Shown: positions 1 through 64,000 of the stretch, in pieces
How positions within the stretch are numbered: the first letter of the stretch is position 1
Layout of the letters: the number at the start of each line of letters is the position of its first letter
From: an uncultured Candidatus Saccharibacteria bacterium
Lineage (GTDB): Bacteria > Patescibacteriota > Saccharimonadia > Saccharimonadales > Saccharimonadaceae
Assembly (NCBI GenBank): GCA_947169915.1
Contig: CAMVRN010000004.1
Location: 1-64,000, forward strand
Direction of reading: 5' to 3'
Length of the DNA stretch: 64,000 nucleotides
Position numbers and translations under genes: made by a program
The notes under the pieces: model-generated
What the model saw: the letters and a program-made list of their open reading frames with translations, nothing else
The model's database searches: none
Told to the model about the DNA's origin: nothing

Positions 1-57
1 AATAAGAAAACTAATAAAATGATCGTGCGTAGTCGTCACGAAGGAAAGAGGAAATAA
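1..57 (+). CDS. rplB: Ribosomal protein L2, C-terminal end (partial)
   Basis: Frame 1 reads [18 protein letters not shown] and then TAA. This is the basic C-terminal tail typical of L2, the 23S rRNA-binding protein at the peptidyl-transferase region. The rest lies upstream of the window. Its stop overlaps the rpsS start by one base (TAATG), and an AAGGAAAGAGG ribosome-binding site for rpsS lies inside its last codons, so the two are translationally coupled. L2 before S19 is the standard S10-operon order. Confidence 0.9.
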
Positions 58-356
58 TGTCTCGTAGTTTGAAAAAAGGTCCTTTCGTGGACTACAAGCT
101 AGAAAAGAAGATTAAAGCCCTCTCTCTTGAGGACCGCACCGTAATCAAGACTTGGGCCCGCCAATCTACTATCTCTCCCGAGATGGTCGGTCGCACAATC
201 GCTGTGCACAATGGTAAAACCCATGTCCCAGTCCTCGTTAGCGAGAACATGGTCGGTCATAAGCTCGGAGAGTTCGCTCCCACCCGCAAGTTCAAACGCC
301 ACGGTGGTAAAAAAGCAGCTGAAGCTGCTGCCGCTGCAGGGAAAGGAGACGCATAA
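57..356 (+). CDS. rpsS: 30S ribosomal protein S19
   Basis: A 99-residue protein opening with [11 protein letters not shown], the S19 signature start, and carrying the conserved stretch around HNGKTHVPV and [14 protein letters not shown]19 pairs with S13 in the 30S head near the A-site tRNA. The length is slightly above the family norm because of an Ala-rich tail ([13 protein letters not shown]). It follows rplB and precedes rplV with a one-base overlap, and an AAAGGAG site for rplV lies inside its 3' end. Confidence 0.97.
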
Positions 357-769
357 TGTCTACCGTATTCTCTCATGCATATATTAAAGGTGTAGATTCT
401 ATGCCTCGCAAGACCAGCGTCGTCGCCGCTCTAGTTCGCGACCGCTACGTCTCTGATGCAGTTGTTATTCTTGAGCACACACCACGTCGCGCTGCTCGCG
501 CAGTTCTTAAGGCAGTTGAATCCGCCAATGCTAACCTCTTAAACGTCAACCCATCCGTTGACCCAAAGACTATTCGCATTGCTCGTATCTCTGTCACAGC
601 CGGAACCCGCATTCGTCGCTATGTTCCAGCTTCCCGCGGTCGCGCACTTCCATTCGAAAAAGTCTCTTCTAACATCTTTGTCGAAGTTGCTGGTGAAGAG
701 AAAGAGAAAAAAGTCGAAAAGAAATCAGACAAAAAAGCTGATAAAAAAGAAGATAAGGAGAAAAAGTAA
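356..769 (+). CDS. rplV: 50S ribosomal protein L22
   Basis: A 137-residue protein. The body matches L22: an N-terminal alpha/beta part with TPRRAARAVLKAVESANAN, then the beta-hairpin region GTRIRRYVPASRGRA that lines the exit tunnel. The last 25 or so residues are a highly charged Lys/Glu/Asp tail beyond the usual 110-residue core, so they are probably disordered. The ATG overlaps the rpsS stop and is preceded by AAAGGAG. The stop overlaps the rpsC start by one base. Confidence 0.95.
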   Translation: MSTVFSHAYIKGVDSMPRKTSVVAALVRDRYVSDAVVILEHTPRRAARAVLKAVESANANLLNVNPSVDPKTIRIARISVTAGTRIRRYVPASRGRALPFEKVSSNIFVEVAGEEKEKKVEKKSDKKADKKEDKEKK

Positions 770-1395
770 TGGGACAGAAAGTTAATCCTATTTCCTATCG
801 TCTCCAAGTCAGCAAAGATTGGTCGTCCAAATGGTATACCAAAAAGACAGACTTCAAAAATTGGCTGATTGAAGACATTAAAATCCGCGAATACGTCGAG
901 GACCGCTTCAAGAGCCGCCCGACCATCGCAAAAGTTAACATTGAGCGCTCTGCGAACCTTACTACCATCACAATCCTCACCGCTAAAGCAGGTGCGGTCA
1001 TCGGCAAACAAGGTGCAGGTATCAATGAGATGAAAAAAGAGCTCGAAAAAATCGTCTCTGGTCCAATTCGCATCAACGTCGAAGAAGTTAAAAAACCAGA
1101 ACTCAATGCCAAACTCGTTGCCGAAAATATCGGCTTCCAACTTGGCAAACGTATGAACTTCCGCCGTGCAGTCAAAATGGCATGCCAATCAACCATGTCC
1201 GCTGGCGCACAAGGTGTTCGTATCGAAGTCTCTGGCCGTCTAAATGGCGCAGAAATGTCCCGCCGCGAAAAGTTCATCGAAGGCTCAGTCCCTCTACACA
1301 CTCTTCGTGCTGATATCGATTTCTACTGCCATCACGCCCAAACAATCGCTGGCGTCGTCGGTGTTAAAGTTTGGATTTACAAAGGGGAGAAATAA
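769..1395 (+). CDS. rpsC: 30S ribosomal protein S3
   Basis: A 208-residue S3 beginning MGQKVNPISYRL, with the KH domain motif VIGKQGAGINEMKKEL near residue 84 and the C-terminal S3 domain (GRLNGAEMSRREKFIEGSVPLHTLRADIDF). It sits at the mRNA entry tunnel. The length is at the short end for bacteria, without an extended C-terminal tail. The start overlaps the rplV stop, and an AAGGAG site lies about 9 nt upstream. Confidence 0.97.
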   Translation: MGQKVNPISYRLQVSKDWSSKWYTKKTDFKNWLIEDIKIREYVEDRFKSRPTIAKVNIERSANLTTITILTAKAGAVIGKQGAGINEMKKELEKIVSGPIRINVEEVKKPELNAKLVAENIGFQLGKRMNFRRAVKMACQSTMSAGAQGVRIEVSGRLNGAEMSRREKFIEGSVPLHTLRADIDFYCHHAQTIAGVVGVKVWIYKGEK

Positions 1396-1397
1396 TT

Positions 1398-1817
1398 ATG
1401 GCACTACTTCTACCTAAGAAAACCGCACACCGCAAAGTCCGCAAGGGCAAAAACGAAGGCGTAGCAACTCGTTGCAACACCGTAGCCTTCGGCGACTATG
1501 GACTTATGTCCCTTGATAACGAGCGTGTTAACTCTCGTCAAATCGAGGCCGCTCGTCAAGCTATCACCCGTTATATCAAACGCGGTGGTAAAATCTGGAT
1601 TCGCATTTTCCCACACACCCCAGTCACCAAAAAACCGCTAGACGTTAAAATGGGTAGCGGTAAAGGTGAACCACAGTTCTTTGTAGCAAAAGTCAAAGCT
1701 GGTACCGTCATGTTCGAAATCGGCGACGTCACCGATGAGCAAGCTAAAGAAGCTCTTCGCCTCGCCGGTCACAAACTTCCGGTTCGTACAAAAATTATTA
1801 AGAAAGAGGAGTTCTAA
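1398..1817 (+). CDS. rplP: 50S ribosomal protein L16
   Basis: The ORF track opens at 1371, but the family start is the ATG at 1398 ([13 protein letters not shown]), three bases after the rpsC stop and behind AAAGGGGAG. The resulting 139 residues match the usual L16 length, with [29 protein letters not shown] and the conserved KMGSGKGEP loop that approaches the peptidyl-transferase centre. rpmC (L29), which normally follows rplP, is not here. The next gene begins two bases after the stop. Confidence 0.95.
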
Positions 1818-1819
1818 TT

Positions 1820-2143
1820 ATGGCACACACATTAGTCGGGATTGTTTCCTCCGATAAACGTGACAAGACCATTACCGTCTCCATCGAAAATCGCGAAACC
1901 CACCCACTCTATCGCAAGCAATATACGAAAACCCGTAAATACACTGCTCACGATGAGAAAAACGAAGCTCACTTGGGCGATAAGGTCGAAATCGTCGCCT
2001 GCCGTCCGCTCTCCAAGACCAAATCTTTCAAGTTGGTCAAGGTCATCGAACGTTCCCATGGCTCTGTCGAGCTCAAGGAAGATGTCAACGATGTTCTCGG
2101 AACGAACAAAGTTGAGGAATCTTCTGAAGAAGGAGAGAAATAA
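1820..2143 (+). CDS. rpsQ: 30S ribosomal protein S17
   Basis: A 107-residue protein with the S17 OB-fold core: [37 protein letters not shown] and [25 protein letters not shown]17 binds 16S helix 11. The final 25-30 residues are an acidic extension not found in the usual 80-90-residue form. It begins two bases after rplP, where rpmC would normally intervene, and its stop overlaps the rplN start. Confidence 0.95.
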
Positions 2144-2511
2144 TGATTCAACAAGAAACAAGATTAAAGGTTGCTGACAACAGTGGCGCAAAAGAACTCG
2201 GAGTCATCCGCGTTCTCGGCGGTACTCGTGCTAGATACGCACGCGTAGGCGACATTGTCACCTGTTCCGTCAAAGATGCCTCCCCAACTGGTGGCGTCAA
2301 GAAAAAAGCCGTTGTCCGCGCCGTTATCGTCCGCACTCGTCAACAAATTCGTCGCCCAGATGGTTCTACCATCCGCTTCGACGACAATGCTGCAGTGCTT
2401 GTTAACGACGACAAAACCCCACGTGGTACTCGTGTTTTCGGCCCAGTTCCTCGCGAACTTCGCGACCTTGGCTTCTCCAAGATTATCAGCTTAGCACCGG
2501 AGGTACTCTAA
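2143..2511 (+). CDS. rplN: 50S ribosomal protein L14
   Basis: A 122-residue protein of standard length starting [27 protein letters not shown], the L14 signature, and continuing through [28 protein letters not shown]14 lies at the subunit interface near L3 and L19. It overlaps the rpsQ stop, with GAAGGAGAG upstream. rplX (L24) normally follows, but rplE starts one base after the rplN stop, so there is no space for it. Confidence 0.97.
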
Positions 2512-2512
2512 T

Positions 2513-3091
2513 ATGGCTACGAAAACTGCTAAATATACCCCACGCTTGAAAGAGCTTTATCTCAACGACATTGAGAAAAAACTCCAGAAAGAATTAAAAC
2601 TTGATAATATCAACCAAGTTCCAAAACTCGACAAAGTCGTCATCTCTGCAGGCGTCGGTAAGAAACGTGAAGACAAGCGCTTCACCGAAACCGTTGAACT
2701 TACCCTTGAGAAAATCACCGGTCAAGCTCCAACTTCCCGCCTTGCCAAGAAATCTATTGCAACCTTCAAAATTCGTAAAGGAATGGGCGCACCTGTTGGC
2801 TACCTCGTAACTCTCAGAAACGACAAGATGTACGAATTCGTTGACCGCCTTATCAACGTCGCACTTCCACACGTCCGCGATTTCCACGGTGTCCCAACTA
2901 CTTCGTTCGACAAGCAAGGGAACTACTCTCTTGGCCTCCGCGAACAAACAGTTTTCCCAGAAATCACATTTGAAGATTCCGCCGTTCTTCACGGTCTCGA
3001 AATCACATTCATTATCAAAAATGGTTCAAAGGAAGGAAGCAAAAAGTTGTTAGAACTCTTTGGCATGCCGTTTGAGAAAGGAGAGAAGTAA
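2513..3091 (+). CDS. rplE: 50S ribosomal protein L5
   Basis: A 192-residue L5 with [14 protein letters not shown], the [33 protein letters not shown] region and the C-terminal [23 protein letters not shown]. It binds 5S rRNA and forms an intersubunit bridge. The N-terminus is about ten residues longer than usual. GGAGGTACTC precedes the ATG. It directly follows rplN because rplX is missing from the usual slot. Confidence 0.96.
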
Positions 3092-3092
3092 T

Positions 3093-3362
3093 ATGGCTAA
3101 AAAGTCTGCTGTTCTCCGTGACCAAAAACGTGCAGAAATGTACAAGAAATATAAAGCTAAACATGATGAGCTAAAAGCTGCTGGCGACCTCGAAGGTCTC
3201 CAAAAGCTTCCACGCAACGCTAGTATCACTCGTCTCAAAAACCGCGATATGCTAGATGGTCGTCCACGTGGTTATATGCGCCGATTCGGCATGAGCCGTA
3301 TCACCTTCCGCGAAAAAGCTTCTAAGGGTGAAATCCCAGGCGTAACAAAGAGTAGCTGGTAG
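3093..3362 (+). CDS. rpsN: 30S ribosomal protein S14 (zinc-free type)
   Basis: The start is taken at ATG 3093 ([19 protein letters not shown]) rather than the track's 3060, because it sits one base after the rplE stop behind GAAAGGAGAG. The 89 residues match the long S14 form, with [31 protein letters not shown]. There are no cysteines, so it lacks the CXXC zinc ribbon of the short S14 form. It binds the 30S head next to S3. Confidence 0.95.
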
Positions 3363-3374
3363 GAGAAAGGAAAT

Positions 3375-3776
3375 ATGTCTATACAATCAACTGATCAAAT
3401 CGCTGACCTCTTGACCCGCATCCGTAACTGTTTGATGGTAGGGAAAAACGAAGTTGTTCTCCCAACCTCCAAACTCAAAGTTGCCGTCGTAGAGGCTCTC
3501 AAGAAAGCTGGCTACATTGCCGACTTCGACATCGTCGAGCAAGCTCCTCGCAACGTTCTTCACATCAACATTGCAGAGGAAGGCAAAGTTCCTGCTATTC
3601 ACGAAATCGAGAAAGTTTCTAAACCAGGACGCCGTGTTTACGTCTCTGCAAACGAAATTCCAAAGGTCAAATCCGGCCGTGGGGCTGTCCTTATTTCCAC
3701 CTCTAAAGGTGTCATGACTGGCCGTGAAGCCGTCAAGAACCGCCTCGGTGGAGAAATCCTCGTTCGCGTTTGGTAA
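3375..3776 (+). CDS. rpsH: 30S ribosomal protein S8
   Basis: A 133-residue S8 of standard size with DQIADLLTRIRNCLMVGKNEVVLP near the N-terminus and the C-terminal GRGAVLISTSKGVMTGREAVKNRLGGEILVRVW. It binds helix 21 of 16S rRNA and in other bacteria autoregulates the spc genes. An AGGAGAAAGG site precedes the ATG. A strong terminator follows at once, so rplF, rplR and the rest of the usual spc operon are not co-transcribed here. Confidence 0.96.
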   Translation: MSIQSTDQIADLLTRIRNCLMVGKNEVVLPTSKLKVAVVEALKKAGYIADFDIVEQAPRNVLHINIAEEGKVPAIHEIEKVSKPGRRVYVSANEIPKVKSGRGAVLISTSKGVMTGREAVKNRLGGEILVRVW

Positions 3777-3787
3777 TCTTACCTCCT

Positions 3788-3819
3788 AAATCACCCCTGC
3801 TAAACAGGGGTGATTTTTG
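3788..3819 (+). terminator. Rho-independent terminator of the ribosomal protein operon
   Basis: A 12-bp stem AAATCACCCCTG/CAGGGGTGATTT with loop CTAAA is followed by TTGT. It lies 11 bases after the rpsH stop and ends the operon. Confidence 0.85.
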
Positions 3820-3840
3820 TATCAAGGCCATACAATTCTA

Positions 3841-3869
3841 TTGACTTTTTATCAAGCTTATGCTATAAT
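3841..3869 (+). promoter_or_regulatory. Sigma70-type promoter with extended -10
   Basis: TTGACT (3841-3846), a 17-bp spacer and TATAAT (3864-3869) preceded by TGC, so an extended -10. Transcription should start near 3876 and serve only the gene at 3939. Confidence 0.85.
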
Positions 3870-3874
3870 AAAAG

Positions 3875-3907
3875 TATCTTTGGCGAATCCTGGGAGGGAG
3901 AAAGCTA
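3875..3907 (+). promoter_or_regulatory. 5' leader hairpin with G-rich loop
   Basis: Right at the predicted transcript start, TATCTTT can pair with AAAGCTA (one mismatch), leaving a loop that contains TGGGAGGGAG. The stem is weak on its own. The purine core GGGNGGGAG followed by AGC recurs in the leaders of the 14798 and 23479 genes, where the stems are better. Confidence 0.4.
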
Positions 3908-3938
3908 GAGAAGAATTTTTATAAGGAGGGCGCTAAAA

Positions 3939-4478
3939 ATGCGTACCATCATTGGCAAACTCGTTATCGACCTCGCCCCTGTTCAAAGCCTGCAACTCGA
4001 AATCAAGGATGGAGAGGTTGCAACTCTTGGCAAGCTTCTCGAAAGGGACGCGGACCAAACCCCAGAAGATACCGTCCATGCTTTTGGACGCTCAGGTCGT
4101 TTGTTCTTCAAGAAAGCAGCTAACGGAGAGGACCCTGCAAGGGAATACATTATCCCGCACGACTATTTGATTATGAAGAAGGCGCATTATTGTTTCATGG
4201 CGACCGACAACGATACCTTTGGAGTTGTTGACCTCTGTCTGGAAAAGGATAATAACTATATCATCCTCAGAAAATCCCAGACTAATCCAGATGTAATCGT
4301 GCTCGACCTGCAAAGAGACCTCATTCTTAATTTTGAAAGCATACTCGAGTACGACATCTTCATCACGAAACTTGCTCCAGAAGAAGTAGCAAGCCTGCCT
4401 GTTCCGTCCTGGGAGAATGGCTCCTATCAGTTTAACGAATCTGAGTTCGAACCTGTCGGTACCGATACTAAAGCCTAA
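3939..4478 (+). CDS. Unknown solitary protein, 179 aa
   Basis: I do not recognise this family. The protein is soluble and acidic, with no signal peptide or membrane segment, and reads as an alternating alpha/beta fold (GKLVIDLAPVQSLQLEI at the start, VIVLDLQRDLILNFESI late). It is a self-contained unit: consensus promoter at 3841, a leader of about 60 nt, ATAAGGAGGG before the ATG and a terminator just after the stop. It uses CTG leucine codons that are rare in flanking housekeeping genes. The 13670, 14798, 15285 and 23479 genes have the same architecture. High expression is likely; the function is unknown. Confidence 0.75.
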   Translation: MRTIIGKLVIDLAPVQSLQLEIKDGEVATLGKLLERDADQTPEDTVHAFGRSGRLFFKKAANGEDPAREYIIPHDYLIMKKAHYCFMATDNDTFGVVDLCLEKDNNYIILRKSQTNPDVIVLDLQRDLILNFESILEYDIFITKLAPEEVASLPVPSWENGSYQFNESEFEPVGTDTKA

Positions 4479-4493
4479 CCTCCTCCTGAACAA

Positions 4494-4523
4494 AAGCCCC
4501 GCAATCACGCGGGGCCTTTTTTA
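4494..4523 (+). terminator. Terminator after the 179-aa gene
   Basis: GCCCCGC/GCGGGGC stem with a short loop followed by a TTTTTT run, 16 bases past the stop. The 3' end of the convergent minus-strand PEGA gene begins immediately after it. Confidence 0.85.
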
Positions 4524-6056
4524 ATTCACCTTTTCTCTTATTAACTTTTCGCCGCTTTCATCCGAGGTAAAATAATACAGCCACCTATTATTTCCAGAAA
4601 TAGTCACCGCCCTACCGCCCATCACGCCAGAGTTAACAAGTTTTCTCTCGTTGAGTCCATCATAGTCAAGCACCGAAAGCTCTCCCGTCTCGAAATTGAG
4701 ACGATACCTCAAATACTCATCAATCCAGCCAGTTTTCTCGGCGTTCACGGCCGTCGTCTTCATCGCTTCAAGGTCAAAGACTTTCGTTCCACCTTCCTCG
4801 TCCTTAAATTCAAACACCATCCCTTTGCCACGTTTCTTTATACTAGCCGTCCTAGTCTCAAGTTTCTCCTCAAACACTATTTCCGCATCATCGTTGCTCG
4901 TAAACCACCCGTTTTTACTGTAAATCACAAACCCCTCCTCTTCAACGACACCTACATAACTATCCTGAAAATATTGCATCGTCGCAATTAACGTATCAGA
5001 ATTCGTTCCCGCAATCAGAAAGCTTTCCTCTTCACCAACGCGATAAGCCCGAACTTGCCACTTCGAATTATCTTTAATTGCTAATCCATCATCAAGCATT
5101 GATTCTTCTTTTTTCTTTGCGTTTTCCGAATCAATCAAGTACACCACCTTATCCCCATCATTATCAAACCTTATCACTTTTTCAAGCAGCACATCGCTGA
5201 GTTTTTTCTCTCGGATATTCGCCTCAAAGAACTCTCCGTCCGTATCGAGAACGAGAAGTTTGTCCCCAGCCTCGCTCTCAAATTTTATATCAGAAACAAC
5301 AATTTTGTCGCATTTTCGCTCCGCGCTTCCTTCGTCGTCTACCCCCTGTTTAGTGGCGCAATTTTCCAAAACCTCACTTATCCAAACTGTCTCTTTTTCG
5401 TCCCTCAAATTAATCGCCACCCAAGCGCCATTGACTTTCGCAAGCAACCTCTCACTATTTCCGCTCCATTCGGCGTCATTTATCGTCTTAAACTCAATCG
5501 ACGCACCATTCACGTTCCTAACGTCCAACAATTTCTTCTCTGGCTTATTTTCATTCAAATTCAGAACATACATCTTTCCGCCTTCAACAATCACCATCTT
5601 CTCATGATTCGGGGAAACATTTACGAACCTGACAAGTTTCTCGCCACTCAAAATCGTCTCCTTTTCTCGCTCCGTCTTAAATAACCGCGCATAGTTCAAA
5701 CGATACATTAATCCCTCCGTCACATCCACAACCTTTGTCCACTCGTCAAAGCCTTCCTTTTTAAATATAATCTCGTGCTGTCCGGCAATCATTGTCCGGC
5801 TCGCATTAGTACTTAAAAGCAGCGGCGCTTCTCCATCAATAAAAATCGTGGCACCAGTCGGAATCGATGACATTTGCACCAAACCAGACCTCTCAACCAC
5901 ATCTCCTGCGCCTCCAATCCCCCTAAGATTAAAACTATACCCCATCACGACGAGCGTCAAAAATCCAACCAGAAGAATAACCGACAAAAACATTAACGCC
6001 TCAGTAACAATCAACCGAACGTGTGCGCGTCTTTCTATCTTTTCTTGTTCGTCCAT
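4521..6056 (-). CDS. Membrane-anchored PEGA-domain protein
   Basis: A 511-residue protein. A short cytoplasmic N-terminus is followed by one membrane helix (about residues 17-38, EALMFLSVILLVGFLTLVVMG). A PEGA domain follows at about 60-118, containing SSIPTGATIFIDGE and the closing IIFKKEGFDEWTK. The remaining 390 residues contain repeated short beta-rich units (for example KMVIVEGGKMYVL and GDKLLVLDTDGEF), suggesting a beta-propeller outside the membrane. PEGA domains are common in surface proteins of Gram-positive-type envelopes; the binding partner is unknown. A TATAAT box on the minus strand (6079-6084) gives a short leader. Confidence 0.75.
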   Translation of the reverse strand: MDEQEKIERRAHVRLIVTEALMFLSVILLVGFLTLVVMGYSFNLRGIGGAGDVVERSGLVQMSSIPTGATIFIDGEAPLLLSTNASRTMIAGQHEIIFKKEGFDEWTKVVDVTEGLMYRLNYARLFKTEREKETILSGEKLVRFVNVSPNHEKMVIVEGGKMYVLNLNENKPEKKLLDVRNVNGASIEFKTINDAEWSGNSERLLAKVNGAWVAINLRDEKETVWISEVLENCATKQGVDDEGSAERKCDKIVVSDIKFESEAGDKLLVLDTDGEFFEANIREKKLSDVLLEKVIRFDNDGDKVVYLIDSENAKKKEESMLDDGLAIKDNSKWQVRAYRVGEEESFLIAGTNSDTLIATMQYFQDSYVGVVEEEGFVIYSKNGWFTSNDDAEIVFEEKLETRTASIKKRGKGMVFEFKDEEGGTKVFDLEAMKTTAVNAEKTGWIDEYLRYRLNFETGELSVLDYDGLNERKLVNSGVMGGRAVTISGNNRWLYYFTSDESGEKLIREKVN

Positions 6057-6078
6057 AATAAAGCAGTTTCTAGGTAAG

Positions 6079-6084
6079 ATTATA
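6079..6084 (-). promoter_or_regulatory. Minus-strand -10 box of the PEGA gene
   Basis: Reverse-strand TATGGTATAAT, an extended -10, lies 22 bp before the start codon at 6056. The -35 is weak. Confidence 0.55.
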
Positions 6085-6178
6085 CCATAAATAATTTCGA
6101 AAAATAGCTATTGCTTTTCTATTCCGCTTAAATTATTATAGATATAAGTATTATCAAAAGCGAGGTATAATTTTAATC

Positions 6179-7156
6179 ATGGTAAATGCAGCAACAGTCG
6201 ACCACACGAGCCTTTCCAGCTCAGCGTCCCATCGCCGTGTTCAACGATCGACTACTCTTAACAGAAAATACGTGAAGAAGCCTACAAAGGTTAGTGTTTC
6301 TGAATCTGCTGCCAAAGCCCGCGCTGACGATTTAAGACGCCGTCAGGCCCTCGCCGAAAAAATCAATAGCGAACGCATTGCTGCCCTTAAAGCCGGCAAA
6401 TCTCTTCGCAGAAACACTGCAGCTACAACCGCGACCTCAGCTGCGAGTGCAGCCGTAGCCACAGCCATAGGCAAAGCTACCGTTACTCCCGCCGCCAAAG
6501 CCGCCATCACTGGCGCTACAGCTCCTCGCCCACTTGCAACCGTTCTGGAAAAAACCTCGTTCTCCCCAGCCACCACCAATACTGCGAAAAAAGCAAAAGA
6601 AACCGCTGTTGAATCTGCCCTGAAATCCGTTGCTACTATGGAAAAGAAATCCGCCCGCATAAAGCTCCCAAAGCTCTCTCCAGCCCGCTCCCTAGGCGTA
6701 AAGAAACTACTCTTAGCTTTCGGTTGCGCCGCCCTTGCCGTTGGTGTTCTTGGCTATTTCATTTCAAACAACACACAAGGTTTCGATTTCCACGTCGCCG
6801 CTATGTCTAGTGGCATTGAAGCGACCTACCCTAAATACGTCCCTCGCGGATACTCTCTATCCGACATTATCTCCGGTGACAAAACCGTTTCAATCACCTT
6901 CAAGGATTCTGAAAACAATTCTTTCACTTTATCCGAAGAAGCCACGACTTGGGATAACGAAACCCTAGAGCAAACCTACGTCAAAGAGACTTGGGGCAAC
7001 AACTACACCTCCATCCGAGAAAACGGCCTCACAATTTTCATCTCGAATTCCGACGCTGCTTGGCTCAACGGCAACATCCTCTACAAGATTAAAGCCTCTG
7101 GATTCAACCTGACAAAGAAGCAGATAAAAAACATCGCCGCTAACGCCAGTAAATAG
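6179..7156 (+). CDS. Ala-rich membrane-anchored protein with DUF4367-like domain
   Basis: A 325-residue protein. Residues 1-165 are Ala/Lys/Thr-rich and probably disordered. One membrane helix follows at about 175-194 (LLLAFGCAALAVGVLGYFI). The outer part (YPKYVPRGYSLSDII, SITFKDSENNSFTLSEE and TIFISNSDAAWLNGNILYKI) looks like the DUF4367 fold, often found attached to anchors in Gram-positives. TATAAT at 6166-6171 ends only 7 nt before the ATG and there is no Shine-Dalgarno, so the mRNA is probably leaderless. The ligand is unknown. Confidence 0.7.
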   Translation: MVNAATVDHTSLSSSASHRRVQRSTTLNRKYVKKPTKVSVSESAAKARADDLRRRQALAEKINSERIAALKAGKSLRRNTAATTATSAASAAVATAIGKATVTPAAKAAITGATAPRPLATVLEKTSFSPATTNTAKKAKETAVESALKSVATMEKKSARIKLPKLSPARSLGVKKLLLAFGCAALAVGVLGYFISNNTQGFDFHVAAMSSGIEATYPKYVPRGYSLSDIISGDKTVSITFKDSENNSFTLSEEATTWDNETLEQTYVKETWGNNYTSIRENGLTIFISNSDAAWLNGNILYKIKASGFNLTKKQIKNIAANASK

Positions 7157-7161
7157 AAATC

Positions 7162-7190
7162 AATCCGCCAAACAAAAGGCGGATTTTTTA
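7162..7190 (+). terminator. Terminator after the DUF4367-like gene
   Basis: AATCCGCC/GGCGGATT stem with loop AAACAAAA followed by TTTTTA, six bases after the stop. Confidence 0.85.
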
Positions 7191-7466
7191 TCGCATTAAA
7201 AATCTCTCGGGCGAGTATACAGAACTAATATAAGTAGGGAACAACTAGCCGTTCCTTACCTATTTCTTGCCTCTCCAGCTTCACTAAACCCTCTTCTTAA
7301 TTCTCGAAGGGAACAACTACTTCTCTTATTTATCTAGCGTCAAATAGCAGAAAGTAAAAGAGAGGGATTTGTAATCCCTCTCCCTCCACACTGCCGCTAC
7401 CGTAACAGTTATTTTTTGTGTGTGAGTATGTTTTGGTAGCTCGCTATAGTATTTTGTCCTTATTCA
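7191..7466. other. Intergenic region between convergent genes
   Basis: No ORF or RNA gene is recognised. The 11-mer GGGAACAACTA occurs twice (near 7239 and 7310). The only clear structure is the AGAGGGATT/AATCCCTCT hairpin at 7361-7381. Confidence 0.5.
7352..7381 (-). terminator. Probable terminator of the surface-protein gene
   Basis: Read on the minus strand, a 9-bp stem AGAGGGATT/AATCCCTCT with a 3-nt loop is followed by CTTTTACTTT. The T-tract is imperfect. It lies about 85 bp past the stop of the 7467-10241 gene. Confidence 0.55.
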
Positions 7467-10241
7467 TTAATCCCCCACGTACGTACCAAGTTTAATGTAC
7501 ATATCGGTAAGCGTACCGACCAAAGGACGCCAAGCTGTACCACTAATAGTTGCAGAAGCGCCGAACCAAACCTCCGTATCGAAGAAGAATCGAGTAATCG
7601 AAGTGATATCTTGGAATACAACAGGTTCAGATCCGTTTATAGCATAATAAATCTTAACCTTGTCAACCCCGTTTTCTTCGACTGTACGGCGAATAATTCG
7701 AACATGTTTCAGAGTGTCAGCAGGGATATCGTTCTTGGTAGCGCCATTGTTTCCTTTCCATTTTTGAGTAATTTCAACATTCGTGTTGCTATTACTGTAA
7801 CGGCGGAAGACGAAGCCAGGATAGTTGTTTGCGCTGTTTTCTTGCTTCGAATTAACGAATGTTGCTTGACCACCACTAGAAACCTGTGCAGTCGGATCAT
7901 ACTCAATAACACTGAACCCGATTTCAAAATCTTTATCATAATTCTCTTCTATAAAGAGTTGGATATTCGTGTCAATATAATTAACCGCAACATTATTAAC
8001 GGTCTTAGAGCTACAATAAGTACCAGTCATACTGCTGCCACCGTTGAAAGTGCAAGCGTTTGGTTCGTACCAAACAACAGGATAACTTGTCGTACTTTCA
8101 ACCCACCTAGCATAGAACGTCACGTCCTCATCAATCACAGTCTCCGGAGTAACCTCGGTATTATATGTAGTATCAGTATACCAACCAAAGAATATATTGT
8201 CCGTTTTCGTAGCCGTCGGAAGCGAGCCAATTGCCGTATTATCTACTATTTCATCACTATTGCGTGAAGGAGTACCGCCTTGAGCATTATAAGTCACTGT
8301 GCGCTTCGGAAGCTCTTCAACAACCTCAACCGTAAAAGTTTTAGTTTCATGAGAAGTTGTGCCGGTCATAGTAATAGTCACCGTACCTTCTGATACACCA
8401 GTCAAAACTCCAGTTGTTGAATCAATCGTAGCAATGCCAGTGTTGCTCGATGCAAACGTATATGGTTCAAGTTCTGCAGAATTCGTAACCTGAACAGTCA
8501 TATTATTACCAACCACAAGGAGAGTTCCGACGTTAGAAATATCCGCTAATGTCACATCACTCAACCATTGTGCATGATAAGTTGTCGAATGAGCCGGCTG
8601 GACCGGGAAAGTAATTTGGGTGCCGCCGGTCGCCGCGGTAAACCAGCCCTGGAACAAATGATGCGCATACGTCGTAGTTGGAGAAGAGTCAATTGTATCT
8701 CCTGCATCAAGTAGCACCGACTGCACCGCACTGCCGCCATGTGCATTAAAAGTAATAGTATATTGAGCTACGCTTTGGTGATGTTCGAGAGAGATAGACG
8801 ACAAAGGCACCTCAATAGCGGGACGTGCACCATTCAATTTCGAAGATGTAGTAATTGAGCGTCCGGCCGTCTGTACGCGCGCATTATTGGTACTACCAAG
8901 CCACCAACCATCGACATAATCAGTGGTAGCAAAGTTCGACCGCTCAAGAAGATAAATACATTTCCCGTTAGTTCCGAGGTTAGTTAGACTATTGTCACAA
9001 GCCGTTCGAGCTTCATTATAAGTTAAAAAGCGAGATGGCAATCCGTCAAATTGAACCAAGTCCGTATTACTCCATGTTGAAGTCGTCGGCAATCTAGTCA
9101 GGGCCATAGCATAGTTTTCGTTGGCATTAGAAATATTCTTGTGATATATTAATACTCCATTATTACCATTAGCTGCGACATAATAGAACATCTCATCCGC
9201 TTCGCTATAGGTACCATCACTGTTGACGTCGCACACAAAGGCATTTCCTGGAGCGACTCCAGAATTTTGATCTACAAGAGAACCATAGGTAATCGTTTGC
9301 CCTGCATATCCCGCAGCAGAACACCCGCCATTATCGGTTCTAGCACATACCTCCGTGTGAAGTGTTCCGGCCGCATAACAGGCATAGGTTTCTTCTACTG
9401 TCCACTGAGCATAGAGAATAATCGTATTTGGAGCCTCAGGATCAATTTCAACAGTACCCTCGACTCCATAGGCAGTACCAGTTCCATCAGCCGAGGTATT
9501 CCAACCACTGAATATGTATCCTTCGCGAGTTGGGGTTTTCGAAGAGAGAGTAACAGTTGCTCCAGAAAGATAGGCTTCAGAATCAGATGGGAAGTTACTG
9601 ACTGTGTCCGTTCCGGCATTTTCAGCGTAATGAACGGCAAAGTTGGAAGCATTTGCCGTTGCAGTAAGAGTAAAGACATTTTGATAAGTACCAGCAGGAG
9701 TATTTTGAGCAACTAAAACACCAAACGTCAAGTTACTAGTGCTTGCTTGTCCATTATTGCTATTGTTGGTTGTTGCCAAAATCGCACTACTATTAATTGC
9801 CGGCACAGGTTTATAGTTTATGCCGTCAGTGCTGTATCCATAAGACGCCTCAGTAAAGCCAGATTGGGTAATGCTATCTACTCCTTGCGGAAGCGTAATC
9901 GTCGGAATTGTCACTTCTAGTGTTTCATGCGTAAGGCTCGTGCTAGGACCTGAAGTCTCCATAGCCAACGTATAACCCGTATAGTTCGTAGTCGTAACAG
10001 AAAGTGTCTGCGAACCGGTAGAGAACAACCCAGGAATAGTGCTAATAATCAACGGGCTAGCAGGAGAAATCTCTAGTGACGGCACAGAAACAACCCCAGT
10101 CGTCGCCGAAGAACTCTCCGGCAAAAACTCGGGGTAAGCAAAGAATAGTGAAAAACAGATAATTGCAATTAGCAAAATTGCTCGTTCACAACAGGTGTCT
10201 TTCCCAAAAAAACCTCTTGCCAATTTAATCATAACTCTCAC
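7467..10241 (-). CDS. Large secreted surface protein with InlB B-repeats and BIG2 domain
   Basis: A 924-residue protein. A signal or anchor helix (ILLIAIICFSLFFAYPEF, about 22-39) is followed by an N-terminal beta domain (about 50-200, YTLAMETSG). Three Listeria-Bacteroides (InlB B/Flg_new) repeats end in YAQW, YHAQW and YARW; each carries the GGxxV..GxT...P....F.GW pattern. Between repeats lie a Cys-containing module with WWLGSTNNAR, resembling DUF6273-like domains, and a BIG2-type Ig domain (GIATIDSTTGVLTGVSEGTVTI). The last 200 residues look like a LamG/concanavalin-type beta sandwich. InlB repeats are typical of adhesins, so a role in attachment to the host bacterium is plausible but inferred. 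No LPXTG motif is seen. Confidence 0.8.
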   Translation of the reverse strand: MRVMIKLARGFFGKDTCCERAILLIAIICFSLFFAYPEFLPESSSATTGVVSVPSLEISPASPLIISTIPGLFSTGSQTLSVTTTNYTGYTLAMETSGPSTSLTHETLEVTIPTITLPQGVDSITQSGFTEASYGYSTDGINYKPVPAINSSAILATTNNSNNGQASTSNLTFGVLVAQNTPAGTYQNVFTLTATANASNFAVHYAENAGTDTVSNFPSDSEAYLSGATVTLSSKTPTREGYIFSGWNTSADGTGTAYGVEGTVEIDPEAPNTIILYAQWTVEETYACYAAGTLHTEVCARTDNGGCSAAGYAGQTITYGSLVDQNSGVAPGNAFVCDVNSDGTYSEADEMFYYVAANGNNGVLIYHKNISNANENYAMALTRLPTTSTWSNTDLVQFDGLPSRFLTYNEARTACDNSLTNLGTNGKCIYLLERSNFATTDYVDGWWLGSTNNARVQTAGRSITTSSKLNGARPAIEVPLSSISLEHHQSVAQYTITFNAHGGSAVQSVLLDAGDTIDSSPTTTYAHHLFQGWFTAATGGTQITFPVQPAHSTTYHAQWLSDVTLADISNVGTLLVVGNNMTVQVTNSAELEPYTFASSNTGIATIDSTTGVLTGVSEGTVTITMTGTTSHETKTFTVEVVEELPKRTVTYNAQGGTPSRNSDEIVDNTAIGSLPTATKTDNIFFGWYTDTTYNTEVTPETVIDEDVTFYARWVESTTSYPVVWYEPNACTFNGGSSMTGTYCSSKTVNNVAVNYIDTNIQLFIEENYDKDFEIGFSVIEYDPTAQVSSGGQATFVNSKQENSANNYPGFVFRRYSNSNTNVEITQKWKGNNGATKNDIPADTLKHVRIIRRTVEENGVDKVKIYYAINGSEPVVFQDITSITRFFFDTEVWFGASATISGTAWRPLVGTLTDMYIKLGTYVGD

Positions 10242-10269
10242 ACATAGCTACTATACTGCTACAGTTTAG

Positions 10270-10299
10270 ATTATACCCCTTTTGCTTATCCTATTACAA
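10270..10299 (-). promoter_or_regulatory. Promoter of the surface-protein gene
   Basis: Minus-strand TTGTAA (10299-10294), an 18-bp spacer and TATAAT (10275-10270). The leader is about 20 nt. Confidence 0.65.
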
Positions 10300-10398
10300 G
10301 TCTTGAAATTAAAAAAACAAGTTATGTTTTATTTGACTTATTAAGGAACCTTTTTCTTAGTCTTGACTTTAAGAGAAAAACCATCATAATATCTATAT

Positions 10399-11856
10399 AT
10401 GCAGAAGATTATCACACGCTTTGCCCCATCTCCTACGGGCTACATTCATATTGGCAACGTCCGTTCCGCAATCTACCCTTATCTCGCCGCGCGCCAAACT
10501 AACGGTCATTTTATTCTCCGTATCGAGGATACCGACCAAGCTCGCTACGTTGAGGGCGCAACTGACCTCATCATAGACACTTTAAAATGGCTCGGGCTCG
10601 AATGGGACGAAGGCCCAGAAGTTGGTGGCGATAATGCACCATATTTCCAAACCGAGCGTCGTGAAATCTACCTCGAATGGGCCAAAAAGCTCATCGAAAA
10701 AGGACGCGCTTACGCTGACCCAACCGATTCAGAAACCATCCAAAAATACCGCGACGAAGACAACGCGAAAAAGGTTCCTTACCTCTACCGTAATCACCGC
10801 CCTGAAACCTTCCCAGAATGGGAAGAAGGTATGCCAATCCGTTTCAAAGCCGACCCAAAACCACGCGAATGGCACGACGAAGTCATGGGCGACCTAAAAG
10901 CCGGTCCCGAAGTTCAAGATGACATCGTCCTCATTAAGAAAGATGGGCTCCCAACCTACAACTTCGCTCACATTGTCGACGATTTTCTTATGCACGTCAA
11001 CATGGTTGCCCGCGGCGTCGAATACCTATCGAGCACGCCAAACTACCTCGCTCTCTATGAAGCCTTCGGCATCGACCAACCTCTCCTAGTCTCACTTCCA
11101 CATATCCTCGCCCCAACCGGCAACAAAAAACTCGGCAAACGCGATGGCGCCAAGTCCGTCACCGCCTACCGCGAAGACGGCGTCCTTCCTGAAGCCATGC
11201 TAAACTATCTCGCCTGCCTCGGCTGGAATGATGGCACGGAACAAGAAATCTACACAAAAGAGGAACTAATCGAAAAATTCTCCCTCGACCGCATCCAAAA
11301 CTCTGGCGCACGCTACGACGAAGTCAAACTTCTCTGGATGAATGGCCAATGGATTCGCAAAATTGTTGACGAACAGGGAATCGACGCACTTTATCCAAGA
11401 ACCGAAGGTTTCTGGCCAGAATCCGCAAAAAATTATGAAGATGAATATAAAAAACGAGTTCTTGCAATTATTTACGACCGTCTGAAAACCCTTTCTGACC
11501 TTCGCGAAATGACTTCGTATTTCTTTGAAGACCCAAAGTTCGATATTGAACAACTTTTGACTAATAAATTTGTTAAAAAGTTCTCCGAATCCGAACTTAC
11601 CGCACTCCTCGTCGAATCCATCTCGAAACTCGAATCTCTCAAAACCTGGGACGAACCAAGCCTCAAGGATGCCTTGAATGAACTTCTCGCTTCAACCGGC
11701 CGAAAACCTGCCGAACTTTTCTCCCTCATTCGCATTTCCGTTTCCTTCGCCCCATTTTCACCAGCCCTCGACCTAACCCTCAACGTCCTCGGACGCGAAA
11801 CCACCCTTGCTCGCTTGAACAAGGTTAAAACTGCCTTGTCTCTAGACCAACAATAA
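10399..11856 (+). CDS. gltX: Glutamyl-tRNA synthetase
   Basis: A 485-residue class I synthetase that charges tRNA-Glu. FAPSPTGYIHIGN carries the HIGH-like motif (HIGN, 17-20), RIEDTD follows, and the KMSKS-like motif reads KKLGKRDGA near residue 247. The C-terminal anticodon-binding region is normal in length. Whether it also misacylates tRNA-Gln cannot be judged here. TTGACT (10363-10368), 16 bp, and CATAAT (10385-10390) end 8 nt before the ATG with no Shine-Dalgarno: a leaderless candidate. Two tRNA-Glu genes lie 6 kb downstream. Confidence 0.95.
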   Translation: MQKIITRFAPSPTGYIHIGNVRSAIYPYLAARQTNGHFILRIEDTDQARYVEGATDLIIDTLKWLGLEWDEGPEVGGDNAPYFQTERREIYLEWAKKLIEKGRAYADPTDSETIQKYRDEDNAKKVPYLYRNHRPETFPEWEEGMPIRFKADPKPREWHDEVMGDLKAGPEVQDDIVLIKKDGLPTYNFAHIVDDFLMHVNMVARGVEYLSSTPNYLALYEAFGIDQPLLVSLPHILAPTGNKKLGKRDGAKSVTAYREDGVLPEAMLNYLACLGWNDGTEQEIYTKEELIEKFSLDRIQNSGARYDEVKLLWMNGQWIRKIVDEQGIDALYPRTEGFWPESAKNYEDEYKKRVLAIIYDRLKTLSDLREMTSYFFEDPKFDIEQLLTNKFVKKFSESELTALLVESISKLESLKTWDEPSLKDALNELLASTGRKPAELFSLIRISVSFAPFSPALDLTLNVLGRETTLARLNKVKTALSLDQQ

Positions 11857-11864
11857 GCTATAAT
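11836..11864 (+). promoter_or_regulatory. Promoter inside the gltX 3' end, leaderless type
   Basis: TTGTCT (11836-11841), 17 bp, TATAAT (11859-11864). Only 6 nt separate the -10 from the ATG of the next gene, so transcription should begin at about the A of the start codon. Confidence 0.75.
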
Positions 11865-11870
11865 AAGCTT

Positions 11871-13526
11871 ATGCAAAATAATCCTAATGAGGATTTCCCA
11901 TTTCCGGGGCCTAACCCGAGTTTTTCCGACATTCCAATTCCTATAAACCCGGGCGTCCCAATTTCTCCCGAGCCAATCGCTCCAGAGCCAACCTTCACAC
12001 CCCCAACTTTTAACCCAGAATTATTAAACGCCACCTCTTCGCAAGCTCTCGTAGTCCCAGCTTTTGACGAGGCGAAAACCGACACGCTAACTGACTCAAC
12101 AATTGATGCACAAGATAACGCTCCCGCCCCTGATTCTAGTGCTGAAGGAACCGCGGACGAAATCCACGAAAAATCTCCCGAAACTGACGAGAAAAAGAAG
12201 GAAAAAGAAGGAAAAAAGGACGAAATTCCCGATACCGAAGAGGAAGCTCTGGCTAAAAAATTTGCCCGCGAACGCGTAAAAAAGCTGAACGTCCAATCAG
12301 CCCCTCAAGCTGAGGAGAAACAGTCCAAGAAGACAATGATTATCCTCATAACAGTCATTTCTTCCGTTATTATTATCGGCGGCCTAATCGCATTCTACTT
12401 CCTTGTCCTCAGCAAACCTAAAGAAGAAGTTGCCGAAGCACCTGTCGAAGAAATTGTCACTCCAATCATCCCAGAAACAAAAGAGGAGCCTGACGTTCCA
12501 CATTATTATTCGCTTCTTTCCGGCGAAGAAATCGCTTCCGAAGAAGCAAAATCCGACCCAACATTTTGCGTCCAAATTCCGAACGGTGTTGACGGTGCTC
12601 GCCCGCAAGTCGGACTTCATGACGCTAAAGTTGTTTTCGAGGCCATCGCTGAAGCCGGCATTACTCGCTTCTCCGCCATCTACCAAAATCCCCCAGCCGT
12701 CATCGGCCCAATTCGCTCACTCCGCCTTTACTATCTAAACTGGGATATTCCATTCGACTGTACAGTCGTCCATGCTGGTGGTTCCGAAGAAGCCATCAAT
12801 GCCGTCTCGAGTTACGGCGTCCGCGACCTCTCCGAAAACTATTCTTACATGTGGCGCTCCTCCGCCAACTACACCGTCAGTCGCTTCTGGAACAACCTCT
12901 TTACATCCGGCGACTACCTTAACGGCTTCAACAACGTCAATGGCTATCTAACTTCCGACATCAACTCATTCGCCCGCATGACCCCTCCAGAATCCGGACG
13001 CAACAAAATCGATGTTCAAATCACAAACAAACTCAAAATCGACCACGCCACCAAGAACGACACTGAAACTCTCTCCGCCCGTGTCACTCATATTGACATC
13101 AAAATCGGTTCCATTCCAAACTTCAACCCAGTCTACGATTACGACATCGCAACCAACACCTACAAACGTTCCTACGAAACCGGCGCTCCTCATACAAGTT
13201 ACGACTGTTCTGGGAAATCTGGTGAAATCACCCCCGAACTCGTCTGCGAAGAAGTTCCTATTACCGCCTCTGTTGTCATCGCAATGATGGTCCAAGAAAA
13301 GAAGGCTTCTTACGACAACTACCATGAAGACATCTCAACAAACGGTGCTGGCGATGCCTACATCTTCCAAAACGGCGCCGTCATCGTCGGTACATGGGAA
13401 AAGTCCAGTAAAGATTCCCAGATAATCTTCCGCGACAACAAAAACAACGAAGTTAAACTCGCCCCTGGCAAAACCTGGATTTCCGCTGTCCCAGAAAGCT
13501 ATGGTGGCTCCGTTTCATACGAATAA
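11871..13526 (+). CDS. Membrane-anchored DUF3048 (YerB-like) protein
   Basis: A 551-residue protein. A Pro-rich, then strongly acidic and Lys/Glu-rich N-terminus (1-155) precedes a membrane helix at about 160-183 (TMIILITVISSVIIIGGLIAFYF). The outer part begins YYSLLSGEE and contains the DUF3048 hallmarks ARPQVGL, EAGITRFSAIY and GPIRSLRLYY. The C-terminal half continues the family (TWEKSSKDSQIIFRD, GKTWISAVPE). YerB-like proteins are surface lipoproteins of unknown function in Firmicutes; here a membrane helix replaces the lipobox. The start is leaderless (see promoter). Confidence 0.8.
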   Translation: MQNNPNEDFPFPGPNPSFSDIPIPINPGVPISPEPIAPEPTFTPPTFNPELLNATSSQALVVPAFDEAKTDTLTDSTIDAQDNAPAPDSSAEGTADEIHEKSPETDEKKKEKEGKKDEIPDTEEEALAKKFARERVKKLNVQSAPQAEEKQSKKTMIILITVISSVIIIGGLIAFYFLVLSKPKEEVAEAPVEEIVTPIIPETKEEPDVPHYYSLLSGEEIASEEAKSDPTFCVQIPNGVDGARPQVGLHDAKVVFEAIAEAGITRFSAIYQNPPAVIGPIRSLRLYYLNWDIPFDCTVVHAGGSEEAINAVSSYGVRDLSENYSYMWRSSANYTVSRFWNNLFTSGDYLNGFNNVNGYLTSDINSFARMTPPESGRNKIDVQITNKLKIDHATKNDTETLSARVTHIDIKIGSIPNFNPVYDYDIATNTYKRSYETGAPHTSYDCSGKSGEITPELVCEEVPITASVVIAMMVQEKKASYDNYHEDISTNGAGDAYIFQNGAVIVGTWEKSSKDSQIIFRDNKNNEVKLAPGKTWISAVPESYGGSVSYE

Positions 13527-13540
13527 TCTTTACCTCTTTA

Positions 13541-13557
13541 CTACCCCTGTTATTTTT
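13541..13557 (+). repeat. ACCCCTGTTATTTTT intergenic motif
   Basis: TACCCCTGTTATTTTT appears between the DUF3048 gene and the next promoter. The same 11-mer core occurs near 49302 and 54015, with shorter versions near 54003 and 54758. Confidence 0.4.
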
Positions 13558-13589
13558 CGACCCACCCCTATAAAATAACCACTTGCCTA

Positions 13590-13618
13590 TTGATTTTTTA
13601 AGCGAAATCTGTTATAAT
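13590..13618 (+). promoter_or_regulatory. Promoter of the coiled-coil gene
   Basis: TTGATT (13590-13595), 17 bp, TATAAT (13613-13618). The transcript should start near 13625. Confidence 0.85.
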
Positions 13619-13626
13619 AGGATTGA

Positions 13627-13645
13627 TTAGCCCCTTTGGAGCTAG
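13627..13645 (+). promoter_or_regulatory. 5' leader hairpin
   Basis: TAGC/GCTA closing a further CC/GG pair with loop TTT, beginning at the predicted +3. Unlike the 3939, 14798 and 23479 leaders it lacks the G-rich loop. Confidence 0.45.
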
Positions 13646-13669
13646 TACATTTATTTGAAAGGATGGCGA

Positions 13670-14605
13670 ATGGAAATGGTTAGAGATGCGATTCTCACAG
13701 AACTCAAGAACGTATCGCAGGAACTGTTCCGGCGCAAACAGGAGGCATGGGATGCTTACGCCGCCACTCGCGAGAGGGTAGCAGAAGCCCATGACAAAAT
13801 GATTAGCGCTTGGGGCAAAAGAACTACGACAAGGGAAAAGATGAATGAAGAGTATACCGTTTTACAAGAGTCTATTGAACATTGCCGCTTAGTCTGGGAT
13901 AAATATGGCCAGATTCGCGACGAAAGAAACACACGTATCGAAGCGCTCCGCGCCGAAGCGGAATCTGAACACCGACAAATGGTCGCATGTTTCAATCAAG
14001 CAAGCGTCGAGTATGAAACCGGCAATAAAGCCGATTCTCCTCTCCTCGCGGAAAAAGGTCGTAAACACCAAGAACGACGCAATGAGCTCAATGCTCAAAT
14101 CGGTGAACTCATTCAGGAAATCAAAAACGCCAAACAGAATGCGAAAGACACAGCTGTAAAGCCCGACAATGTTCCGTTCCAAGCAGCAAAAGCTGCTTTC
14201 GAGTCAGCAAAGTCCGCACACGAAGAAGCCCAGGCCGAATTTAAGCGCTTAAAAACACTTCGCGACGAAGCCAAGGCAAAATTCGACGCAATCCAGGCTC
14301 AGTATCTGGAAGTAAAAAACGCATTTCAAGAAAGGCTGGATGTCCTCAAGGCTGAAGCCCAAGTTGAACGCGAAAAGATGCTGGAAACTGCCGGAGTTAC
14401 TGTAGAAGAGCAAAAAGACGCCAAAATCGTCAAGAAAACCGATGGTTCGGTTCAGATTTACTTTGGCGGAATTGGACGCGCAGACGGTCTCGGACACGGA
14501 CATATCGCCCTGAACGATTCGGGTCTGAAATTCTACGAACGGAAAGCATTCGAATCTCATGGAAGCCAAAACTACAAAGATGGAGGGACGAGATGTTTAG
14601 CTTAA
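13670..14605 (+). CDS. Unknown solitary coiled-coil protein
   Basis: The track begins at a TTG (13655), but the ATG at 13670 (MEMVRDAILTEL) has GAAAGGA 6-7 nt upstream and is the better start, giving 311 residues. Residues 10-255 are almost entirely Ala/Glu/Lys-rich heptad-like helix, predicted coiled coil. A compact C-terminal segment follows (DGSVQIYFGGIGRADGLGHGHIALN). There is no membrane helix. I do not recognise the family. It has its own promoter, leader hairpin and terminator, and uses CTG codons like the other solitary genes. It may be a structural or scaffolding protein; this is unproven. Confidence 0.7.
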   Translation: MEMVRDAILTELKNVSQELFRRKQEAWDAYAATRERVAEAHDKMISAWGKRTTTREKMNEEYTVLQESIEHCRLVWDKYGQIRDERNTRIEALRAEAESEHRQMVACFNQASVEYETGNKADSPLLAEKGRKHQERRNELNAQIGELIQEIKNAKQNAKDTAVKPDNVPFQAAKAAFESAKSAHEEAQAEFKRLKTLRDEAKAKFDAIQAQYLEVKNAFQERLDVLKAEAQVEREKMLETAGVTVEEQKDAKIVKKTDGSVQIYFGGIGRADGLGHGHIALNDSGLKFYERKAFESHGSQNYKDGGTRCLA

Positions 14606-14648
14606 AAAAGTCTCAAGCTCCAACGCGATTCATCCGTCCACCACTCGA

Positions 14649-14677
14649 AGCCACGGACCTTTTACCGTGGCTTTTTC
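14649..14677 (+). terminator. Terminator after the coiled-coil gene
   Basis: AGCCACGG/CCGTGGCT stem with an 8-nt loop followed by TTTTTC. Confidence 0.85.
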
Positions 14678-14691
14678 ATGAGAAGAAGTTA

Positions 14692-14720
14692 TTGACTTTT
14701 TTAAAAATAAGTAGTATAAT
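14692..14720 (+). promoter_or_regulatory. Promoter of the 118-aa gene
   Basis: TTGACT (14692-14697), 17 bp, TATAAT (14715-14720). The start of transcription is near 14727. Confidence 0.85.
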
Positions 14721-14729
14721 ATACAAATG

Positions 14730-14762
14730 TCGTTTTGCTCTCGGGTGGGAGGTAGCAGACGA
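14730..14762 (+). promoter_or_regulatory. 5' leader hairpin with G-rich loop
   Basis: TCGTTT-TGCT pairs with AGCAGACGA (nine pairs, one wobble, one bulge). The 14-nt loop contains CGGGTGGGAGG. It begins about 3 nt after the predicted transcript start. The loop sequence matches GGGNGGGAG in the 3939 leader. Confidence 0.6.
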
Positions 14763-14797
14763 TTAAGTCCTTTACATTTTAGGAGGTGCAAGTATTG

Positions 14798-15154
14798 ATG
14801 CCCAAAACCAGAAAGCGCGGCAACGTCTTTTTCGTCGAATACACCGAAGCTCTCAATCTGACCGAAAATGAAGTTATAATGTATGATACCTACGGAGATA
14901 TAGTTCATATCGCTCCAAAGAAATTCGCTGAATGCATAGTCAAACTTCACGAAGACCTGATGGTTATCGTCAATAATCTATCCGAAGGATTGGCCTTTGG
15001 GATTAGTCCCGACAACATCGTTGTTCCGCAATTTCCCGCATCTAGCGGTCGTAAAATGAGGCCCATCCAAAAGCTGGAACGGCCCAAAGACAAAGCGCTC
15101 GTTTCTTTCTCCCCAATACTCAAAGGAGAATCCGCCGACGAAATCTATCTTTAA
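14798..15154 (+). CDS. Unknown solitary protein, 118 aa
   Basis: AGGAGG at 14781-14786 points to the ATG at 14798 (MPKTRKRGNVFFVEYTEAL) rather than the GTG the track uses, which overlaps the Shine-Dalgarno itself. The product is a small soluble protein with a basic N-terminus, a central beta/alpha segment (VIMYDTYGDIVHIAPKKFAECIVKLHEDL) and a probably disordered basic tail. I do not recognise the family. It is monocistronic with promoter, leader hairpin and terminator, between two other cassettes of the same design. Confidence 0.7.
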   Translation: MPKTRKRGNVFFVEYTEALNLTENEVIMYDTYGDIVHIAPKKFAECIVKLHEDLMVIVNNLSEGLAFGISPDNIVVPQFPASSGRKMRPIQKLERPKDKALVSFSPILKGESADEIYL

Positions 15155-15167
15155 CCTCCCCCACCCT

Positions 15168-15194
15168 ATCCCCCGCACGCGGGGGATTTTTCTC
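15168..15194 (+). terminator. Terminator after the 118-aa gene
   Basis: Stem ATCCCCCG/CGGGGGAT with a tiny loop followed by TTTTTC. Confidence 0.85.
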
Positions 15195-15197
15195 CCC

Positions 15198-15226
15198 TTG
15201 AAAAATCATAGTTTTTGTGTTATAAA
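15198..15226 (+). promoter_or_regulatory. Promoter of the DUF5662 gene
   Basis: TTGAAA (15198-15203), 17 bp, TATAAA (15221-15226) preceded by TGT, an extended -10. Confidence 0.75.
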
Positions 15227-15232
15227 TAATCA

Positions 15233-15248
15233 GAGAGTTTAGACTCTC
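15233..15248 (+). promoter_or_regulatory. 5' terminal leader hairpin
   Basis: Perfect 6-bp stem GAGAGT/ACTCTC with tetraloop TTAG, starting exactly at the predicted +1. Such a 5' hairpin could protect the mRNA end. Confidence 0.6.
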
Positions 15249-15284
15249 GCAAATTATTATCGTTGGTCTGAAGGGGGTATTATT

Positions 15285-15809
15285 ATGGCAGATATACAGG
15301 AAAAGTCGTTGTCTCAGGACGCATTTGCTCCCGAAGACGAACGTCTGAGAATCGCCGAGTGTAAGCTCGATACGATTGAGCACATCGACGAAGTCCGTAA
15401 AAACCTACGGTGGTTCTCCGAACGATTGACTTTGCGTGGCGTCAAACATGACCGCACGAAGCTCGAGAGTCCTGAAGTTGAGCTGTTTGCAAAGGTCAAC
15501 TACAAACTCAAAAACCTCGAATACGGCACGCCTGAATACGAGCAGAGCCTCGCCGAGCTAAAACCCGCACTTGACAATCATTACGCGAAGAATCGCCATC
15601 ACCCCGAACATTTCGCCGAAGGCATCAACGAGATGACGCTTCTCGACATCGTAGAAATGTTCTGCGACTGGCGAGCCTCAACCGCTCGCAACAAGAACGG
15701 GAACCTTCTCGTCTCCATCGCAACAAACGCCAAGCGTTTCCGCATCGATGCTCAGCTCGAGCAGATTTTCGTTAATACCGCCAAAATGATGGACGAGACA
15801 GACCAATAA
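15285..15809 (+). CDS. DUF5662 family protein
   Basis: A 174-residue soluble protein. The core matches DUF5662: THE-like helix start IEHIDEVRKNLRWF, VKHDRTKLESPEVELF, YGTPEYEQSL, NHYAKNRHHPEHF and DIVEMFCDWRAST. The His and Asp residues in HD, NHHPEH-like and DW positions suggest a metal-binding HD-like helical bundle, but no activity is established for this family, which also occurs in phages. AAGGGGG lies 8 nt before the ATG. It has its own promoter, 5' hairpin and terminator. Confidence 0.8.
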   Translation: MADIQEKSLSQDAFAPEDERLRIAECKLDTIEHIDEVRKNLRWFSERLTLRGVKHDRTKLESPEVELFAKVNYKLKNLEYGTPEYEQSLAELKPALDNHYAKNRHHPEHFAEGINEMTLLDIVEMFCDWRASTARNKNGNLLVSIATNAKRFRIDAQLEQIFVNTAKMMDETDQ

Positions 15810-15813
15810 TTCC

Positions 15814-15839
15814 GGCCCTCAGCGCGAGGGCCTTTTTCA
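15814..15839 (+). terminator. Terminator after the DUF5662 gene
   Basis: GGCCCTC/GAGGGCC stem with loop AGCGC followed by TTTTTC. Confidence 0.85.
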
Positions 15840-15840
15840 T

Positions 15841-15864
15841 GAAAAACCGCCCCACAGGGCGGCA
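15841..15864 (-). terminator. Terminator of the minus-strand 100-aa gene
   Basis: On the minus strand CCGCCC/GGGCGG with loop TGTG is followed by TTTTTC. It abuts the plus-strand terminator, separating two convergent units. Confidence 0.8.
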
Positions 15865-15884
15865 AGGAGATTTGTTTAATATTT

Positions 15885-16187
15885 TTATTCAATACCGCGG
15901 AGCCCACGACATTTTCCAAAATTATTCATCACGAGCCCATCGGGCGTCACAGATATACGCGCCTCAAGCGCACATCCTACGGTCTGGAAAACGTCATAAT
16001 TACAACAGTCCTGTGGAAAATATAATTTTACATTCCTTTTTTCGTACGCATCTTCGCCAGCCTTAATCTTTTCTTCCAGTCTAAGCACCAAGTCAATCAT
16101 CGCGTCTTTTTTCCAACGGGGAATCGTCGGGTCATTTTGCCAACGCTCTCTCACGCTAGTCAAATTTTTCGCATTCGCCGTAGTCAC
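15885..16187 (-). CDS. Unknown small protein, about 100 aa
   Basis: The track start (16214) is a TTG. A GAAAGGAG site at 16198-16204 with a GTG ten bases later (16187, MTTANAKNLTSVRERW) is a better start; the intervening ATG is in another frame and stops quickly. The protein is soluble, with a basic helical first half (WQNDPTIPRWKKDAMIDLVLRLEEKI) and three cysteines later (DCCNYDV, VGCAL). The family is not recognised. It has its own promoter (16227-16255) and terminator. Confidence 0.55.
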   Translation of the reverse strand: MTTANAKNLTSVRERWQNDPTIPRWKKDAMIDLVLRLEEKIKAGEDAYEKRNVKLYFPQDCCNYDVFQTVGCALEARISVTPDGLVMNNFGKCRGLRGIE

Positions 16188-16226
16188 TAAACATCGTCTC
16201 CTTTCAAGGTGCAAAATATACGTACA

Positions 16227-16255
16227 ATAATACGCTACGAATCAAGAAAATTCAA
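16227..16255 (-). promoter_or_regulatory. Minus-strand promoter of the 100-aa gene
   Basis: Reverse-strand TTGAAT (16255-16250), 17 bp, TATTAT (16232-16227). Confidence 0.65.
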
Positions 16256-16259
16256 AGGT

Positions 16260-16970
16260 TTATTCTTTTGTTTTGCCGTCTTTAATACTGACCCCACCGA
16301 AAGCACCAGCCGCATCGACATAAATCATGTGTTTGCCTTTATCAGCAATTGACTTTCTGTCATCAGAAACTCCGCCGAACACAAACGCGGAATTGCTCTT
16401 GACGCAAACATCGCTCGGAACAATAATATCCGCACCGCCAAACGCGCAGAACGCCTTTATTACTACATCTTTTTCAATAGTGGCGTTACGAAGGTCAAGC
16501 TTTGCTCCGCCAAAAACTGCAACAACATCGGCTCCCTCAAATTCTTCTTTGTTGTAAACTCTGTCAGAACCAGAGAAAACCGCCGTTAGTGAATCTAGTT
16601 TTCCGTTTTTCCTATTTTTTTTTACTTCTTCTTCAATCTTCTTTGCGTCTTTACTCTGGAAAACACTCCTAAAAACTAACGAACCGCCAACAAGAACTAG
16701 CGCAACCGCAACAAGCACTTTCCACGCAACTCCCCAATCAAAAACGCCCTGTTGGTTAAGAAGCAAAATTACACCCAAAGAAATCATAAACAGACTACCA
16801 GCTTTGTGTTTTTCTGTCATTAAGCCGACAATGCTTGGAATAATGATAAAGAGCGTCCACCATCCTTTAAAGAATATATCGAACTCAAAAAACCCAAGAG
16901 CCTTTCCGCCGAGAATGACGCCGAGTGCCAGAATCGCAAGGCCCCATATAATATTTCTTGCTTGTTTCAT
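16260..16970 (-). CDS. LiaF-like membrane protein (DUF5668 plus LiaF C-terminal domain)
   Basis: A 236-residue protein. Three or four membrane helices lie in the first 105 residues (IIWGLAILALGVILGG, WWTLFIIIPSIVGLM, LFMISLGVILLLNQ, LVAVALVLVGGSLVF), a DUF5668-type arrangement. A cytoplasmic beta-helix-like domain follows, with repeats of the AVFGGAKLDLRNA and CAFGGADIIVPSD type found in the LiaF C-terminal family. LiaF regulates cell-envelope stress kinases in Bacillus. No LiaRS pair is adjacent, so the partner is unknown. A minus-strand TATGGTATAAT box ends about 30 bp upstream. Confidence 0.8.
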   Translation of the reverse strand: MKQARNIIWGLAILALGVILGGKALGFFEFDIFFKGWWTLFIIIPSIVGLMTEKHKAGSLFMISLGVILLLNQQGVFDWGVAWKVLVAVALVLVGGSLVFRSVFQSKDAKKIEEEVKKNRKNGKLDSLTAVFSGSDRVYNKEEFEGADVVAVFGGAKLDLRNATIEKDVVIKAFCAFGGADIIVPSDVCVKSNSAFVFGGVSDDRKSIADKGKHMIYVDAAGAFGGVSIKDGKTKE

Positions 16971-17077
16971 ATTATTATCCGTTTAAGTTTGTTAGGGTAA
17001 TTATACCATAAAGCGCAGTATACGCCTCTTATTATAATATAATACTGATAAGTTATAACCGTAAACAGGATAAAATC

Positions 17078-17284
17078 ATGGAACAAGAGACGAATCAAAG
17101 CGTCGACACGAACGTAGACGTGCAGAACGCGACCAAAAAAGGAAACAGCATGAAATACGACATGATTGCTTGCGCCGTCTTCGCCGTCGCTAGCATTGGC
17201 TTTGGCGTTTACGAAATGCTTCAAGCTAACCAAGCCAAACCTGGATTTCCGCCATCCCCGCTTCTTATTACGGCGCCGGTGTAG
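17078..17284 (+). CDS. Small single-pass membrane protein, possibly truncated
   Basis: A 68-residue protein with a polar N-terminus, one membrane helix (about 29-48, IACAVFAVASIGFGVYEML) and a short Pro-rich end. In related organisms this kind of anchor usually carries a longer outer domain, so this copy may be the front part of a decayed gene; that comparison is from memory. AGGA lies 7 nt before the ATG and TATAAT-like boxes lie about 40 bp upstream. Confidence 0.45.
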   Translation: MEQETNQSVDTNVDVQNATKKGNSMKYDMIACAVFAVASIGFGVYEMLQANQAKPGFPPSPLLITAPV

Positions 17285-17329
17285 AATACAAATAAAAAAA
17301 TAACGCCACATTTCTGCGCGTCTGTCAAT

Positions 17330-17406
17330 TGGTGATTCCGGCGGGAGTCGAACCCGCGATTTTCTGGATGAGAACCAGACGTCCTAGACCACTAGACGAC
17401 GGAACC
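17330..17406 (-). tRNA. tRNA-Glu (CTC)
   Basis: The minus strand folds as a complete tRNA: acceptor GGTTCCG/CGGAATC, D arm GTCT/GGAC, anticodon stem TCTGG/CCAGA with loop TTCTCAT (anticodon CTC), and T arm GCGGG-TTCGACT-CCCGC. The discriminator is A, and CCA is encoded (17332-17330). It decodes GAG. Confidence 0.95.
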
Positions 17407-17467
17407 GTGTGACTATTCTATCACAAAACTCTCCCCAAGTCCAGAAACAAAAGAATATAGACGGGTA

Positions 17468-17490
17468 CAAAAAACGCCCCAACGGGCGAT
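17468..17490 (-). terminator. Terminator between the two tRNA-Glu genes
   Basis: Minus-strand GCCC/GGGC stem with loop GTTG followed by GTTTTTT. It ends transcription from tRNA-Glu(TTC), so the CTC tRNA may have its own promoter or depend on read-through. Confidence 0.65.
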
Positions 17491-17505
17491 TCTATCAATA
17501 AATCT

Positions 17506-17580
17506 TGGTGATCTCTGCGGGAGTCGAACCCGCGTTGACGGGATGAAAACCCGTTGTACTAACCGTTATACTAAGAGACC
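17506..17580 (-). tRNA. tRNA-Glu (TTC)
   Basis: Minus strand GGTCTCT...AGAGATC acceptor, anticodon stem ACGGG/CCCGT with loop TTTTCAT (anticodon TTC), T arm GCGGG-TTCGACT-CCCGC, discriminator A and encoded CCA. It decodes GAA. Together with the CTC gene this covers both Glu codons; the substrate is charged by the GltX at 10399. Confidence 0.95.
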
Positions 17581-17601
17581 GTACGATTATTATACCAAAT
17601 C

Positions 17602-18132
17602 TTAGCTAGATGTGCAAGAATATTCGTACTCGACTCTATAATCTGTTGGCCCATACGGACTTTTCGGATAAAATTTCGCGCTCGTCTTGTTTTTGTCACA
17701 CTTAAACCCGTCGCGCTCAAAATATTCTTTATAACTCGAATACTTCCCGTTATTGTACAGAAGCAACTGCCTAAGCATCACTGGCTGTAAACCAGTTCGT
17801 TCATACGTCTTCATTCTTTCCTCGAATACATCTTCGTCAATCGCCTCGACAAACTTGTCGTAATAGTACGTTTCATAATAGGTCTTCGCAAGAAAGGCCA
17901 TACTCCTTTTCGCAACCGCCTCAGGATTATAATATACTGTCACAAAAAGCGACACACCAACCATAATCGTAGAGATAATAACACCCCAGGTTACGAACTT
18001 ACGTGCAAAAACCGGGTCATTACGCTTCTGAATCGTAGAATTCATTTTTGTTACAAGAGCCGACTTCTTAACCCTGTTATTCGCCTTTGTGGAGCGCGTA
18101 GCGCGCTTGCGAAAAAAATCGCTAGTACTCAT
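17602..18132 (-). CDS. Unknown membrane-anchored protein, 176 aa
   Basis: A basic cytoplasmic N-terminus (1-45) precedes one membrane helix (about 47-68, VTWGVIISTIMVGVSLFVTVYY) and an outer domain of about 105 residues rich in Tyr with two cysteines (GFKCDK, YSCTSS) that could form a disulfide. I do not recognise the family. The minus-strand TAAAAT box (18144-18139) ends 6 nt before the start codon, a leaderless arrangement. It is divergent from pyk. Confidence 0.6.
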   Translation of the reverse strand: MSTSDFFRKRATRSTKANNRVKKSALVTKMNSTIQKRNDPVFARKFVTWGVIISTIMVGVSLFVTVYYNPEAVAKRSMAFLAKTYYETYYYDKFVEAIDEDVFEERMKTYERTGLQPVMLRQLLLYNNGKYSSYKEYFERDGFKCDKNKTSAKFYPKSPYGPTDYRVEYEYSCTSS

Positions 18133-18189
18133 GTTGTTATTTTAACATAACCGTTGTTGCTTTATCAAGTTTTATGCTAAGATAAGGTT

Positions 18190-19623
18190 ATGAGCAAACT
18201 ATTCAAACGTACCAAAATCTTGGCAACCATTGGCCCTGCTGTCATGTCTGAAGAAGCGATTACCGACCTCATCATGGCAGGCGTAAACGGTTGTCGTCTC
18301 AACTTTTCTCATGGAAATTATATGGAACGCGACGAACAAATCGCTTGGATTCGTTCCGCCGCTGCCAAAAAAGGTCGCTCCGTCGCTATCGTCCAAGACC
18401 TTCAAGGCCCAAAAATCCGCCTTGGCGAGCTAAAAGGGAACCATCTCGACGTTCACGCTGGAGATGAGCTCATCCTCGACTACGCTTGCGAAGCGCATAA
18501 TGGTGGCAAAACCCTTCCTGTCCAATACAACCTCGCCGAAAAAGTCAAAGTTGGCGAACCTCTCTTCCTATTTGACGGCAAAATCAAATCTTCCGTCATC
18601 GACATCCCATCCAGCACCGCCATTAAAATCCGCATAGAAAACGACGGCTATCTCATGAGCAAGAAAGGTCTAAACCTTCCAGATACCGATTTTGGTGGCG
18701 ACATCATCACCGACAAAGACATGGCCGACATCGAATTTGGCGCCGGTCGCGATTTTGATTACGTTGCTCTCTCTTTTGTTCAATCTGCCGCCGACATCGA
18801 TAAACTCCGACAGATTCTCTTATCTCACGGTTCTTCCGCTCAAATCATCGCCAAAATCGAGACCAAGAAGGCCATCGAAAGTGACGAACATCTCGAAGCA
18901 ATCGTCGAAGCCTCTGATGGCATCATGGTCGCTCGTGGCGACATGGCCGTCGAAGCTGGTGCCGAAGTTGTTCCAATCGTTCAGAGAAAGCTTATTGCTC
19001 TCTGTCGCAAACACTCAAAACTCTGCATCGTCGCAACTCAGATGATGGGCTCCATGGTTGAAAACCCAGAGCCAACCCGTGCGGAAGTTTCCGACGTAGC
19101 AAACGCCGTCATCCAAGGCGCTGACGCCGTCATGCTTTCCGATGAAACCGCAAACGGAAAATACCCCCTCGAAGCCGTAAAAGAGATGAAAAAGGTCATA
19201 CTCTATACTCAAAACAACACCCGCATCTCCCCCGCCGAAGAGGAACCTTCAACCGACATCAAGATTTACGATGCTATCTCAAGCGCCGTCGCCCGTCTAG
19301 CCGAAAAGATTGAAGCCGACGTCATTATCTGCCAAACCCACACCGGCGCAACCGCCGCAAGTTTGGCCGCTGAACGCCCGAACACCCCAATCATCTCCGT
19401 CACATCGAACTCTCGCGTTGCCTCCCAACTTGCTTTAACTTACGCCAACGCTTCCTTCGTCCGACCATATTCCGACGATTACGGCATTGACCTAGCTCGC
19501 GAGCTCAAAAACTCCGGCTATTTGAAGCCAAAAGAAGGGAAGGCTGAGCTTCTTGCCGTCATTATTTCCGGTGCCCACGGCGTAGACCACGGAACCGATA
19601 CTATTAAAATTCGCTATATTTAA
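18190..19623 (+). CDS. pyk: Pyruvate kinase
   Basis: A 477-residue enzyme making pyruvate and ATP from phosphoenolpyruvate and ADP. The N-terminal barrel has TKILATIGPA, CRLNFSHGN and VQDLQGPKIRLG. The catalytic region has IIAKIETKKAI and DGIMVARGDMAVE, and the C-terminal PK_C domain includes QTHTGATAASLAAERP. The -10 TAAGAT (18178-18183) ends 6 nt before the ATG, so it is probably leaderless. pgk follows 11 bases after the stop behind a CAGGAG site, forming a two-gene glycolytic operon. Confidence 0.96.
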   Translation: MSKLFKRTKILATIGPAVMSEEAITDLIMAGVNGCRLNFSHGNYMERDEQIAWIRSAAAKKGRSVAIVQDLQGPKIRLGELKGNHLDVHAGDELILDYACEAHNGGKTLPVQYNLAEKVKVGEPLFLFDGKIKSSVIDIPSSTAIKIRIENDGYLMSKKGLNLPDTDFGGDIITDKDMADIEFGAGRDFDYVALSFVQSAADIDKLRQILLSHGSSAQIIAKIETKKAIESDEHLEAIVEASDGIMVARGDMAVEAGAEVVPIVQRKLIALCRKHSKLCIVATQMMGSMVENPEPTRAEVSDVANAVIQGADAVMLSDETANGKYPLEAVKEMKKVILYTQNNTRISPAEEEPSTDIKIYDAISSAVARLAEKIEADVIICQTHTGATAASLAAERPNTPIISVTSNSRVASQLALTYANASFVRPYSDDYGIDLARELKNSGYLKPKEGKAELLAVIISGAHGVDHGTDTIKIRYI

Positions 19624-19634
19624 TCAGGAGTATT

Positions 19635-20711
19635 ATGGAAAACAAATTGACCGTAAAAGATGCTAAAGTCCGTAACCAAACCGTGCTCGTCCGCACTGAC
19701 TATAACGTCCCGATGAACGACGGTAAAATCACATCCGACTTCCGCATCCGCGCCTCACTCGACACAATTAATTATCTTCGCGAAAAAGGCGCCAAGAAAA
19801 TCATCCTTATTTCCCACCTTGGCCGCCCAGAAGGGAAGAAAGTTAAAGAACTTTCCCTGAAACCAATCGCCATGAAACTTGCCGAACTTTTACCTGGCGT
19901 TCCAGTCGATTTTGTCGACGATGTCTCCGGCCCAGACGTCGAAGATGCCGTCGAACACCTCAAAAAAGGCGGCGTTCTTCTCCTTGAAAACCTCCGCTTC
20001 TACCCAGGCGAAGAGAAAAATAGTGAAGATTTTATTCGCGAGATTATCGATTCAACCGGCGCTAGTATCTTCGTCCAAGACGGTTTTGCTGTTATCCACC
20101 GCGCCCACGCTTCAACATCCGCAGTTGCTAAAAATCTTCCAGTCTATGCCGGCCTTCTGCTAGAAAAAGAAATTTCCGCCCTCGAAAAAGTCCTCAACTC
20201 CCCGAAAAAACCTCTCATGCTCATGCTTGGTGGCGCAAAAGTCGACGACAAAGCTCCTCTAATTGAAACGTTCAAAAGCAAAGCCGACCATATTTGTATC
20301 GGTGGCAAAATTGCCGCTGATGGTGCCGTCGCTCCAACCGGCAACATCTACGTCGCCGAAGATTTCGATGAAGACGCAGAGGGGAACAAACTCGACTGCG
20401 GTCCTGTCTCGACCTCAAAATTCGTCGAAACCGCCAAAGCCTCGAAAACCGTCATTTGGAATGGTCTCCTTGGCAAAGCCGAAGACCCCGCTTTTGCAAC
20501 CGCTTCGACCATTTTCCTCAAAACTCTTGGCGAGTCTCCGGAAATCAACTCCATCATTTTAGGTGGCGATACGACTGGCTTCGCCGAAGAACACATGAAA
20601 GAACATCCCGAACTCAAATTTGGTTTATTAAGTACGGGAGGAGGAGCAGCATTAGAATTTTTATCAGGCAACACGTTACCTGGATTAGAATCAATTGAGA
20701 ATAAAAACTGA
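19635..20711 (+). CDS. pgk: Phosphoglycerate kinase
   Basis: A 358-residue enzyme transferring phosphate from 1,3-bisphosphoglycerate to ADP. Conserved elements are VRTDYNVPMND, SHLGRPEGK, LLLENLRFYPGEEKN, MLGGAKVDDK and the ATP-site GGDTTGFAEE with the C-terminal STGGGAALEFL. It is about 30-40 residues shorter than the usual enzyme; the interdomain region reads WNGLLGKAEDPAF. The stop codon is TGA. It is co-transcribed with pyk. Confidence 0.95.
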   Translation: MENKLTVKDAKVRNQTVLVRTDYNVPMNDGKITSDFRIRASLDTINYLREKGAKKIILISHLGRPEGKKVKELSLKPIAMKLAELLPGVPVDFVDDVSGPDVEDAVEHLKKGGVLLLENLRFYPGEEKNSEDFIREIIDSTGASIFVQDGFAVIHRAHASTSAVAKNLPVYAGLLLEKEISALEKVLNSPKKPLMLMLGGAKVDDKAPLIETFKSKADHICIGGKIAADGAVAPTGNIYVAEDFDEDAEGNKLDCGPVSTSKFVETAKASKTVIWNGLLGKAEDPAFATASTIFLKTLGESPEINSIILGGDTTGFAEEHMKEHPELKFGLLSTGGGAALEFLSGNTLPGLESIENKN

Positions 20712-20740
20712 AATCGGATCTACTTCCGTTTCGGTTTTGG
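20709..20740 (+). terminator. Possible weak terminator after pgk
   Basis: GAAATCGGA/TCCGTTTC can form a stem with mismatches, followed by GGTTTTGG. The T-tract is poor. Confidence 0.35.
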
Positions 20741-20794
20741 AATTGAAGCCTTCTTTGTTAAGACTTCTTTCCGGGAAGAAGCCTCATAACAGCT

Positions 20795-21142
20795 ATGTTA
20801 CAACTCAAAAACATCTCCGTCCTCGAGCGTACTAAAGAAATCGGTATCCTCCGCGCCATTGGCGCCAGTAAACGCGACGTCGTCCGCGTCTTCCGCGCCG
20901 AAACCATCATCGAAGGTCTCGTCGCCGGCATCTTTGGCATGTTCTTCGCCGAACTCTTCTGCCTCCTCGCTAACGTCATTATTTCTGCCTTCAAGCTGGC
21001 TGATGGTCTTACTGTCCAATTTACGCTTGTCCACGCTCTCATCCTTATTGCCATCTCAATATTCTTGACCGTCTTCGCTGGTTCTGTCCCTGCCCGCCGC
21101 GCAAGCAAAAAAGACCCCGTCGAGGCCCTCCGCACAGAATAA
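20795..21142 (+). pseudogene. C-terminal remnant of a MacB/FtsX-type ABC permease
   Basis: The 115-residue ORF begins inside the last part of an ABC permease: SVLERTKEIGILRAIGASKRDVVRVFRAET is the coupling-helix region of FtsX-like permeases, followed by the last two membrane helices and the terminal PARRASKKDPVEALR. In full-length relatives this lies at the C-terminus. Reading upstream in frame reaches TAA at 20759 without any family sequence, and there is no ATP-binding partner nearby. This is most likely a 5'-deleted fragment rather than a functional gene. Confidence 0.7.
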
Positions 21143-21148
21143 AGAACC

Positions 21149-21177
21149 TTGTAAATAACCTGTAAATGTGCTACTAT
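21149..21177 (+). promoter_or_regulatory. Promoter of fusA
   Basis: TTGTAA (21149-21154), 17 bp, TACTAT (21172-21177) with upstream TGTGC. It gives a leader of about 45 nt, T-rich, ending in AAAGGAAG. Confidence 0.65.
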
Positions 21178-21227
21178 CATTTCTGAACTTTTATTTTATT
21201 GTCAAAAATTTTTAATAAAGGAAGTAT

Positions 21228-23327
21228 ATGGCTCAAGAAGTCAAAGACCTATCAAAGTTCCGCAACATCGGTATCATCGCTCATATCGACGCCGGAAAAA
21301 CAACGACGTCCGAAGCGATTCTTTATCGTACCGGCCTCAAACATAAAATCGATTTAGTCAAGGGCGATACCGGTGGCGCAACCACCGACTGGATGGAGCA
21401 GGAAAAGGAACGTGGTATTACCATTACTTCCGCTGCTGTCACCGCCTACTGGAAGGGCCACAAAATCAACATCATCGATACCCCGGGCCACATCGACTTC
21501 ACCGCTGAAGTTGAACGCTCCCTCCGCGTTCTCGATGGTGCCGTCGTCGTTTTCGATGGTAAGATGGGTGTCGAAGCTCAGTCTGAAACCGTTTGGCGCC
21601 AAGCTACAAAATACGGTGTTCCACGCATCTGCTTCGTCAACAAAATCAACCAAATCGGTGGCGATTTCTACAAATCCCTTGACTCTATCCACAAACGCCT
21701 CTCCAAAAACGCCGTTGCAATTCATCTTCCAATCGGCTTCGAGAAAGACATTTGCGGCGTCGTTGACCTCGTTGACATGAAAGCCTACACCTACAAAGAT
21801 TACGCTGACCATGAACTTACCGTTGGTGAAATCCCAGCTGACATGGTTGAAAAAGCCAAGAACGCTCGTGCTGTCCTCGTCGAGGAAGCTGTTTCCGCCG
21901 ATGAAACTTTGATGGAAAAGTTCTTTGAAGGTGGCGAAGAAGCCATTACGACCGATGAGCTTAAAGCCGCTCTTCGCAAACGCGTCCTCGAAGGTGACTT
22001 CTACCTAGTCACTGGTGGTGATGGACGTGGCGTTATCGTCGAAAAAGTTCTTGACCTCGTAACCGATTATCTTCCTTCTCCTCTTGACCGCGACCAAGGT
22101 CAAACCGTCGGTAGCAATCCAAAAACCGGCGACGAAGAAGTCCGCAAGGCAGACGACAAAGAGCCTCTCTGCGCTCTCGCCTTCAAAATCGCAACCGACC
22201 CATTCGTTGGTAAACTTATCTTCATCCGCGTTTATTCTGGTAAGCTCGAAACTGGCTCCTTCATCTTGAATGCTTCGACCGGCAACAAAGAGCGCGTCGG
22301 CCGTATCGTCCGTATGTTCGCTGATAAACGTGAAGAAATCACCAGTGTCGGCGCAGGCGATATCGCTGCTGTCGTCGGCCTCAAAGATTGCACAACTGGT
22401 ACTACTATCTGTGACCCAGGACATCCAATCCGCCTCGAGTCTATCGAATTCCCAGACCCACCTGTTTCCATCGCTGTCGAGCCAAAAACCAAAGCCGACC
22501 AAGAGAAAATGGGTATCGGTCTCTCCAAGATGGCCGAAGAAGACCCAACCTTCCGCGTCCACACCGACGAAGAAACCGGTCAAACTATTATTTCCGGTAT
22601 GGGTGAGCTCCACCTTGAAATCATTATCGACCGTTTGAAACGTGAACATGGCGTTGAAGCCAACACTGGTGCTCCACAGGTTGCCTACCGCGAAACTATT
22701 CGTGGCACAGCTGAAGCTCAAGGTAAACACATCAAGCAGTCTGGTGGTCGTGGTCAATACGGTGACGTTTGGGTCAAGTTTGAGCCAAACGAACCGGGTA
22801 AAGGCTTCGAATTCATCGACCAAATCAAAGGCGGTGTCGTTCCACAAGAATATCGTAAACCAGTTCAAAAAGGTATCGAAGATACTTTGAACAGTGGTGT
22901 TATCGCTGGCTACCCAGTCGTTGACGTTAAGGCAACCCTCTACGATGGTTCCTACCACGATGTCGACTCCTCCGAGCTAGCCTTCACCCTCGCTGGTGCA
23001 CTTGCAACTCGCGAAGGTATCAAGAAAGCCAACCCAGTTCTTCTTGAACCAGTCATGAAGATGGAAATCACAACTCCTGAAGACTTCATGGGCGACGTCA
23101 TTGGCGACATCAACTCTCGCCGTGGCCGCATCGATGAAATGGAAGACTTGCCTGGTGGCACCAAGGTCATTCGCGCCTTCTGCCCACTTGCAAACCTCTT
23201 TGGTTACACCTCTGACCTCCGCTCTATGAGCCAAGGTCGCGCCGCTTCGACAATGGAGCTCTTCGCTTACGAGGAAGTTCCACCTAACGTTGCTCAAGAA
23301 ATCATCGAGAAACGCAATACGAAATAA
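21228..23327 (+). CDS. fusA: Elongation factor G
   Basis: A 699-residue translocation GTPase with all five domains: G1 AHIDAGKTT (18-26), switch [12 protein letters not shown]3 DTPGHID, domain II/III ([19 protein letters not shown]) and domain IV/V ([29 protein letters not shown]). The G4 motif, NKxD in nearly all EF-G, reads N138-K-I-N141 ([12 protein letters not shown]), so the guanine-contacting Asp is Asn. It is monocistronic with its own promoter and terminator, not in the usual str operon with rpsL/rpsG/tuf. Confidence 0.95.
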
Positions 23328-23340
23328 GTCGTAACAGGGA

Positions 23341-23365
23341 AGCACCCCTTCGGGGGTGCTTTTTC
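23341..23365 (+). terminator. Terminator of fusA
   Basis: Perfect 8-bp stem AGCACCCC/GGGGTGCT with UUCG tetraloop, followed by TTTTTC. Confidence 0.95.
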
Positions 23366-23380
23366 TTGCCTCTATAACTA

Positions 23381-23409
23381 TTGACAAATTGACGCGCTTG
23401 TGCTATAAT
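23381..23409 (+). promoter_or_regulatory. Consensus sigma70-type promoter
   Basis: TTGACA (23381-23386), 17 bp, TATAAT (23404-23409) preceded by TGC. This is a perfect consensus with extended -10 and the strongest promoter in the window by sequence. Confidence 0.92.
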
Positions 23410-23420
23410 TAATGTCATGA

Positions 23421-23444
23421 TGGCTTCATGGGGGGAGAAAGCCA
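23421..23444 (+). promoter_or_regulatory. 5' leader hairpin with G-rich loop
   Basis: Perfect 6-bp stem TGGCTT/AAGCCA with a 12-nt loop CATGGGGGGAGA, about 5 nt after the predicted transcript start. The loop resembles those in the 3939 and 14798 leaders. Confidence 0.6.
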
Positions 23445-23478
23445 CAAGTATATTCAAAATTCGGGAGGGTTTAAATAA

Positions 23479-23904
23479 ATGAGTTATGGTTATTATGGAC
23501 ATTCTGACCCGACGGCTACGGCTGCCATTGGCGCCGCTAACAAGAAGCTGAAGGACATGGAGTCCCTTTCCAGAGAAAAGGTTGCAGAGAATTACATCGA
23601 ATTCTCAGTGAACAGCGTTATCAACGCTCCTCAGGAAGACCAGCTCGACACGCTTGTGAAACGCCTGGGCACGATTGCCCTTTCTACGGAAATGTCCGAC
23701 ACTGATGCTTCCGTGTTCTGCCACAAGCTCGAGCAGAAGACCAATGGGGAGTATTCCTACAGTTATTTGATTAATTGGTACCACAGCTACAAAAGATATC
23801 TCCAAAATGGTGGCCCGAATGGGGCGAACAACTTCTCTCCGGCAATGATTGCCAAGTCTGCTACAAAGGCAGATAAAATGAACACCGCATTCGCTTCCAC
23901 CTGA
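23479..23904 (+). CDS. Unknown solitary protein, 141 aa
   Basis: A small soluble protein with a Gly/Tyr-rich start (SYGYYGHSD), then mostly helical sequence (LSREKVAENYIEFSVNSVI; EYSYSYLINWYHSYKRYLQ). No family is recognised. A CGGGAGGG Shine-Dalgarno lies 9-10 nt before the ATG. The gene stands alone between a perfect-consensus promoter and a terminator, so abundant expression is expected. Its codon use includes CTG and AAG, unlike the adjacent fusA. Confidence 0.75.
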   Translation: MSYGYYGHSDPTATAAIGAANKKLKDMESLSREKVAENYIEFSVNSVINAPQEDQLDTLVKRLGTIALSTEMSDTDASVFCHKLEQKTNGEYSYSYLINWYHSYKRYLQNGGPNGANNFSPAMIAKSATKADKMNTAFAST

Positions 23905-23926
23905 TATCCATATTCCCCCTCCCCCC

Positions 23927-23958
23927 TACCCCGTCTCTCCGAGGCGGGGTATTTTTTA
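23927..23958 (+). terminator. Terminator after the 141-aa gene
   Basis: TACCCCG.CTC/GAG.CGGGGTA stem with one mismatch, followed by TTTTTTATT. Confidence 0.85.
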
Positions 23959-23987
23959 TTGAAATACGCTTAAATTTTTACTATAAT
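23959..23987 (+). promoter_or_regulatory. Promoter of the WG-repeat gene
   Basis: TTGAAA (23959-23964), 17 bp, TATAAT (23982-23987). The short leader carries CAGGAG before the ATG. Confidence 0.75.
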
Positions 23988-24010
23988 GAAATTAATAAAC
24001 AGGAGTTTTT

Positions 24011-25702
24011 ATGGCGAAAGCAAAGTCCACAAAAGAAAGCGAGAAAGAGCTCGCTTCTAAAGCAACCAAAAAAACCGAAGAACCAAAGAAGGAGGTGAAG
24101 GCTAAAGAAGCCAAAGCCGAAAAGGCAGAAAAAGCTGAGAAAGTCGAAAAACCAACAAAAACCAAGAAATCAAAGAAGAATCTTTTCATCGGTCTTGGCG
24201 TTGGCGTTCTCGCCATTGGCGCAATAGTCGCTTGCTTCTGCATCTTTGCTAAAACCATCGACCCAGCCGACAAAAGAGCTAAGCTTAGCTACTCCAATTC
24301 ATTCTTTGTCGCCGACGACAACGTCTATACTCTTTACAATAGCGCTGGTGTTCGTATCACTTCAGACGAATATACCAACAAATCCGATTTCCTCGCTGGT
24401 TGTGCTGCCGTTCAAAAAGATGGTCAATACGCAGTTATCCGTGAAAATGGCACTCTCGCCGTCGACTTTGGGCGCTACGGCGAAATCGCTGCTCGTGGCG
24501 GTCTTTACTACGTCAAAGACGGCAACACAAAGCTTTACTCAGTCATAACTTGCGACGGCAAAGTTCTTGCCCAAGGCGCAGACATTACCATGCAAACTTA
24601 CGGTTATAATAACGGCTTTGCACTCGTCGAATCTGAGAAACAATACGACCTCTTCACTTGGGCTGGCGTTCGCCTAGTTAGCCTCCAAAAAGAAGATGGC
24701 GCAGATGACCCAATTCTCGACGCTTCAAACGATTTTGGAACGCTTTATTATAACGGTCAAAATTTTGTCTTCGATGCCCGCACTAGCCAAATGCTCGCCG
24801 CCTTCGAAGGCTATCAGTTCAGCATTGATGACGTTTCTGAATCCCGCTCCCAAATCCTTCTCGAAACCGACGAAGAGAACGTTCTCGTCAAACACAAGAT
24901 GCTCACAAACGGCGAAATCTACGACCTTTCCGACACCGAGAACTACGGCTTCGTCAATGAAGAATACCTCATCGGTTACAATGATTTCGAGAAAGTCGCC
25001 CTCCTCGACAACGAGTATAAACTTGTTAAGTATGTCGGTACTTATCTCTCGCTCAAAGACCTTGACAACTACGCAGTCCTAAACGACGATGATGATACCG
25101 AAGACAACACCGCTGATATTTTCTACCGCGGCGAAGTCGTCACTTCATTCGGCCTAGAGCCATACGTCGTCAGCGGTATTCTTTACGATGACTACTATCT
25201 AATCCGCGACAACGGAAAATTCCGCTTCTACAACCTCGACGGTACCGTTGCTTCCTTTAGTAAAGAATACGTCTCAGCTCTTGGCAACTTCAACAAAAGA
25301 CACCACGCAATCGTCGCTGACGAAGAGAACAAATACTACCTCATCAACACCCAAGGCCAGCAAATCAACGAAGGCACCTACAGGCGCATCTATCTTGAGG
25401 ACGGTGGTTACGAAATCAAAAACGATGATGACAAATACGGTATCTTGAACCTCGACGGCCAACTCGTCGTCGAGCCAAAATACACCAGTGTCTACTATCG
25501 CTCCGCCGCCGTCGACCACGCCATCTGGACCGGTCGCAACGCCTACAACGATTATGACGTCATCGACGCAGGCACTGGCAAAGTTATCCTTGAGCATGCT
25601 AACGTCCAAAACTTCTACGCTCATTACTTCACTGTAACGAACGCCGATAAAAAAACCGAGTACTATACCTACGACGGTACTTTGTTCTACACCACAAAAT
25701 AG
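24011..25702 (+). CDS. Membrane-anchored WG-repeat-like protein
   Basis: A 563-residue protein. Residues 1-58 are Lys/Glu/Ala-rich and cytoplasmic. A membrane helix follows at about 59-82 (LFIGLGVGVLAIGAIVACFCIF). The outer 480 residues are beta repeats of the WG/KWG type: units such as QKDGQYAVIRENGTLAV, DNGKFRFYNLDGTV and DDDKYGILNLDGQLVVEPKY. It probably forms a propeller-like surface domain. The ligand is unknown. A basic cytoplasmic region before a single anchor is a pattern shared with the 6179 and 11871 proteins. Confidence 0.7.
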   Translation: MAKAKSTKESEKELASKATKKTEEPKKEVKAKEAKAEKAEKAEKVEKPTKTKKSKKNLFIGLGVGVLAIGAIVACFCIFAKTIDPADKRAKLSYSNSFFVADDNVYTLYNSAGVRITSDEYTNKSDFLAGCAAVQKDGQYAVIRENGTLAVDFGRYGEIAARGGLYYVKDGNTKLYSVITCDGKVLAQGADITMQTYGYNNGFALVESEKQYDLFTWAGVRLVSLQKEDGADDPILDASNDFGTLYYNGQNFVFDARTSQMLAAFEGYQFSIDDVSESRSQILLETDEENVLVKHKMLTNGEIYDLSDTENYGFVNEEYLIGYNDFEKVALLDNEYKLVKYVGTYLSLKDLDNYAVLNDDDDTEDNTADIFYRGEVVTSFGLEPYVVSGILYDDYYLIRDNGKFRFYNLDGTVASFSKEYVSALGNFNKRHHAIVADEENKYYLINTQGQQINEGTYRRIYLEDGGYEIKNDDDKYGILNLDGQLVVEPKYTSVYYRSAAVDHAIWTGRNAYNDYDVIDAGTGKVILEHANVQNFYAHYFTVTNADKKTEYYTYDGTLFYTTK

Positions 25703-25717
25703 TACATTTTAGCACTC

Positions 25718-25746
25718 TTGACTTGCGACTGCTAATTCGCTATACT
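25718..25746 (+). promoter_or_regulatory. Promoter of clpC, leaderless type
   Basis: TTGACT (25718-25723), 17 bp, TATACT (25741-25746). The ATG begins 7 nt after the -10. Confidence 0.8.
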
Positions 25747-25753
25747 TTATAAT

Positions 25754-28237
25754 ATGCAAGATGAATTTTCCGAAATCATGAGCCACCTTTCCGAGAACGC
25801 CCGTTTCTCAATTCAGAAAGCTGACTATTACGCAAAGAAATACAACAACGGTTACATGGGCACCGAATATCTCCTCCTTGGCATTTTAGCAATGGACGCA
25901 AGTCAAGGCGCCAAACTCCTATTTAACTGGCACGTCTCTCTTGCTGACGCAGAAAAAGCGCTCGGTAAGACTGCTGTTGACACTCCGAATGAGGGCCAGA
26001 TGGCCATGATGTCGATTTCCGAATCAACTATCCTTACTCTTCAAATGGCACGTAACTTCGTCCGCGACGAAGGCCTCGACACCATCGGCACCGAACATCT
26101 TCTCTACGCCCTCATCAATCAGTCGAACTCCAACGCCGCTTCTCTTCTTAAGAAGCTTGAGGTCGACCTTGACGCCCTCGCAGAAGAAATCGAAAAAGTT
26201 GTCGATTCTGAAGTCGCAGAATACAAATTCTCGAAAGAGAAACAAAAATACACCCGTAAAAACCCGCTTCGCTGGCTCTCTCGCTTCGGTTCCGACCTAA
26301 CCGAGATGGCTCGCACCGGCAAACTCGACAACGTTATCGGTCGCGACAAAGAAATTGAACGCACAATCACAGTCCTCTGTCGTCGTACGAAATCCAATCC
26401 TGTTCTAATCGGAGAAGCTGGCGTCGGCAAGACCGCCATCGTTGAAGGTCTCGCTCAAAAAATCGTCAAAAACGAAGTTCCAAGCCTTCTTATCGGCAAA
26501 CATATCTACCAAGTCGACCTCTCCAGCCTCCTCGCTGGTACTAAATTTCGTGGCGAGTTCGAGGAACGCATTAAAGGCATTATTGACGAAGCATCGTCCG
26601 ACGATACAATCATCTTATTTATCGACGAACTTCATCTCCTAAGCGGAGCCGGTTCTTCTGAAGGCTCCATGGACGCCGCAAACATCTTAAAACCTGCGCT
26701 CGCTCGTGGCAAAATCCGTCTCATCGGCGCCACCACTCTCGATGAATATCGTAAGTCTATCGAAAAAGACCGCGCCCTCTCCCGTCGCTTCCAAACTGTT
26801 CTCGTTGAAGAACCAGCCCCAGGCGTCACTCTCCGCATCTTGAAAGGAATCAAGTCCCACTACGAAAAACACCATTCCGTCATCATCCCAGATGAGATTC
26901 TCGAGACCGCCATCAACATGTCCACTCGTTACATCAACGACCGCTTCATGCCAGACAAAGTCATCGACGTCATTGATGAAGCCAGCGCCATCGCCAAAGT
27001 AGAAGCAGACAAAAAAGGCGGTGGGGAACTAAAGAAACTCAAAATCGAATTCGGCGAACTCGAGCAAAAGATGGAAGACTCCGCCGAAAAGAACGACTAC
27101 GAAACCGCTGCCGAGTTCAAAACCAAATCCGAACAGGTAAAGCAGAAAATCAAAGAACTCGAAAAGAAAGGTGTCAAAGTCGAAGATAATCCAGTTTTGA
27201 CCGAAGAGAACCTTGCAACTGCTATCTCCCTAAAAACCGGCATTCCTGTCTCTAAAGTTCATGGCGACGAAATGGAACTCTTGAAAAATCTCGAGTCCCA
27301 TCTCAAGAAATCCGTCATCGGCCAAGACGAGGCAATTAAATCTGTCTCGAAGGCCATCCGTCGTGGTCGCTCCGGCATTACAAACGCCAATCGCCCAATC
27401 GGCTCCTTCCTTTTCATGGGCCCAACTGGCGTCGGCAAAACCGAACTTGCTCGCGTCCTCGCTCGCGAAGTCTTCGGCGGAGACAACTCTCTGATAAAAA
27501 TTGATATGTCTGAATTCGGCGAGAAGCATAACGTCTCCCGACTCGTCGGCGCTCCAGCAGGCTACGTCGGTTATGACGATGGCGGCAAACTTACCGAAGC
27601 CGTTCGTCGCCGTCCATATTCCGTCGTTCTCTTCGACGAAATCGAAAAGGCTCATCCTGATGTCTTCAATATGCTCCTTCAAATTCTCGAAGATGGCATC
27701 TTGACCGACGGGCAGGGAAATAAGATTAAGTTCAACAATACAATCATCATCTTAACCAGCAACCTCGGCGCAAACGATGCCTACCGTGAAGACTCCTTCG
27801 GCTTCGCCGAAAAGACTAAAGCCAAGAAGACCAAGAAAGAACTCGACCGCGAGTATGAAGAATCCAAAGAATATGCCATGCGCGCCTTGAAGAAGACCAT
27901 GCGTCCTGAACTCATCAATCGCCTCGATTCTATCCTTGTCTTCCGCGCTTTGACCGAAGAAGACGTCGATAAAATCTTTGACGTTCTTATGAACGATTTG
28001 AAGAAACGCCTCGGCACCAAAGACCTCGGTCTCAAAATCGACGCCAAAGTCCGCAAATTCCTCATCGACCGCGGATTTGACCCGAAAAACGGCGCACGTC
28101 CGCTTCGTCGCGCTATCGAGGACAACCTCGAATCACTCCTCTCTGAAGCTATCATCGACGGTACTTTGAAAAAAGGCGACGTCGCCGTCGTAACCGTGAA
28201 GAAAAACCAACTAAGCCTAGGAGTAGAACATGCTTAA
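25754..28237 (+). CDS. clpC: ATP-dependent Clp protease ATPase subunit ClpC
   Basis: An 827-residue HSP100 unfoldase. Two N-terminal Clp repeats (about 5-150) precede the first AAA+ domain with Walker A GEAGVGKT near 221 and Walker [13 protein letters not shown]-like coiled coil ([20 protein letters not shown], about 435-465) lies in the middle domain. The second AAA+ domain has GPTGVGKT near 556 and [11 protein letters not shown], with the C-terminal D2-small domain after it. It feeds substrates to ClpP, encoded 1 kb downstream in the same operon. The start is probably leaderless. Confidence 0.95.
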
Positions 28238-29222
28238 CGACAAACCAAAAAATCGCAAACCCCTCATTTTACTATGCGTTTTCGCACTCATCGCGGTTCT
28301 TGCCGTCATCTTCTTCCTAAATCATGATTTCTTCATCGACTCCTTTAACGCTATGACCTATAATCCGTCTCCGGCCATGTCAGAAATCCGCAGCAACCTA
28401 AACCTCACAAACGACGGCCTGCGCATCTTCAATGCCTCCCATCCAGTTCTTTCTTCCCGCGACGAATTCAATGAAGCCTGCCAGTCCCACGACGAAGCCG
28501 TTTCCGTCCTCGGGTGCTACGATACGAACAAGCATGTCTTTGTCTATAATGTCGAGGACGAAACCCTCGCCGGCATCCGCGAATCGACGTCCGCTCATGA
28601 ATTCCTCCACGCCGTTTGGGACCGTCTCTCGACCGTCGAAAAGGAAAACCTAGAGCCAATCCTTATAGAAACTTACGACAACCACCTAGAACTAAAAGAA
28701 ACCATCGAATCATACGACGAAAAAGAACGCCTTGACGAGATTTATGTCCGACTTGCCACTCAAGTCGCAGAGCTCCCTAGCTCACTCGAATCACACTACG
28801 CAAAATACTTCCGTAACCAAGACACCATCGTCGAATACTACGACGCCTACATTGCTCCATTCAATGAGCTCAAAAACCAAATCGAGAAACTAAAAACCGA
28901 ACTCGATACCTTCGAAAGAGAAATCAACATTCGCTCTTCAGCCCTCGACGAACGCGTTTCCGAATTCGAGGACGCCGTAGACGAATTCAATGATTGTGCC
29001 GACACTGCAGGGTGCTTCAGCTCCGAATACGCTTTCCGTACTCGTCGCACCGAACTCGTTGACGAACAAGAGTCCATCAACGCGGAGAATACCGCCATCA
29101 ACATCCTAATCGATACATACAACTCAAAAGTCACCGTCTACAACCAGTCCATCGCCCGCTCTACCGACCTCCAAAACAAGATTAACAGCAACTCTAACCT
29201 AAACGTAGTAAACGAAGAATAG
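28230..29222 (+). CDS. Membrane-anchored HExxH metalloprotease candidate
   Basis: A 330-residue protein overlapping the clpC 3' end by 8 nt, behind a TAGGAG site. An N-terminal membrane helix (about 11-31) is followed by a domain containing [13 protein letters not shown] (H123-E-F-L-H127), the zincin zinc-binding motif. The third ligand is not obvious. Residues 200-310 form a coiled coil, with a Cys pair in the middle ([10 protein letters not shown]). A protease at the membrane, sandwiched between clpC and clpP, suggests a shared proteolysis or stress role. I do not recognise a named family. Confidence 0.65.
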
Positions 29223-29232
29223 AAAGGATTAT

Positions 29233-29823
29233 ATGAAACAACCAAAAGACTATCTCGTTCCAACCGTCGTCGAAGAAACCGCTCGTGGCGAACGTGCTTA
29301 CGACATTTATTCAAGGCTCTTAAACGACCGCATCGTCTTCCTCGGCGAAGATGTAAACTCCCACACCGCCAACCTTGTTGTAGCTCAGCTTCTCTTCCTC
29401 GCCCATGAGGACCCAAAGAGACCAATTAAGCTCTACATCAACTCCCCAGGTGGCTCAGTCTACGACGGTCTCGCCATCATCGACACCATGAATTACATCG
29501 AACCAGACGTCGAAACAATCGGTATTGGTCTTCAAGCATCGATGGGCGCTATGCTCCTATCTTCTGGAGCAAAAGGTCATCGCTATTGTCTTCCAAATGC
29601 CCGCATCATGATTCATCAACCATCTTCCGGAACTGAGGGTAAAATCACCGACCAGGAAATTATGCTTCGCGAAGGAGTGTTTCTAAAGAAACGTCTTGCT
29701 GAAATCTTTGCCAAAAATACCGGCAAAAAACTCGAACAAGTCGAAAAAGACATGGACCGCGATAACTGGATGTCCGCCGAAGAAGCCCTCTCCTACGGTA
29801 TCATCGATAAAATCATTAAATAG
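29233..29823 (+). CDS. clpP: ATP-dependent Clp protease proteolytic subunit ClpP
   Basis: A 196-residue serine peptidase of standard length starting [31 protein letters not shown]. The catalytic triad is visible: Ser in [11 protein letters not shown], His in ARIMIHQPS and Asp in [12 protein letters not shown]. It assembles as a double heptamer capped by ClpC. AAAGGA lies 6 nt before the ATG. It is third in the clpC operon, after the HExxH protein. Confidence 0.96.
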
Positions 29824-29837
29824 TTTATAATCAATAT

Positions 29838-30077
29838 ATGACATCAAGCGACCAAGAATCGCCAACAAAACTCAAGAAAATCGGTGCCTTTATTAAAGAC
29901 CGAAAGAAGATTTTTATTCCGATTCTAATCGTTATTATCTGTGCGGTCATCGGCATCTTGGTCTTTACTTCCGGAAAATCCAATACTTCATCTGCAGAAC
30001 CTCAAATCGCTCCTCAAGTTCCCGGAACAGACCTCGACCAAAACCTAGAAGAACAGTCCACAACCGCCGAGGAATAG
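29838..30077 (+). CDS. Small single-pass membrane protein, 79 aa
   Basis: A basic cytoplasmic N-terminus, one membrane helix (about 26-46, IFIPILIVIICAVIGILVFT) and an acidic Pro/Gln/Glu-rich outer tail. TATAAT at 29826-29831 ends 6 nt before the ATG, so it has its own leaderless transcript although it directly follows clpP. The function is unknown. Confidence 0.55.
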   Translation: MTSSDQESPTKLKKIGAFIKDRKKIFIPILIVIICAVIGILVFTSGKSNTSSAEPQIAPQVPGTDLDQNLEEQSTTAEE

Positions 30078-30142
30078 TGAAACATTTTTTCAGATATGAT
30101 ACAATATCCTTATATAGGTAACTTTTTCCAAGCGAGGATATT

Positions 30143-30643
30143 ATGGAAAACGAAACCGCTGACAAATCACCGGAGAACAAAAAAGAGGACAATCGTCGCC
30201 GACTGAAAATCAGTCTTATCATACTTATCGCCGTCGTTGCGGCCGCCATATTTGCCGTCCGCGGACCAATCAAGCAAATCGGTATCTCGACAAAGAACGC
30301 TGCTCGTCGTGCCGACTACGAATTCGTTATTTCAAATATCAAAGAATTCATTTCCGAACACGGTAGCTACCCGAACCCACTAACAACTTTGCCTTCAGAC
30401 CTCCTAAAAGGGAAGTTCACCGACCCAGACGGAAACAATTACATTCTCCGCATGGTTTATTGTGGCTCCGGCTACATCGCTTGCCCAGGCTCACCAAAAG
30501 TCACTGTCGGCGAAATACTTGTCATCAGCTACGCAAAATGCAACGCAGACGACGGCCTTATCAGCCTTAGTGATGACCCGAACGATTATGCCGTTTGGGG
30601 ATATCAACAAGGCACTAGCCCTGCCTGTGTCGGCTCCAATTAG
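30143..30643 (+). CDS. Pseudopilin-like membrane protein
   Basis: A 166-residue protein. A charged N-terminus of about 22 residues precedes a membrane helix (about 24-43). It then reads ARRADYEFVISNIKEFISEHGSYPNPLTTLPSDLL and DPDGNNYIL, the layout of type II secretion or type IV pilin-like globular domains: helix, short Pro-containing loop and a DP(D/G)G strand region. The conserved prepilin cleavage motif (G/FxxxE) is not evident, so it may stay as an uncleaved anchor. Two Cys pairs could be disulfide-linked. An AGCGAGGA site precedes the ATG. Confidence 0.6.
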   Translation: MENETADKSPENKKEDNRRRLKISLIILIAVVAAAIFAVRGPIKQIGISTKNAARRADYEFVISNIKEFISEHGSYPNPLTTLPSDLLKGKFTDPDGNNYILRMVYCGSGYIACPGSPKVTVGEILVISYAKCNADDGLISLSDDPNDYAVWGYQQGTSPACVGSN

Positions 30644-30675
30644 TCTCATACCCAAATCTGTGCTATAATACTTCC

Positions 30676-31365
30676 ATGAATTCGGAGGTAAACGGTCTTT
30701 TTGTGGTAGCGCACGAGCTAAAAGCTCCGCTTGCGCTTATGCGCCAACTCGCGCTTTGTCTTGACCCTGATAATCCCGCTGAGGTTAAGGATTCCCAGTC
30801 AAAATTAATTTCCGTTTCCGACCGCGCCCTTCGCCAAGTCTCCGACCTCTCAAAAGTCGCTCGTCTCGAAGACGGTCTTTTCGAAATGGAACCAATCGCC
30901 GTCCGTGGCGTTTGCGACGAAGTTGCCGCCGAACTCGAATATCTTTTCCGCTTCAACAAGAAACACCTTTCCGTCCGCTACACAAACAAATCTCGTTTGG
31001 TCTATGCAAACCGCGAACTTCTCCAATCCGTGATTTATAATTTCTGCGCCAACGCAATAAAGTACTCTTCCGACTATTCTTCGTCGGTCCTGACCGTTTC
31101 CGACAGCAAATCTCGCGTCAAAATCGCAGTCCGCGACTTTGGCCCGTCTCTTCCAAAAGAGATTTACGACAAGATTTCTTCTGGCAAGCTCGACGCTCCG
31201 ACGGGCATTTCTTTCCGTCCAGATTCCTCCGGCCTCGGCCTCTATATCGCAACGAAATTCGCCCGTTTCATGAAAGCCGACGTCGGCGCCATCCGCCACC
31301 GCGACGGAACAAGTTTCTTCGTCGAACTACCAATCTCTCATCAAGGAACTTTATTCGATGCGTAA
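30676..31365 (+). CDS. Soluble sensor histidine kinase core
   Basis: A 229-residue protein made only of the kinase core. A HisKA-type dimerisation helix has VVAHELKAPLALMRQL (His13 as phosphoacceptor). HATPase_c follows, with N-box SVIYNFCANAIKYS, G1 VRDFGPSLP and G2 SGLGLYIATKFA. There is no membrane segment or recognisable sensor domain. TATAAT (30664-30669) ends 6 nt before the ATG. It overlaps the receiver gene by 8 nt. Confidence 0.88.
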   Translation: MNSEVNGLFVVAHELKAPLALMRQLALCLDPDNPAEVKDSQSKLISVSDRALRQVSDLSKVARLEDGLFEMEPIAVRGVCDEVAAELEYLFRFNKKHLSVRYTNKSRLVYANRELLQSVIYNFCANAIKYSSDYSSSVLTVSDSKSRVKIAVRDFGPSLPKEIYDKISSGKLDAPTGISFRPDSSGLGLYIATKFARFMKADVGAIRHRDGTSFFVELPISHQGTLFDA

Positions 31366-31735
31366 GAAGAAGTCTTCCATCTTCATTATTGACGACGACG
31401 AACTGTTCGCAGACTGTATAGAAAAACCTGCAAAAAAAGCCAACAAAGACTTAATAGTAAAAAGATTCAACAACGCAATCGACGCAATTAACGCCCTCGA
31501 GCCCCCACTTCCAAAACTCATTTTTCTCGACATTCTTCTTCCTGGCGTCGACGGGTTCACCTTTCTAAACGAGCTCACATCTTACCCCGACACCGCCAAA
31601 ATCCCCATCATCCTTATCACGAGCTTAAAACTACCTGAAACAGATTTGTCAATTTACGGGATAAAAGCTATACTAAATAAAGAAACCATGAAACCTTCGG
31701 AGGTCGCCCAATATGTCGAACGATATACGAACTAA
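31358..31735 (+). CDS. Single-domain response regulator
   Basis: A 125-residue receiver domain with the acidic pocket FIIDDDELF, phosphoacceptor Asp58 in LIFLDILLPGVDGF, the conserved Thr/Ser in IILITSLK and the Lys in ILNKETM. No output domain is attached. It overlaps the kinase gene by 8 nt and recO by 23 nt, so the three are translationally coupled. Signalling probably passes by protein-protein contact; the target is unknown. Confidence 0.88.
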   Translation: MRKKKSSIFIIDDDELFADCIEKPAKKANKDLIVKRFNNAIDAINALEPPLPKLIFLDILLPGVDGFTFLNELTSYPDTAKIPIILITSLKLPETDLSIYGIKAILNKETMKPSEVAQYVERYTN

Positions 31736-32390
31736 AGCCACCGTCCTCAGACGCACGAACTATGGCGAAGCGGACAGAGTTCTAACGCTTTTGACTGAAC
31801 AAGGAATTTACTCAGCCATGGCAAAAGGCGTGCGCAAGGAGAAATCCAAACTCGCCGGCGCTGTCGAACTCTTTACGATTTCCGACGTTACTCTCCACCA
31901 ATCTCGCAACAACAAACTCTACATTTTGACCTCAGCAAAGATGCTCGAGCACTACGACCAAATCGTCTACAAGCTCTCCGAGCTTGAACTTGCTGCCATG
32001 ATTATGAAGCAGATAGGGAAATACGCCGAGAACTCATCCGGCCCCGAATATTTTAATCTTCTTCGTGAAATCCTTTCCGCTCTTAATGCCGGCGTCAATC
32101 CTGAGCTCATCGAAACTTGGTTCTGGTTCAACCTTTCCCGTATCAACGGCGAACAAATCAATCTCGTAAAAGATGTGAATGGCGACCCACTCGACTCGTT
32201 TAAAACTTATATTTGGGATTCAACCGAAAGTGCACTCCGCGAACAACTCGGTGGCAACGTCGCCGCCGAAGACATCAAGCTCATGCGCTTAATGCTCTCA
32301 AACACGCTAAAAACCACTTCGCGCGTCAAAGACATCGCTTCCCACCTCCCCACTCTCCTCTACATCTCGAAAATCATCGCCAAACAATAA
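31713..32390 (+). CDS. recO: DNA repair protein RecO
   Basis: A 225-residue protein with the N-terminal OB-fold signature KATVLRRTNYGEADRVLTLLTEQGIYSAMAKGVRKEKSKLAG and an all-helical C-terminal half. RecO works with RecR to load RecA on SSB-coated DNA. The Cys4 zinc motif found in many RecO C-termini is absent. It starts within the receiver gene behind TCGGAGG. Confidence 0.88.
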   Translation: MSNDIRTKATVLRRTNYGEADRVLTLLTEQGIYSAMAKGVRKEKSKLAGAVELFTISDVTLHQSRNNKLYILTSAKMLEHYDQIVYKLSELELAAMIMKQIGKYAENSSGPEYFNLLREILSALNAGVNPELIETWFWFNLSRINGEQINLVKDVNGDPLDSFKTYIWDSTESALREQLGGNVAAEDIKLMRLMLSNTLKTTSRVKDIASHLPTLLYISKIIAKQ

Positions 32391-32448
32391 ACCTCGCAAA
32401 GACCTTGGCGCCTCTCTTCCTCTAGCCAAATATGCTATAATATAGAAT

Positions 32449-33777
32449 ATGTCAAATCTAGATTCTATTGTTAGTTTGTGTAAGCGTCGCGGTTTCGTCT
32501 TCCCAGGCTCCGATGTTTACGGTGGCTTCGCCGGCACTTGGGACTTCGGTCCTCTCGGCGTCATGCTAAAGAAAAACATCATGGACACATGGTGGAATTA
32601 CTGGGTAGAGAAGCGTGACGATATTTTCGGCGTCGATGCCGACGTTATCATGAACCCACGTACATGGCTCGCTTCTGGCCACACGACCACCTTTGCCGAC
32701 CCACTAATCGAATGTAAAGCTTGTCATGGCCGTTTTCGCGCCGACAAACTCGCAAAAGGCCTGAACGAACACGTTACAGACGACGAATTTATTAAACTCC
32801 ACGTAAAATGTCCGACTTGTGGCCAGGAAGCTTGGGGCCCAATCCGCATGTTTAACATGATGTTCAAGACCCACGTTGGTCCTGTTTCTGACGACACCTC
32901 AACCGCCTACCTCCGCCCAGAAACCGCTCAAGGTATTTTCGTGAACTACCGCAACGTAGTCGATTCGTTCTATCCTGATATGCCGTTCGGCATCGCTCAA
33001 CAGGGAAAAGCATTCCGAAACGAAATCTCCCCGCGTGACTTTATTCTCCGCGACCGTGAATGCACCCAGATGGAAATCGAATACTTTGTTCATCCAAACA
33101 ATTGGGAATCTACTTTTGAAAAATTCTTAGACGACTCTGACGAATTCTTGGAGAAAGAAATGGGCTTGACTTTGGAAAAGATTAATCATGTCGAAGTCGC
33201 TCCCGAAGACCGTGCTCATTATTCAAAACGCACCGTCGACTTCATGTTTAACTATCCAAACGGCGAAGAGGAGCTCATGGGCCTCGCCTATCGTACGGAT
33301 TTCGATTTGAAAAACATCGAGCAAGAATCTGGAAAGTCGATGGAATACCGCGACAAAAACACTGGCGAATCTTTCGTTCCGCATGTCATCGAGCCATCAA
33401 TCGGTGTTGAGCGTCTCTTCTTGGCCGTCCTCGCCGACGCCTACACCGAAGAGAAAGTGGAAGGAAAAGAAGAAATTCGCACGGTTTTGAAGCTTCCTGA
33501 GAATCTTGCTCCGTACAAGTTCTGCGTCTCTCCACTCTTGAAAAACAAACCCGAACTCGTTGAAAAAGCTCGCGAGGTCTTCGAGATGTTAAAGAAGAAA
33601 TACACCTTCGTTACTTGGGATGATTCTGGAAACATCGGCAAACGCTATCGCAAACAAGACGAAATCGGCACCCCGAAATGTATCGTTATCGACTTCGATA
33701 CCTTGACCGACGGGACTGTTACAGTTCGCTTCCGCGACGACGCTTCACAAATCCGCATCAAGCCCGAAGAGCTCTAA
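32449..33777 (+). CDS. glyS: Glycyl-tRNA synthetase (alpha2 type)
   Basis: A 442-residue class II synthetase of the dimeric type. It opens LDSIVSLCKRRGFVFPGSDVYGG and carries WDFGPLGVMLKKNI, a zinc-like Cys set (CKACHGRF and CPTCGQE), motif 2-like FRNEISPRDFILRDREC-TQMEIEYF, motif 3 PSIGVERLFLAVL and a C-terminal anticodon-binding domain. TATAAT (32436-32441) ends 7 nt before the ATG, a leaderless start. Confidence 0.96.
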   Translation: MSNLDSIVSLCKRRGFVFPGSDVYGGFAGTWDFGPLGVMLKKNIMDTWWNYWVEKRDDIFGVDADVIMNPRTWLASGHTTTFADPLIECKACHGRFRADKLAKGLNEHVTDDEFIKLHVKCPTCGQEAWGPIRMFNMMFKTHVGPVSDDTSTAYLRPETAQGIFVNYRNVVDSFYPDMPFGIAQQGKAFRNEISPRDFILRDRECTQMEIEYFVHPNNWESTFEKFLDDSDEFLEKEMGLTLEKINHVEVAPEDRAHYSKRTVDFMFNYPNGEEELMGLAYRTDFDLKNIEQESGKSMEYRDKNTGESFVPHVIEPSIGVERLFLAVLADAYTEEKVEGKEEIRTVLKLPENLAPYKFCVSPLLKNKPELVEKAREVFEMLKKKYTFVTWDDSGNIGKRYRKQDEIGTPKCIVIDFDTLTDGTVTVRFRDDASQIRIKPEEL

Positions 33778-33833
33778 GCGCCACAAAAATAGAAAAATGT
33801 GTTATTATAAAATGAACAACTAAAGGAGTTTAT

Positions 33834-34475
33834 ATGGCAGATTTCAATAAAGTTTTGACCCCAGGCGACTACGAAAACGGCGAACTTAATGTCGTTATCG
33901 AAATTCCAACCGGCTCAAACCACAAAATCGAATGGGATAGAAAGCACGCTTGCTTCATGCTTGACCGTGTCGAGCCTATCGCTTTTGCAAAACCATGCAA
34001 CTACGGCTTTATTCCGCAAACAATTGACGAAGACGGCGACGAACTCGACGCTCTCGTTATTACCGACCAACCTTTAACAACAGGTGTTTGGCTCAAAGCC
34101 CGCATCCTCGGCGTCATGAAATTCGTCGATGGTGGCGAAGTCGATGACAAAATCATCTGCGTTCCTGCCGACGACCGCAACAATGGCGACATGTACCAAA
34201 CTCTCGAAGACTTGCCAAAGCAGCTCATTGAGCAAATCCGCTTCCACTTCAACCACTACAAGGATTTGAAGAAGCCAGGCACAACCGAAGTTAAGGAATT
34301 CGCCGACGTAAAGACCGCGAAGAAAGTCATCGCCGACTCTATCGCTCGTTATGTCGAAGCTCATCCAGAACTAAAAACCAAAGAAGAACTTAAAAACATC
34401 GCCGAAGACGCTAAAGTCGCCGCGAAAAACTTCGCAAAGACCGCAAAGAAAGCTTGGGACGACGCAACTAAATAA
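33834..34475 (+). CDS. ppa: Inorganic pyrophosphatase
   Basis: A 213-residue family I enzyme hydrolysing pyrophosphate. The signature DEDGDELDALVI gives the metal-binding Asps, with VVIEIPTGSNHKIEWD, NYGFIPQT and the later HFNHYKDLKKPG. The core is about 170 residues; the additional 35-40 are an Ala/Lys-rich helical tail. AAAGGAG lies 8 nt before the ATG. Confidence 0.94.
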   Translation: MADFNKVLTPGDYENGELNVVIEIPTGSNHKIEWDRKHACFMLDRVEPIAFAKPCNYGFIPQTIDEDGDELDALVITDQPLTTGVWLKARILGVMKFVDGGEVDDKIICVPADDRNNGDMYQTLEDLPKQLIEQIRFHFNHYKDLKKPGTTEVKEFADVKTAKKVIADSIARYVEAHPELKTKEELKNIAEDAKVAAKNFAKTAKKAWDDATK

Positions 34476-34492
34476 TCGCCCGTAATAGTTCA

Positions 34493-34525
34493 AAAATAGG
34501 TTGTCGAGAGGACAACCTATTTTAT
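34493..34525. terminator. Bidirectional terminator between ppa and rarA
   Basis: A long stem AAAATAGGTTGTC/GACAACCTATTTT with loop GAGAG has T-runs in both directions, serving the convergent ppa and rarA genes. Confidence 0.8.
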
Positions 34526-35710
34526 TTCTGTACTTTTAAATATCTTTTCGTTCTTTATTTCGTCTGGAAGATAGTTCTTGTCGAGATGAAAACCACTTTC
34601 CCACTTTTGTCCTTTTCCATACCCAAGCTCTTTCATAAGTTTTGTTGGCGCATTACGAAGCCAGGTCGGAACGGGAAGCCCCATCGACTTTCTAGCAAGG
34701 TCTTGTGCAGCATACCATGCATCCGCACTATCACGGTTCTTTTTGGACTTAGAAAGTGCGACGCATGTGTGGGCGAGAATAAGTCCGCTCTCGGGCATTC
34801 CGACGCGTTCTACGGCCTGGAAACACGCCGTAGCGAGACTTAATGCACCATTTCCAGCAAGTCCAATGTCTTCCGACGCAAAAATAACCATACGTCTAGC
34901 AATAAACTTCGGGTCCTCTCCCGCCTCAACCATCCTTGCAAGGTAATAAAGCGCGGCATCCGTATCACTCCCGCGCATCGACTTAATGAACGCGGAGATG
35001 TTATCATAGTGCGCATCGCCTTTTTTGTCGTATCCTGGGACTTTCTTCCCAGCAGCGGTCTTAACTGTCTCGATATCAATCTTATTTTTCGCAAGCGACA
35101 TCGCGAGCTCAAGGTCTCCAAGCGCGCTTCGAGCGTCCCCGCCCGAAAGCTCTGCGAGATAGTCAATCGCGTCTCTTGTGAGCTTCTTCTCAACCCCCTC
35201 TTCTTTCGCCGCTCGTTGTATAACTTTTTTAATCGCTTGTTTGGAAAGCGGAGAAACGACGACAACTCGACTTCTGGAAAGAAGCGGGGAAATAACTTCA
35301 AACGATGGGTTTTCTGTCGTAGCGCCAATAAGAATAATCAGCCCCGACTCGACGTGAGGAAGAAACGCATCTTGTTGCGCTTTATTGAACCTATGGATTT
35401 CGTCAACAAACAAAACAGTTCGCGTTTTCAGATTCCAGTTCACTTTCGCACGCTCAACAACCGCCTCGATGTCCTTCTTGCCGGAAGTAACCGCAGAGAT
35501 TTCTACAAAGTCAGCCTTAAACTCGCTGGCGATAATTTTCGCCATGGTTGTCTTGCCTGTACCAGGAGGCCCCCAAAAGATAAGATTAACCGGCTCGCCT
35601 TTCTTCACAATTTCCGTCAAAATTTTTCCAGGTCCGATAATCTCGTCCTGGCCAATCACGTCCGAAAGTTTCTTCGGCCTCATTCTCTCCGCAAGTGGCA
35701 CTCTATTCAT
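34517..35710 (-). CDS. rarA: Replication-associated recombination ATPase RarA (MgsA)
   Basis: A 397-residue AAA+ clamp-loader-like ATPase. [20 protein letters not shown] opens the protein, followed by Walker [14 protein letters not shown], Walker [12 protein letters not shown], sensor [12 protein letters not shown] and the C-terminal tetramerisation domain ([26 protein letters not shown]). It acts at stalled replication forks. The minus-strand extended -10 TATGGTATAAT ends 8 nt before the ATG: leaderless. Its last codons fall inside the shared terminator. Confidence 0.95.
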
Positions 35711-35794
35711 GGTTTCATTATACCATACACTACCTTAAAAATAATAACGCATATGTTTGCCTTTTAATCAAGTTTATGATAATCTAAAAGCAAT

Positions 35795-36517
35795 ATGAGT
35801 CAAGGTGTATTGATTGCCGATGAGCAAACTATTTTACAAACCGCAGAAACTCCCGCTATCGGGACACTTTCCGGCGCAAAAGTCAAATCAAAGCTCTCTA
35901 TCGCTACTTACAAAATTGTCAAACGCACCTTCGACCTCGTCTTCGGTTTAATCGGCTCTCTCTTTATTTTTCCTCTCGCAATCATTATTAAGCTCGCCTA
36001 CGTCCTAACTGGCGACTTCGGCTCCATCTTCTTCTCCCAAAAACGCATCGGAAAGAACGGTAGGGAATTTAACTTCTACAAATTCCGCACCATGGTCAAA
36101 GACGCCGACCTAAAACTCGTCGAGCTCCTCGAACAAGAACCCTACAAATCTGAATGGAAGAAGTACCAAAAACTTCATGACGACCCACGCATTTCCAAAA
36201 TCGGCAAACTTCTCCGAAAAACTAGCCTTGACGAATTTCCACAGTTTATCAACATTCTAAAGGGCGACATGTCGCTCATTGGCCCACGCCCTCTTGTCAA
36301 AGGCGAGTTAGACCTTCACGGCGGAGACCACGAGCTCTACGAAGCCGTTCGCCCAGGCTTAACTTCTTGGTGGGCTGCAAACGGCCGTTCCGAAACCGAC
36401 TACGAAACCCGCCTCGAACAAGAGTATTACTACGTCGAGAACCAATCGCTCTGGCTCGACCTCGTCTGCATCGCAAAAACCGCGAAAGGCGTCCTCCTTC
36501 ACAAAGGAGCCGACTAG
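35795..36517 (+). CDS. Initiating sugar-phosphate transferase (WcaJ/WbaP-type)
   Basis: A 240-residue polyprenyl-phosphate sugar phosphotransferase. A re-entrant or membrane helix (about 45-70, LVFGLIGSLFIFPLAIIIKLAYVL) precedes the catalytic signature KFRTMVKDAD, the DDPRISKIGKLLRKTSLDEFPQF motif and LIGPRPLVKGE. It moves a sugar-1-phosphate to the lipid carrier, the first step of a surface glycan. It is first in the glycan operon. GATAAT (35778-35783) ends 11 nt before the ATG. Confidence 0.92.
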   Translation: MSQGVLIADEQTILQTAETPAIGTLSGAKVKSKLSIATYKIVKRTFDLVFGLIGSLFIFPLAIIIKLAYVLTGDFGSIFFSQKRIGKNGREFNFYKFRTMVKDADLKLVELLEQEPYKSEWKKYQKLHDDPRISKIGKLLRKTSLDEFPQFINILKGDMSLIGPRPLVKGELDLHGGDHELYEAVRPGLTSWWAANGRSETDYETRLEQEYYYVENQSLWLDLVCIAKTAKGVLLHKGAD

Positions 36518-37339
36518 ATGTCGCATCCAAAATATAGTGTTTTAATGACCGTCTACGCCAAGGAAAAGGCGTCTTTTTTGAGAGAAGCAATCGACAGTAT
36601 GTTGAACCAAACTATTAAGCCATCCGAATTCATTCTTGTTTGCGATGGCCAGTTAACCAAAGAACTCAACAATACTATTTCGAACTATTCTAATAACGAA
36701 ATCTTCAAAATCATCAGATTGAAGAGCAATCAAGGCTCTGGCCCAGCCTCCGCAAAAGGCGTGCTAGCGTGCAACACTGAGTGGATTGCGCGTCTAGACA
36801 GCGACGACATAGCCCTCCCGAACCGCATCGAAAAACAATTTGAGCAAATCAAAAAGAACCCAAAAATAGATATTATCGGAACAAATGTTATCGAATTCTT
36901 AAACGAAAACAACAAGACGGTTGAGCACAAAGTCATTCTGCCATCAAACGATAAGGAAATCCGAACATACAATGCCAGACGATGTCCATTTCGCACTTCG
37001 GCAATTATGTTCAAAAAAAATCTTATCCTAGAAGCAGGGAACTACCGCAGTTTTTACCGCGTCGAAGATTATGACGCCTTCACAAGAATGATAGAAAGAT
37101 CTACCGAATCAAGCAATATTCAAGAATATCTAACCAGAATGCGCATTGATAAAAACTATTTCAAACGCCGTGGCGGTTTGAAGCTAGCACGCAGCATCAT
37201 TAGACTGAAAAATGAGATGTTAAGAAGGCGACAATCCTCTGTTAAAGATTGGGTCGTCAGCGTTCCGCCACAAATAATCGTATGTCTAATGCCAAACTTT
37301 GCCAGAGACCTAGTATACAGAAAGATGCTAAGGAGCTAA
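36518..37339 (+). CDS. GT2 family glycosyltransferase
   Basis: A 273-residue GT-A fold enzyme: YSVLMTVYAKEKASFLREAIDSMLNQT opens the nucleotide-sugar site, and the DXD-like motif reads ARLDSDDIALPNR. The C-terminal third is basic and helical. The donor and acceptor cannot be told. It starts immediately after the stop of the sugar transferase, behind AAAGGAG. Confidence 0.88.
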   Translation: MSHPKYSVLMTVYAKEKASFLREAIDSMLNQTIKPSEFILVCDGQLTKELNNTISNYSNNEIFKIIRLKSNQGSGPASAKGVLACNTEWIARLDSDDIALPNRIEKQFEQIKKNPKIDIIGTNVIEFLNENNKTVEHKVILPSNDKEIRTYNARRCPFRTSAIMFKKNLILEAGNYRSFYRVEDYDAFTRMIERSTESSNIQEYLTRMRIDKNYFKRRGGLKLARSIIRLKNEMLRRRQSSVKDWVVSVPPQIIVCLMPNFARDLVYRKMLRS

Positions 37340-37340
37340 T

Positions 37341-38318
37341 ATGGAAGAATTAGTATCTATAGTCGTACCAATATATAATGTCGAAAAGTTCATCCATCGA
37401 TGTATAGATAGTATACTCCAACAGTCCTATAAAAACACAGAGATTATCTTAGTAGATGATGGCTCTCCAGACAATTGTCCAAAGATTTGCGACGAATACT
37501 CAAGAAAAGATAGCCGAATAAAGGTATTACACAAAAAGAATGGCGGTCTTTCTGACGCAAGAAATGCGGGCATAAGAATCGCAAAAGGAAAGTATATCGC
37601 TTTTGTCGATAGTGACGATTCAATAGAAAAAGATTACATAAAACAGCTGTATAACACAATAAGAAAAGCTGATGCTGATATCTCCGCGTGCGGTCACACC
37701 GTACGCTATGAAAACGGAAGAACGATTCCGCACTTTTCTAATAATAGCTTTATAGTTCAGCGCGAAGAGGCATTGGAACGCGTTTTGTATGACGATGAAC
37801 TTTGTGCAGCAACTTGGGCAAAACTATACAAAACCAAGTTATTCAAAAACATCAAATTCCCAAAGGGTGAGAACTTTGAAGATTCTTCGACGACATACAA
37901 ATTAATATTAGAATCGAATAAAGTAGCTTGCGATATGAAAAGCCAGTATAACTATCTTATTCGTTCAAACTCAATCATGACGACTCCATTTTCAAAAAAA
38001 GATCTTCTTCTGATAACTTCCTGGGACAATATGGGCGAAGAAATTCTTAAAATATATCCACATCTAAAAAACGCTGTCATTCGCGGAAAGACTTACGCAA
38101 GAATCAGCGTTCTTCGCAGGCTCATAGAAACTAAGCAAAAAGAAAAATGGCTAGAAAAAGAACTTCGCACAGAAATCTTAGCCGAAAAAACAAACCTTTT
38201 GAATGACGAAAAATGTCCAAGGCGAGACAAGATTGCCGTAATCCTTCTATTATTTGGCATTTTACCGTTTAAGATTAGCTGGAAAGCATATTGTGTTGTT
38301 ACGGGGAGAGTAGCGTAA
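37341..38318 (+). CDS. GT2 family glycosyltransferase
   Basis: A 325-residue GT-A enzyme with SIVVPIYNVEKFIHRCIDSILQQSYKNTEIILVDDGSPDNC and the catalytic DXD in FVDSDDSIEKDYI. The C-terminal half is helical with a hydrophobic end (IAVILLLFGILPF). AAGGAG lies 5-6 nt upstream. Its stop overlaps the next ATG by one base. Codon use is markedly A+T-rich compared with the window's housekeeping genes. Confidence 0.9.
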   Translation: MEELVSIVVPIYNVEKFIHRCIDSILQQSYKNTEIILVDDGSPDNCPKICDEYSRKDSRIKVLHKKNGGLSDARNAGIRIAKGKYIAFVDSDDSIEKDYIKQLYNTIRKADADISACGHTVRYENGRTIPHFSNNSFIVQREEALERVLYDDELCAATWAKLYKTKLFKNIKFPKGENFEDSSTTYKLILESNKVACDMKSQYNYLIRSNSIMTTPFSKKDLLLITSWDNMGEEILKIYPHLKNAVIRGKTYARISVLRRLIETKQKEKWLEKELRTEILAEKTNLLNDEKCPRRDKIAVILLLFGILPFKISWKAYCVVTGRVA

Positions 38319-39334
38319 TGAATAATGAAAAAATTGATTTTGTTATAACCTGGGTTAACAACACCGATTCTGAATGGCTAGCTGAGAAGAACAAATACGA
38401 TAACTCAGGCTCATATGACAAAAGAGACAACCGATACAGAGACTGGGGACTCTTAAAATATTGGTTCAGGGCAGTAGAAAAAAACGCTCCATGGGTAAAT
38501 AAAGTATTTCTCGTAGTTAGCGATAGCAAGCAAGTACCATCGTGGCTCAACATTAAAAACAAAAAGCTTGTTTTGGTTAACCATGGCGACTTTATGCCAA
38601 AAGAAATTCTGCCGACATTCAATAGTGTTTCGATTGAGCTCTTCCTTCATAAAATACCAGGGCTCGCAGACAACTTCGTTTACTTTAACGATGACATGTT
38701 CCTTAACTCAATGACAAGAAAAACCGACTTCTTCAAGAACAATCTTCCTTGCGATTCGGCGATTCTTTCCGCTATAGTCCCGTCAGACGGAAACGATCAT
38801 TTTAGCCATACGCTATTAAGCGACGCCGAATTAATGAACTTAAAATACAATATACATTCATCGATTAGGGGCAATTTATGCAAATGGTTTAATCTGAAAT
38901 ATGGCACCGAACAAATACGGACGCTATTGCTTTTACCATGGAATGGTCTTACCGGCATAAAGATGCATCACATTCCAAATTCTTATACTAAACAAACGTT
39001 CAAGCGAGTATGGTCAGACAATACAAAGCTACTTGAAAAAGTAGCTACAGAGAAATTCCGAAATAATTACAACGTAAATCACTGGATATTTAGATACGAG
39101 CAATTACTGTCCGGCAAGTTCACTCCGAGAAACCCAAAAATTGGCTATTTCTATATACTAGACGATAATTATAGAAAAAAAGATCTCCAAAAGACCTTAA
39201 ATAGTAATCATAAATTGATTTGTTTAAATGATTTAGTGAGGAAAAAAGACGTATTTGAGGAAGCTAAGAGAGATCTCCTAGCAATGTTTGAAAAGAAATA
39301 CCCTGAAAAATCTTCATTTGAGAGAAACAAATAA
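38318..39334 (+). CDS. Stealth-family sugar-phosphate transferase
   Basis: The track start (38291) is inside the previous gene; the ATG at 38318 (MNNEKIDFVITWVNN) has GGGGAGAG upstream. The 338-residue product matches the Stealth family: CR1 IDFVITWVNNTDSEW, CR2 with LLKYWFRAVEKNAPWVNKVFLV and LPTFNSVSIELFLHKIPGL-NFVYFNDDMF, CR3 around MHHIPNSYTKQTF and the CR4 region near the C-terminus. These enzymes make phosphodiester-linked glycans such as capsules. It is a strong hint that the surface polymer contains sugar-phosphate links. Confidence 0.88.
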   Translation: MNNEKIDFVITWVNNTDSEWLAEKNKYDNSGSYDKRDNRYRDWGLLKYWFRAVEKNAPWVNKVFLVVSDSKQVPSWLNIKNKKLVLVNHGDFMPKEILPTFNSVSIELFLHKIPGLADNFVYFNDDMFLNSMTRKTDFFKNNLPCDSAILSAIVPSDGNDHFSHTLLSDAELMNLKYNIHSSIRGNLCKWFNLKYGTEQIRTLLLLPWNGLTGIKMHHIPNSYTKQTFKRVWSDNTKLLEKVATEKFRNNYNVNHWIFRYEQLLSGKFTPRNPKIGYFYILDDNYRKKDLQKTLNSNHKLICLNDLVRKKDVFEEAKRDLLAMFEKKYPEKSSFERNK

Positions 39335-40521
39335 TGCGCAAAATACCCAAAAGAAATAGAGTCAGCAGAGAGAGCATTCTTCAAGGCATTGTTTATCAAG
39401 TTTTATTATTGTCATGTCTTCGCCCAGAATACATTACGCAGAATACGGTCATCGATTTTACGCTTCGCGGGGCACTATTATTTTTCTTCGCATATGCCAC
39501 CATTAAATTCTTGCACAACATCAAAGCACATAAGTTTTCTTCTATAGTCTTACTGTTAATTATTGCACTTTTAATACCCACTTTAATATACCATCCAGAT
39601 TCAGAAGGCCTATTCTTCTTTGCGAAAACTTATCTCTCAACATGGACCGTAGTTGTCCTCGGCGAAGAAGAAATAATTAACGGTCGCTTACGTAGATTCT
39701 TATATTCAATCAATTTGTTTACTATAGGAATGACGGTGATCAATCTCTTATTTATACTACATTTTGGCCCCAATTATCTTGGTAATAGATCATCGTTTCT
39801 TGGTTATGACAACACTACCTTACCATTTATTTTCTTTGGCTCAATAATTGCCATTGCTACACCGTATTTACTAGGACAACAGCATTTAAATAAAACATCT
39901 TTACTCGCCGCTCTAGCCATAATCACAAATTGCTTAGCAATAGAGTCATCGAACGCAAAAATTGCAGGCGTAATGTTAATAGCTTATCTGTTCCTAGACA
40001 TTTTGGGTTTCTGGAATAAAAAATACGTATCCGTAGTTTTCAATTTAAAAACATATATCTTGTTCTCATTAATAGCATTTTTAGCTATAGTTATCTTCCG
40101 AGCACAATACTTATTTGAGGACATTATAACAAACGATCTTCATAGGAATCTGACGATAACTGGTCGAACTACTATTTGGGACCAATCGCTTGCACTGATA
40201 GCCGAGCACCCATTAATAGGTATCGGAGCGGAGGATTTCTCGGAAAGAGCTACTAGGATCGGGCTATTTCATGCTCACTCAACATACCTTAATATTGCAT
40301 TAGAAGGCGGTATTATGTCAATAGTTGCCTACTTAAATATCTTCTTGAAAACTTGGGCGCGCATAAAGAACAATCGGTCCGATAAAGCCGTAACGATTCT
40401 ATCATTCGGAATATTAATTTATTTCACCATATCGATTATCGAGTTTTATAGGCTTTCGCATATGGTCTACATATTATTACTACTATTGTTTTATTCAGGA
40501 AAGACAAAATCGGAGGAATGA
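39334..40521 (+). CDS. O-antigen ligase/polymerase-like membrane protein (Wzy_C)
   Basis: A 395-residue protein with about 10 membrane helices. The Wzy_C-type periplasmic signature lies late: ITGRTTIWDQSLALI, HPLIGIGAEDF and FHAHSTYLNIALEGG with the conserved His. It should polymerise or ligate repeat units outside the membrane. It overlaps the Stealth gene stop by one base. The sequence is strongly A+T-rich. Confidence 0.85.
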   Translation: MRKIPKRNRVSRESILQGIVYQVLLLSCLRPEYITQNTVIDFTLRGALLFFFAYATIKFLHNIKAHKFSSIVLLLIIALLIPTLIYHPDSEGLFFFAKTYLSTWTVVVLGEEEIINGRLRRFLYSINLFTIGMTVINLLFILHFGPNYLGNRSSFLGYDNTTLPFIFFGSIIAIATPYLLGQQHLNKTSLLAALAIITNCLAIESSNAKIAGVMLIAYLFLDILGFWNKKYVSVVFNLKTYILFSLIAFLAIVIFRAQYLFEDIITNDLHRNLTITGRTTIWDQSLALIAEHPLIGIGAEDFSERATRIGLFHAHSTYLNIALEGGIMSIVAYLNIFLKTWARIKNNRSDKAVTILSFGILIYFTISIIEFYRLSHMVYILLLLLFYSGKTKSEE

Positions 40522-40522
40522 G

Positions 40523-41674
40523 ATGAAAAAAGTACTATTAATAACCTCTGGATATCTCCCGCTTCCACCAGTCAAAGGAGGCGCTGTCGAGGTCCTAACC
40601 CAAAATTACCTAGAGAAAAACGAACAGCTCAAAAAGGCAAAATTCGTCGTTTACAGCTATGGGAAAACTATACAGCCAACAAAAAATTTCACAAATACGG
40701 AGTATAGATTTATCAAAATCAACAAGCTATTAGATTTAGTATTCAAGATAGCTCAAAAATCTACAAAAAATAGAAGTCCAAACTACTTCCTGTATAGAAT
40801 AAAAAAAGATATCGACAAGCGCAATGAACAATTCGATGTTGCATTAGTAGAAAACAAACCAAAATTCGCAATCTATACAAAAAAGAAAATTTGCAACAAC
40901 GTAGTTCTTCACGCACATAATGATTGGTTTGAAAACCAATCAAAAGACATATGCGAAAGTTGCACTAAAGTTATAACGGTTAGCGACTATCTCAGGATGG
41001 CCATACGAAGAAGAACCAGCGCTGGGAAGATCGTCACTGTTTTTAATGCCGTCGATGAAAGACAATTCAGAAAGAAGAAACCAGCAATAATATCAAAAAC
41101 TAAAGATGACCTAGGCATCAAGGAAAAAGATTTGGTATTCCTCTATACAGGCAAAATTAAGCCAGAAAAAGGAACATTAGAGCTGATACGAGCATTTAAC
41201 GGAATTAACAGCGAACATGCAAAGCTGATATTAGTCGGTAGTTCTTTCTCAATAGACACAAACGACAATAACTACGTTAAAAAAGCAAAGAATATCGCAT
41301 CCACGAATAAAAATATCCTCTTTACCGGCTTCGTAGAATACGATAGCATCAGCCGCTACTATAGCATCGCTGATGTGCAAATTGTTCCTTCTCAATCAGA
41401 AGATTCGTGTCCGCTCACCGCGATTGAAGGGATCGATGCTGGCTTAGCTCAAATAGTTAGCGATAGTGGCGGAATTCCAGAAATAGTAAAAGACACCAAG
41501 GCAATTGTTATAAAACGAGGTCCCAGTTTTGTCAGAAAATTGCAAAAAGCCATCGATGACTTAATAAATGATAAAGATAGAATCGATAATATGAAAAAGT
41601 CTAGCCTAGCGCAATCCAAAAGATTCAAAAGCGACGACTTTTGTAAAAAAATGTTAAAGGAGATTACCGAATGA
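40523..41674 (+). CDS. GT4 family glycosyltransferase
   Basis: A 383-residue GT-B enzyme. The N-terminal domain starts KKVLLITSGYLPLPPVKGGAVEVL; the C-terminal domain has VFLYTGKIKPEKGTLELIRAF, ADVQIVPSQSEDSCPLTAIEG and GIPEIVKD, the GT1/4 nucleotide-sugar site. GGAGGAATGAG precedes the ATG. It overlaps the next gene by 4 nt (ATGA). Confidence 0.9.
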   Translation: MKKVLLITSGYLPLPPVKGGAVEVLTQNYLEKNEQLKKAKFVVYSYGKTIQPTKNFTNTEYRFIKINKLLDLVFKIAQKSTKNRSPNYFLYRIKKDIDKRNEQFDVALVENKPKFAIYTKKKICNNVVLHAHNDWFENQSKDICESCTKVITVSDYLRMAIRRRTSAGKIVTVFNAVDERQFRKKKPAIISKTKDDLGIKEKDLVFLYTGKIKPEKGTLELIRAFNGINSEHAKLILVGSSFSIDTNDNNYVKKAKNIASTNKNILFTGFVEYDSISRYYSIADVQIVPSQSEDSCPLTAIEGIDAGLAQIVSDSGGIPEIVKDTKAIVIKRGPSFVRKLQKAIDDLINDKDRIDNMKKSSLAQSKRFKSDDFCKKMLKEITE

Positions 41675-42642
41675 AAAAAATAGTATTGTTTGATCCGTCG
41701 TGCGGAACTTTAAATGCAGGCGATTATATCATTAGTAACGCGGCTCGCTCCGAAATACAGGACATTATAAAGGACTCTTTTGTTTTAACGGTTAGTACTC
41801 ACAACCCAACCCTCACCACAACTCAACAGCTTCGCGCGAGTAAGCAGAGCAAGTATTTTAATAATGCCGACCTCAAATTCCTTCTCGGCTCGAACATTTT
41901 AAAACCAAATATGCTCCATTTACGCAATGATTGGAATATGAATATTTTTGATTGCAAGCCATACAAAAGTGTTATTCTAGTAGGGGCAGGATTTGACGGA
42001 GACACAAGTAGTGCCAACCTTTACACGAAACTAATCTATAAAAAGATCTTGAACAGAGAAATTACCCATTCTGTTAGAGATAAAAAAACCGAACAATTTC
42101 TAAAAAAGATGGGGTTTAAGGCGACGAATACAGGATGTCCCACGATTTGGCAACTGACGAAAGAACACTGCGCAAAAATTCCTAAAGAAAAAAGCAAGAA
42201 TGTCGTATTTACTCTAACCGACTACAGAAAAGACTTACCTAATGATCAATCGTTAATTAACATCTTGCAGAAAAACTACAAGAAACTATATTTTTGGATT
42301 CAAGGTTCTGAAGATTTAGATTATCTGAAATCTTTAAAAAACACCAACAACATAGAGTTAATCGCTCCGACATTCGAAACATATAAAGCTTTTCTCGAAA
42401 CTCACGACTGCGACTATGTTGGGACTCGTCTGCATGCAGGAATCCAAGCAATGCGATGTTATAAAAGATCAGTGATTCTAATAGTAGACAACCGCGCACG
42501 CGACATGAAAGAAACCTATAACCTACCAGCAATTGAACGAAACAACATACAGGAATTGGATTCAATCATTAATAGTCGTTTCTCCACCGATATCGAAATA
42601 GACGAGCAGAAAATAGCTAAATGGAAGGAACAGTTCGAATAA
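41671..42642 (+). CDS. Polysaccharide pyruvyl transferase family protein
   Basis: A 323-residue protein with the family's GT-B-like layout: SCGTLNAGDYIISNAARSEI at the start, VILVGAGFDGD, HSVRDKKTEQFLKKMG and TGCPTIWQL in the middle, and YVGTRLHAGIQAMRCY near the end. Members add pyruvate ketals from phosphoenolpyruvate to surface sugars, giving them negative charge. The exact acceptor is unknown. It is 4 nt overlapped with the GT4 gene. Confidence 0.85.
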   Translation: MKKIVLFDPSCGTLNAGDYIISNAARSEIQDIIKDSFVLTVSTHNPTLTTTQQLRASKQSKYFNNADLKFLLGSNILKPNMLHLRNDWNMNIFDCKPYKSVILVGAGFDGDTSSANLYTKLIYKKILNREITHSVRDKKTEQFLKKMGFKATNTGCPTIWQLTKEHCAKIPKEKSKNVVFTLTDYRKDLPNDQSLINILQKNYKKLYFWIQGSEDLDYLKSLKNTNNIELIAPTFETYKAFLETHDCDYVGTRLHAGIQAMRCYKRSVILIVDNRARDMKETYNLPAIERNNIQELDSIINSRFSTDIEIDEQKIAKWKEQFE

Positions 42643-42645
42643 AAA

Positions 42646-44055
42646 ATGTCCAAGAGTAAAGAGTTAGCAAAAAACACGATAGTAATGCTAATTGGCAAAA
42701 TCTTCACTCAGTTTTTGTCGTTCTTTTTATTACCGCTTTACACACGATATCTTCCGACAGAAGAATATGGTACAGCCGACCTTATCTTAACCTATATAAC
42801 TCTTCTTACCCCAGTAATAACAGTTCAACAAGAAATGGCGACTTTCCGCTATCTTGTCGATGCTCGCAAAGATGAAAAACAAAAAGCCAAGATTATCGCA
42901 ACATCTCTAGAAAGCACGCTATTGCGTCTTCTCATTTTCGTAGCGCCAGTATTCGTGGCTTCCTTCTTCATAAACTCTAGCTATATTAGTATTGTCCTTC
43001 TTGCTGGTATTTTCGTGTCTCTTTCTCACTTATTCTTACAAATCGCCCGTGGTCTTGGCGACAACAAAAAATACACTCTCGGTTCCGTCATTGCTGGCGT
43101 TATCACGCTCGCATCAAACCTAATCCTAATTTGCCTTCTTCATTTCGGCGGCAAGAGTATTCTGGTTTCCATGGCGCTCGGCAACCTAGGATGTGCTCTC
43201 TATCTATTCCTAACACTAAAAATTCCCACCTACTTAAAAGCGGCTCCATCCGACAACAAGCTTAAAAAGAGTATGCTAAAATACTCTTGGCCGCTCGTAC
43301 CAAACGGCATTTCTTGGTGGCTCATCAACGCCTCCGACCGCACAATCGTCTCTGCTTTTCTAGGCGTCGCAGCTAACGGCATCTACGCTGTCGCTACAAA
43401 GATTCCATCCATCATCAGCGGTTTTCTCGGCATTTTTACCCTTTCTTGGACCGAATCAGCTTCGCTTCACATCAACGACCCCGACCGAGACGAGTTTTTT
43501 TCAAGCGTCGCGAGAAACATTGTAAAAATCTTTTCTAGCCTTAGCATACTAGTAATTGCCGTCATGCCCTTTGTTTTTGACATTATCATTGGTTCGGATT
43601 ATCGCGAAGCCTATAATTATATTCCGATTGCAATCCTTGGCGTGTTTTTCAACTGTATGGTTTCCGTCTACAGCGCAATCTATGTGGCAAAGAAGCTCAC
43701 CAAAAAAGTTGCCATGACTTCATTTCTGTCTGCAGTCATCAACATCGTTGTCGACTTAGGCCTGATTCACTTTATTGGCCTCTACGCCGCCGTCGTCTCG
43801 ACCGCCATCGCCTTCCTCGTCATGACTATCTATCGGCACTTTGACGTCAAAAAATACGTCAAAATAAAATACAAGTCAGCCGACCTCATCCTCGCCATCC
43901 TCGGCTTCGCCGTCATCACCTTCCTCTACTACCTCTCCGGCACTATCGCCCACCTCACCGCCCTTCTCCTCGCTATCGTACTCTCAATTACTCTCAACCG
44001 CCCCCTCCTCACCAAACTCTCCCACAAGCTCACATCCACCCTCAAGCGCAACTAG
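42646..44055 (+). CDS. Polysaccharide flippase (Wzx/MATE-like)
   Basis: A 469-residue membrane protein with 12-14 helices. It starts KELAKNTIVMLIGKIFTQFLSFFLLPLYTRYLPTEEYG, the characteristic Wzx/RfbX opening, and contains SWPLVPNGISWWLINASDRTIV. It flips lipid-linked repeat units to the outer face. It closes the glycan operon. Codon use changes within the gene: the first third is A+T-rich like the upstream island, and the last third uses the C-ending codons of the host genome. Confidence 0.88.
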   Translation: MSKSKELAKNTIVMLIGKIFTQFLSFFLLPLYTRYLPTEEYGTADLILTYITLLTPVITVQQEMATFRYLVDARKDEKQKAKIIATSLESTLLRLLIFVAPVFVASFFINSSYISIVLLAGIFVSLSHLFLQIARGLGDNKKYTLGSVIAGVITLASNLILICLLHFGGKSILVSMALGNLGCALYLFLTLKIPTYLKAAPSDNKLKKSMLKYSWPLVPNGISWWLINASDRTIVSAFLGVAANGIYAVATKIPSIISGFLGIFTLSWTESASLHINDPDRDEFFSSVARNIVKIFSSLSILVIAVMPFVFDIIIGSDYREAYNYIPIAILGVFFNCMVSVYSAIYVAKKLTKKVAMTSFLSAVINIVVDLGLIHFIGLYAAVVSTAIAFLVMTIYRHFDVKKYVKIKYKSADLILAILGFAVITFLYYLSGTIAHLTALLLAIVLSITLNRPLLTKLSHKLTSTLKRN

Positions 44056-44119
44056 CTTCATCCTCTCTACTTTCTCCTCCAAATCAGTTTTCTAGAAACC
44101 ATAGCTAAAACACATAAAT

Positions 44120-44148
44120 TTGACCTGTCAACTCGTTTGTGCTAAACT
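44120..44148 (+). promoter_or_regulatory. Promoter of the HNH-like gene with overlapping inverted repeat
   Basis: TTGACC (44120-44125), 17 bp, TAAACT (44143-44148) preceded by TGC. A perfect 7-bp inverted repeat CTAAACT/AGTTTAG (44142-44148 and 44155-44161) covers the -10 and the predicted start, an operator-like arrangement. Confidence 0.65.
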
Positions 44149-44182
44149 AAATTGAGTTTAGCGGAGGCGCAAAAAACTTTTT

Positions 44183-44968
44183 ATGAAACGTTATTGTCAG
44201 CTTTGTAGTGTCGAATTGACCTCCAAAAACAGGAGAAAATCTCATATCCTGACCAAAGCTTCCTTTTTCGACAAACAACACCTGAAATCTGGCGAGCATG
44301 CCATACTCATAGTAGGGAATAAGAATCCAAAAATCATCGACCCTGGCCATCATGTATGGGAGTATCTTCTTTGCTCCGATTGTGAACAAAAAGTTGCGGT
44401 TTGGGAACAGGAAAGGGAACGATTTTTATCTCTCACCCCAAGACCGACCAAACCCCCGACCGACGAACGCTTCTTCGAAGTTAAAGGGTTCAACAAAGAG
44501 TATATCGCCTTAGCTTGCCTTGCAGACTTGTTCAGAGGCTCAGTCGCACATAGCGAAGCCTATTCAAAAATACGCCTAGGCGAAAAACACGAATCGAGAA
44601 TAAAAGAAATTTTGAACGATGGAAGAGTCATTGACTTTTTCGAATACCCCATCGTTTTCTCCCGCTTTATGAAAAGTAGCGACGAAATTGATGAAGTAAT
44701 TAAATATCCTCAGAGAGTAAAGCTGCCACATGGTGACCATTGCTATAATATCTACGAGACAATCGCCCCTGATGGATGGGTTTGGATGATAAAAGTAGAT
44801 AGTCAAAAATTCGAACTAATGAATCGTTGTGCCATAGGAAGCGCAACCGCAATTAGTGTTCTTAATCAAGGAAATCTATTGACAGACAGCCAAAATGTCC
44901 GCTTCCGAAGAACCCTCTCAAAAACAATCCATGCAATAGATTCCATCCAAGGTCTAAACGCCTCATAG
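44183..44968 (+). CDS. HNH-like zinc-ribbon protein
   Basis: A 261-residue soluble protein. It opens with C5xLC, then KSHILTK and later YLLCSDCEQKVAVWE. This Cys-x2-Cys, SHI, Cys-x2-Cys-E layout is seen in HNH/endonuclease VII-like zinc proteins often carried near mobile or defence genes. The remaining 190 residues are not recognised. The only Shine-Dalgarno (GCGGAGG) is 15 nt before the ATG, which is long. It is monocistronic, at the edge of the glycan island. A nuclease role is a guess from the motif. Confidence 0.55.
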   Translation: MKRYCQLCSVELTSKNRRKSHILTKASFFDKQHLKSGEHAILIVGNKNPKIIDPGHHVWEYLLCSDCEQKVAVWEQERERFLSLTPRPTKPPTDERFFEVKGFNKEYIALACLADLFRGSVAHSEAYSKIRLGEKHESRIKEILNDGRVIDFFEYPIVFSRFMKSSDEIDEVIKYPQRVKLPHGDHCYNIYETIAPDGWVWMIKVDSQKFELMNRCAIGSATAISVLNQGNLLTDSQNVRFRRTLSKTIHAIDSIQGLNAS

Positions 44969-45048
44969 ACCAGCAAACGCCTCTCTTCACCAAACCCCGC
45001 ACTCTCTCACGTTCCGCCAGTAATTTTTTTTATGGTATAATACCTCTT

Positions 45049-45564
45049 ATGAAACTAATTGTTGCCTTCGGTAATCCCGGAGCTCAGTACAACTTCACTC
45101 GCCATAACTTTGGCTTTTTGGCGCTTGATTTTTACTTCAAGGTGAACAATCTCTCCTGGGAGTCGCACGAAAAGTTCAGCGCAATCTGGAAAAAAGACGG
45201 CGACACAATCTTTATCAAACCCCAAACCTTCTATAATGAAATCGGCACTTCGGTCCGCGCTTTCGCTGATTTCTACAAGATATCCTCAGAGAACATTTTT
45301 ATCATCTGCGACGACTTCAATCTTCCGTTCGGACAAATTCGCGAGCGCGCTCACGGCTCCGCCGGCGGAAACAACGGTCTCAAATCCGTCATTCAACATC
45401 TAGGTACAGAAAACTTTCCTCGTCTCCGCCTAGGAACAGGGAATGACGAACTCCGCAAAAAACTCGGTGACGTCGACTTTGTGCTTTCGAAGTTCACCAC
45501 TTCCGAGAAATCCAATCTTCCAGAAATCCTCAAAAAGGTTTCTGAAAAAATCGAATCCATCTAA
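45049..45564 (+). CDS. pth: Peptidyl-tRNA hydrolase
   Basis: A 171-residue enzyme freeing tRNAs from stalled peptides. Motifs are FGNPGAQYNFTRHNFGFLAL (catalytic His19), IKPQTFYNEIG, ICDDFNLPFGQIRER (catalytic Asp) and GSAGGNNGLKSVI. It is slightly shorter than the usual 185-195 residues. The extended -10 TATGGTATAAT (TATAAT at 45036-45041) ends 7 nt before the ATG: leaderless. Confidence 0.95.
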   Translation: MKLIVAFGNPGAQYNFTRHNFGFLALDFYFKVNNLSWESHEKFSAIWKKDGDTIFIKPQTFYNEIGTSVRAFADFYKISSENIFIICDDFNLPFGQIRERAHGSAGGNNGLKSVIQHLGTENFPRLRLGTGNDELRKKLGDVDFVLSKFTTSEKSNLPEILKKVSEKIESI

Positions 45565-45576
45565 AATTCATTACAA

Positions 45577-45915
45577 GAAAAAGTCCCTCGGTGCCAGATA
45601 GGTAAGGGTGGGCATCACCTATCCAGCACTGAGGGGCTTTTTATACACCCTATAACACTTCCTTCAAGATACCGGGAGGACCCCGGAAGCACGACCCACC
45701 TCACACAAAATATGGGGCCCGCCGGTTATAGGGATTGCTATGCCTTCGAAGGGTCCCGCTCAAAAGTGGAGGTAATACTTATAAGACTTAAAACCATTGA
45801 AGAAGAAATTAAAAGTCCGAGGGGTTTCAAAAGCACGCAACTTTTGTTACACTAAACCGTGTAACAACCGTTATAATTTATTTAGGTACAGTTTAGGGCT
45901 TTAAAACCCTAACTT
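45577..45915 (-). ncRNA. Candidate structured RNA gene, about 340 nt, unknown class
   Basis: The minus strand has a near-consensus promoter (TTGACT-17-TATAAT, extended -10) and 270-300 nt later a strong terminator, with no ORF on that strand. Between them are several good pairings: TTAGGG/CCCTAA near the 5' end, a 9-bp perfect stem TTGTTACAC/GTGTAACAA (45844-45867), a long-range 9-bp pairing CCCTATAAC (45648-45656) with GTTATAGGG (45725-45733), and an enclosed CCGGG/CCCGG hairpin (45672-45686). I tested by eye for tmRNA ends, RNase P core motifs and the SRP tetraloop region and did not find them. This is inference until a covariance search is run. Confidence 0.6.
45582..45642. terminator. Large bidirectional terminator hairpin
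   Basis: A 22-nt arm AGTCCCTCGGTGCC... pairs with ...GGCACTGAGGGG-type arm at 45617-45638 (two mismatches, two wobbles), with a 13-nt loop. TTTTT follows on the plus strand (for pth) and TTTTTC on the minus strand (for the candidate RNA). Confidence 0.8.
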
Positions 45916-45921
45916 GTGTTA

Positions 45922-45950
45922 ATTATACCACAGCAAAACTTAAAAGTCAA
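45922..45950 (-). promoter_or_regulatory. Strong minus-strand promoter with no downstream ORF
   Basis: Reverse-strand TTGACT (45950-45945), 17 bp, TATAAT (45927-45922), with TG one base before the -10. It fires away from dprA into the candidate RNA gene. Confidence 0.8.
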
Positions 45951-45970
45951 CACTTTTTTAACATTTTTTA

Positions 45971-46849
45971 ATGAAAATCAACGCAACACCACCCCAAGAG
46001 AACAAATATCTTGAGCAATTGGAATCTATTGCGCTTACGCCTAAATTATTATATTATTACGGAAATTGGCCAGAAAAACGCATCAAAACCGTCGCTATCG
46101 TCGGCGCCAGGAAAAGCACCGCCTACGGGGAAGAAATCGCTTATAAGCTCGCTAAAGCCCTCGGGGAACAGGGAATTATCGTCATTTCCGGCCTAGCCTA
46201 CGGTATCGACTCTATCGCCGCTCGCGGATGTCTTGATGGCGGAGGCAAAACTATCGCTATTTTAGGGACAGAAATAGAGAAGATTTATCCTAAAACCCAC
46301 GTCGCCTTAGCCGAAGAAATCGTCGAAAAAGGCGGAGTTGTCGCGAGCGAATACCATCTCGGAGATAAAATCTTCCCCAAAACCTCATTTTTAGAACGAA
46401 ATCGCATTATTTCTGGACTTTCCGACGTTGTAGTTGTTATAGAGGCAAGGGAACGTTCTGGTTCGCTTAATACCGCCATGCATGCGCTAGAGCAGGGAAA
46501 AGACCTCTTTGCTCTCCCTGGAGATATTAGCCGTCAAACCAGCCAAGGTTGCAACCGACTTATCGCCAAAGGCGCCAATCCGCTCCTCTCTATTGAAGAG
46601 TTCATGAAATACCTTGTTCCAAAGAAAAATACCCGCTCAAAGGCCAGTCAAATGGAGCAAATCTCTCTGTTTGCGGAAAACGACGCGGAAAGGAAAATAC
46701 TGCTCCAAATCGCTAGTGGCGTTCATGACGGCGACGTTATCATGGAAAACCTCAAAATTCCCGTCGAAACCTTTAATCAATCCATCACGATGCTCGAAAT
46801 CAAAGGCGCCATCACTGCCATGGGCATGAATTATTGGACGCTAAGCTGA
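45971..46849 (+). CDS. dprA: DNA processing protein DprA
   Basis: A 292-residue DprA/Smf protein, which protects incoming single-stranded DNA and loads RecA during natural transformation. The Rossmann core has TVAIVGARKSTAYGEE, VISGLAYGIDSIAARG, ILGTEIEKIYP, FLERNRIISGLSD and VIEARERSGSLNTA. A C-terminal winged-helix-like region follows (ERKILLQIASGVHDGDVIMENL). The stop is TGA. A TAACAT box 6 nt before the ATG fits a leaderless start; a TATAAT at 45872 is an alternative with a 90-nt leader. Confidence 0.93.
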   Translation: MKINATPPQENKYLEQLESIALTPKLLYYYGNWPEKRIKTVAIVGARKSTAYGEEIAYKLAKALGEQGIIVISGLAYGIDSIAARGCLDGGGKTIAILGTEIEKIYPKTHVALAEEIVEKGGVVASEYHLGDKIFPKTSFLERNRIISGLSDVVVVIEARERSGSLNTAMHALEQGKDLFALPGDISRQTSQGCNRLIAKGANPLLSIEEFMKYLVPKKNTRSKASQMEQISLFAENDAERKILLQIASGVHDGDVIMENLKIPVETFNQSITMLEIKGAITAMGMNYWTLS

Positions 46850-46931
46850 TTAATCTATAAAGGCGAAAATAATAGAGGTAAAATCACCCAAGATTTGCAA
46901 AAACCTATATATATATGATATTATTCTGAAT

Positions 46932-49277
46932 ATGTCAAAAAACTTAGTTATCGTTGAGTCTCCTGCAAAAGCCAAAACAATCGAAAAATATCTCGGTAAA
47001 GACTTCCGTGTGCTTTCTAGCGTAGGCCATATCCGCAAGGATACTCACGTTGACGTCAAAAACAACTTCGCAGTCACCTACGAAATCGAGCCAGGTCATG
47101 CAAAAATCGTCTCTGAACTCAAAAAAGCCGTCAAACAAGCCGAAACAGTCTGGCTCGCGACGGATGAAGACCGCGAAGGAGAATCTATTTCTTGGCATCT
47201 TCTAGAAGTCTTAGGACTTCCAGAAACAACTCATCGTATTACTTTCCACGAAATTACTAAACCCGCTCTTGAGGAAGCCATAAAATCCCCTCGAACGGTT
47301 GATATGGCCATGGTCAGCTCTCAGCAAGCTCGTCAAACACTCGACATGCTCGTCGGTTTTGACCTTTCTGGCGTCGTCCGTCGCAAAGTCCCAGGCGCAA
47401 TTTCCGCCGGTCGCGTTCAGAGTCCAGCTCTCCGCCTCATCGTCGAAAAAGAGCGCGAAATCGAAAACACAAAAGAGAAGTTTAGCTTCAAAGTTACCGG
47501 CTCTTTCGTCTCGAACGACGCTTCTGAGTTCCAAGGCGTTCTAGAAAAGAACTCTCCCTCAACCGAAGAGGAAGCGACCGAACTCTTAAACTCCCTTAAT
47601 GGCGCATCCTATGCCGTTTCCGCCGTCGACAAAGCCGAAGCCGACAAACCGAACCCTGTTCCTTTTGCGACCGCCGCTCTTCAAATCGAGGCAAACGCTC
47701 GTCTTGGCTTCTCATCTTCGACCACCATGCGCGCCGCCCAAGGTCTCTACCAATCCGGCCACATTACCTACCACCGTACCGACTCTCTTAATCTCTCGAA
47801 ACAAGCCCTCGGCTCAATCGCGCACTACATCGAGACCACTTTCGGCAAACAATATCTTCATGTTCGCCACTTCAAAACTCATTCTGCTGGCGCTCAGGAA
47901 GCTCACGAAGCCATCCGTCCAACTCACATCGAAGTCGAATCCGCCGGTGCTAACGATTACGAGAGAAAACTCTATGCTCTTATCCGCGCACGTACGCTCG
48001 CAACCCAAATGTCGAACGCTCGCGTCGCCAAAACCACCATCTCTTTGAAGCCTGACAAAGCCCCAGAAAAAGTCTTTGTCGCACGCGGAGAGATTGTGAT
48101 TTTCGACGGTTTCTTGAAAGTTTATGGCAAATCCAAAGACCTCGAACTTCCAGCTCTTTCTGTCGGGGATTCCCTACGCGCTTCAAAGATTGTTGCCCGC
48201 CAAACTTTTGCTAAACCACCTGCACGCTACACCGAAGGTTCACTCGTTAAAAAACTCGAAGAACTCGGCATCGGGCGACCTTCAACTTATGCAACCATCA
48301 TGTCCGCCATCCAATCGCGTGGCTATGTCCAAAAAGGCGAAAGCGAAGGGAACAACCGTGATATTATCGAACTCACACTCAAGGATGGCGTCACCCGCGC
48401 TATCGTTCAAGAAAAGACCGGAGCCACCAAAGGCAAACTCGTCCCAACCCCGATTGGCGAACTCGTTTCTGATTTCTTGGTTGATAATTTCGACCAAATC
48501 GTCGATTACGGCTTCACTGCCGACGTCGAAAACAAGCTCGACCTTATCGCTGAAAAGAAGCTCGACCGTATCAAAATGCTCCGCGACTTCTACACTCCAT
48601 TCTCCGAGCTCATTGACCACTCTTCCTTCCTCGACCGCTACAACTCCGCCACCGAACTCGGTACCGACCCAAAAACCGGCAAGAAAATCTACGCCAAAGT
48701 CGGCAAAAATGGCGGTTTCATTCAACTTGGCGAAAGCGAGAAGGATTCTGGCGAGAAACCACGCTTCGCTCCGCTTCCAAACGGCAAGACCGTAAAGACC
48801 GTAACCTTAGAAGAGGCCATCAAACAACTCGAACTTCCAGCGCTTCCACGTAACCTTGGTAAAGCCAAAGACGGCACCGAAATCATCGCCTCTTCCGGCC
48901 CATTCGGCCCATACCTCAAGGCCGGCAAATACAACATTACTATCAAAGACAAAAGCCCATACAAAATCACTCTTGCCGAAGCTGAGGCGCTCTATGATGA
49001 AAAGCTAAAGAGCATTATTAAAGATTTCGAGAACGGCATCATGATTATTAACGGCGCCTACGGCCCATACATCAAAGGCTGTGGCCGTCGCAATAACATC
49101 AAGATTCCAAAGAACATAGATGCTAAAAAAATCTCCAAAAAGAAAGCAGAAGAAATGCTTCTTGCAAAGTACGGCACCAAAGCTTTGCCTGGCAGTGACG
49201 CTTTAAAGAAAACCACGAAAAAAACCTTCAAAAATTCTTCTAAAAAATCAACATCAACTCGCGCAAAAAAGAAATAA
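46932..49277 (+). CDS. topA: DNA topoisomerase I (type IA)
   Basis: A 781-residue enzyme relaxing negative supercoils. The Toprim domain has LVIVESPAKAKTIEKYLG and ATDEDREGESISWH. The catalytic Tyr lies in GHITYHRTDSLNLS. Later GIGRPSTYATIMSAIQSRGYV is seen. Instead of C4 zinc fingers, the C-terminus carries repeats of the FGPYLKAGKYNI and YGPYIKGCGRRNNIKIPK type, then a Lys/Ser/Thr-rich tail. TATTAT ends 7 nt before the ATG, leaderless. Confidence 0.95.
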   Translation: MSKNLVIVESPAKAKTIEKYLGKDFRVLSSVGHIRKDTHVDVKNNFAVTYEIEPGHAKIVSELKKAVKQAETVWLATDEDREGESISWHLLEVLGLPETTHRITFHEITKPALEEAIKSPRTVDMAMVSSQQARQTLDMLVGFDLSGVVRRKVPGAISAGRVQSPALRLIVEKEREIENTKEKFSFKVTGSFVSNDASEFQGVLEKNSPSTEEEATELLNSLNGASYAVSAVDKAEADKPNPVPFATAALQIEANARLGFSSSTTMRAAQGLYQSGHITYHRTDSLNLSKQALGSIAHYIETTFGKQYLHVRHFKTHSAGAQEAHEAIRPTHIEVESAGANDYERKLYALIRARTLATQMSNARVAKTTISLKPDKAPEKVFVARGEIVIFDGFLKVYGKSKDLELPALSVGDSLRASKIVARQTFAKPPARYTEGSLVKKLEELGIGRPSTYATIMSAIQSRGYVQKGESEGNNRDIIELTLKDGVTRAIVQEKTGATKGKLVPTPIGELVSDFLVDNFDQIVDYGFTADVENKLDLIAEKKLDRIKMLRDFYTPFSELIDHSSFLDRYNSATELGTDPKTGKKIYAKVGKNGGFIQLGESEKDSGEKPRFAPLPNGKTVKTVTLEEAIKQLELPALPRNLGKAKDGTEIIASSGPFGPYLKAGKYNITIKDKSPYKITLAEAEALYDEKLKSIIKDFENGIMIINGAYGPYIKGCGRRNNIKIPKNIDAKKISKKKAEEMLLAKYGTKALPGSDALKKTTKKTFKNSSKKSTSTRAKKK

Positions 49278-49301
49278 TTATTCTAATTATTGCCCTTTTG
49301 C

Positions 49302-49318
49302 ACCCCTGTTATTCTCAA
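49302..49318 (+). repeat. ACCCCTGTTATT intergenic motif
   Basis: CACCCCTGTTATTCTC lies 25 bp after topA, the same core as near 13541 and 54015. Confidence 0.35.
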
Positions 49319-49463
49319 TCTTTTATACGAGAAAAGCACAAGCAGAAAACCATAATTAATAAATCCAGTAAAGTTGATTAAAACTTTCTTGCATTTTTTT
49401 CAAAAATTGTGCTACAATAAGTTGCAGATACAAAATGTACCTTAAATAACAGCGTAGAATTAG

Positions 49464-49492
49464 TTGACATAGTTCCGATTTTATGCTATATT
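49464..49492 (+). promoter_or_regulatory. Promoter of the sigma4/HARE-HTH gene
   Basis: TTGACA (49464-49469), 17 bp, TATATT (49487-49492) with TGC before it. A second candidate (TTGCAT ... TGTGCTACAAT) lies about 70 bp upstream, so two starts are possible. Confidence 0.75.
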
Positions 49493-49545
49493 ATATTTTA
49501 AGTTTCAATAATTATTAACCGGGGTGGAAAATAAGGAAAATACCA

Positions 49546-50580
49546 ATGGAACAAAACGCCGACCTGATCGCGAAAGCGGTTAAAGGCAGTCTCAGTATCA
49601 TCGACCAAGACCGTGAGCGAAAAATCGTAGAAAAACGATTCGGGCTAGACGGTCATAAAGAGACTCTCGAGCAAATCGGAGAAACACTTTCCGTCACTCG
49701 AGAACGCGTTCGTCAATTGGAAAAAGTTATTCTCGTCCGTCTTCGCATCTCCGCCAAAGACGGCAAAATCCCGGACCTTGCAGCCGCTGAAAAACTCATC
49801 ATTAGAAATCTCGCCGAACTTGGTAGAGCCGCTCAAGTCAAAGCTCTTGCCAAGAAGGTTTTTGGTGAAAAAGCCACCGCAGCCGATTCCGCTGCTCTAA
49901 CTTTCCTTGCTGATATTTCCGCTTCCTTAACTATCGTCGCTGAAAACGACAAATACTACTCCGCCATTGCCATTTCTGACGTTGGAGACGAGAAGACTAT
50001 TCGCGCTAAAGTTGATGAAGTTGTCAAAATCATTAAAGAGAACAAAGCTCCATTTACCCTCGACGAACTCGACGGCAAACTCAACTACGAGCACCCTTCC
50101 CAAATTGCAGCAATCGCTTCTATTTCTAAACAACTCGCAAGCCTTGACGGGCTCTGGGGTCTCACCAAATGGCCATCAGTCAACCCGAAGAACATTCGCG
50201 ACAAGATTTATGTCATTTTAAAGAAGAAGAAAGAGCCAATGCACTTCAACGATATCGCTGAAGCCATCGCCGACTCCAACTTCAAACGCAAAAACGTCAC
50301 CACCCAAGCTATTCACAACGAACTCATCAAAGACCCACGTTTCGTCCTTATTGGCCGTGGCATCTACGCTCTTGACGACTGGGGATACAAAAAGGGAACT
50401 GTTTCCGAAATCATTACCGACGTCCTCAAACATTCTGATAAACTTCTCACTCGTGAAGAAATCGTTGCTGAAGTCATGAAATCCCGCAAGGTCAAAGAGA
50501 CTACTATTTTGCTAAATCTCCAAAACAAAAAGCTTTTCGAAAAAGTCGATAAGAATTCCTTCAAGCTCAAAGAAGCATAA
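49546..50580 (+). CDS. Transcription factor: sigma70 region 4 plus HARE-HTH
   Basis: A 344-residue protein. Residues 22-62 (ERKIVEKRFGLDGHKETLEQIGETLSVTRERVRQLEK) are a sigma70 region 4 helix-turn-helix, complete with the -35-binding RVRQLE helix. There is no region 2, so it cannot act alone as a sigma factor. The rest includes a winged-helix HARE-HTH segment (KKKKEPMHFNDIAEAIADSNF, about 225-285), related to the RNA polymerase delta subunit, and a further winged helix at the C-terminus. It may modulate RNA polymerase. AAGGAAA lies 8 nt before the ATG. Confidence 0.8.
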   Translation: MEQNADLIAKAVKGSLSIIDQDRERKIVEKRFGLDGHKETLEQIGETLSVTRERVRQLEKVILVRLRISAKDGKIPDLAAAEKLIIRNLAELGRAAQVKALAKKVFGEKATAADSAALTFLADISASLTIVAENDKYYSAIAISDVGDEKTIRAKVDEVVKIIKENKAPFTLDELDGKLNYEHPSQIAAIASISKQLASLDGLWGLTKWPSVNPKNIRDKIYVILKKKKEPMHFNDIAEAIADSNFKRKNVTTQAIHNELIKDPRFVLIGRGIYALDDWGYKKGTVSEIITDVLKHSDKLLTREEIVAEVMKSRKVKETTILLNLQNKKLFEKVDKNSFKLKEA

Positions 50581-50623
50581 ATTCTTTAGACAATTTACAC
50601 AGTTTATGGTAAAATAGAATCAC

Positions 50624-53614
50624 ATGTTGTCCTCTATTATTCATGTAATTCTGTCACCCCTTATTTGGATCCCGCTTGTCGGGCTGTTTGCCTACCTCAC
50701 TTACCGAAACTATAAGAAGGCCAACCGTCTCCAAGTCCTAAACGTTGACTCAGTGCTTTTGATGCTCGAAATCCCGCGCACCAACGACAAAAAAGAGCTC
50801 GCCGCCGAGCAGCTTTTTGCCTCACTTCACGGTATTCTTCGCGATAAAAACGAACTTAGAAACTCCGGTGGCGTCCAAGAACACTTAAGTTTCGAAATCG
50901 TCTCCGCAAAAGGCCAGATTCGCTTCTATGTCTGGGTCCCAAAAATCCTTCAATCCTTCGTTGAGGGCCAGATTTATTCTCAATACCCGACCGTCCAAAT
51001 CCATAAAATGGACGAAGATTACGTCGATAACCGCCACAAACACACTATCGTTTATTCTAGCGAGCTTGCCTTGACTGAAGACAGCGCACTTCCGATTAAA
51101 ACCTTCGATTCTTTCGAAGTCGACCCGCTCGCTGGTATTACTGGGACGCTCGCTAAGCTCGACGCCGACCACGATGAAGAGCTCTGGATTCAGATTATCA
51201 CCCGCCCAATCGCCGACGACTGGCACAAAACCACGACCGACACCTGGATTCAAAAAGTCAAAAGCGGTGGCAAGACTGGGCTTTTCGGCACAAATTTCGA
51301 TGCCCGCTATCTTCTCCAAATCTTCGGTGCCCTTTGGAAACCGCCTGAAGGCGGCGTCGGAAGCGACGGTAAAACAGCTGTAGAAATCTCCGAACGCGAC
51401 AAAACTCGCATCTCCAAAGCGGAAGAAAAAGCCACGAAACTCGGCTATGAAGTCAAAATTCGCCTAGTGTACCTCGGCAATGACGAAATCAACGCCAAGC
51501 TCAATATGCAGGCTCTTGTCGGTACGTTTAAACAGTTCAACTCGACCAACCTTAACGGTTTCCGCATCGAAGGCTCCACTTTTGAACCGTCCGCCCTCGA
51601 TTCTTACAAACTCCGCCAATTCACCGACCATGGCTTCATTCTAAACATCTCCGAGCTTGCTTCCGTCTATCACCTTCCACACACTTCCGTCGAAACTCCA
51701 AACATCGTCTGGGCTTCTTCAAAGACCGCCGAGCCTCCTGCCAAACTTCCTGTTTTAACCGGCAATCCAGCCGAAGACGAGAACGTTTCCGCATTTGGCC
51801 TTACCAATTTCCGTGGCATCAATCATCAATTCGGTCTCCTTCGCCGTGACCGCTCCCGCCACGTTTACATTATCGGTCAAACTGGCGCAGGTAAATCCGG
51901 TCTTCTTGAGCTCTTTGCTCTCTCCGACATCTTTTATAATCAAGGCTATTGTATTATCGACCCGCATGGCGATTTTGCTATCAACAATCTCCGCTTTATT
52001 CCAGAATCTCGTATCAAAGACGTCGTCTATTTCAACCCTGCCGACACAGCTCATCCTGTTGCCTTCAACCCGCTTGAACTCTCCGACCCAGCCCGCAAGC
52101 CAAATGTTTCTTCTGAAGTTATCGGCGTTCTTAAACGCATGTTCGGCGAAAGCTGGGGCCCTCGCCTCGAGCACATCCTCCGCTATACGCTCCTCGCCCT
52201 TCTCGACCGCCCAGAAACCACTCTTCTCGATATTTCCCGCATGTTAACCGATAAAGATTTCCGCAAGGAAACTCTCGACTACTGTAAAGATGTTACTGTT
52301 CTTCAGTTCTGGAAACAAGAATTCGGTACATGGGGCGACAAACAAGTTACCGAGTCTATTGCTCCTGTTCTTAACAAAGTTGGCGCCTTTACTGCAAACC
52401 CAATCATCCGCAATATCATCGGCCAGCCTAAATCTTCGTTTGATGTCAGAAAAATCATGGACGAAGGCAAAATCCTCGTCGTCAACCTCTCTAAAGGTCT
52501 TATCGGCGAAGATAATGCTGGCATCCTTGGCGCCTTCCTAGTTACCAAAGTTCAGCTTGCCGCCATGTCCCGTTCTGATATTCCAGACGTCAAAGACCGT
52601 CGCCCATTCTACCTATACGTTGACGAGTTCCAAAACTTCGCTACCGATTCCTTTGCCGTTATTCTTTCCGAAGCTCGTAAATACGGTCTAAACCTTACTG
52701 TAGCTAACCAATACATCGCACAAATGACCGAATCGGTCCGCGATGCCGTTTTCGGTAACGTCGGCACGACCATCTCCTTCCGCGTTTCCGCCGATGACGC
52801 TCCGCTCCTCGTAAAGCAATTCGAGCCAACTTTCGACGCGTCCGACCTCATTCAAATGAATAACCGCCATTTCATCATTTCCATGATTATCAATGGCGAA
52901 AAAGTTCCGGCCTTCTCCGCAACAACTTTGTCTATTCCAAAACCACCAACCGACAACCTCGACGAAATTATCGAATCTTCTCGCCGACAATATTCGCGCC
53001 CTCGTGCCGAAGTTGAAGAAGAAATCCGTGAAACTATCGAAGCTTCTGAAAAATACAAGAAAGAACTATCCGACAGCGGTCGCATCGCTGGCGAACAGGG
53101 AAACATCGTCCGCGATGACTACTCTGGCGCTCAGTTTATGTTCAAGTCTTCCGACATCATGAAGTCGAAGTCATTCAATCCTAGCCTGGCCCAAGAAAAG
53201 TCCGCACAAACGGCGTTTAAGGCCTCTTACGATGCAAGCGTGAATGATGTTAAGGTTGAGCCTCCAAAGCCCTCAGAAGTGATTTCTGGAGTTTCTAGAA
53301 GCATAAATGAGCCAATCGTTTCCTCTTCTTCTGACCAACAAAAGAAAAACAAGAAAAAGAACAAAAACCGAACAAAACGCAATCGAGGGCCTCGAACGCC
53401 ACAAGAGGCTTTCCGAGATATGAAGCTCTCCCCGAATACCGCTGAGGAAAAAGACCGCCCAGGCTTAAAAGACCTCGGTAAACTCATCGAGGAACAAAAG
53501 AAAGCCGAAGAAAAGGGAACCGCTAAACCCGAAACTAAGCCAGAACCAAAACCTGAACAGAAGCAGGGAAACAAGCCAGTCGACGACCAGCATCGCTTCG
53601 ATATTAAACGCTAA
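50624..53614 (+). CDS. TraG/TraD-like type IV coupling ATPase
   Basis: A 996-residue protein. An N-terminal membrane helix (about 6-26) is followed by a 350-residue domain, then a HerA/VirD4-type motor: Walker A IIGQTGAGKSGLLE near 418, DPHGDFA, Walker B YLYVDEFQNFA near 664 and the motif LTVANQYIAQM. The last 200 residues are Lys/Glu/Pro-rich and disordered. No relaxase or VirB genes are in this window, so a pilus or DNA-uptake motor, or a secretion ATPase, is as likely as conjugation. TAAAAT (50610-50615) ends 8 nt before the ATG. Confidence 0.85.
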   Translation: MLSSIIHVILSPLIWIPLVGLFAYLTYRNYKKANRLQVLNVDSVLLMLEIPRTNDKKELAAEQLFASLHGILRDKNELRNSGGVQEHLSFEIVSAKGQIRFYVWVPKILQSFVEGQIYSQYPTVQIHKMDEDYVDNRHKHTIVYSSELALTEDSALPIKTFDSFEVDPLAGITGTLAKLDADHDEELWIQIITRPIADDWHKTTTDTWIQKVKSGGKTGLFGTNFDARYLLQIFGALWKPPEGGVGSDGKTAVEISERDKTRISKAEEKATKLGYEVKIRLVYLGNDEINAKLNMQALVGTFKQFNSTNLNGFRIEGSTFEPSALDSYKLRQFTDHGFILNISELASVYHLPHTSVETPNIVWASSKTAEPPAKLPVLTGNPAEDENVSAFGLTNFRGINHQFGLLRRDRSRHVYIIGQTGAGKSGLLELFALSDIFYNQGYCIIDPHGDFAINNLRFIPESRIKDVVYFNPADTAHPVAFNPLELSDPARKPNVSSEVIGVLKRMFGESWGPRLEHILRYTLLALLDRPETTLLDISRMLTDKDFRKETLDYCKDVTVLQFWKQEFGTWGDKQVTESIAPVLNKVGAFTANPIIRNIIGQPKSSFDVRKIMDEGKILVVNLSKGLIGEDNAGILGAFLVTKVQLAAMSRSDIPDVKDRRPFYLYVDEFQNFATDSFAVILSEARKYGLNLTVANQYIAQMTESVRDAVFGNVGTTISFRVSADDAPLLVKQFEPTFDASDLIQMNNRHFIISMIINGEKVPAFSATTLSIPKPPTDNLDEIIESSRRQYSRPRAEVEEEIRETIEASEKYKKELSDSGRIAGEQGNIVRDDYSGAQFMFKSSDIMKSKSFNPSLAQEKSAQTAFKASYDASVNDVKVEPPKPSEVISGVSRSINEPIVSSSSDQQKKNKKKNKNRTKRNRGPRTPQEAFRDMKLSPNTAEEKDRPGLKDLGKLIEEQKKAEEKGTAKPETKPEPKPEQKQGNKPVDDQHRFDIKR

Positions 53615-53645
53615 TCATTCTCTTTTGTGATATAAGCTCTTTCTC

Positions 53646-53674
53646 TTGCCTTATATATGTATTTATGTTATAAT
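53646..53674 (+). promoter_or_regulatory. Promoter of candidate small RNA
   Basis: TTGCCT (53646-53651), 17 bp, TATAAT (53669-53674) with TG at 53666-53667. Confidence 0.75.
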
Positions 53675-53680
53675 AAATTT

Positions 53681-53779
53681 GTAGCGTTGTTAGATATCGC
53701 GATGCTACAGTCCTATTTTACTCATTCATAATGAGTTCCTTTCGCAAAATCCACCCCTAGCGGGTGGGTTTTGTTTTTC
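53681..53779 (+). ncRNA. Candidate small RNA, about 99 nt
   Basis: It begins at the predicted start of a good promoter and consists of three hairpins. The first is GTAGCGTTG/CGATGCTAC (9 bp, two wobbles). The second is a perfect CTCATT/AATGAG with loop CAT. The third is an 11-bp terminator AAAATCCACCC/GGGTGGGTTTT with loop CCTAGC-type, followed by GTTTTTC. It contains no ORF with a ribosome-binding site. The unpaired linker TCCTATTTTA and the TTCCTTTCGC segment are candidate pairing regions. It resembles no class I can name. Confidence 0.65.
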
Positions 53780-53809
53780 TTATGCTTTACCTCTGTTGCT
53801 TCCCTGTTA

Positions 53810-53815
53810 TATAAT
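53810..53815 (+). promoter_or_regulatory. -10 box before the 46-codon ORF
   Basis: TATAAT at 53810-53815 with TTACCT 17 bp upstream. Confidence 0.5.
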
Positions 53816-53836
53816 GAAACAAATTAAGGAGGAATA

Positions 53837-53977
53837 ATGCCTTTTAGTTATACATCTTCAACGACTATTATCAGAGAAGAACTAGAGAGAATCGCAAAGG
53901 GAATTGAGCGCCAAAACGAACTTATCGAAAAGCTTCTACCAAAAGAAAAGCCAGCCAAAAAGGGAAATAAAGCCTAA
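53837..53977 (+). CDS. Small ORF, 46 aa, coiled-coil-like
   Basis: Too short for the track. ATG at 53837 is preceded by AAGGAGG at a good distance. The product begins MPFSYTSSTTIIREELERIAKG and continues as an amphipathic helix with a Lys/Pro-rich end (LLPKEKPAKKGNKA). The strong ribosome-binding site, upstream -10 and host-like codon use argue that it is translated. The function is unknown; a short helical partner peptide is possible. Confidence 0.6.
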   Translation: MPFSYTSSTTIIREELERIAKGIERQNELIEKLLPKEKPAKKGNKA

Positions 53978-54780
53978 ATTTTCAGATTTAGTAATTCTCT
54001 ACCCCTGTTCCACCCCTGTTATTTTTGAGCTTAAGACACCAGCCACCTCTAAAAGCCCCCCAAACTCCCCAATTTATTCAAAAAATCTTCTAAAATCCAC
54101 GGGTGAAATCCAGAGGGAAACATTGAAACAAAATTACACACAAAAAACGCAAAACAAAAGTCGCGGCAAAACCCGCCAAACGTCCAAAGCCGTCCGAACA
54201 TGCAGTTCCATTCTTCCATACATTGAATGTCGCACAATAACTCTTTTAAGACATTACACTTATGGTTAAAAGACGATAAAGTAATCGTCTATAACAGAGC
54301 ACTATATAAGCTTAACTAATAAATTTACGAATTTTCGCAGGTTGTAGTTCCGCGTACATGTGCATATTTGCTTCGTTATTTACGTTTATAATTACCAAGC
54401 TTTCAGCCATTCAGCCAGCTCCTATAATTAACCTTACGTCACGGATATTTACACCAAAAGTTTTCCACCGCTATTTAAGCGAATTCTGAATTCCATCGCG
54501 GCAAATTTGCTCCAAAAACACACTCTGCATAAGCCAACTTATGCATTTTGGGGCTTTTGTTCGGGTTTTTGGCCCATTTTCCGAACATTGGCCCAATTTT
54601 CCCGATTTTCGCTTTTCCCCGCTTCCCTCTTGATTTTTTCGTGTTTTTATTGTGTTGTATGTTTTTTCAAAATTCCCTCTTTCGTAATTTCATTTTTGCA
54701 AAAGAACAAAAACCGAACAAAATAGGGAAACATGGAAATAAACAGAGGTAAGACCCTATTTTACCCCTGTTGTACCACTG
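53978..54780. other. A+T-rich noncoding stretch
   Basis: No convincing gene on either strand; track ORFs here lack ribosome-binding sites and host codon use. It holds two ACCCCTGTT copies near 54003 and 54015, a perfect hairpin AGACGAT/ATCGTCT (54271-54290), another TGCATAAG/CTTATGCA (54526-54545), isolated TATAAT boxes (near 54390 and 54423), and an imperfect inverted repeat AACAGAGGTAA/TTACCCCTGTT near 54738-54765. It could be a decayed insertion or a regulatory desert. Confidence 0.5.
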
Positions 54781-54784
54781 TTAA

Positions 54785-54811
54785 AAAAGCCTTGGCGTTC
54801 CCTGCCAAGGC
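54785..54811 (-). terminator. Terminator of the 185-aa membrane gene
   Basis: Minus-strand GCCTTGGC/GCCAAGGC stem with a 7-nt loop followed by TTTTTT. Confidence 0.85.
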
Positions 54812-54837
54812 GTACATACGTAATCTTTTGACCACTC

Positions 54838-55395
54838 TTAATTCCCGTCTACAACGATAAATTCATCTGTTCTCTCACCATCATCGTGCCACTCTTCATC
54901 TGTAAAATGTATTCCAAGTAACCTTCTTATTGTCTTCTTCTCTACTCGATAGGTTAAATCAAAGCTATTTTTCTTACCAACCTCAATTTCATCAAGTTTC
55001 GTACTGAACTCTGCGATTTTCCCCTTCTCGAGCACTCCTCTGGTCTCTACGCGACTATCAATAAATTGCACAGAGAATAATAGAATGACTCCAACAAGCG
55101 CACCGATAACCATAAGCCAATGGTCCACAGATTCCATCTTGCTAAGCTTCTGCCCAGCCTTCGTAACAGAATATCTACGTTTTTTGAAATCATCATTGCT
55201 CTCGCGGCTTCTCTGGCGTGCTATCGTGTGATAATCCTGATTTTTCTCCAGTTCCGTAACCTCATTCTCGGCATCCCACTCAAGGGTTTTTCGCTTTCCT
55301 TTGGTCACAAAAAAATAAACAATTGCAGGAATCAAGGCACACGCAAGAATCCAAAACGACCCAAAGATAATAATTGAAACCAAAAACATTTCCAT
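54838..55395 (-). CDS. Unknown two-helix membrane protein, 185 aa
   Basis: Membrane helices lie at about 4-28 (LVSIIIFGSFWILACALIPAIVYFF) and 92-110 (LMVIGALVGVILLFSVQF), with a charged cytoplasmic loop between them. The last 75 residues (FDLTYRVEKKTIRRLLGIHFTDEEWHDDGER) are outside and not recognised. GAGAGGGGG precedes the ATG, and a minus-strand TATAAT at 55447-55442 gives a 45-nt leader. It lies downstream of the dcw cluster but has its own promoter. Confidence 0.6.
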   Translation of the reverse strand: MEMFLVSIIIFGSFWILACALIPAIVYFFVTKGKRKTLEWDAENEVTELEKNQDYHTIARQRSRESNDDFKKRRYSVTKAGQKLSKMESVDHWLMVIGALVGVILLFSVQFIDSRVETRGVLEKGKIAEFSTKLDEIEVGKKNSFDLTYRVEKKTIRRLLGIHFTDEEWHDDGERTDEFIVVDGN

Positions 55396-55462
55396 CCCCC
55401 TCTCACGCAGTCAAAAAACTATTAAGGAACCAATATAGAAGTATTATAACATATTTTGTCTA

Positions 55463-56002
55463 TTATTTCCAGTAAGCTTTGCGCTCGATTCTTACGTCAA
55501 CATATTCAACATCGTCTTCGTCTTCTTCGTCCAAATATTTCAACATCCTTACTGCGTCTTCTGCACTCACGGCCGGGTTTCTATCAATTGAAATTTTAAT
55601 GATTCCCGAAAAATCTTCAATTTCAACATCAACCTCGCGAATTTTGTCTTGTGGAATTCTTGCTCTAGTTACTTTTTTGCCCAAAAGCTTAAACTCCTCC
55701 TCAAGATTTACAATGTATTCTTTCATCCTCGAAGTAAGTTTTTCTACTCTCTTCCCTGTCGCATCGTCAATTACCTCTACCGTTGGCTCCTTTTCGACAA
55801 CTACAACTTCTTCTCTCGTCGAAGCCCAACGAATCCACTCTTGAAGCGCCCTAAATCCGAGATAAACCAAACTCGCCCCTAGCAAAATCACGCCAGTGAC
55901 CGCAATCACCTTGCGTTTACGAATCGCCCTTCGTGCCCTTTCACGCTCCGAGTCCGACTCTGTTTTTTCCCTTTTCGCAGCAATTGTCTTCCCTGCTTGC
56001 AT
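55463..56002 (-). CDS. FtsQ/DivIB-like division protein (divergent)
   Basis: The track starts at a TTG; the ATG at 56002 overlaps the murG stop (TGATG) behind AAGGAAA, giving 179 residues. A basic cytoplasmic N-terminus precedes one membrane helix (about 32-51, VIAVTGVILLGASLVYLGF). The outer domain ends EYVDVRIERKAYWK, like the YIDVR...VYVK end of FtsQ/DivIB. Position right after murG is where ftsQ belongs. It is much shorter than usual, and a clear POTRA signature is not visible, so the call rests on context and the C-terminal motif. Confidence 0.6.
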   Translation of the reverse strand: MQAGKTIAAKREKTESDSERERARRAIRKRKVIAVTGVILLGASLVYLGFRALQEWIRWASTREEVVVVEKEPTVEVIDDATGKRVEKLTSRMKEYIVNLEEEFKLLGKKVTRARIPQDKIREVDVEIEDFSGIIKISIDRNPAVSAEDAVRMLKYLDEEDEDDVEYVDVRIERKAYWK

Positions 56003-57294
56003 CAAGATTTCCTTTTTTCAACATTTTCAATATTTTTCTTTTCGCCGACTTCTAGAACAATCTCTGCTAACTTCTTCGCCGAATCAAGTTTTGCTTCCTC
56101 GTGCAGTTTTTTAGCCAGCTTTTCCCTCTCCGCCGAACGTCTCGTGAGCTCTTTTATTTCCTCAAGTAAAAGATTTGGCTTTGCAAGCATTTTTTCATCG
56201 TCAATCACTCTCGCCGCTCCAATCTCCGCTAATCTTTCTGCATTTTTTGTTTGATGTGCCCCCGGAAGTTCACCAAACGGGACTAAAATTACCGCCTTTT
56301 CGAGCGCCGCTAACTCCGCAATCGTCGTCGCGCCCGCTCTAGAAACGACAACATCGGCTGCCCCAAGAAGTTCCGCCATATTGGCATTAAACTCCCACAT
56401 CCTAAACCCACTCTTTAGTTTCGCTTTATCCCAGACTTCATATTTTTTTAACTCAGTCATTTCTTCATAGTGCTTTCTACCGGCCACAAGTCCGACATCA
56501 ACCGTTTTGAGAAGTGTCGGCAAAATCTCACTCAAAGCTCGATTAAGGTGTTCTGCACCTTGACTTCCACCCGTAACTACAACTAGCGACCTTCCAGAAT
56601 CAAATCCAAAGGCTTTCTTAAGTCCAGCCTCTTTATTTGTCGATACTCTCCTGAAATCGTCCCCAATCGGCGTACCGGTCCATACCCATTTTTCACGCCC
56701 TTTGATTGGTTCTTCCCTCTTCTCAACTTCTCCGTTTTCGTTCGTCACTTCAACTTCCCTTACTGTCTCGAATCTCGCACCCATCGCTACAACCTGAGCT
56801 TTTTTCATCAAAATCCTATTCGCAAGTCCAGGCGTAGCATCGCTCTCATGAATTACATAAGGAATTCTGAACCATCTTGCGACAATTCCAACTGGAAGCC
56901 CAACGAACCCACCCTTCAAAAAGACCACATCTGGTCTGTTTTTCTTAAGAAATAACCTAAAGAAGCTTTGTATTACTCCAGCGATGAATCCGAAAAATCC
57001 AACAATGTTTTTAAACACCAAATCAACAAGCGTCGTTTGCCAAAGACGGAAATAATCCTTGAAACTCCAGCCTGCATATCGTCGGAATTTTCCGCTTGCA
57101 ACCTTTCTCACGCGCATGTTCAAATCCCCACCCGATTTTCCAAGTATTGTAAGCTTCAAAACATTTTTATAGTATTTTCTATCTGTCCAAAATTCAATTT
57201 TCGCCCTCGAATGGTCTTCTAGAATCTCTTTAACGACTGCTATAGCAGGAGTAATATGTCCACCACTTCCCCCACCTACAACTAAGATTTTCAT
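56002..57294 (-). CDS. murG: UDP-GlcNAc:lipid I GlcNAc transferase MurG
   Basis: A 430-residue GT-B enzyme that converts lipid I to lipid II. KILVVGGGSGGHITPAIAVVKEI, DVVFLKGGFVGLPVGIVA, PYVIHESDATPGLANRIL, VVTGGSQGAEHLNRAL and VVSRAGATTIAELAAL are present. It is about 70 residues longer than typical, owing to insertions (a membrane-associated segment near 80-115 and the TVREVEVTNENGEVEKREEP stretch). It overlaps ftsW by 4 nt. Confidence 0.94.
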   Translation of the reverse strand: MKILVVGGGSGGHITPAIAVVKEILEDHSRAKIEFWTDRKYYKNVLKLTILGKSGGDLNMRVRKVASGKFRRYAGWSFKDYFRLWQTTLVDLVFKNIVGFFGFIAGVIQSFFRLFLKKNRPDVVFLKGGFVGLPVGIVARWFRIPYVIHESDATPGLANRILMKKAQVVAMGARFETVREVEVTNENGEVEKREEPIKGREKWVWTGTPIGDDFRRVSTNKEAGLKKAFGFDSGRSLVVVTGGSQGAEHLNRALSEILPTLLKTVDVGLVAGRKHYEEMTELKKYEVWDKAKLKSGFRMWEFNANMAELLGAADVVVSRAGATTIAELAALEKAVILVPFGELPGAHQTKNAERLAEIGAARVIDDEKMLAKPNLLLEEIKELTRRSAEREKLAKKLHEEAKLDSAKKLAEIVLEVGEKKNIENVEKRKS

Positions 57295-58523
57295 TTTCTT
57301 GTCCTCCCAGCAGTTCGCCTTTGTGCAATATTCTCTGCTTTGAGTCTTCCAACTCTCAAATGGCTATTGCTGAATTTCTTCTGGTTTAGGTCTTTCTCTC
57401 TCTTAGTATAGCATGAAAGCTGATATGTCAGTCCAAGCGCAATCGTCACAAACATCATACTCGTCCCACCATAACTTAGGAGCGGCAATGTGATACCAGT
57501 AAGCGGCACCAATCCCGTCATAGCCATAACATTAACTGCCATTTGCACCGCAATCCATGCAAATACGCCCGTTGCAATCAGCTTCTGTTCGTCATCTGCG
57601 CCCAATTCCGCCACGCGCAGGATTCTCGTAAGCAAAATCATAAACACCACAACGACGGTTCCAAGTCCAATGAAACCAAACGTTTCACCCATCACCGCAA
57701 ACACCGAGTCGTTAATACTTTCTGGTAGGTAACCCGTCGCCTGTACGCTATTCCCTACTCCAACACCAGTCAGTCCACCCGTTCCAATTGCAATCATCGC
57801 ATTCTCAATATGATACGAGTCTGCATCGTCACCATTAAGGAATGTTTTAACGCGCTCCATCCTATGTGGGCTCGTCACAATCACCCCAACTCCACCAACA
57901 AGAATCAACGCAAGTACGAGAACAAACTTCTTTATTTCCACCCCACCCGCAAAAATAGTTGCAAGAATAATTGCGATAATCACAACTCCAGTTCCAAGGT
58001 CTTTCTGAATCACGATAACGAGAGCAAGCGCAACAATACTCGCTACCCCAGCCGGCAGCCAAAAATCACTTTTATTGAGCGTTCCCTCCGCTTTTCTCGA
58101 ACTGATTAGCTGTGCCAGATAAATCAAAAGTCCAAACTTTAGAAATTCCGCAGGCTGTAAGCTCCCGAAGCTTCCAATGTTAATCCACCTACAAGCACCA
58201 AGCTCACATTTTGCTAGACTGCTTCCCATTTTCGCCAAGACTAAAAGCCCGATGCTTAGAACAATACCAAGTGCAAACACCCATTTACCAAACTTCTTAA
58301 CTTTCTCGTACGGAATTTTATAGGCCACAATGAACGCAGCAATCGATAGAATAACATTTATCAGTTGTCTGACGAAGAAGTGATTTTCACTGATATTTCC
58401 CCCATACATCGCATTAAGAAAGTTAGCCCGCATCGGACCAATTGCGTAAATAATTATTAGCCCCGCAAGAAGCAAGCCTAATGTCATCGCAACAATGATT
58501 CTATCTCCGCGATGTCTTCTCAC
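57291..58523 (-). CDS. ftsW: Cell-division SEDS glycosyltransferase FtsW
   Basis: A 410-residue SEDS protein with 10 membrane helices. Signatures are LQPAEFLKFGLLIYLAQL, IVIQKDLGTGVVI, RVKTFLNGDDADSYHIENAMIAIGTGGLTGVGVGNS and the end motif MTGLVPLTGITLPLLSYGGTSM. It polymerises lipid II together with FtsI, encoded two genes upstream. It is translationally coupled to murG. The C-terminal tail is basic. Confidence 0.94.
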   Translation of the reverse strand: MRRHRGDRIIVAMTLGLLLAGLIIIYAIGPMRANFLNAMYGGNISENHFFVRQLINVILSIAAFIVAYKIPYEKVKKFGKWVFALGIVLSIGLLVLAKMGSSLAKCELGACRWINIGSFGSLQPAEFLKFGLLIYLAQLISSRKAEGTLNKSDFWLPAGVASIVALALVIVIQKDLGTGVVIIAIILATIFAGGVEIKKFVLVLALILVGGVGVIVTSPHRMERVKTFLNGDDADSYHIENAMIAIGTGGLTGVGVGNSVQATGYLPESINDSVFAVMGETFGFIGLGTVVVVFMILLTRILRVAELGADDEQKLIATGVFAWIAVQMAVNVMAMTGLVPLTGITLPLLSYGGTSMMFVTIALGLTYQLSCYTKREKDLNQKKFSNSHLRVGRLKAENIAQRRTAGRTRK

Positions 58524-58544
58524 TTCAATCCACCCTTCATTTTC

Positions 58545-59576
58545 CTATGCAATCCCTGACGCACTCGCGATAAATAATCCAAGTACGGCCGCAATTCCAG
58601 CAATAATCCAGAACCTCATCACGATTTTCGCTTCTCCCCAACCCTTCGCCTCGAAATGATGATGTATCGGCGCACTGATAAAGATTTTTTTATGGAAGAA
58701 CTTTTTTGAAGTCATTTGAATCAAACTACTTCCTGCCTCAATAACCAACATAACGCCGATTATAGGAAGTAGCAAGAACGCATTCGTCATCATCGCCACT
58801 ACACCAAGCCCCGCACCAAGCGCAAATGAACCCGTATCGCCCATCATAAATCTCGCAGGCGGAACATTGAACCAAACGTAGCTTAGTAACCATCCTACAA
58901 CCGTCATACAAAAACCAAACAAAATCCATTGACCTTGGAACAAAGCAATCACCCCGTAAGCGCCGTAAGCCAACATCATCAAACCACCTGCAAGCCCGTC
59001 CAAACCATCAGAAATGTTTGTCGCATTCCCCGTTGCAACGACGGCGAATGTAAACAAGAAAATCATACCAACCACACCAATATCGAAACTCCCGACAAAC
59101 GGAACCATAACAGCCGTCCATCCAAGTTTTACTGCAAAGAACCAACCAAGAAGCGCACCTACGATAGAAATGAGTATCAGTTTAGCGCCTGCTCGAAGCC
59201 CAGCTGCTCCCTCTCCAGAACCAAAGACGTTAATCAAGTCATCAATAAATCCTACCGCTGCGCCGCCAAGGAAACCTGCCAAAGGAAGCCAAGTTTGGCC
59301 ACGGTCAAGGTTACAAATCAATGTCACCATCGATACGACCACTACGCCAATAATCCCCGCCATCGTTGGAAAATGGCGTTTAAACTTATGTGCATGGAGC
59401 TTCGTCATAATCGGAAGCGAACTTCCATCCGCCGTCGTTTTCTTCTGTTTCTTCCAAAACTTATATTTGTAAGCGAAGTAAGTATAAACAGGCGTCAAGA
59501 ACATCGCGAGCAAGAATGCTCCGAGTGTCAGGATAAGCCCGAAAAACATTTCATTATTGAATTCGACTTTCCACAT
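58545..59576 (-). CDS. mraY: Phospho-MurNAc-pentapeptide transferase MraY
   Basis: A 343-residue membrane enzyme that makes lipid I. It carries KLHAHKFKRHFPTMAGI, GFIDDLINVFG, NATNISDGLDGLAGG with the catalytic Asps, RFMMGDTGSFALG and APIHHHFEAKGWGE. Ten helices fit the family. A TAAAAT box lies 12 nt before the ATG, giving at most a very short leader. Confidence 0.95.
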   Translation of the reverse strand: MWKVEFNNEMFFGLILTLGAFLLAMFLTPVYTYFAYKYKFWKKQKKTTADGSSLPIMTKLHAHKFKRHFPTMAGIIGVVVVSMVTLICNLDRGQTWLPLAGFLGGAAVGFIDDLINVFGSGEGAAGLRAGAKLILISIVGALLGWFFAVKLGWTAVMVPFVGSFDIGVVGMIFLFTFAVVATGNATNISDGLDGLAGGLMMLAYGAYGVIALFQGQWILFGFCMTVVGWLLSYVWFNVPPARFMMGDTGSFALGAGLGVVAMMTNAFLLLPIIGVMLVIEAGSSLIQMTSKKFFHKKIFISAPIHHHFEAKGWGEAKIVMRFWIIAGIAAVLGLFIASASGIA

Positions 59577-59631
59577 ATTACCCTATTTTACTCCATTCTC
59601 CCCGCTTTTTCTATTATTTTATTCATCATCC

Positions 59632-61356
59632 CTAATCCCCTGGTTTTATCTTTAAATAATCAATCAAATAGTCAGAAATCTCGCTAAACATCGGCTCCGC
59701 CTCCTTCATCGCATCGCCTAGTTCTCCGTCTTTCCATATTCTCACCATCACTAGATACTCTGGAAGTTCGCCAGTCGCACCGCCAAAGCCCACGTAGGTC
59801 GCCACGGACTCGTCCATTACGTACGCTCCATCACGAATCACCTGTGCAGAACCAGTCTTTCCGCCGATACGATATCCATCCGGGTCCTCGCCATACCAAC
59901 CCGTATCGCGCGTTCCATAAAGCATTTCGCGCATCTCTTCGCTCGTCTCTTCGCTAATTGCGCGCCTCACTGGTCCAGCCTTCTCTTTTTCAATCAATTT
60001 TCCATTTTCCATGTAGCCCCTTACAACAGTAGGCGTGTAGTATTCCCCGCCATTTACCATTGCTGAATATCCACTTGCGACCTGTATCATCGTCACGAGC
60101 ATGTTCTGACCGAATGTCATGTTTGCATAAAGCGAATCACGCCCATAGCCTTCAACTGGGTCATTAATCAAGCCTTCTGCTTCAAATAATTCGATGCCGG
60201 TTTCTCGCCCAAGCCCGAATTTATTCACATAGTAATCGTAAAGAATTTTCCTTCCCTTCTCATTGATATTATTCTCATCGCCACCAAGCCACTTTAATAC
60301 CTGAATACTACCAACGTTTAAACTCCAGTTCAACGCATACTGCATTGTGCGCACCGCGTCACCATTTTTGCTTGCGTTAGAAATCGGCCAGCCATCAATA
60401 TAAATCGTATCTTGGTTATAATAGGTCGTATCAGCCGACATCACGCCCTCTTCAATTCCAGCCGCAAAAGTAAACGCTTTGCAAACACTAGCTGGCTCAT
60501 ACGGGTCATTCACTACGCCGTTCACGTACACGCTTGCATCGCTTACGTTCCCGTAATCCGCAGGGTCATATCCAGGCAAATCTACCATCGCCATAATTTC
60601 GCCATTTCTCGGATTCATCACAAGCGCCGAAGCATGGTCTTTCCCTGTTTCCTCCATCGCATCTTTAACAATCTCTTCTGCTTTCGCCTGAATGTTTCTA
60701 TCTATCGTAAGTACTACATTTTTTCCATCTACTGCAGGTATCTTTACGTTGTCTTTTCCAATTGAAAGCGCCACATTGTTTACATCCGCAACGGTTTTTA
60801 ACATTCCATCTTTTCCAGATAGCTCTTCATTCAATGAGCCTTCAACACCGTATTGTCCTTCTCCGTCCTCATTCACAAATCCAAGAAGTCTAGCCGCCAA
60901 AGGCCCCTCGGGATAAACTCGCTTAGTTCTCTCCTGAAGCCAAACTCCAGTCGGATTCTTTTCCTGAATCTTTTTCGCATTCTTTCTAGAAACATTCTTC
61001 GCAACAATAAAATATCTTCGAGCCTTGTCCTCGAAGACTTTGTCAAATTCCGTCGTCAAATTATCCTTCAAATCATCATTAAAGATTGCATCCTTAATCT
61101 CTTCTTCTTTCGCTGTCATCGGGTCGACAATCACCGTATAGACTTGTTCGTTCATCACCACTGCGACTGCTTCGCTTCCATCCATCATATAAATCTGGCC
61201 ACGCTTTGCTTTTATCGTATTCTCAAGCGTATGTTGCGCTTCCGCCTTTGCTACCCATTCGCCCTTCTGAATAATCTGAATTTGAAAAAGTCGCACTAAA
61301 ATTACTGCGACTATCACATACAATGCAATCTTCAAAAATTTCAGACGCTCATTCAT
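59632..61356 (-). CDS. ftsI: Penicillin-binding protein FtsI (PBP2/3 class B)
   Basis: A 574-residue class B transpeptidase. One N-terminal membrane helix (about 8-24) and a dimerisation/pedestal region precede the catalytic domain, with motifs SxxK in EPASVCKAFT, SxN in NWSLNVGSIQ and KTGS in IGGKTGSAQV. It cross-links septal peptidoglycan. No PASTA domain is seen. The minus-strand TATAAT (61372-61367) ends 10 nt before the ATG. It is downstream of the ftsL-like gene as in most dcw clusters. Confidence 0.94.
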   Translation of the reverse strand: MNERLKFLKIALYVIVAVILVRLFQIQIIQKGEWVAKAEAQHTLENTIKAKRGQIYMMDGSEAVAVVMNEQVYTVIVDPMTAKEEEIKDAIFNDDLKDNLTTEFDKVFEDKARRYFIVAKNVSRKNAKKIQEKNPTGVWLQERTKRVYPEGPLAARLLGFVNEDGEGQYGVEGSLNEELSGKDGMLKTVADVNNVALSIGKDNVKIPAVDGKNVVLTIDRNIQAKAEEIVKDAMEETGKDHASALVMNPRNGEIMAMVDLPGYDPADYGNVSDASVYVNGVVNDPYEPASVCKAFTFAAGIEEGVMSADTTYYNQDTIYIDGWPISNASKNGDAVRTMQYALNWSLNVGSIQVLKWLGGDENNINEKGRKILYDYYVNKFGLGRETGIELFEAEGLINDPVEGYGRDSLYANMTFGQNMLVTMIQVASGYSAMVNGGEYYTPTVVRGYMENGKLIEKEKAGPVRRAISEETSEEMREMLYGTRDTGWYGEDPDGYRIGGKTGSAQVIRDGAYVMDESVATYVGFGGATGELPEYLVMVRIWKDGELGDAMKEAEPMFSEISDYLIDYLKIKPGD

Positions 61357-61380
61357 CTTATGTTTATTATAACATACTAA

Positions 61381-61698
61381 CTAATCAGCGTATCCAGAAA
61401 CCGTTCCGGTTTCCATCGTTGTGGCAACTTCATTATTCTTTGACATTGCCACACTTGTCAATTTTTCCTTCTCAACCACTAAGTCATTCTTCCTAACCTC
61501 AAGTTCCGCAATGTTATCCTCAATCTCATTCAATTCATAGTCATAGCTCGTCGCCTTAGTTCCCTGAGTTACATAAATCAAACCAACTACAAGCACTAAA
61601 ATACCTAATATCACGCCCTGCGACACACTGCCTAAAGTTTTTGGGGTATATCTAACAATGTTCCTGTTTCGGACCCATGTCGAACTTGATTCTCGCAT
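61381..61698 (-). CDS. FtsL-like division protein
   Basis: The ATG at 61698 (MRESSSTWVRNRNIVRY) behind AAGGAAA is preferred to the track start at 61797, whose extra residues run through a leader hairpin. The 105-residue product has a basic N-terminus, one membrane helix (about 27-45, VILGILVLVVGLIYVTQGT) and a coiled coil (ELNEIEDNIAELEVRKNDLVVEKEKL). This is the FtsL/DivIC layout, and the position between rsmH and ftsI is the ftsL slot. Sequence identity is too low to be certain. Confidence 0.7.
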   Translation of the reverse strand: MRESSSTWVRNRNIVRYTPKTLGSVSQGVILGILVLVVGLIYVTQGTKATSYDYELNEIEDNIAELEVRKNDLVVEKEKLTSVAMSKNNEVATTMETGTVSGYAD

Positions 61699-61763
61699 TA
61701 TTTTGTCTCGCTGTTTTTCCTTTTTATTTTTATTTTCGGTTTGGTGTATATAACTTAGTCCGA

Positions 61764-61810
61764 AGCGGGTCACCATAGCAGAGCTATAAGTAACCATGGG
61801 CCCGCATCGG
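61764..61810 (-). promoter_or_regulatory. Two mutually exclusive hairpins in the ftsL leader
   Basis: CCCGC at 61800-61804 can pair with GCGGG at 61764-61768 (stem extended by further pairs and CCAT/ATGG), while its CCCG can instead pair with CGGG at 61807-61810 in a tight CCCG-CAT-CGGG hairpin. Only one can form at a time. No T-run follows, so this is not a terminator. Confidence 0.4.
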
Positions 61811-61966
61811 GAAGGTCATAAATTTAACACACTCTTTATTTTTGACTCTCCGCAACCAAAAGTTGTGGCAGCCCTTTTCGGGCCATGTCAAAAGGTATAT
61901 CTTTGCTCTTTATGCGCAAATATTACCTATAATTCCCCCTTTTACCGGAAAATAAACTTCTAAATC

Positions 61967-62032
61967 TTAGCAGAAGTGTACTTTCACTTTTTGAGCTCTA
62001 CTTTTGTTAGAGACTACGATTTGCTTAGGCAT
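61967..62032 (-). CDS. 21-codon ORF between rsmH and ftsL
   Basis: Too short for the track. A perfect AAGGAGG five bases before an ATG starts a 21-residue basic peptide, MPKQIVVSN...KVKVHFC, ending in TAA. It has eight Lys/Arg-type or polar residues and no membrane helix. The Shine-Dalgarno is one of the best in the window, so translation is likely. It may be a leader peptide controlling the downstream ftsL-ftsI genes or a small division-linked protein. Confidence 0.55.
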   Translation of the reverse strand: MPKQIVVSNKSRAQKVKVHFC

Positions 62033-62122
62033 ATAGCCCTCCTTTTTATGTTTGTATTTGTTTTATTTTTTATCAATTCCACTTGGCCAAAAGCATTCCA
62101 CACTCTTTTCAAGTCATCCGTT

Positions 62123-62998
62123 TCAGCGACGTTTCGCTGCCCTCAACTTCGCACTTCGACTTCGTGGGTTGATAACTAATTCATTTTTGCCCGCAGTAAT
62201 TGGTGCTTTATTGATTATTTCAAGCTCAGACTCTTCTCCATGCTCGCTTACTTCTCTGAAATAGTTTTTGACAAGTCGGTCTTCGAGGCTATGGAAAGTT
62301 ATTATCGCAACCCTTCCTCCAGGACTCAGTATCTTTGGAAGTAATGGTAAAGTCCTCTCAATCAAGCCTAATTCATCGTTCACTTCAATCCTAATAGCTT
62401 GAAAAATTCTCGTCGCCGGATGCATCTTTGAATACTTTGATTTTGACTTGATAAAATCAGCCAACTCTAAAGTAGTCCTAAATGGCCTAGCGTGCACAAT
62501 TTCCCGAGCTAGTCTTTTCGCATTTCCCTGTCCCTCTTCTCCATACTTCACGAATATTTCTGCAAGTTTCCACTCTGGATATCGATTTACAACATAATCC
62601 GCCGTCAATTCCTGAGTCCTATCCATTCTCATGTCTAACGGTCCATTTTTCGTGAAAGAAAAGCCTCTCTCGCTTCTGTCTAATTGCGGGGAAGAAACTC
62701 CAAAATCAGCCAGGATAATATCGAACGTTTTACCACTCTCTACGAATTTCAGCACCGAATTGTAAAAATCATCATTCACAATTTCGAGGGATTCACTTTT
62801 GTACTTCTCCTTCAAAAACTTTACTGCAAATGAGTCTCGGTCTACTAAGACCGAATCCTTATAATTCCGTGTTAAACCCAAAATTTCACTTGCATGTCCT
62901 CCATACCCTGCTGTGAGGTCAAGATAAGACTCACCAACTTTAGGGTTCAAGACATGAAGTACTTCCGATAATAACACTGGTATATGAAGCTCTTCCAT
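62123..62998 (-). CDS. rsmH: 16S rRNA (cytosine1402-N4)-methyltransferase RsmH
   Basis: A 291-residue SAM-dependent methylase (MraW). It starts HIPVLLSEVLHVLNPKVGESYLDLTAGYGGHASEIL (SAM site) and has DIILADFGVSSPQLDRSERGFSF, GPLDMRMDRTQELTADYVVN, PATRIFQAIRIEVNDEL and FHSLEDRLVKNYF. mraZ, its usual upstream neighbour, is absent. TATAAT (63011-63006) ends 7 nt before the ATG: leaderless. Confidence 0.95.
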   Translation of the reverse strand: MEELHIPVLLSEVLHVLNPKVGESYLDLTAGYGGHASEILGLTRNYKDSVLVDRDSFAVKFLKEKYKSESLEIVNDDFYNSVLKFVESGKTFDIILADFGVSSPQLDRSERGFSFTKNGPLDMRMDRTQELTADYVVNRYPEWKLAEIFVKYGEEGQGNAKRLAREIVHARPFRTTLELADFIKSKSKYSKMHPATRIFQAIRIEVNDELGLIERTLPLLPKILSPGGRVAIITFHSLEDRLVKNYFREVSEHGEESELEIINKAPITAGKNELVINPRSRSAKLRAAKRR

Positions 62999-63020
62999 GT
63001 AGCATATTATAACATGCTAC
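62999..63020. promoter_or_regulatory. Palindrome over the rsmH promoter
   Basis: Perfect 7-bp arms GTAGCAT/ATGCTAC flank the -10 TATAAT, so the predicted transcription start falls in one arm. It could be an operator for the dcw cluster. Confidence 0.5.
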
Positions 63021-63096
63021 ACGCTTCGTCTTTAGTTTGAGAACGCTTAACAAGAAATTTCAGCGTTTTTGTGTTTGTTCGATTTTTGTTTTCCCT

Positions 63097-63102
63097 TACA
63101 CT
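63097..63102 (+). promoter_or_regulatory. Possible -10 box of a small plus-strand unit
   Basis: TACACT at 63097-63102 with TTGTTC about 16 bp upstream; the predicted start (about 63109) coincides with the hairpin below. Confidence 0.4.
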
Positions 63103-63109
63103 AGATCTA

Positions 63110-63145
63110 CCACAATCTCCGCGGAAAATCCGAGTCATATTGTGG
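63110..63145 (+). promoter_or_regulatory. Nested leader hairpin
   Basis: CCACAAT (63110-63116) pairs with ATTGTGG (63139-63145) and encloses CGGA-AAA-TCCG (63122-63132). Confidence 0.5.
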
Positions 63146-63235
63146 CCGTTGAGAGATTATTGTGTAAATGGTTGCTGAACTTTCTTAACGAAAATTCTAT
63201 TAGAGTTTTAATTGGGAGGTGTTAGTTTTTAGAAT

Positions 63236-63418
63236 GTGCCCACGATTTTGTTGACGCGTATCGCTAAATTTAACCGCGCGCCAAAACTCCCTGTTAATCG
63301 TCCTCAAACTGATATTAATGTACCTTCGGTAGATTTTTATGTTGAATGTTTGTTTTTACATCTACTTGCTACTAATATAAATGCTTTTGTTAAAAAAATC
63401 AAGCCCTTTTTTGCTTGA
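63236..63418 (+). CDS. Possible small ORF, 60 aa
   Basis: A GTG-initiated frame (MPTILLTRIAKFNRAPKLPVN...) ends inside the terminator stem at 63413-63420. The nearest Shine-Dalgarno (TTGGGAGG, 63212-63219) is 16 nt away, which weakens the case. With the promoter at 63097, nested hairpin and terminator it forms a unit resembling the other solitary cassettes. The region could alternatively be a noncoding RNA of about 310 nt. The family is not recognised. Confidence 0.35.
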   Translation: MPTILLTRIAKFNRAPKLPVNRPQTDINVPSVDFYVECLFLHLLATNINAFVKKIKPFFA

Positions 63419-63426
63419 TTTTTTAC
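63397..63426. terminator. Bidirectional terminator
   Basis: AATCAAGC/GCTTGATT stem with loop CCTTTTTT, T-run TTTTTAC on the plus strand and TTTTTTAAC on the minus strand. It serves the plus-strand unit and the minus-strand gene ending at 63464. Confidence 0.8.
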
Positions 63427-63463
63427 TTTTTTATTTCACTTTTCCACAAGCCTGTGGAAAACT

Positions 63464-64000
63464 TTATCCGCGTGGTGGTTCCCCGCCATCAGGTTCTGCC
63501 ATCAGTTTTTTGGATTTAATTTCATAACGAAGTCCCGTAACTGGCGAAACATAATAATCCTCGTTTAAAAGATTTACAAAAGTAGTCAAATCTTTATCGT
63601 CCATGATAATTATTGATTTATCGTCGTCGGTCATGAGGTCAAGTTGCATTTCATCAGAATAATCAAGCATCTGCTCTTGTGTCATAGCCTCAGCAATATC
63701 AAGATTCTGAATTTTCTTAAGCAAAGGCTTCTTATCTTGAAGAAGCACATTGAGCGTCAACCCCTCAGCAAACGACAATTTATATTTTTCCTGCAATTCT
63801 TTTGCCTTCGCGTCTGCAATTACCTGAGATTTATAATCATATTGGAATAGCGCCTCAAACTTCGTCTGATTGAAAACCACAATGTTTCCATCAATAATCG
63901 CAACTTGGTTATCTTCTGGCATCTTTATGGCAACTTCTGCGGAGAACGGCTCAAAACTTTCTCCATTAAGTTCCCAGCTAGTCGAACCCTTAAGTGCAGC
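63464..64000 (-). CDS. Unknown protein, 5' end outside the window (partial)
   Basis: The track opens at an internal ATG (63922), but the frame stays open to the window edge (…STSWELNGESFEPFSAEVAIK before MPEDNQ), so the gene is truncated by the window. The visible 178 residues are soluble, with a Gln/Lys-rich helix (ADAKAKELQEKYKLSF), an acidic stretch (DLMTDDDKSIIIMDDKD) and the ending EPDGGEPPRG. I do not recognise the family. Confidence 0.7.
   Translation of the reverse strand, partial: AALKGSTSWELNGESFEPFSAEVAIKMPEDNQVAIIDGNIVVFNQTKFEALFQYDYKSQVIADAKAKELQEKYKLSFAEGLTLNVLLQDKKPLLKKIQNLDIAEAMTQEQMLDYSDEMQLDLMTDDDKSIIIMDDKDLTTFVNLLNEDYYVSPVTGLRYEIKSKKLMAEPDGGEPPRG

Follow-up and report, generated by a model that had tools for sequence, protein, structure and literature searches.

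The window analysed here, a stretch of 64,000 nucleotides, is part of a 770-kb draft genome of Saccharibacteria (TM7). It carries a gene for a TraG/TrwB-like coupling ATPase, whose stop codon lies at 53612-53614 and whose Pfam domains bear out an earlier note that had placed a candidate small RNA downstream of such a gene (Table 1). A TraG match was found in 60 of 60 relatives; in GTDB, most relatives of this TraG belong to Candidatus Saccharibacteria, and the nearest ones largely come from the ruminant gut. Beyond the candidate lies a gene for a protein of 46 amino acids, which has a separate promoter (TTTACC-18-TATAAT, 53786-53815) as well as an AAGGAGG site; similar small ORFs occupy the same place in three relatives (G031, G129 and G117), and the promoter is conserved in the first of them. 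The product appears coiled-coil-like, and a few species have distant homologues in the corresponding position. Further downstream, a dif-like inverted repeat is probably a Xer recombination site; most relatives, some of them from other families, retain it downstream of traG, and the sign of the window's GC skew is the same on both sides of it.

Table 1. Positions of the candidate RNA, its parts and other features of the window
Feature	Position	Strand	Evidence or detail
TraG/TrwB-like coupling ATPase gene, 996 aa	50624..53614	+	Pfam TrwB_AAD_bind (E 6.6e-8), T4SS-DNA_transf, TraG-D_C
Extended -10 promoter TTGCCT-17-TGTTATAAT	53646-53674	+	sequence and scan; class enriched versus shuffles
Predicted small RNA, ~99 nt	53681..53779	+	fold z -7.2; MFE -38.1 kcal/mol
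Hairpin H1, 9-12 bp including G-U pairs, loop UUAGAUAU	53679..53710	+	fold, z -4.2; core stem 53681-53689 with 53700-53708, lengthened stem 53679-53690 with 53699-53710
Hairpin H2, 7 bp, loop CAU	53720..53736	+	fold, z -4.0; stem 53720-53726 with 53730-53736
C/U-rich single-stranded linker H2-H3, possible Shine-Dalgarno pairing region	53737..53743	+	sequence; inference
Intrinsic terminator H3 (13 bp) and T tail	53744..53779	+	independent terminator scan and fold; first strong terminator after traG; stem 53744-53756 with 53762-53774
46-aa small protein gene, outside the RNA	53837..53977	+	homologue in G022
dif-like inverted repeat AATGTCGCACAATAACTCTTTTAAGACAT	54226-54254	+	present in 148/174 genus genomes, nearly always once
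~330-nt structured RNA gene beside dprA	45583-45916	-	promoter 45950-45922; conserved; covariation

Promoter, hairpins and terminator of the candidate

The promoter reported in the earlier note is present where it had been placed, with a -35 box TTGCCT (53646-53651) that matches the consensus at four of six positions, a spacer of 17 nt, and a -10 box TATAAT (53669-53674) with TG at the extended -10 position. A plain -10/-35 scan of the window did not rise above chance (5 found, 6.3 expected). The strict class, defined as TGnTATAAT together with a -35 box of at least 4/6 and compared with dinucleotide shuffles of the window, has seven sites versus 0.27 in the shuffles, an enrichment of about 25-fold, and five of the seven stand upstream of an ORF or a tRNA gene; the six sites other than that of the candidate precede an ORF (four), a tRNA gene (one) and a second RNA that lacks an ORF (one). 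Because the strict class is so enriched and mostly found upstream of genes or tRNA, the promoter at this locus is probably real.

From the probable +1 at about 53681, 67 nt past the traG stop, the predicted RNA runs through three hairpins, all inside the 99-nt span that had been described. The 9-bp hairpin announced at +1 was recovered, and flanking wobble or U-A pairs extend H1 to 12 bp. For the other two hairpins the earlier description holds in kind and errs in stem length: H2 has the 3-nt loop and a stem of 7 bp instead of 6, and H3 is a terminator with a T tail (loop CUAGC, then TTTTC) and a stem of 13 bp instead of 11. Terminators resembling H3 occur at many other loci in the genus. The whole fold is far more stable than dinucleotide shuffles, and the H1 and H2 part, taken without the terminator, still reaches a z of -4.9, with 0 of 500 shuffles equally stable. 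No ORF with a ribosome site lies inside the RNA, in agreement with the absence of an ORF claimed before; the sole ATG frame has nine codons (53702-53731) and lacks a Shine-Dalgarno sequence. The sequence thus supports a promoter, hairpins, a terminator and the absence of an ORF, and with its own promoter, an intrinsic terminator and no translated ORF the candidate has sequence features typical of intergenic, intrinsically terminated sRNA candidates. Fold stability, the enrichment of the promoter class and the position of most such promoters in front of genes or tRNA make a short non-coding transcript from 53681 likely.

The main rival reading, which we regard as somewhat unlikely, takes the same elements as an elaborate 3' end of traG, with H1-H3 lying in its 3' UTR, H3 serving as the terminator and the promoter weak or unused. 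It is favoured by the position of H3, 130 nt past the traG stop with no other plus-strand terminator between them save H1, which has no proper T run, and by a -35 box with only those four matches; the strong extended -10, improbable by chance and at the right distance from H1, nevertheless argues against it. Another reading, suggested by the position of the hairpins upstream of the 46-aa gene and by the overlap of the nine-codon frame with H1 and H2, would make them an attenuator or leader of that gene. It is very improbable: the frame has no Shine-Dalgarno sequence, the minimum-energy fold contains no competing anti-terminator, and, since the promoter of the 46-aa gene follows the terminator and is kept in relatives without H1 and H2, G031 among them, the RNA is probably not a leader.

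Distribution of the candidate and the traG-dif interval

In the nearest available relative, G031, whose TraG is 87% identical, a short terminator comes directly after the traG stop codon and the conserved small-gene promoter comes next; the promoter of the candidate, H1 and H2 are all absent from this region. The earlier note had held that loss of the promoter or of pairing in close relatives would count against the RNA gene, and in a sense this is what G031 displays; the presence there of just a terminator also favours the reading of H1-H3 as the traG 3' end. Among 174 genus genomes, blastn with the RNA gave mainly terminator matches outside its own genome, none of which spans H1 and H2. A covariance model based on this one sequence had matches in 43 genus genomes, and the 14 inspected were unrelated terminators after coding genes or near RNase P RNA-like ends and were rejected as homologues; no H1/H2 homologue was recognized with it in the 173 other genus genomes. 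Applied to the orthologous loci fetched, the same model identified no relative, and the positions downstream of traG in relatives hold other content or none. An exact search for the H1 pattern in viral and genome contigs and blastn against plasmids and phages returned no match, and Rfam 15, at gathering and relaxed thresholds, gave chance matches only (best 26.4 bits versus a cut-off of 55, rnk leader).

Because the blastn, covariance-model and exact searches gave no H1/H2 homologue, the candidate appears to be an orphan of its species as far as these data reach, that is, one genome of the species, many compared genomes that are drafts, and a model from one sequence. The covariance analysis of homologous loci proposed earlier met no homologue at the orthologous loci fetched. 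With no homologue in the genus to align, conserved structure with compensatory changes, a supporting criterion for sRNAs, was not found, and any function is hypothetical. Of the compact small-RNA gene first claimed, the separate, terminated, non-coding unit is upheld by the sequence statistics; no homologue was found in the 173 other genus genomes.

In other species the interval that separates traG from the dif-like site is either empty or occupied by unrelated small ORFs, which marks it, on the sequences compared, as a fast-changing slot. This suits the view of the candidate as a recent, non-functional arrival in the slot, transcribed or not, since slot content differs and is unrelated in many species and H1 and H2 occur in one species only; the promoter, structure and terminator are, however, intact and well ordered, and we consider this view distinctly unlikely. 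The proximity of the candidate, about 450 bp, to the single-copy dif-like site might also suggest that it works as DNA, as an element of the chromosome-dimer resolution region, and not as an RNA, a reading that is hardly credible given that the element is not conserved together with the dif-like site and that H1 depends on G-U pairs; its three internal G-U pairs are more in keeping with a hairpin in RNA than with an operator palindrome in DNA.

Two further observations concern the surroundings of the dif-like site. A second palindrome, GACGATAAAGTAATCGTC, lies just past it (54270-54300, plus strand), with similar spacing in many relatives. The octamers CCCCTGTT and CCTCTGTT form dense one-strand runs near dif in relatives (for example at loci L043, L129 and L132), which in several species extend into the traG 3' coding region; they may be a polar sequence that directs the translocation of DNA.

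A structured RNA gene beside dprA

The strict promoter-class test also led to a second RNA, 8 kb from the candidate and beside dprA. It was found by blastn in 33 of 36 genus genomes tested, this one included, the other copies being 71-87% identical, while 24 genomes from other families gave no match; the locus was checked in 29 relatives, and dprA adjoins the RNA in every one of them. Its promoter is conserved as well. Of the 66 pairs in the consensus structure, 26 have changes on both sides; 98% of cells pair versus 37-52% with the partners slid, and compensatory changes occur in 134 cells versus 38 in shuffles. When 393 genomes of the order were searched with a covariance model of its core, 122 of them, from 17 genera, had one copy each; these comprise nearly all tested members of the genus, about 35 genomes from the other genera in its family and a single, weak match in a different family. 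The RNA has no Rfam 15 match, is not a tmRNA or tRNA according to ARAGORN, and the 6S model has no match in the genus.

One invariant stretch, AGUAUUACCUCCAC, contains the anti-Shine-Dalgarno-like ACCUCC; another, GUGUGAGGUGGGU, could pair with GCCCACC, which is invariant in the terminator loop, a possible long-range contact that would involve GGUGGGU. The dprA-side RNA has the look of a genuine conserved RNA gene of the genus, and it is probably a new RNA family of Saccharibacteria; the contrast exposes the missing conservation of the candidate downstream of traG. With family-wide conservation, clear covariation and no Rfam family, it is the far stronger case and worth pursuing, whereas the candidate alone amounts to one predicted, species-limited sRNA.

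Interpretation and comparison with known RNA classes

In summary, the candidate is an ordinary small-RNA candidate restricted to one species. The favoured reading, to which we give a probability of roughly 0.5, is that of a lineage-specific, Hfq-independent, small stand-alone RNA gene that may also end traG transcription. RNA polymerase would start at about 53681 at the extended -10 promoter and stop at H3, giving an RNA of about 99 nt with three hairpins and two short single-stranded linkers, in which the 5'-end hairpin and the terminator stem would protect against decay; H3 would also terminate read-through transcription from traG. The RNA would have arisen in, or been kept by, a single lineage only. 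Transcription, stability and any target are what we infer from this arrangement: if the RNA acts at all, its most likely mode of action would be pairing of the exposed C/U-rich linkers with the Shine-Dalgarno regions of mRNAs without Hfq, perhaps assisted by KH proteins of the KhpA/KhpB type, as KH_KhpA-B is present in 20 of 20 genomes. The target prediction with the unpaired linkers proposed in the earlier note gave little in this respect, the duplex energies between linkers and translation-initiation regions being only slightly better than those of shuffled controls and not discriminating. A more specific proposal, in which a lineage-specific, Hfq-independent regulatory RNA was born in the variable slot next to dif and acts on the 46-aa gene or on the DNA-transfer genes of this episymbiotic Saccharibacterium, is quite improbable. 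Full-text searches of the literature brought up no study of sRNAs in Saccharibacteria, and the transcript would therefore be a test case for the use of sRNAs without Hfq.

As regards known classes, three assignments were rejected. An Hfq-dependent sRNA does not agree with the absence of Hfq (PF17209) from 20 of 20 relatives, this genome included (controls match in 5 of 14), nor a CsrB/RsmZ-type RNA with that of CsrA (PF02599) from 20 of 20 genomes and the lack of GGA loops; no described family fits either, the best Rfam 15 score given above lying below the gathering cut-off. The candidate resembles CsrB-type sponge RNAs in having several small hairpins, and differs in its loops (UUAGAUAU, CAU and CUAGC), which contain no GGA, and in belonging to a lineage without CsrA. 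Type I 3' UTR sRNAs are transcribed from a promoter situated close to where a coding gene ends; the start of the candidate shortly after the traG stop and a terminator in common with the host gene are alike, although its promoter lies outside the coding region and any link to TraG function would be conjectural. Compared with generic intergenic bacterial sRNA genes, the candidate differs in being found in one species only, in being predicted from sequence and in coming from a lineage without Hfq, and it is like them in having no ORF, its own promoter, a length of about 100 nt, hairpins and a terminator with a U tail.
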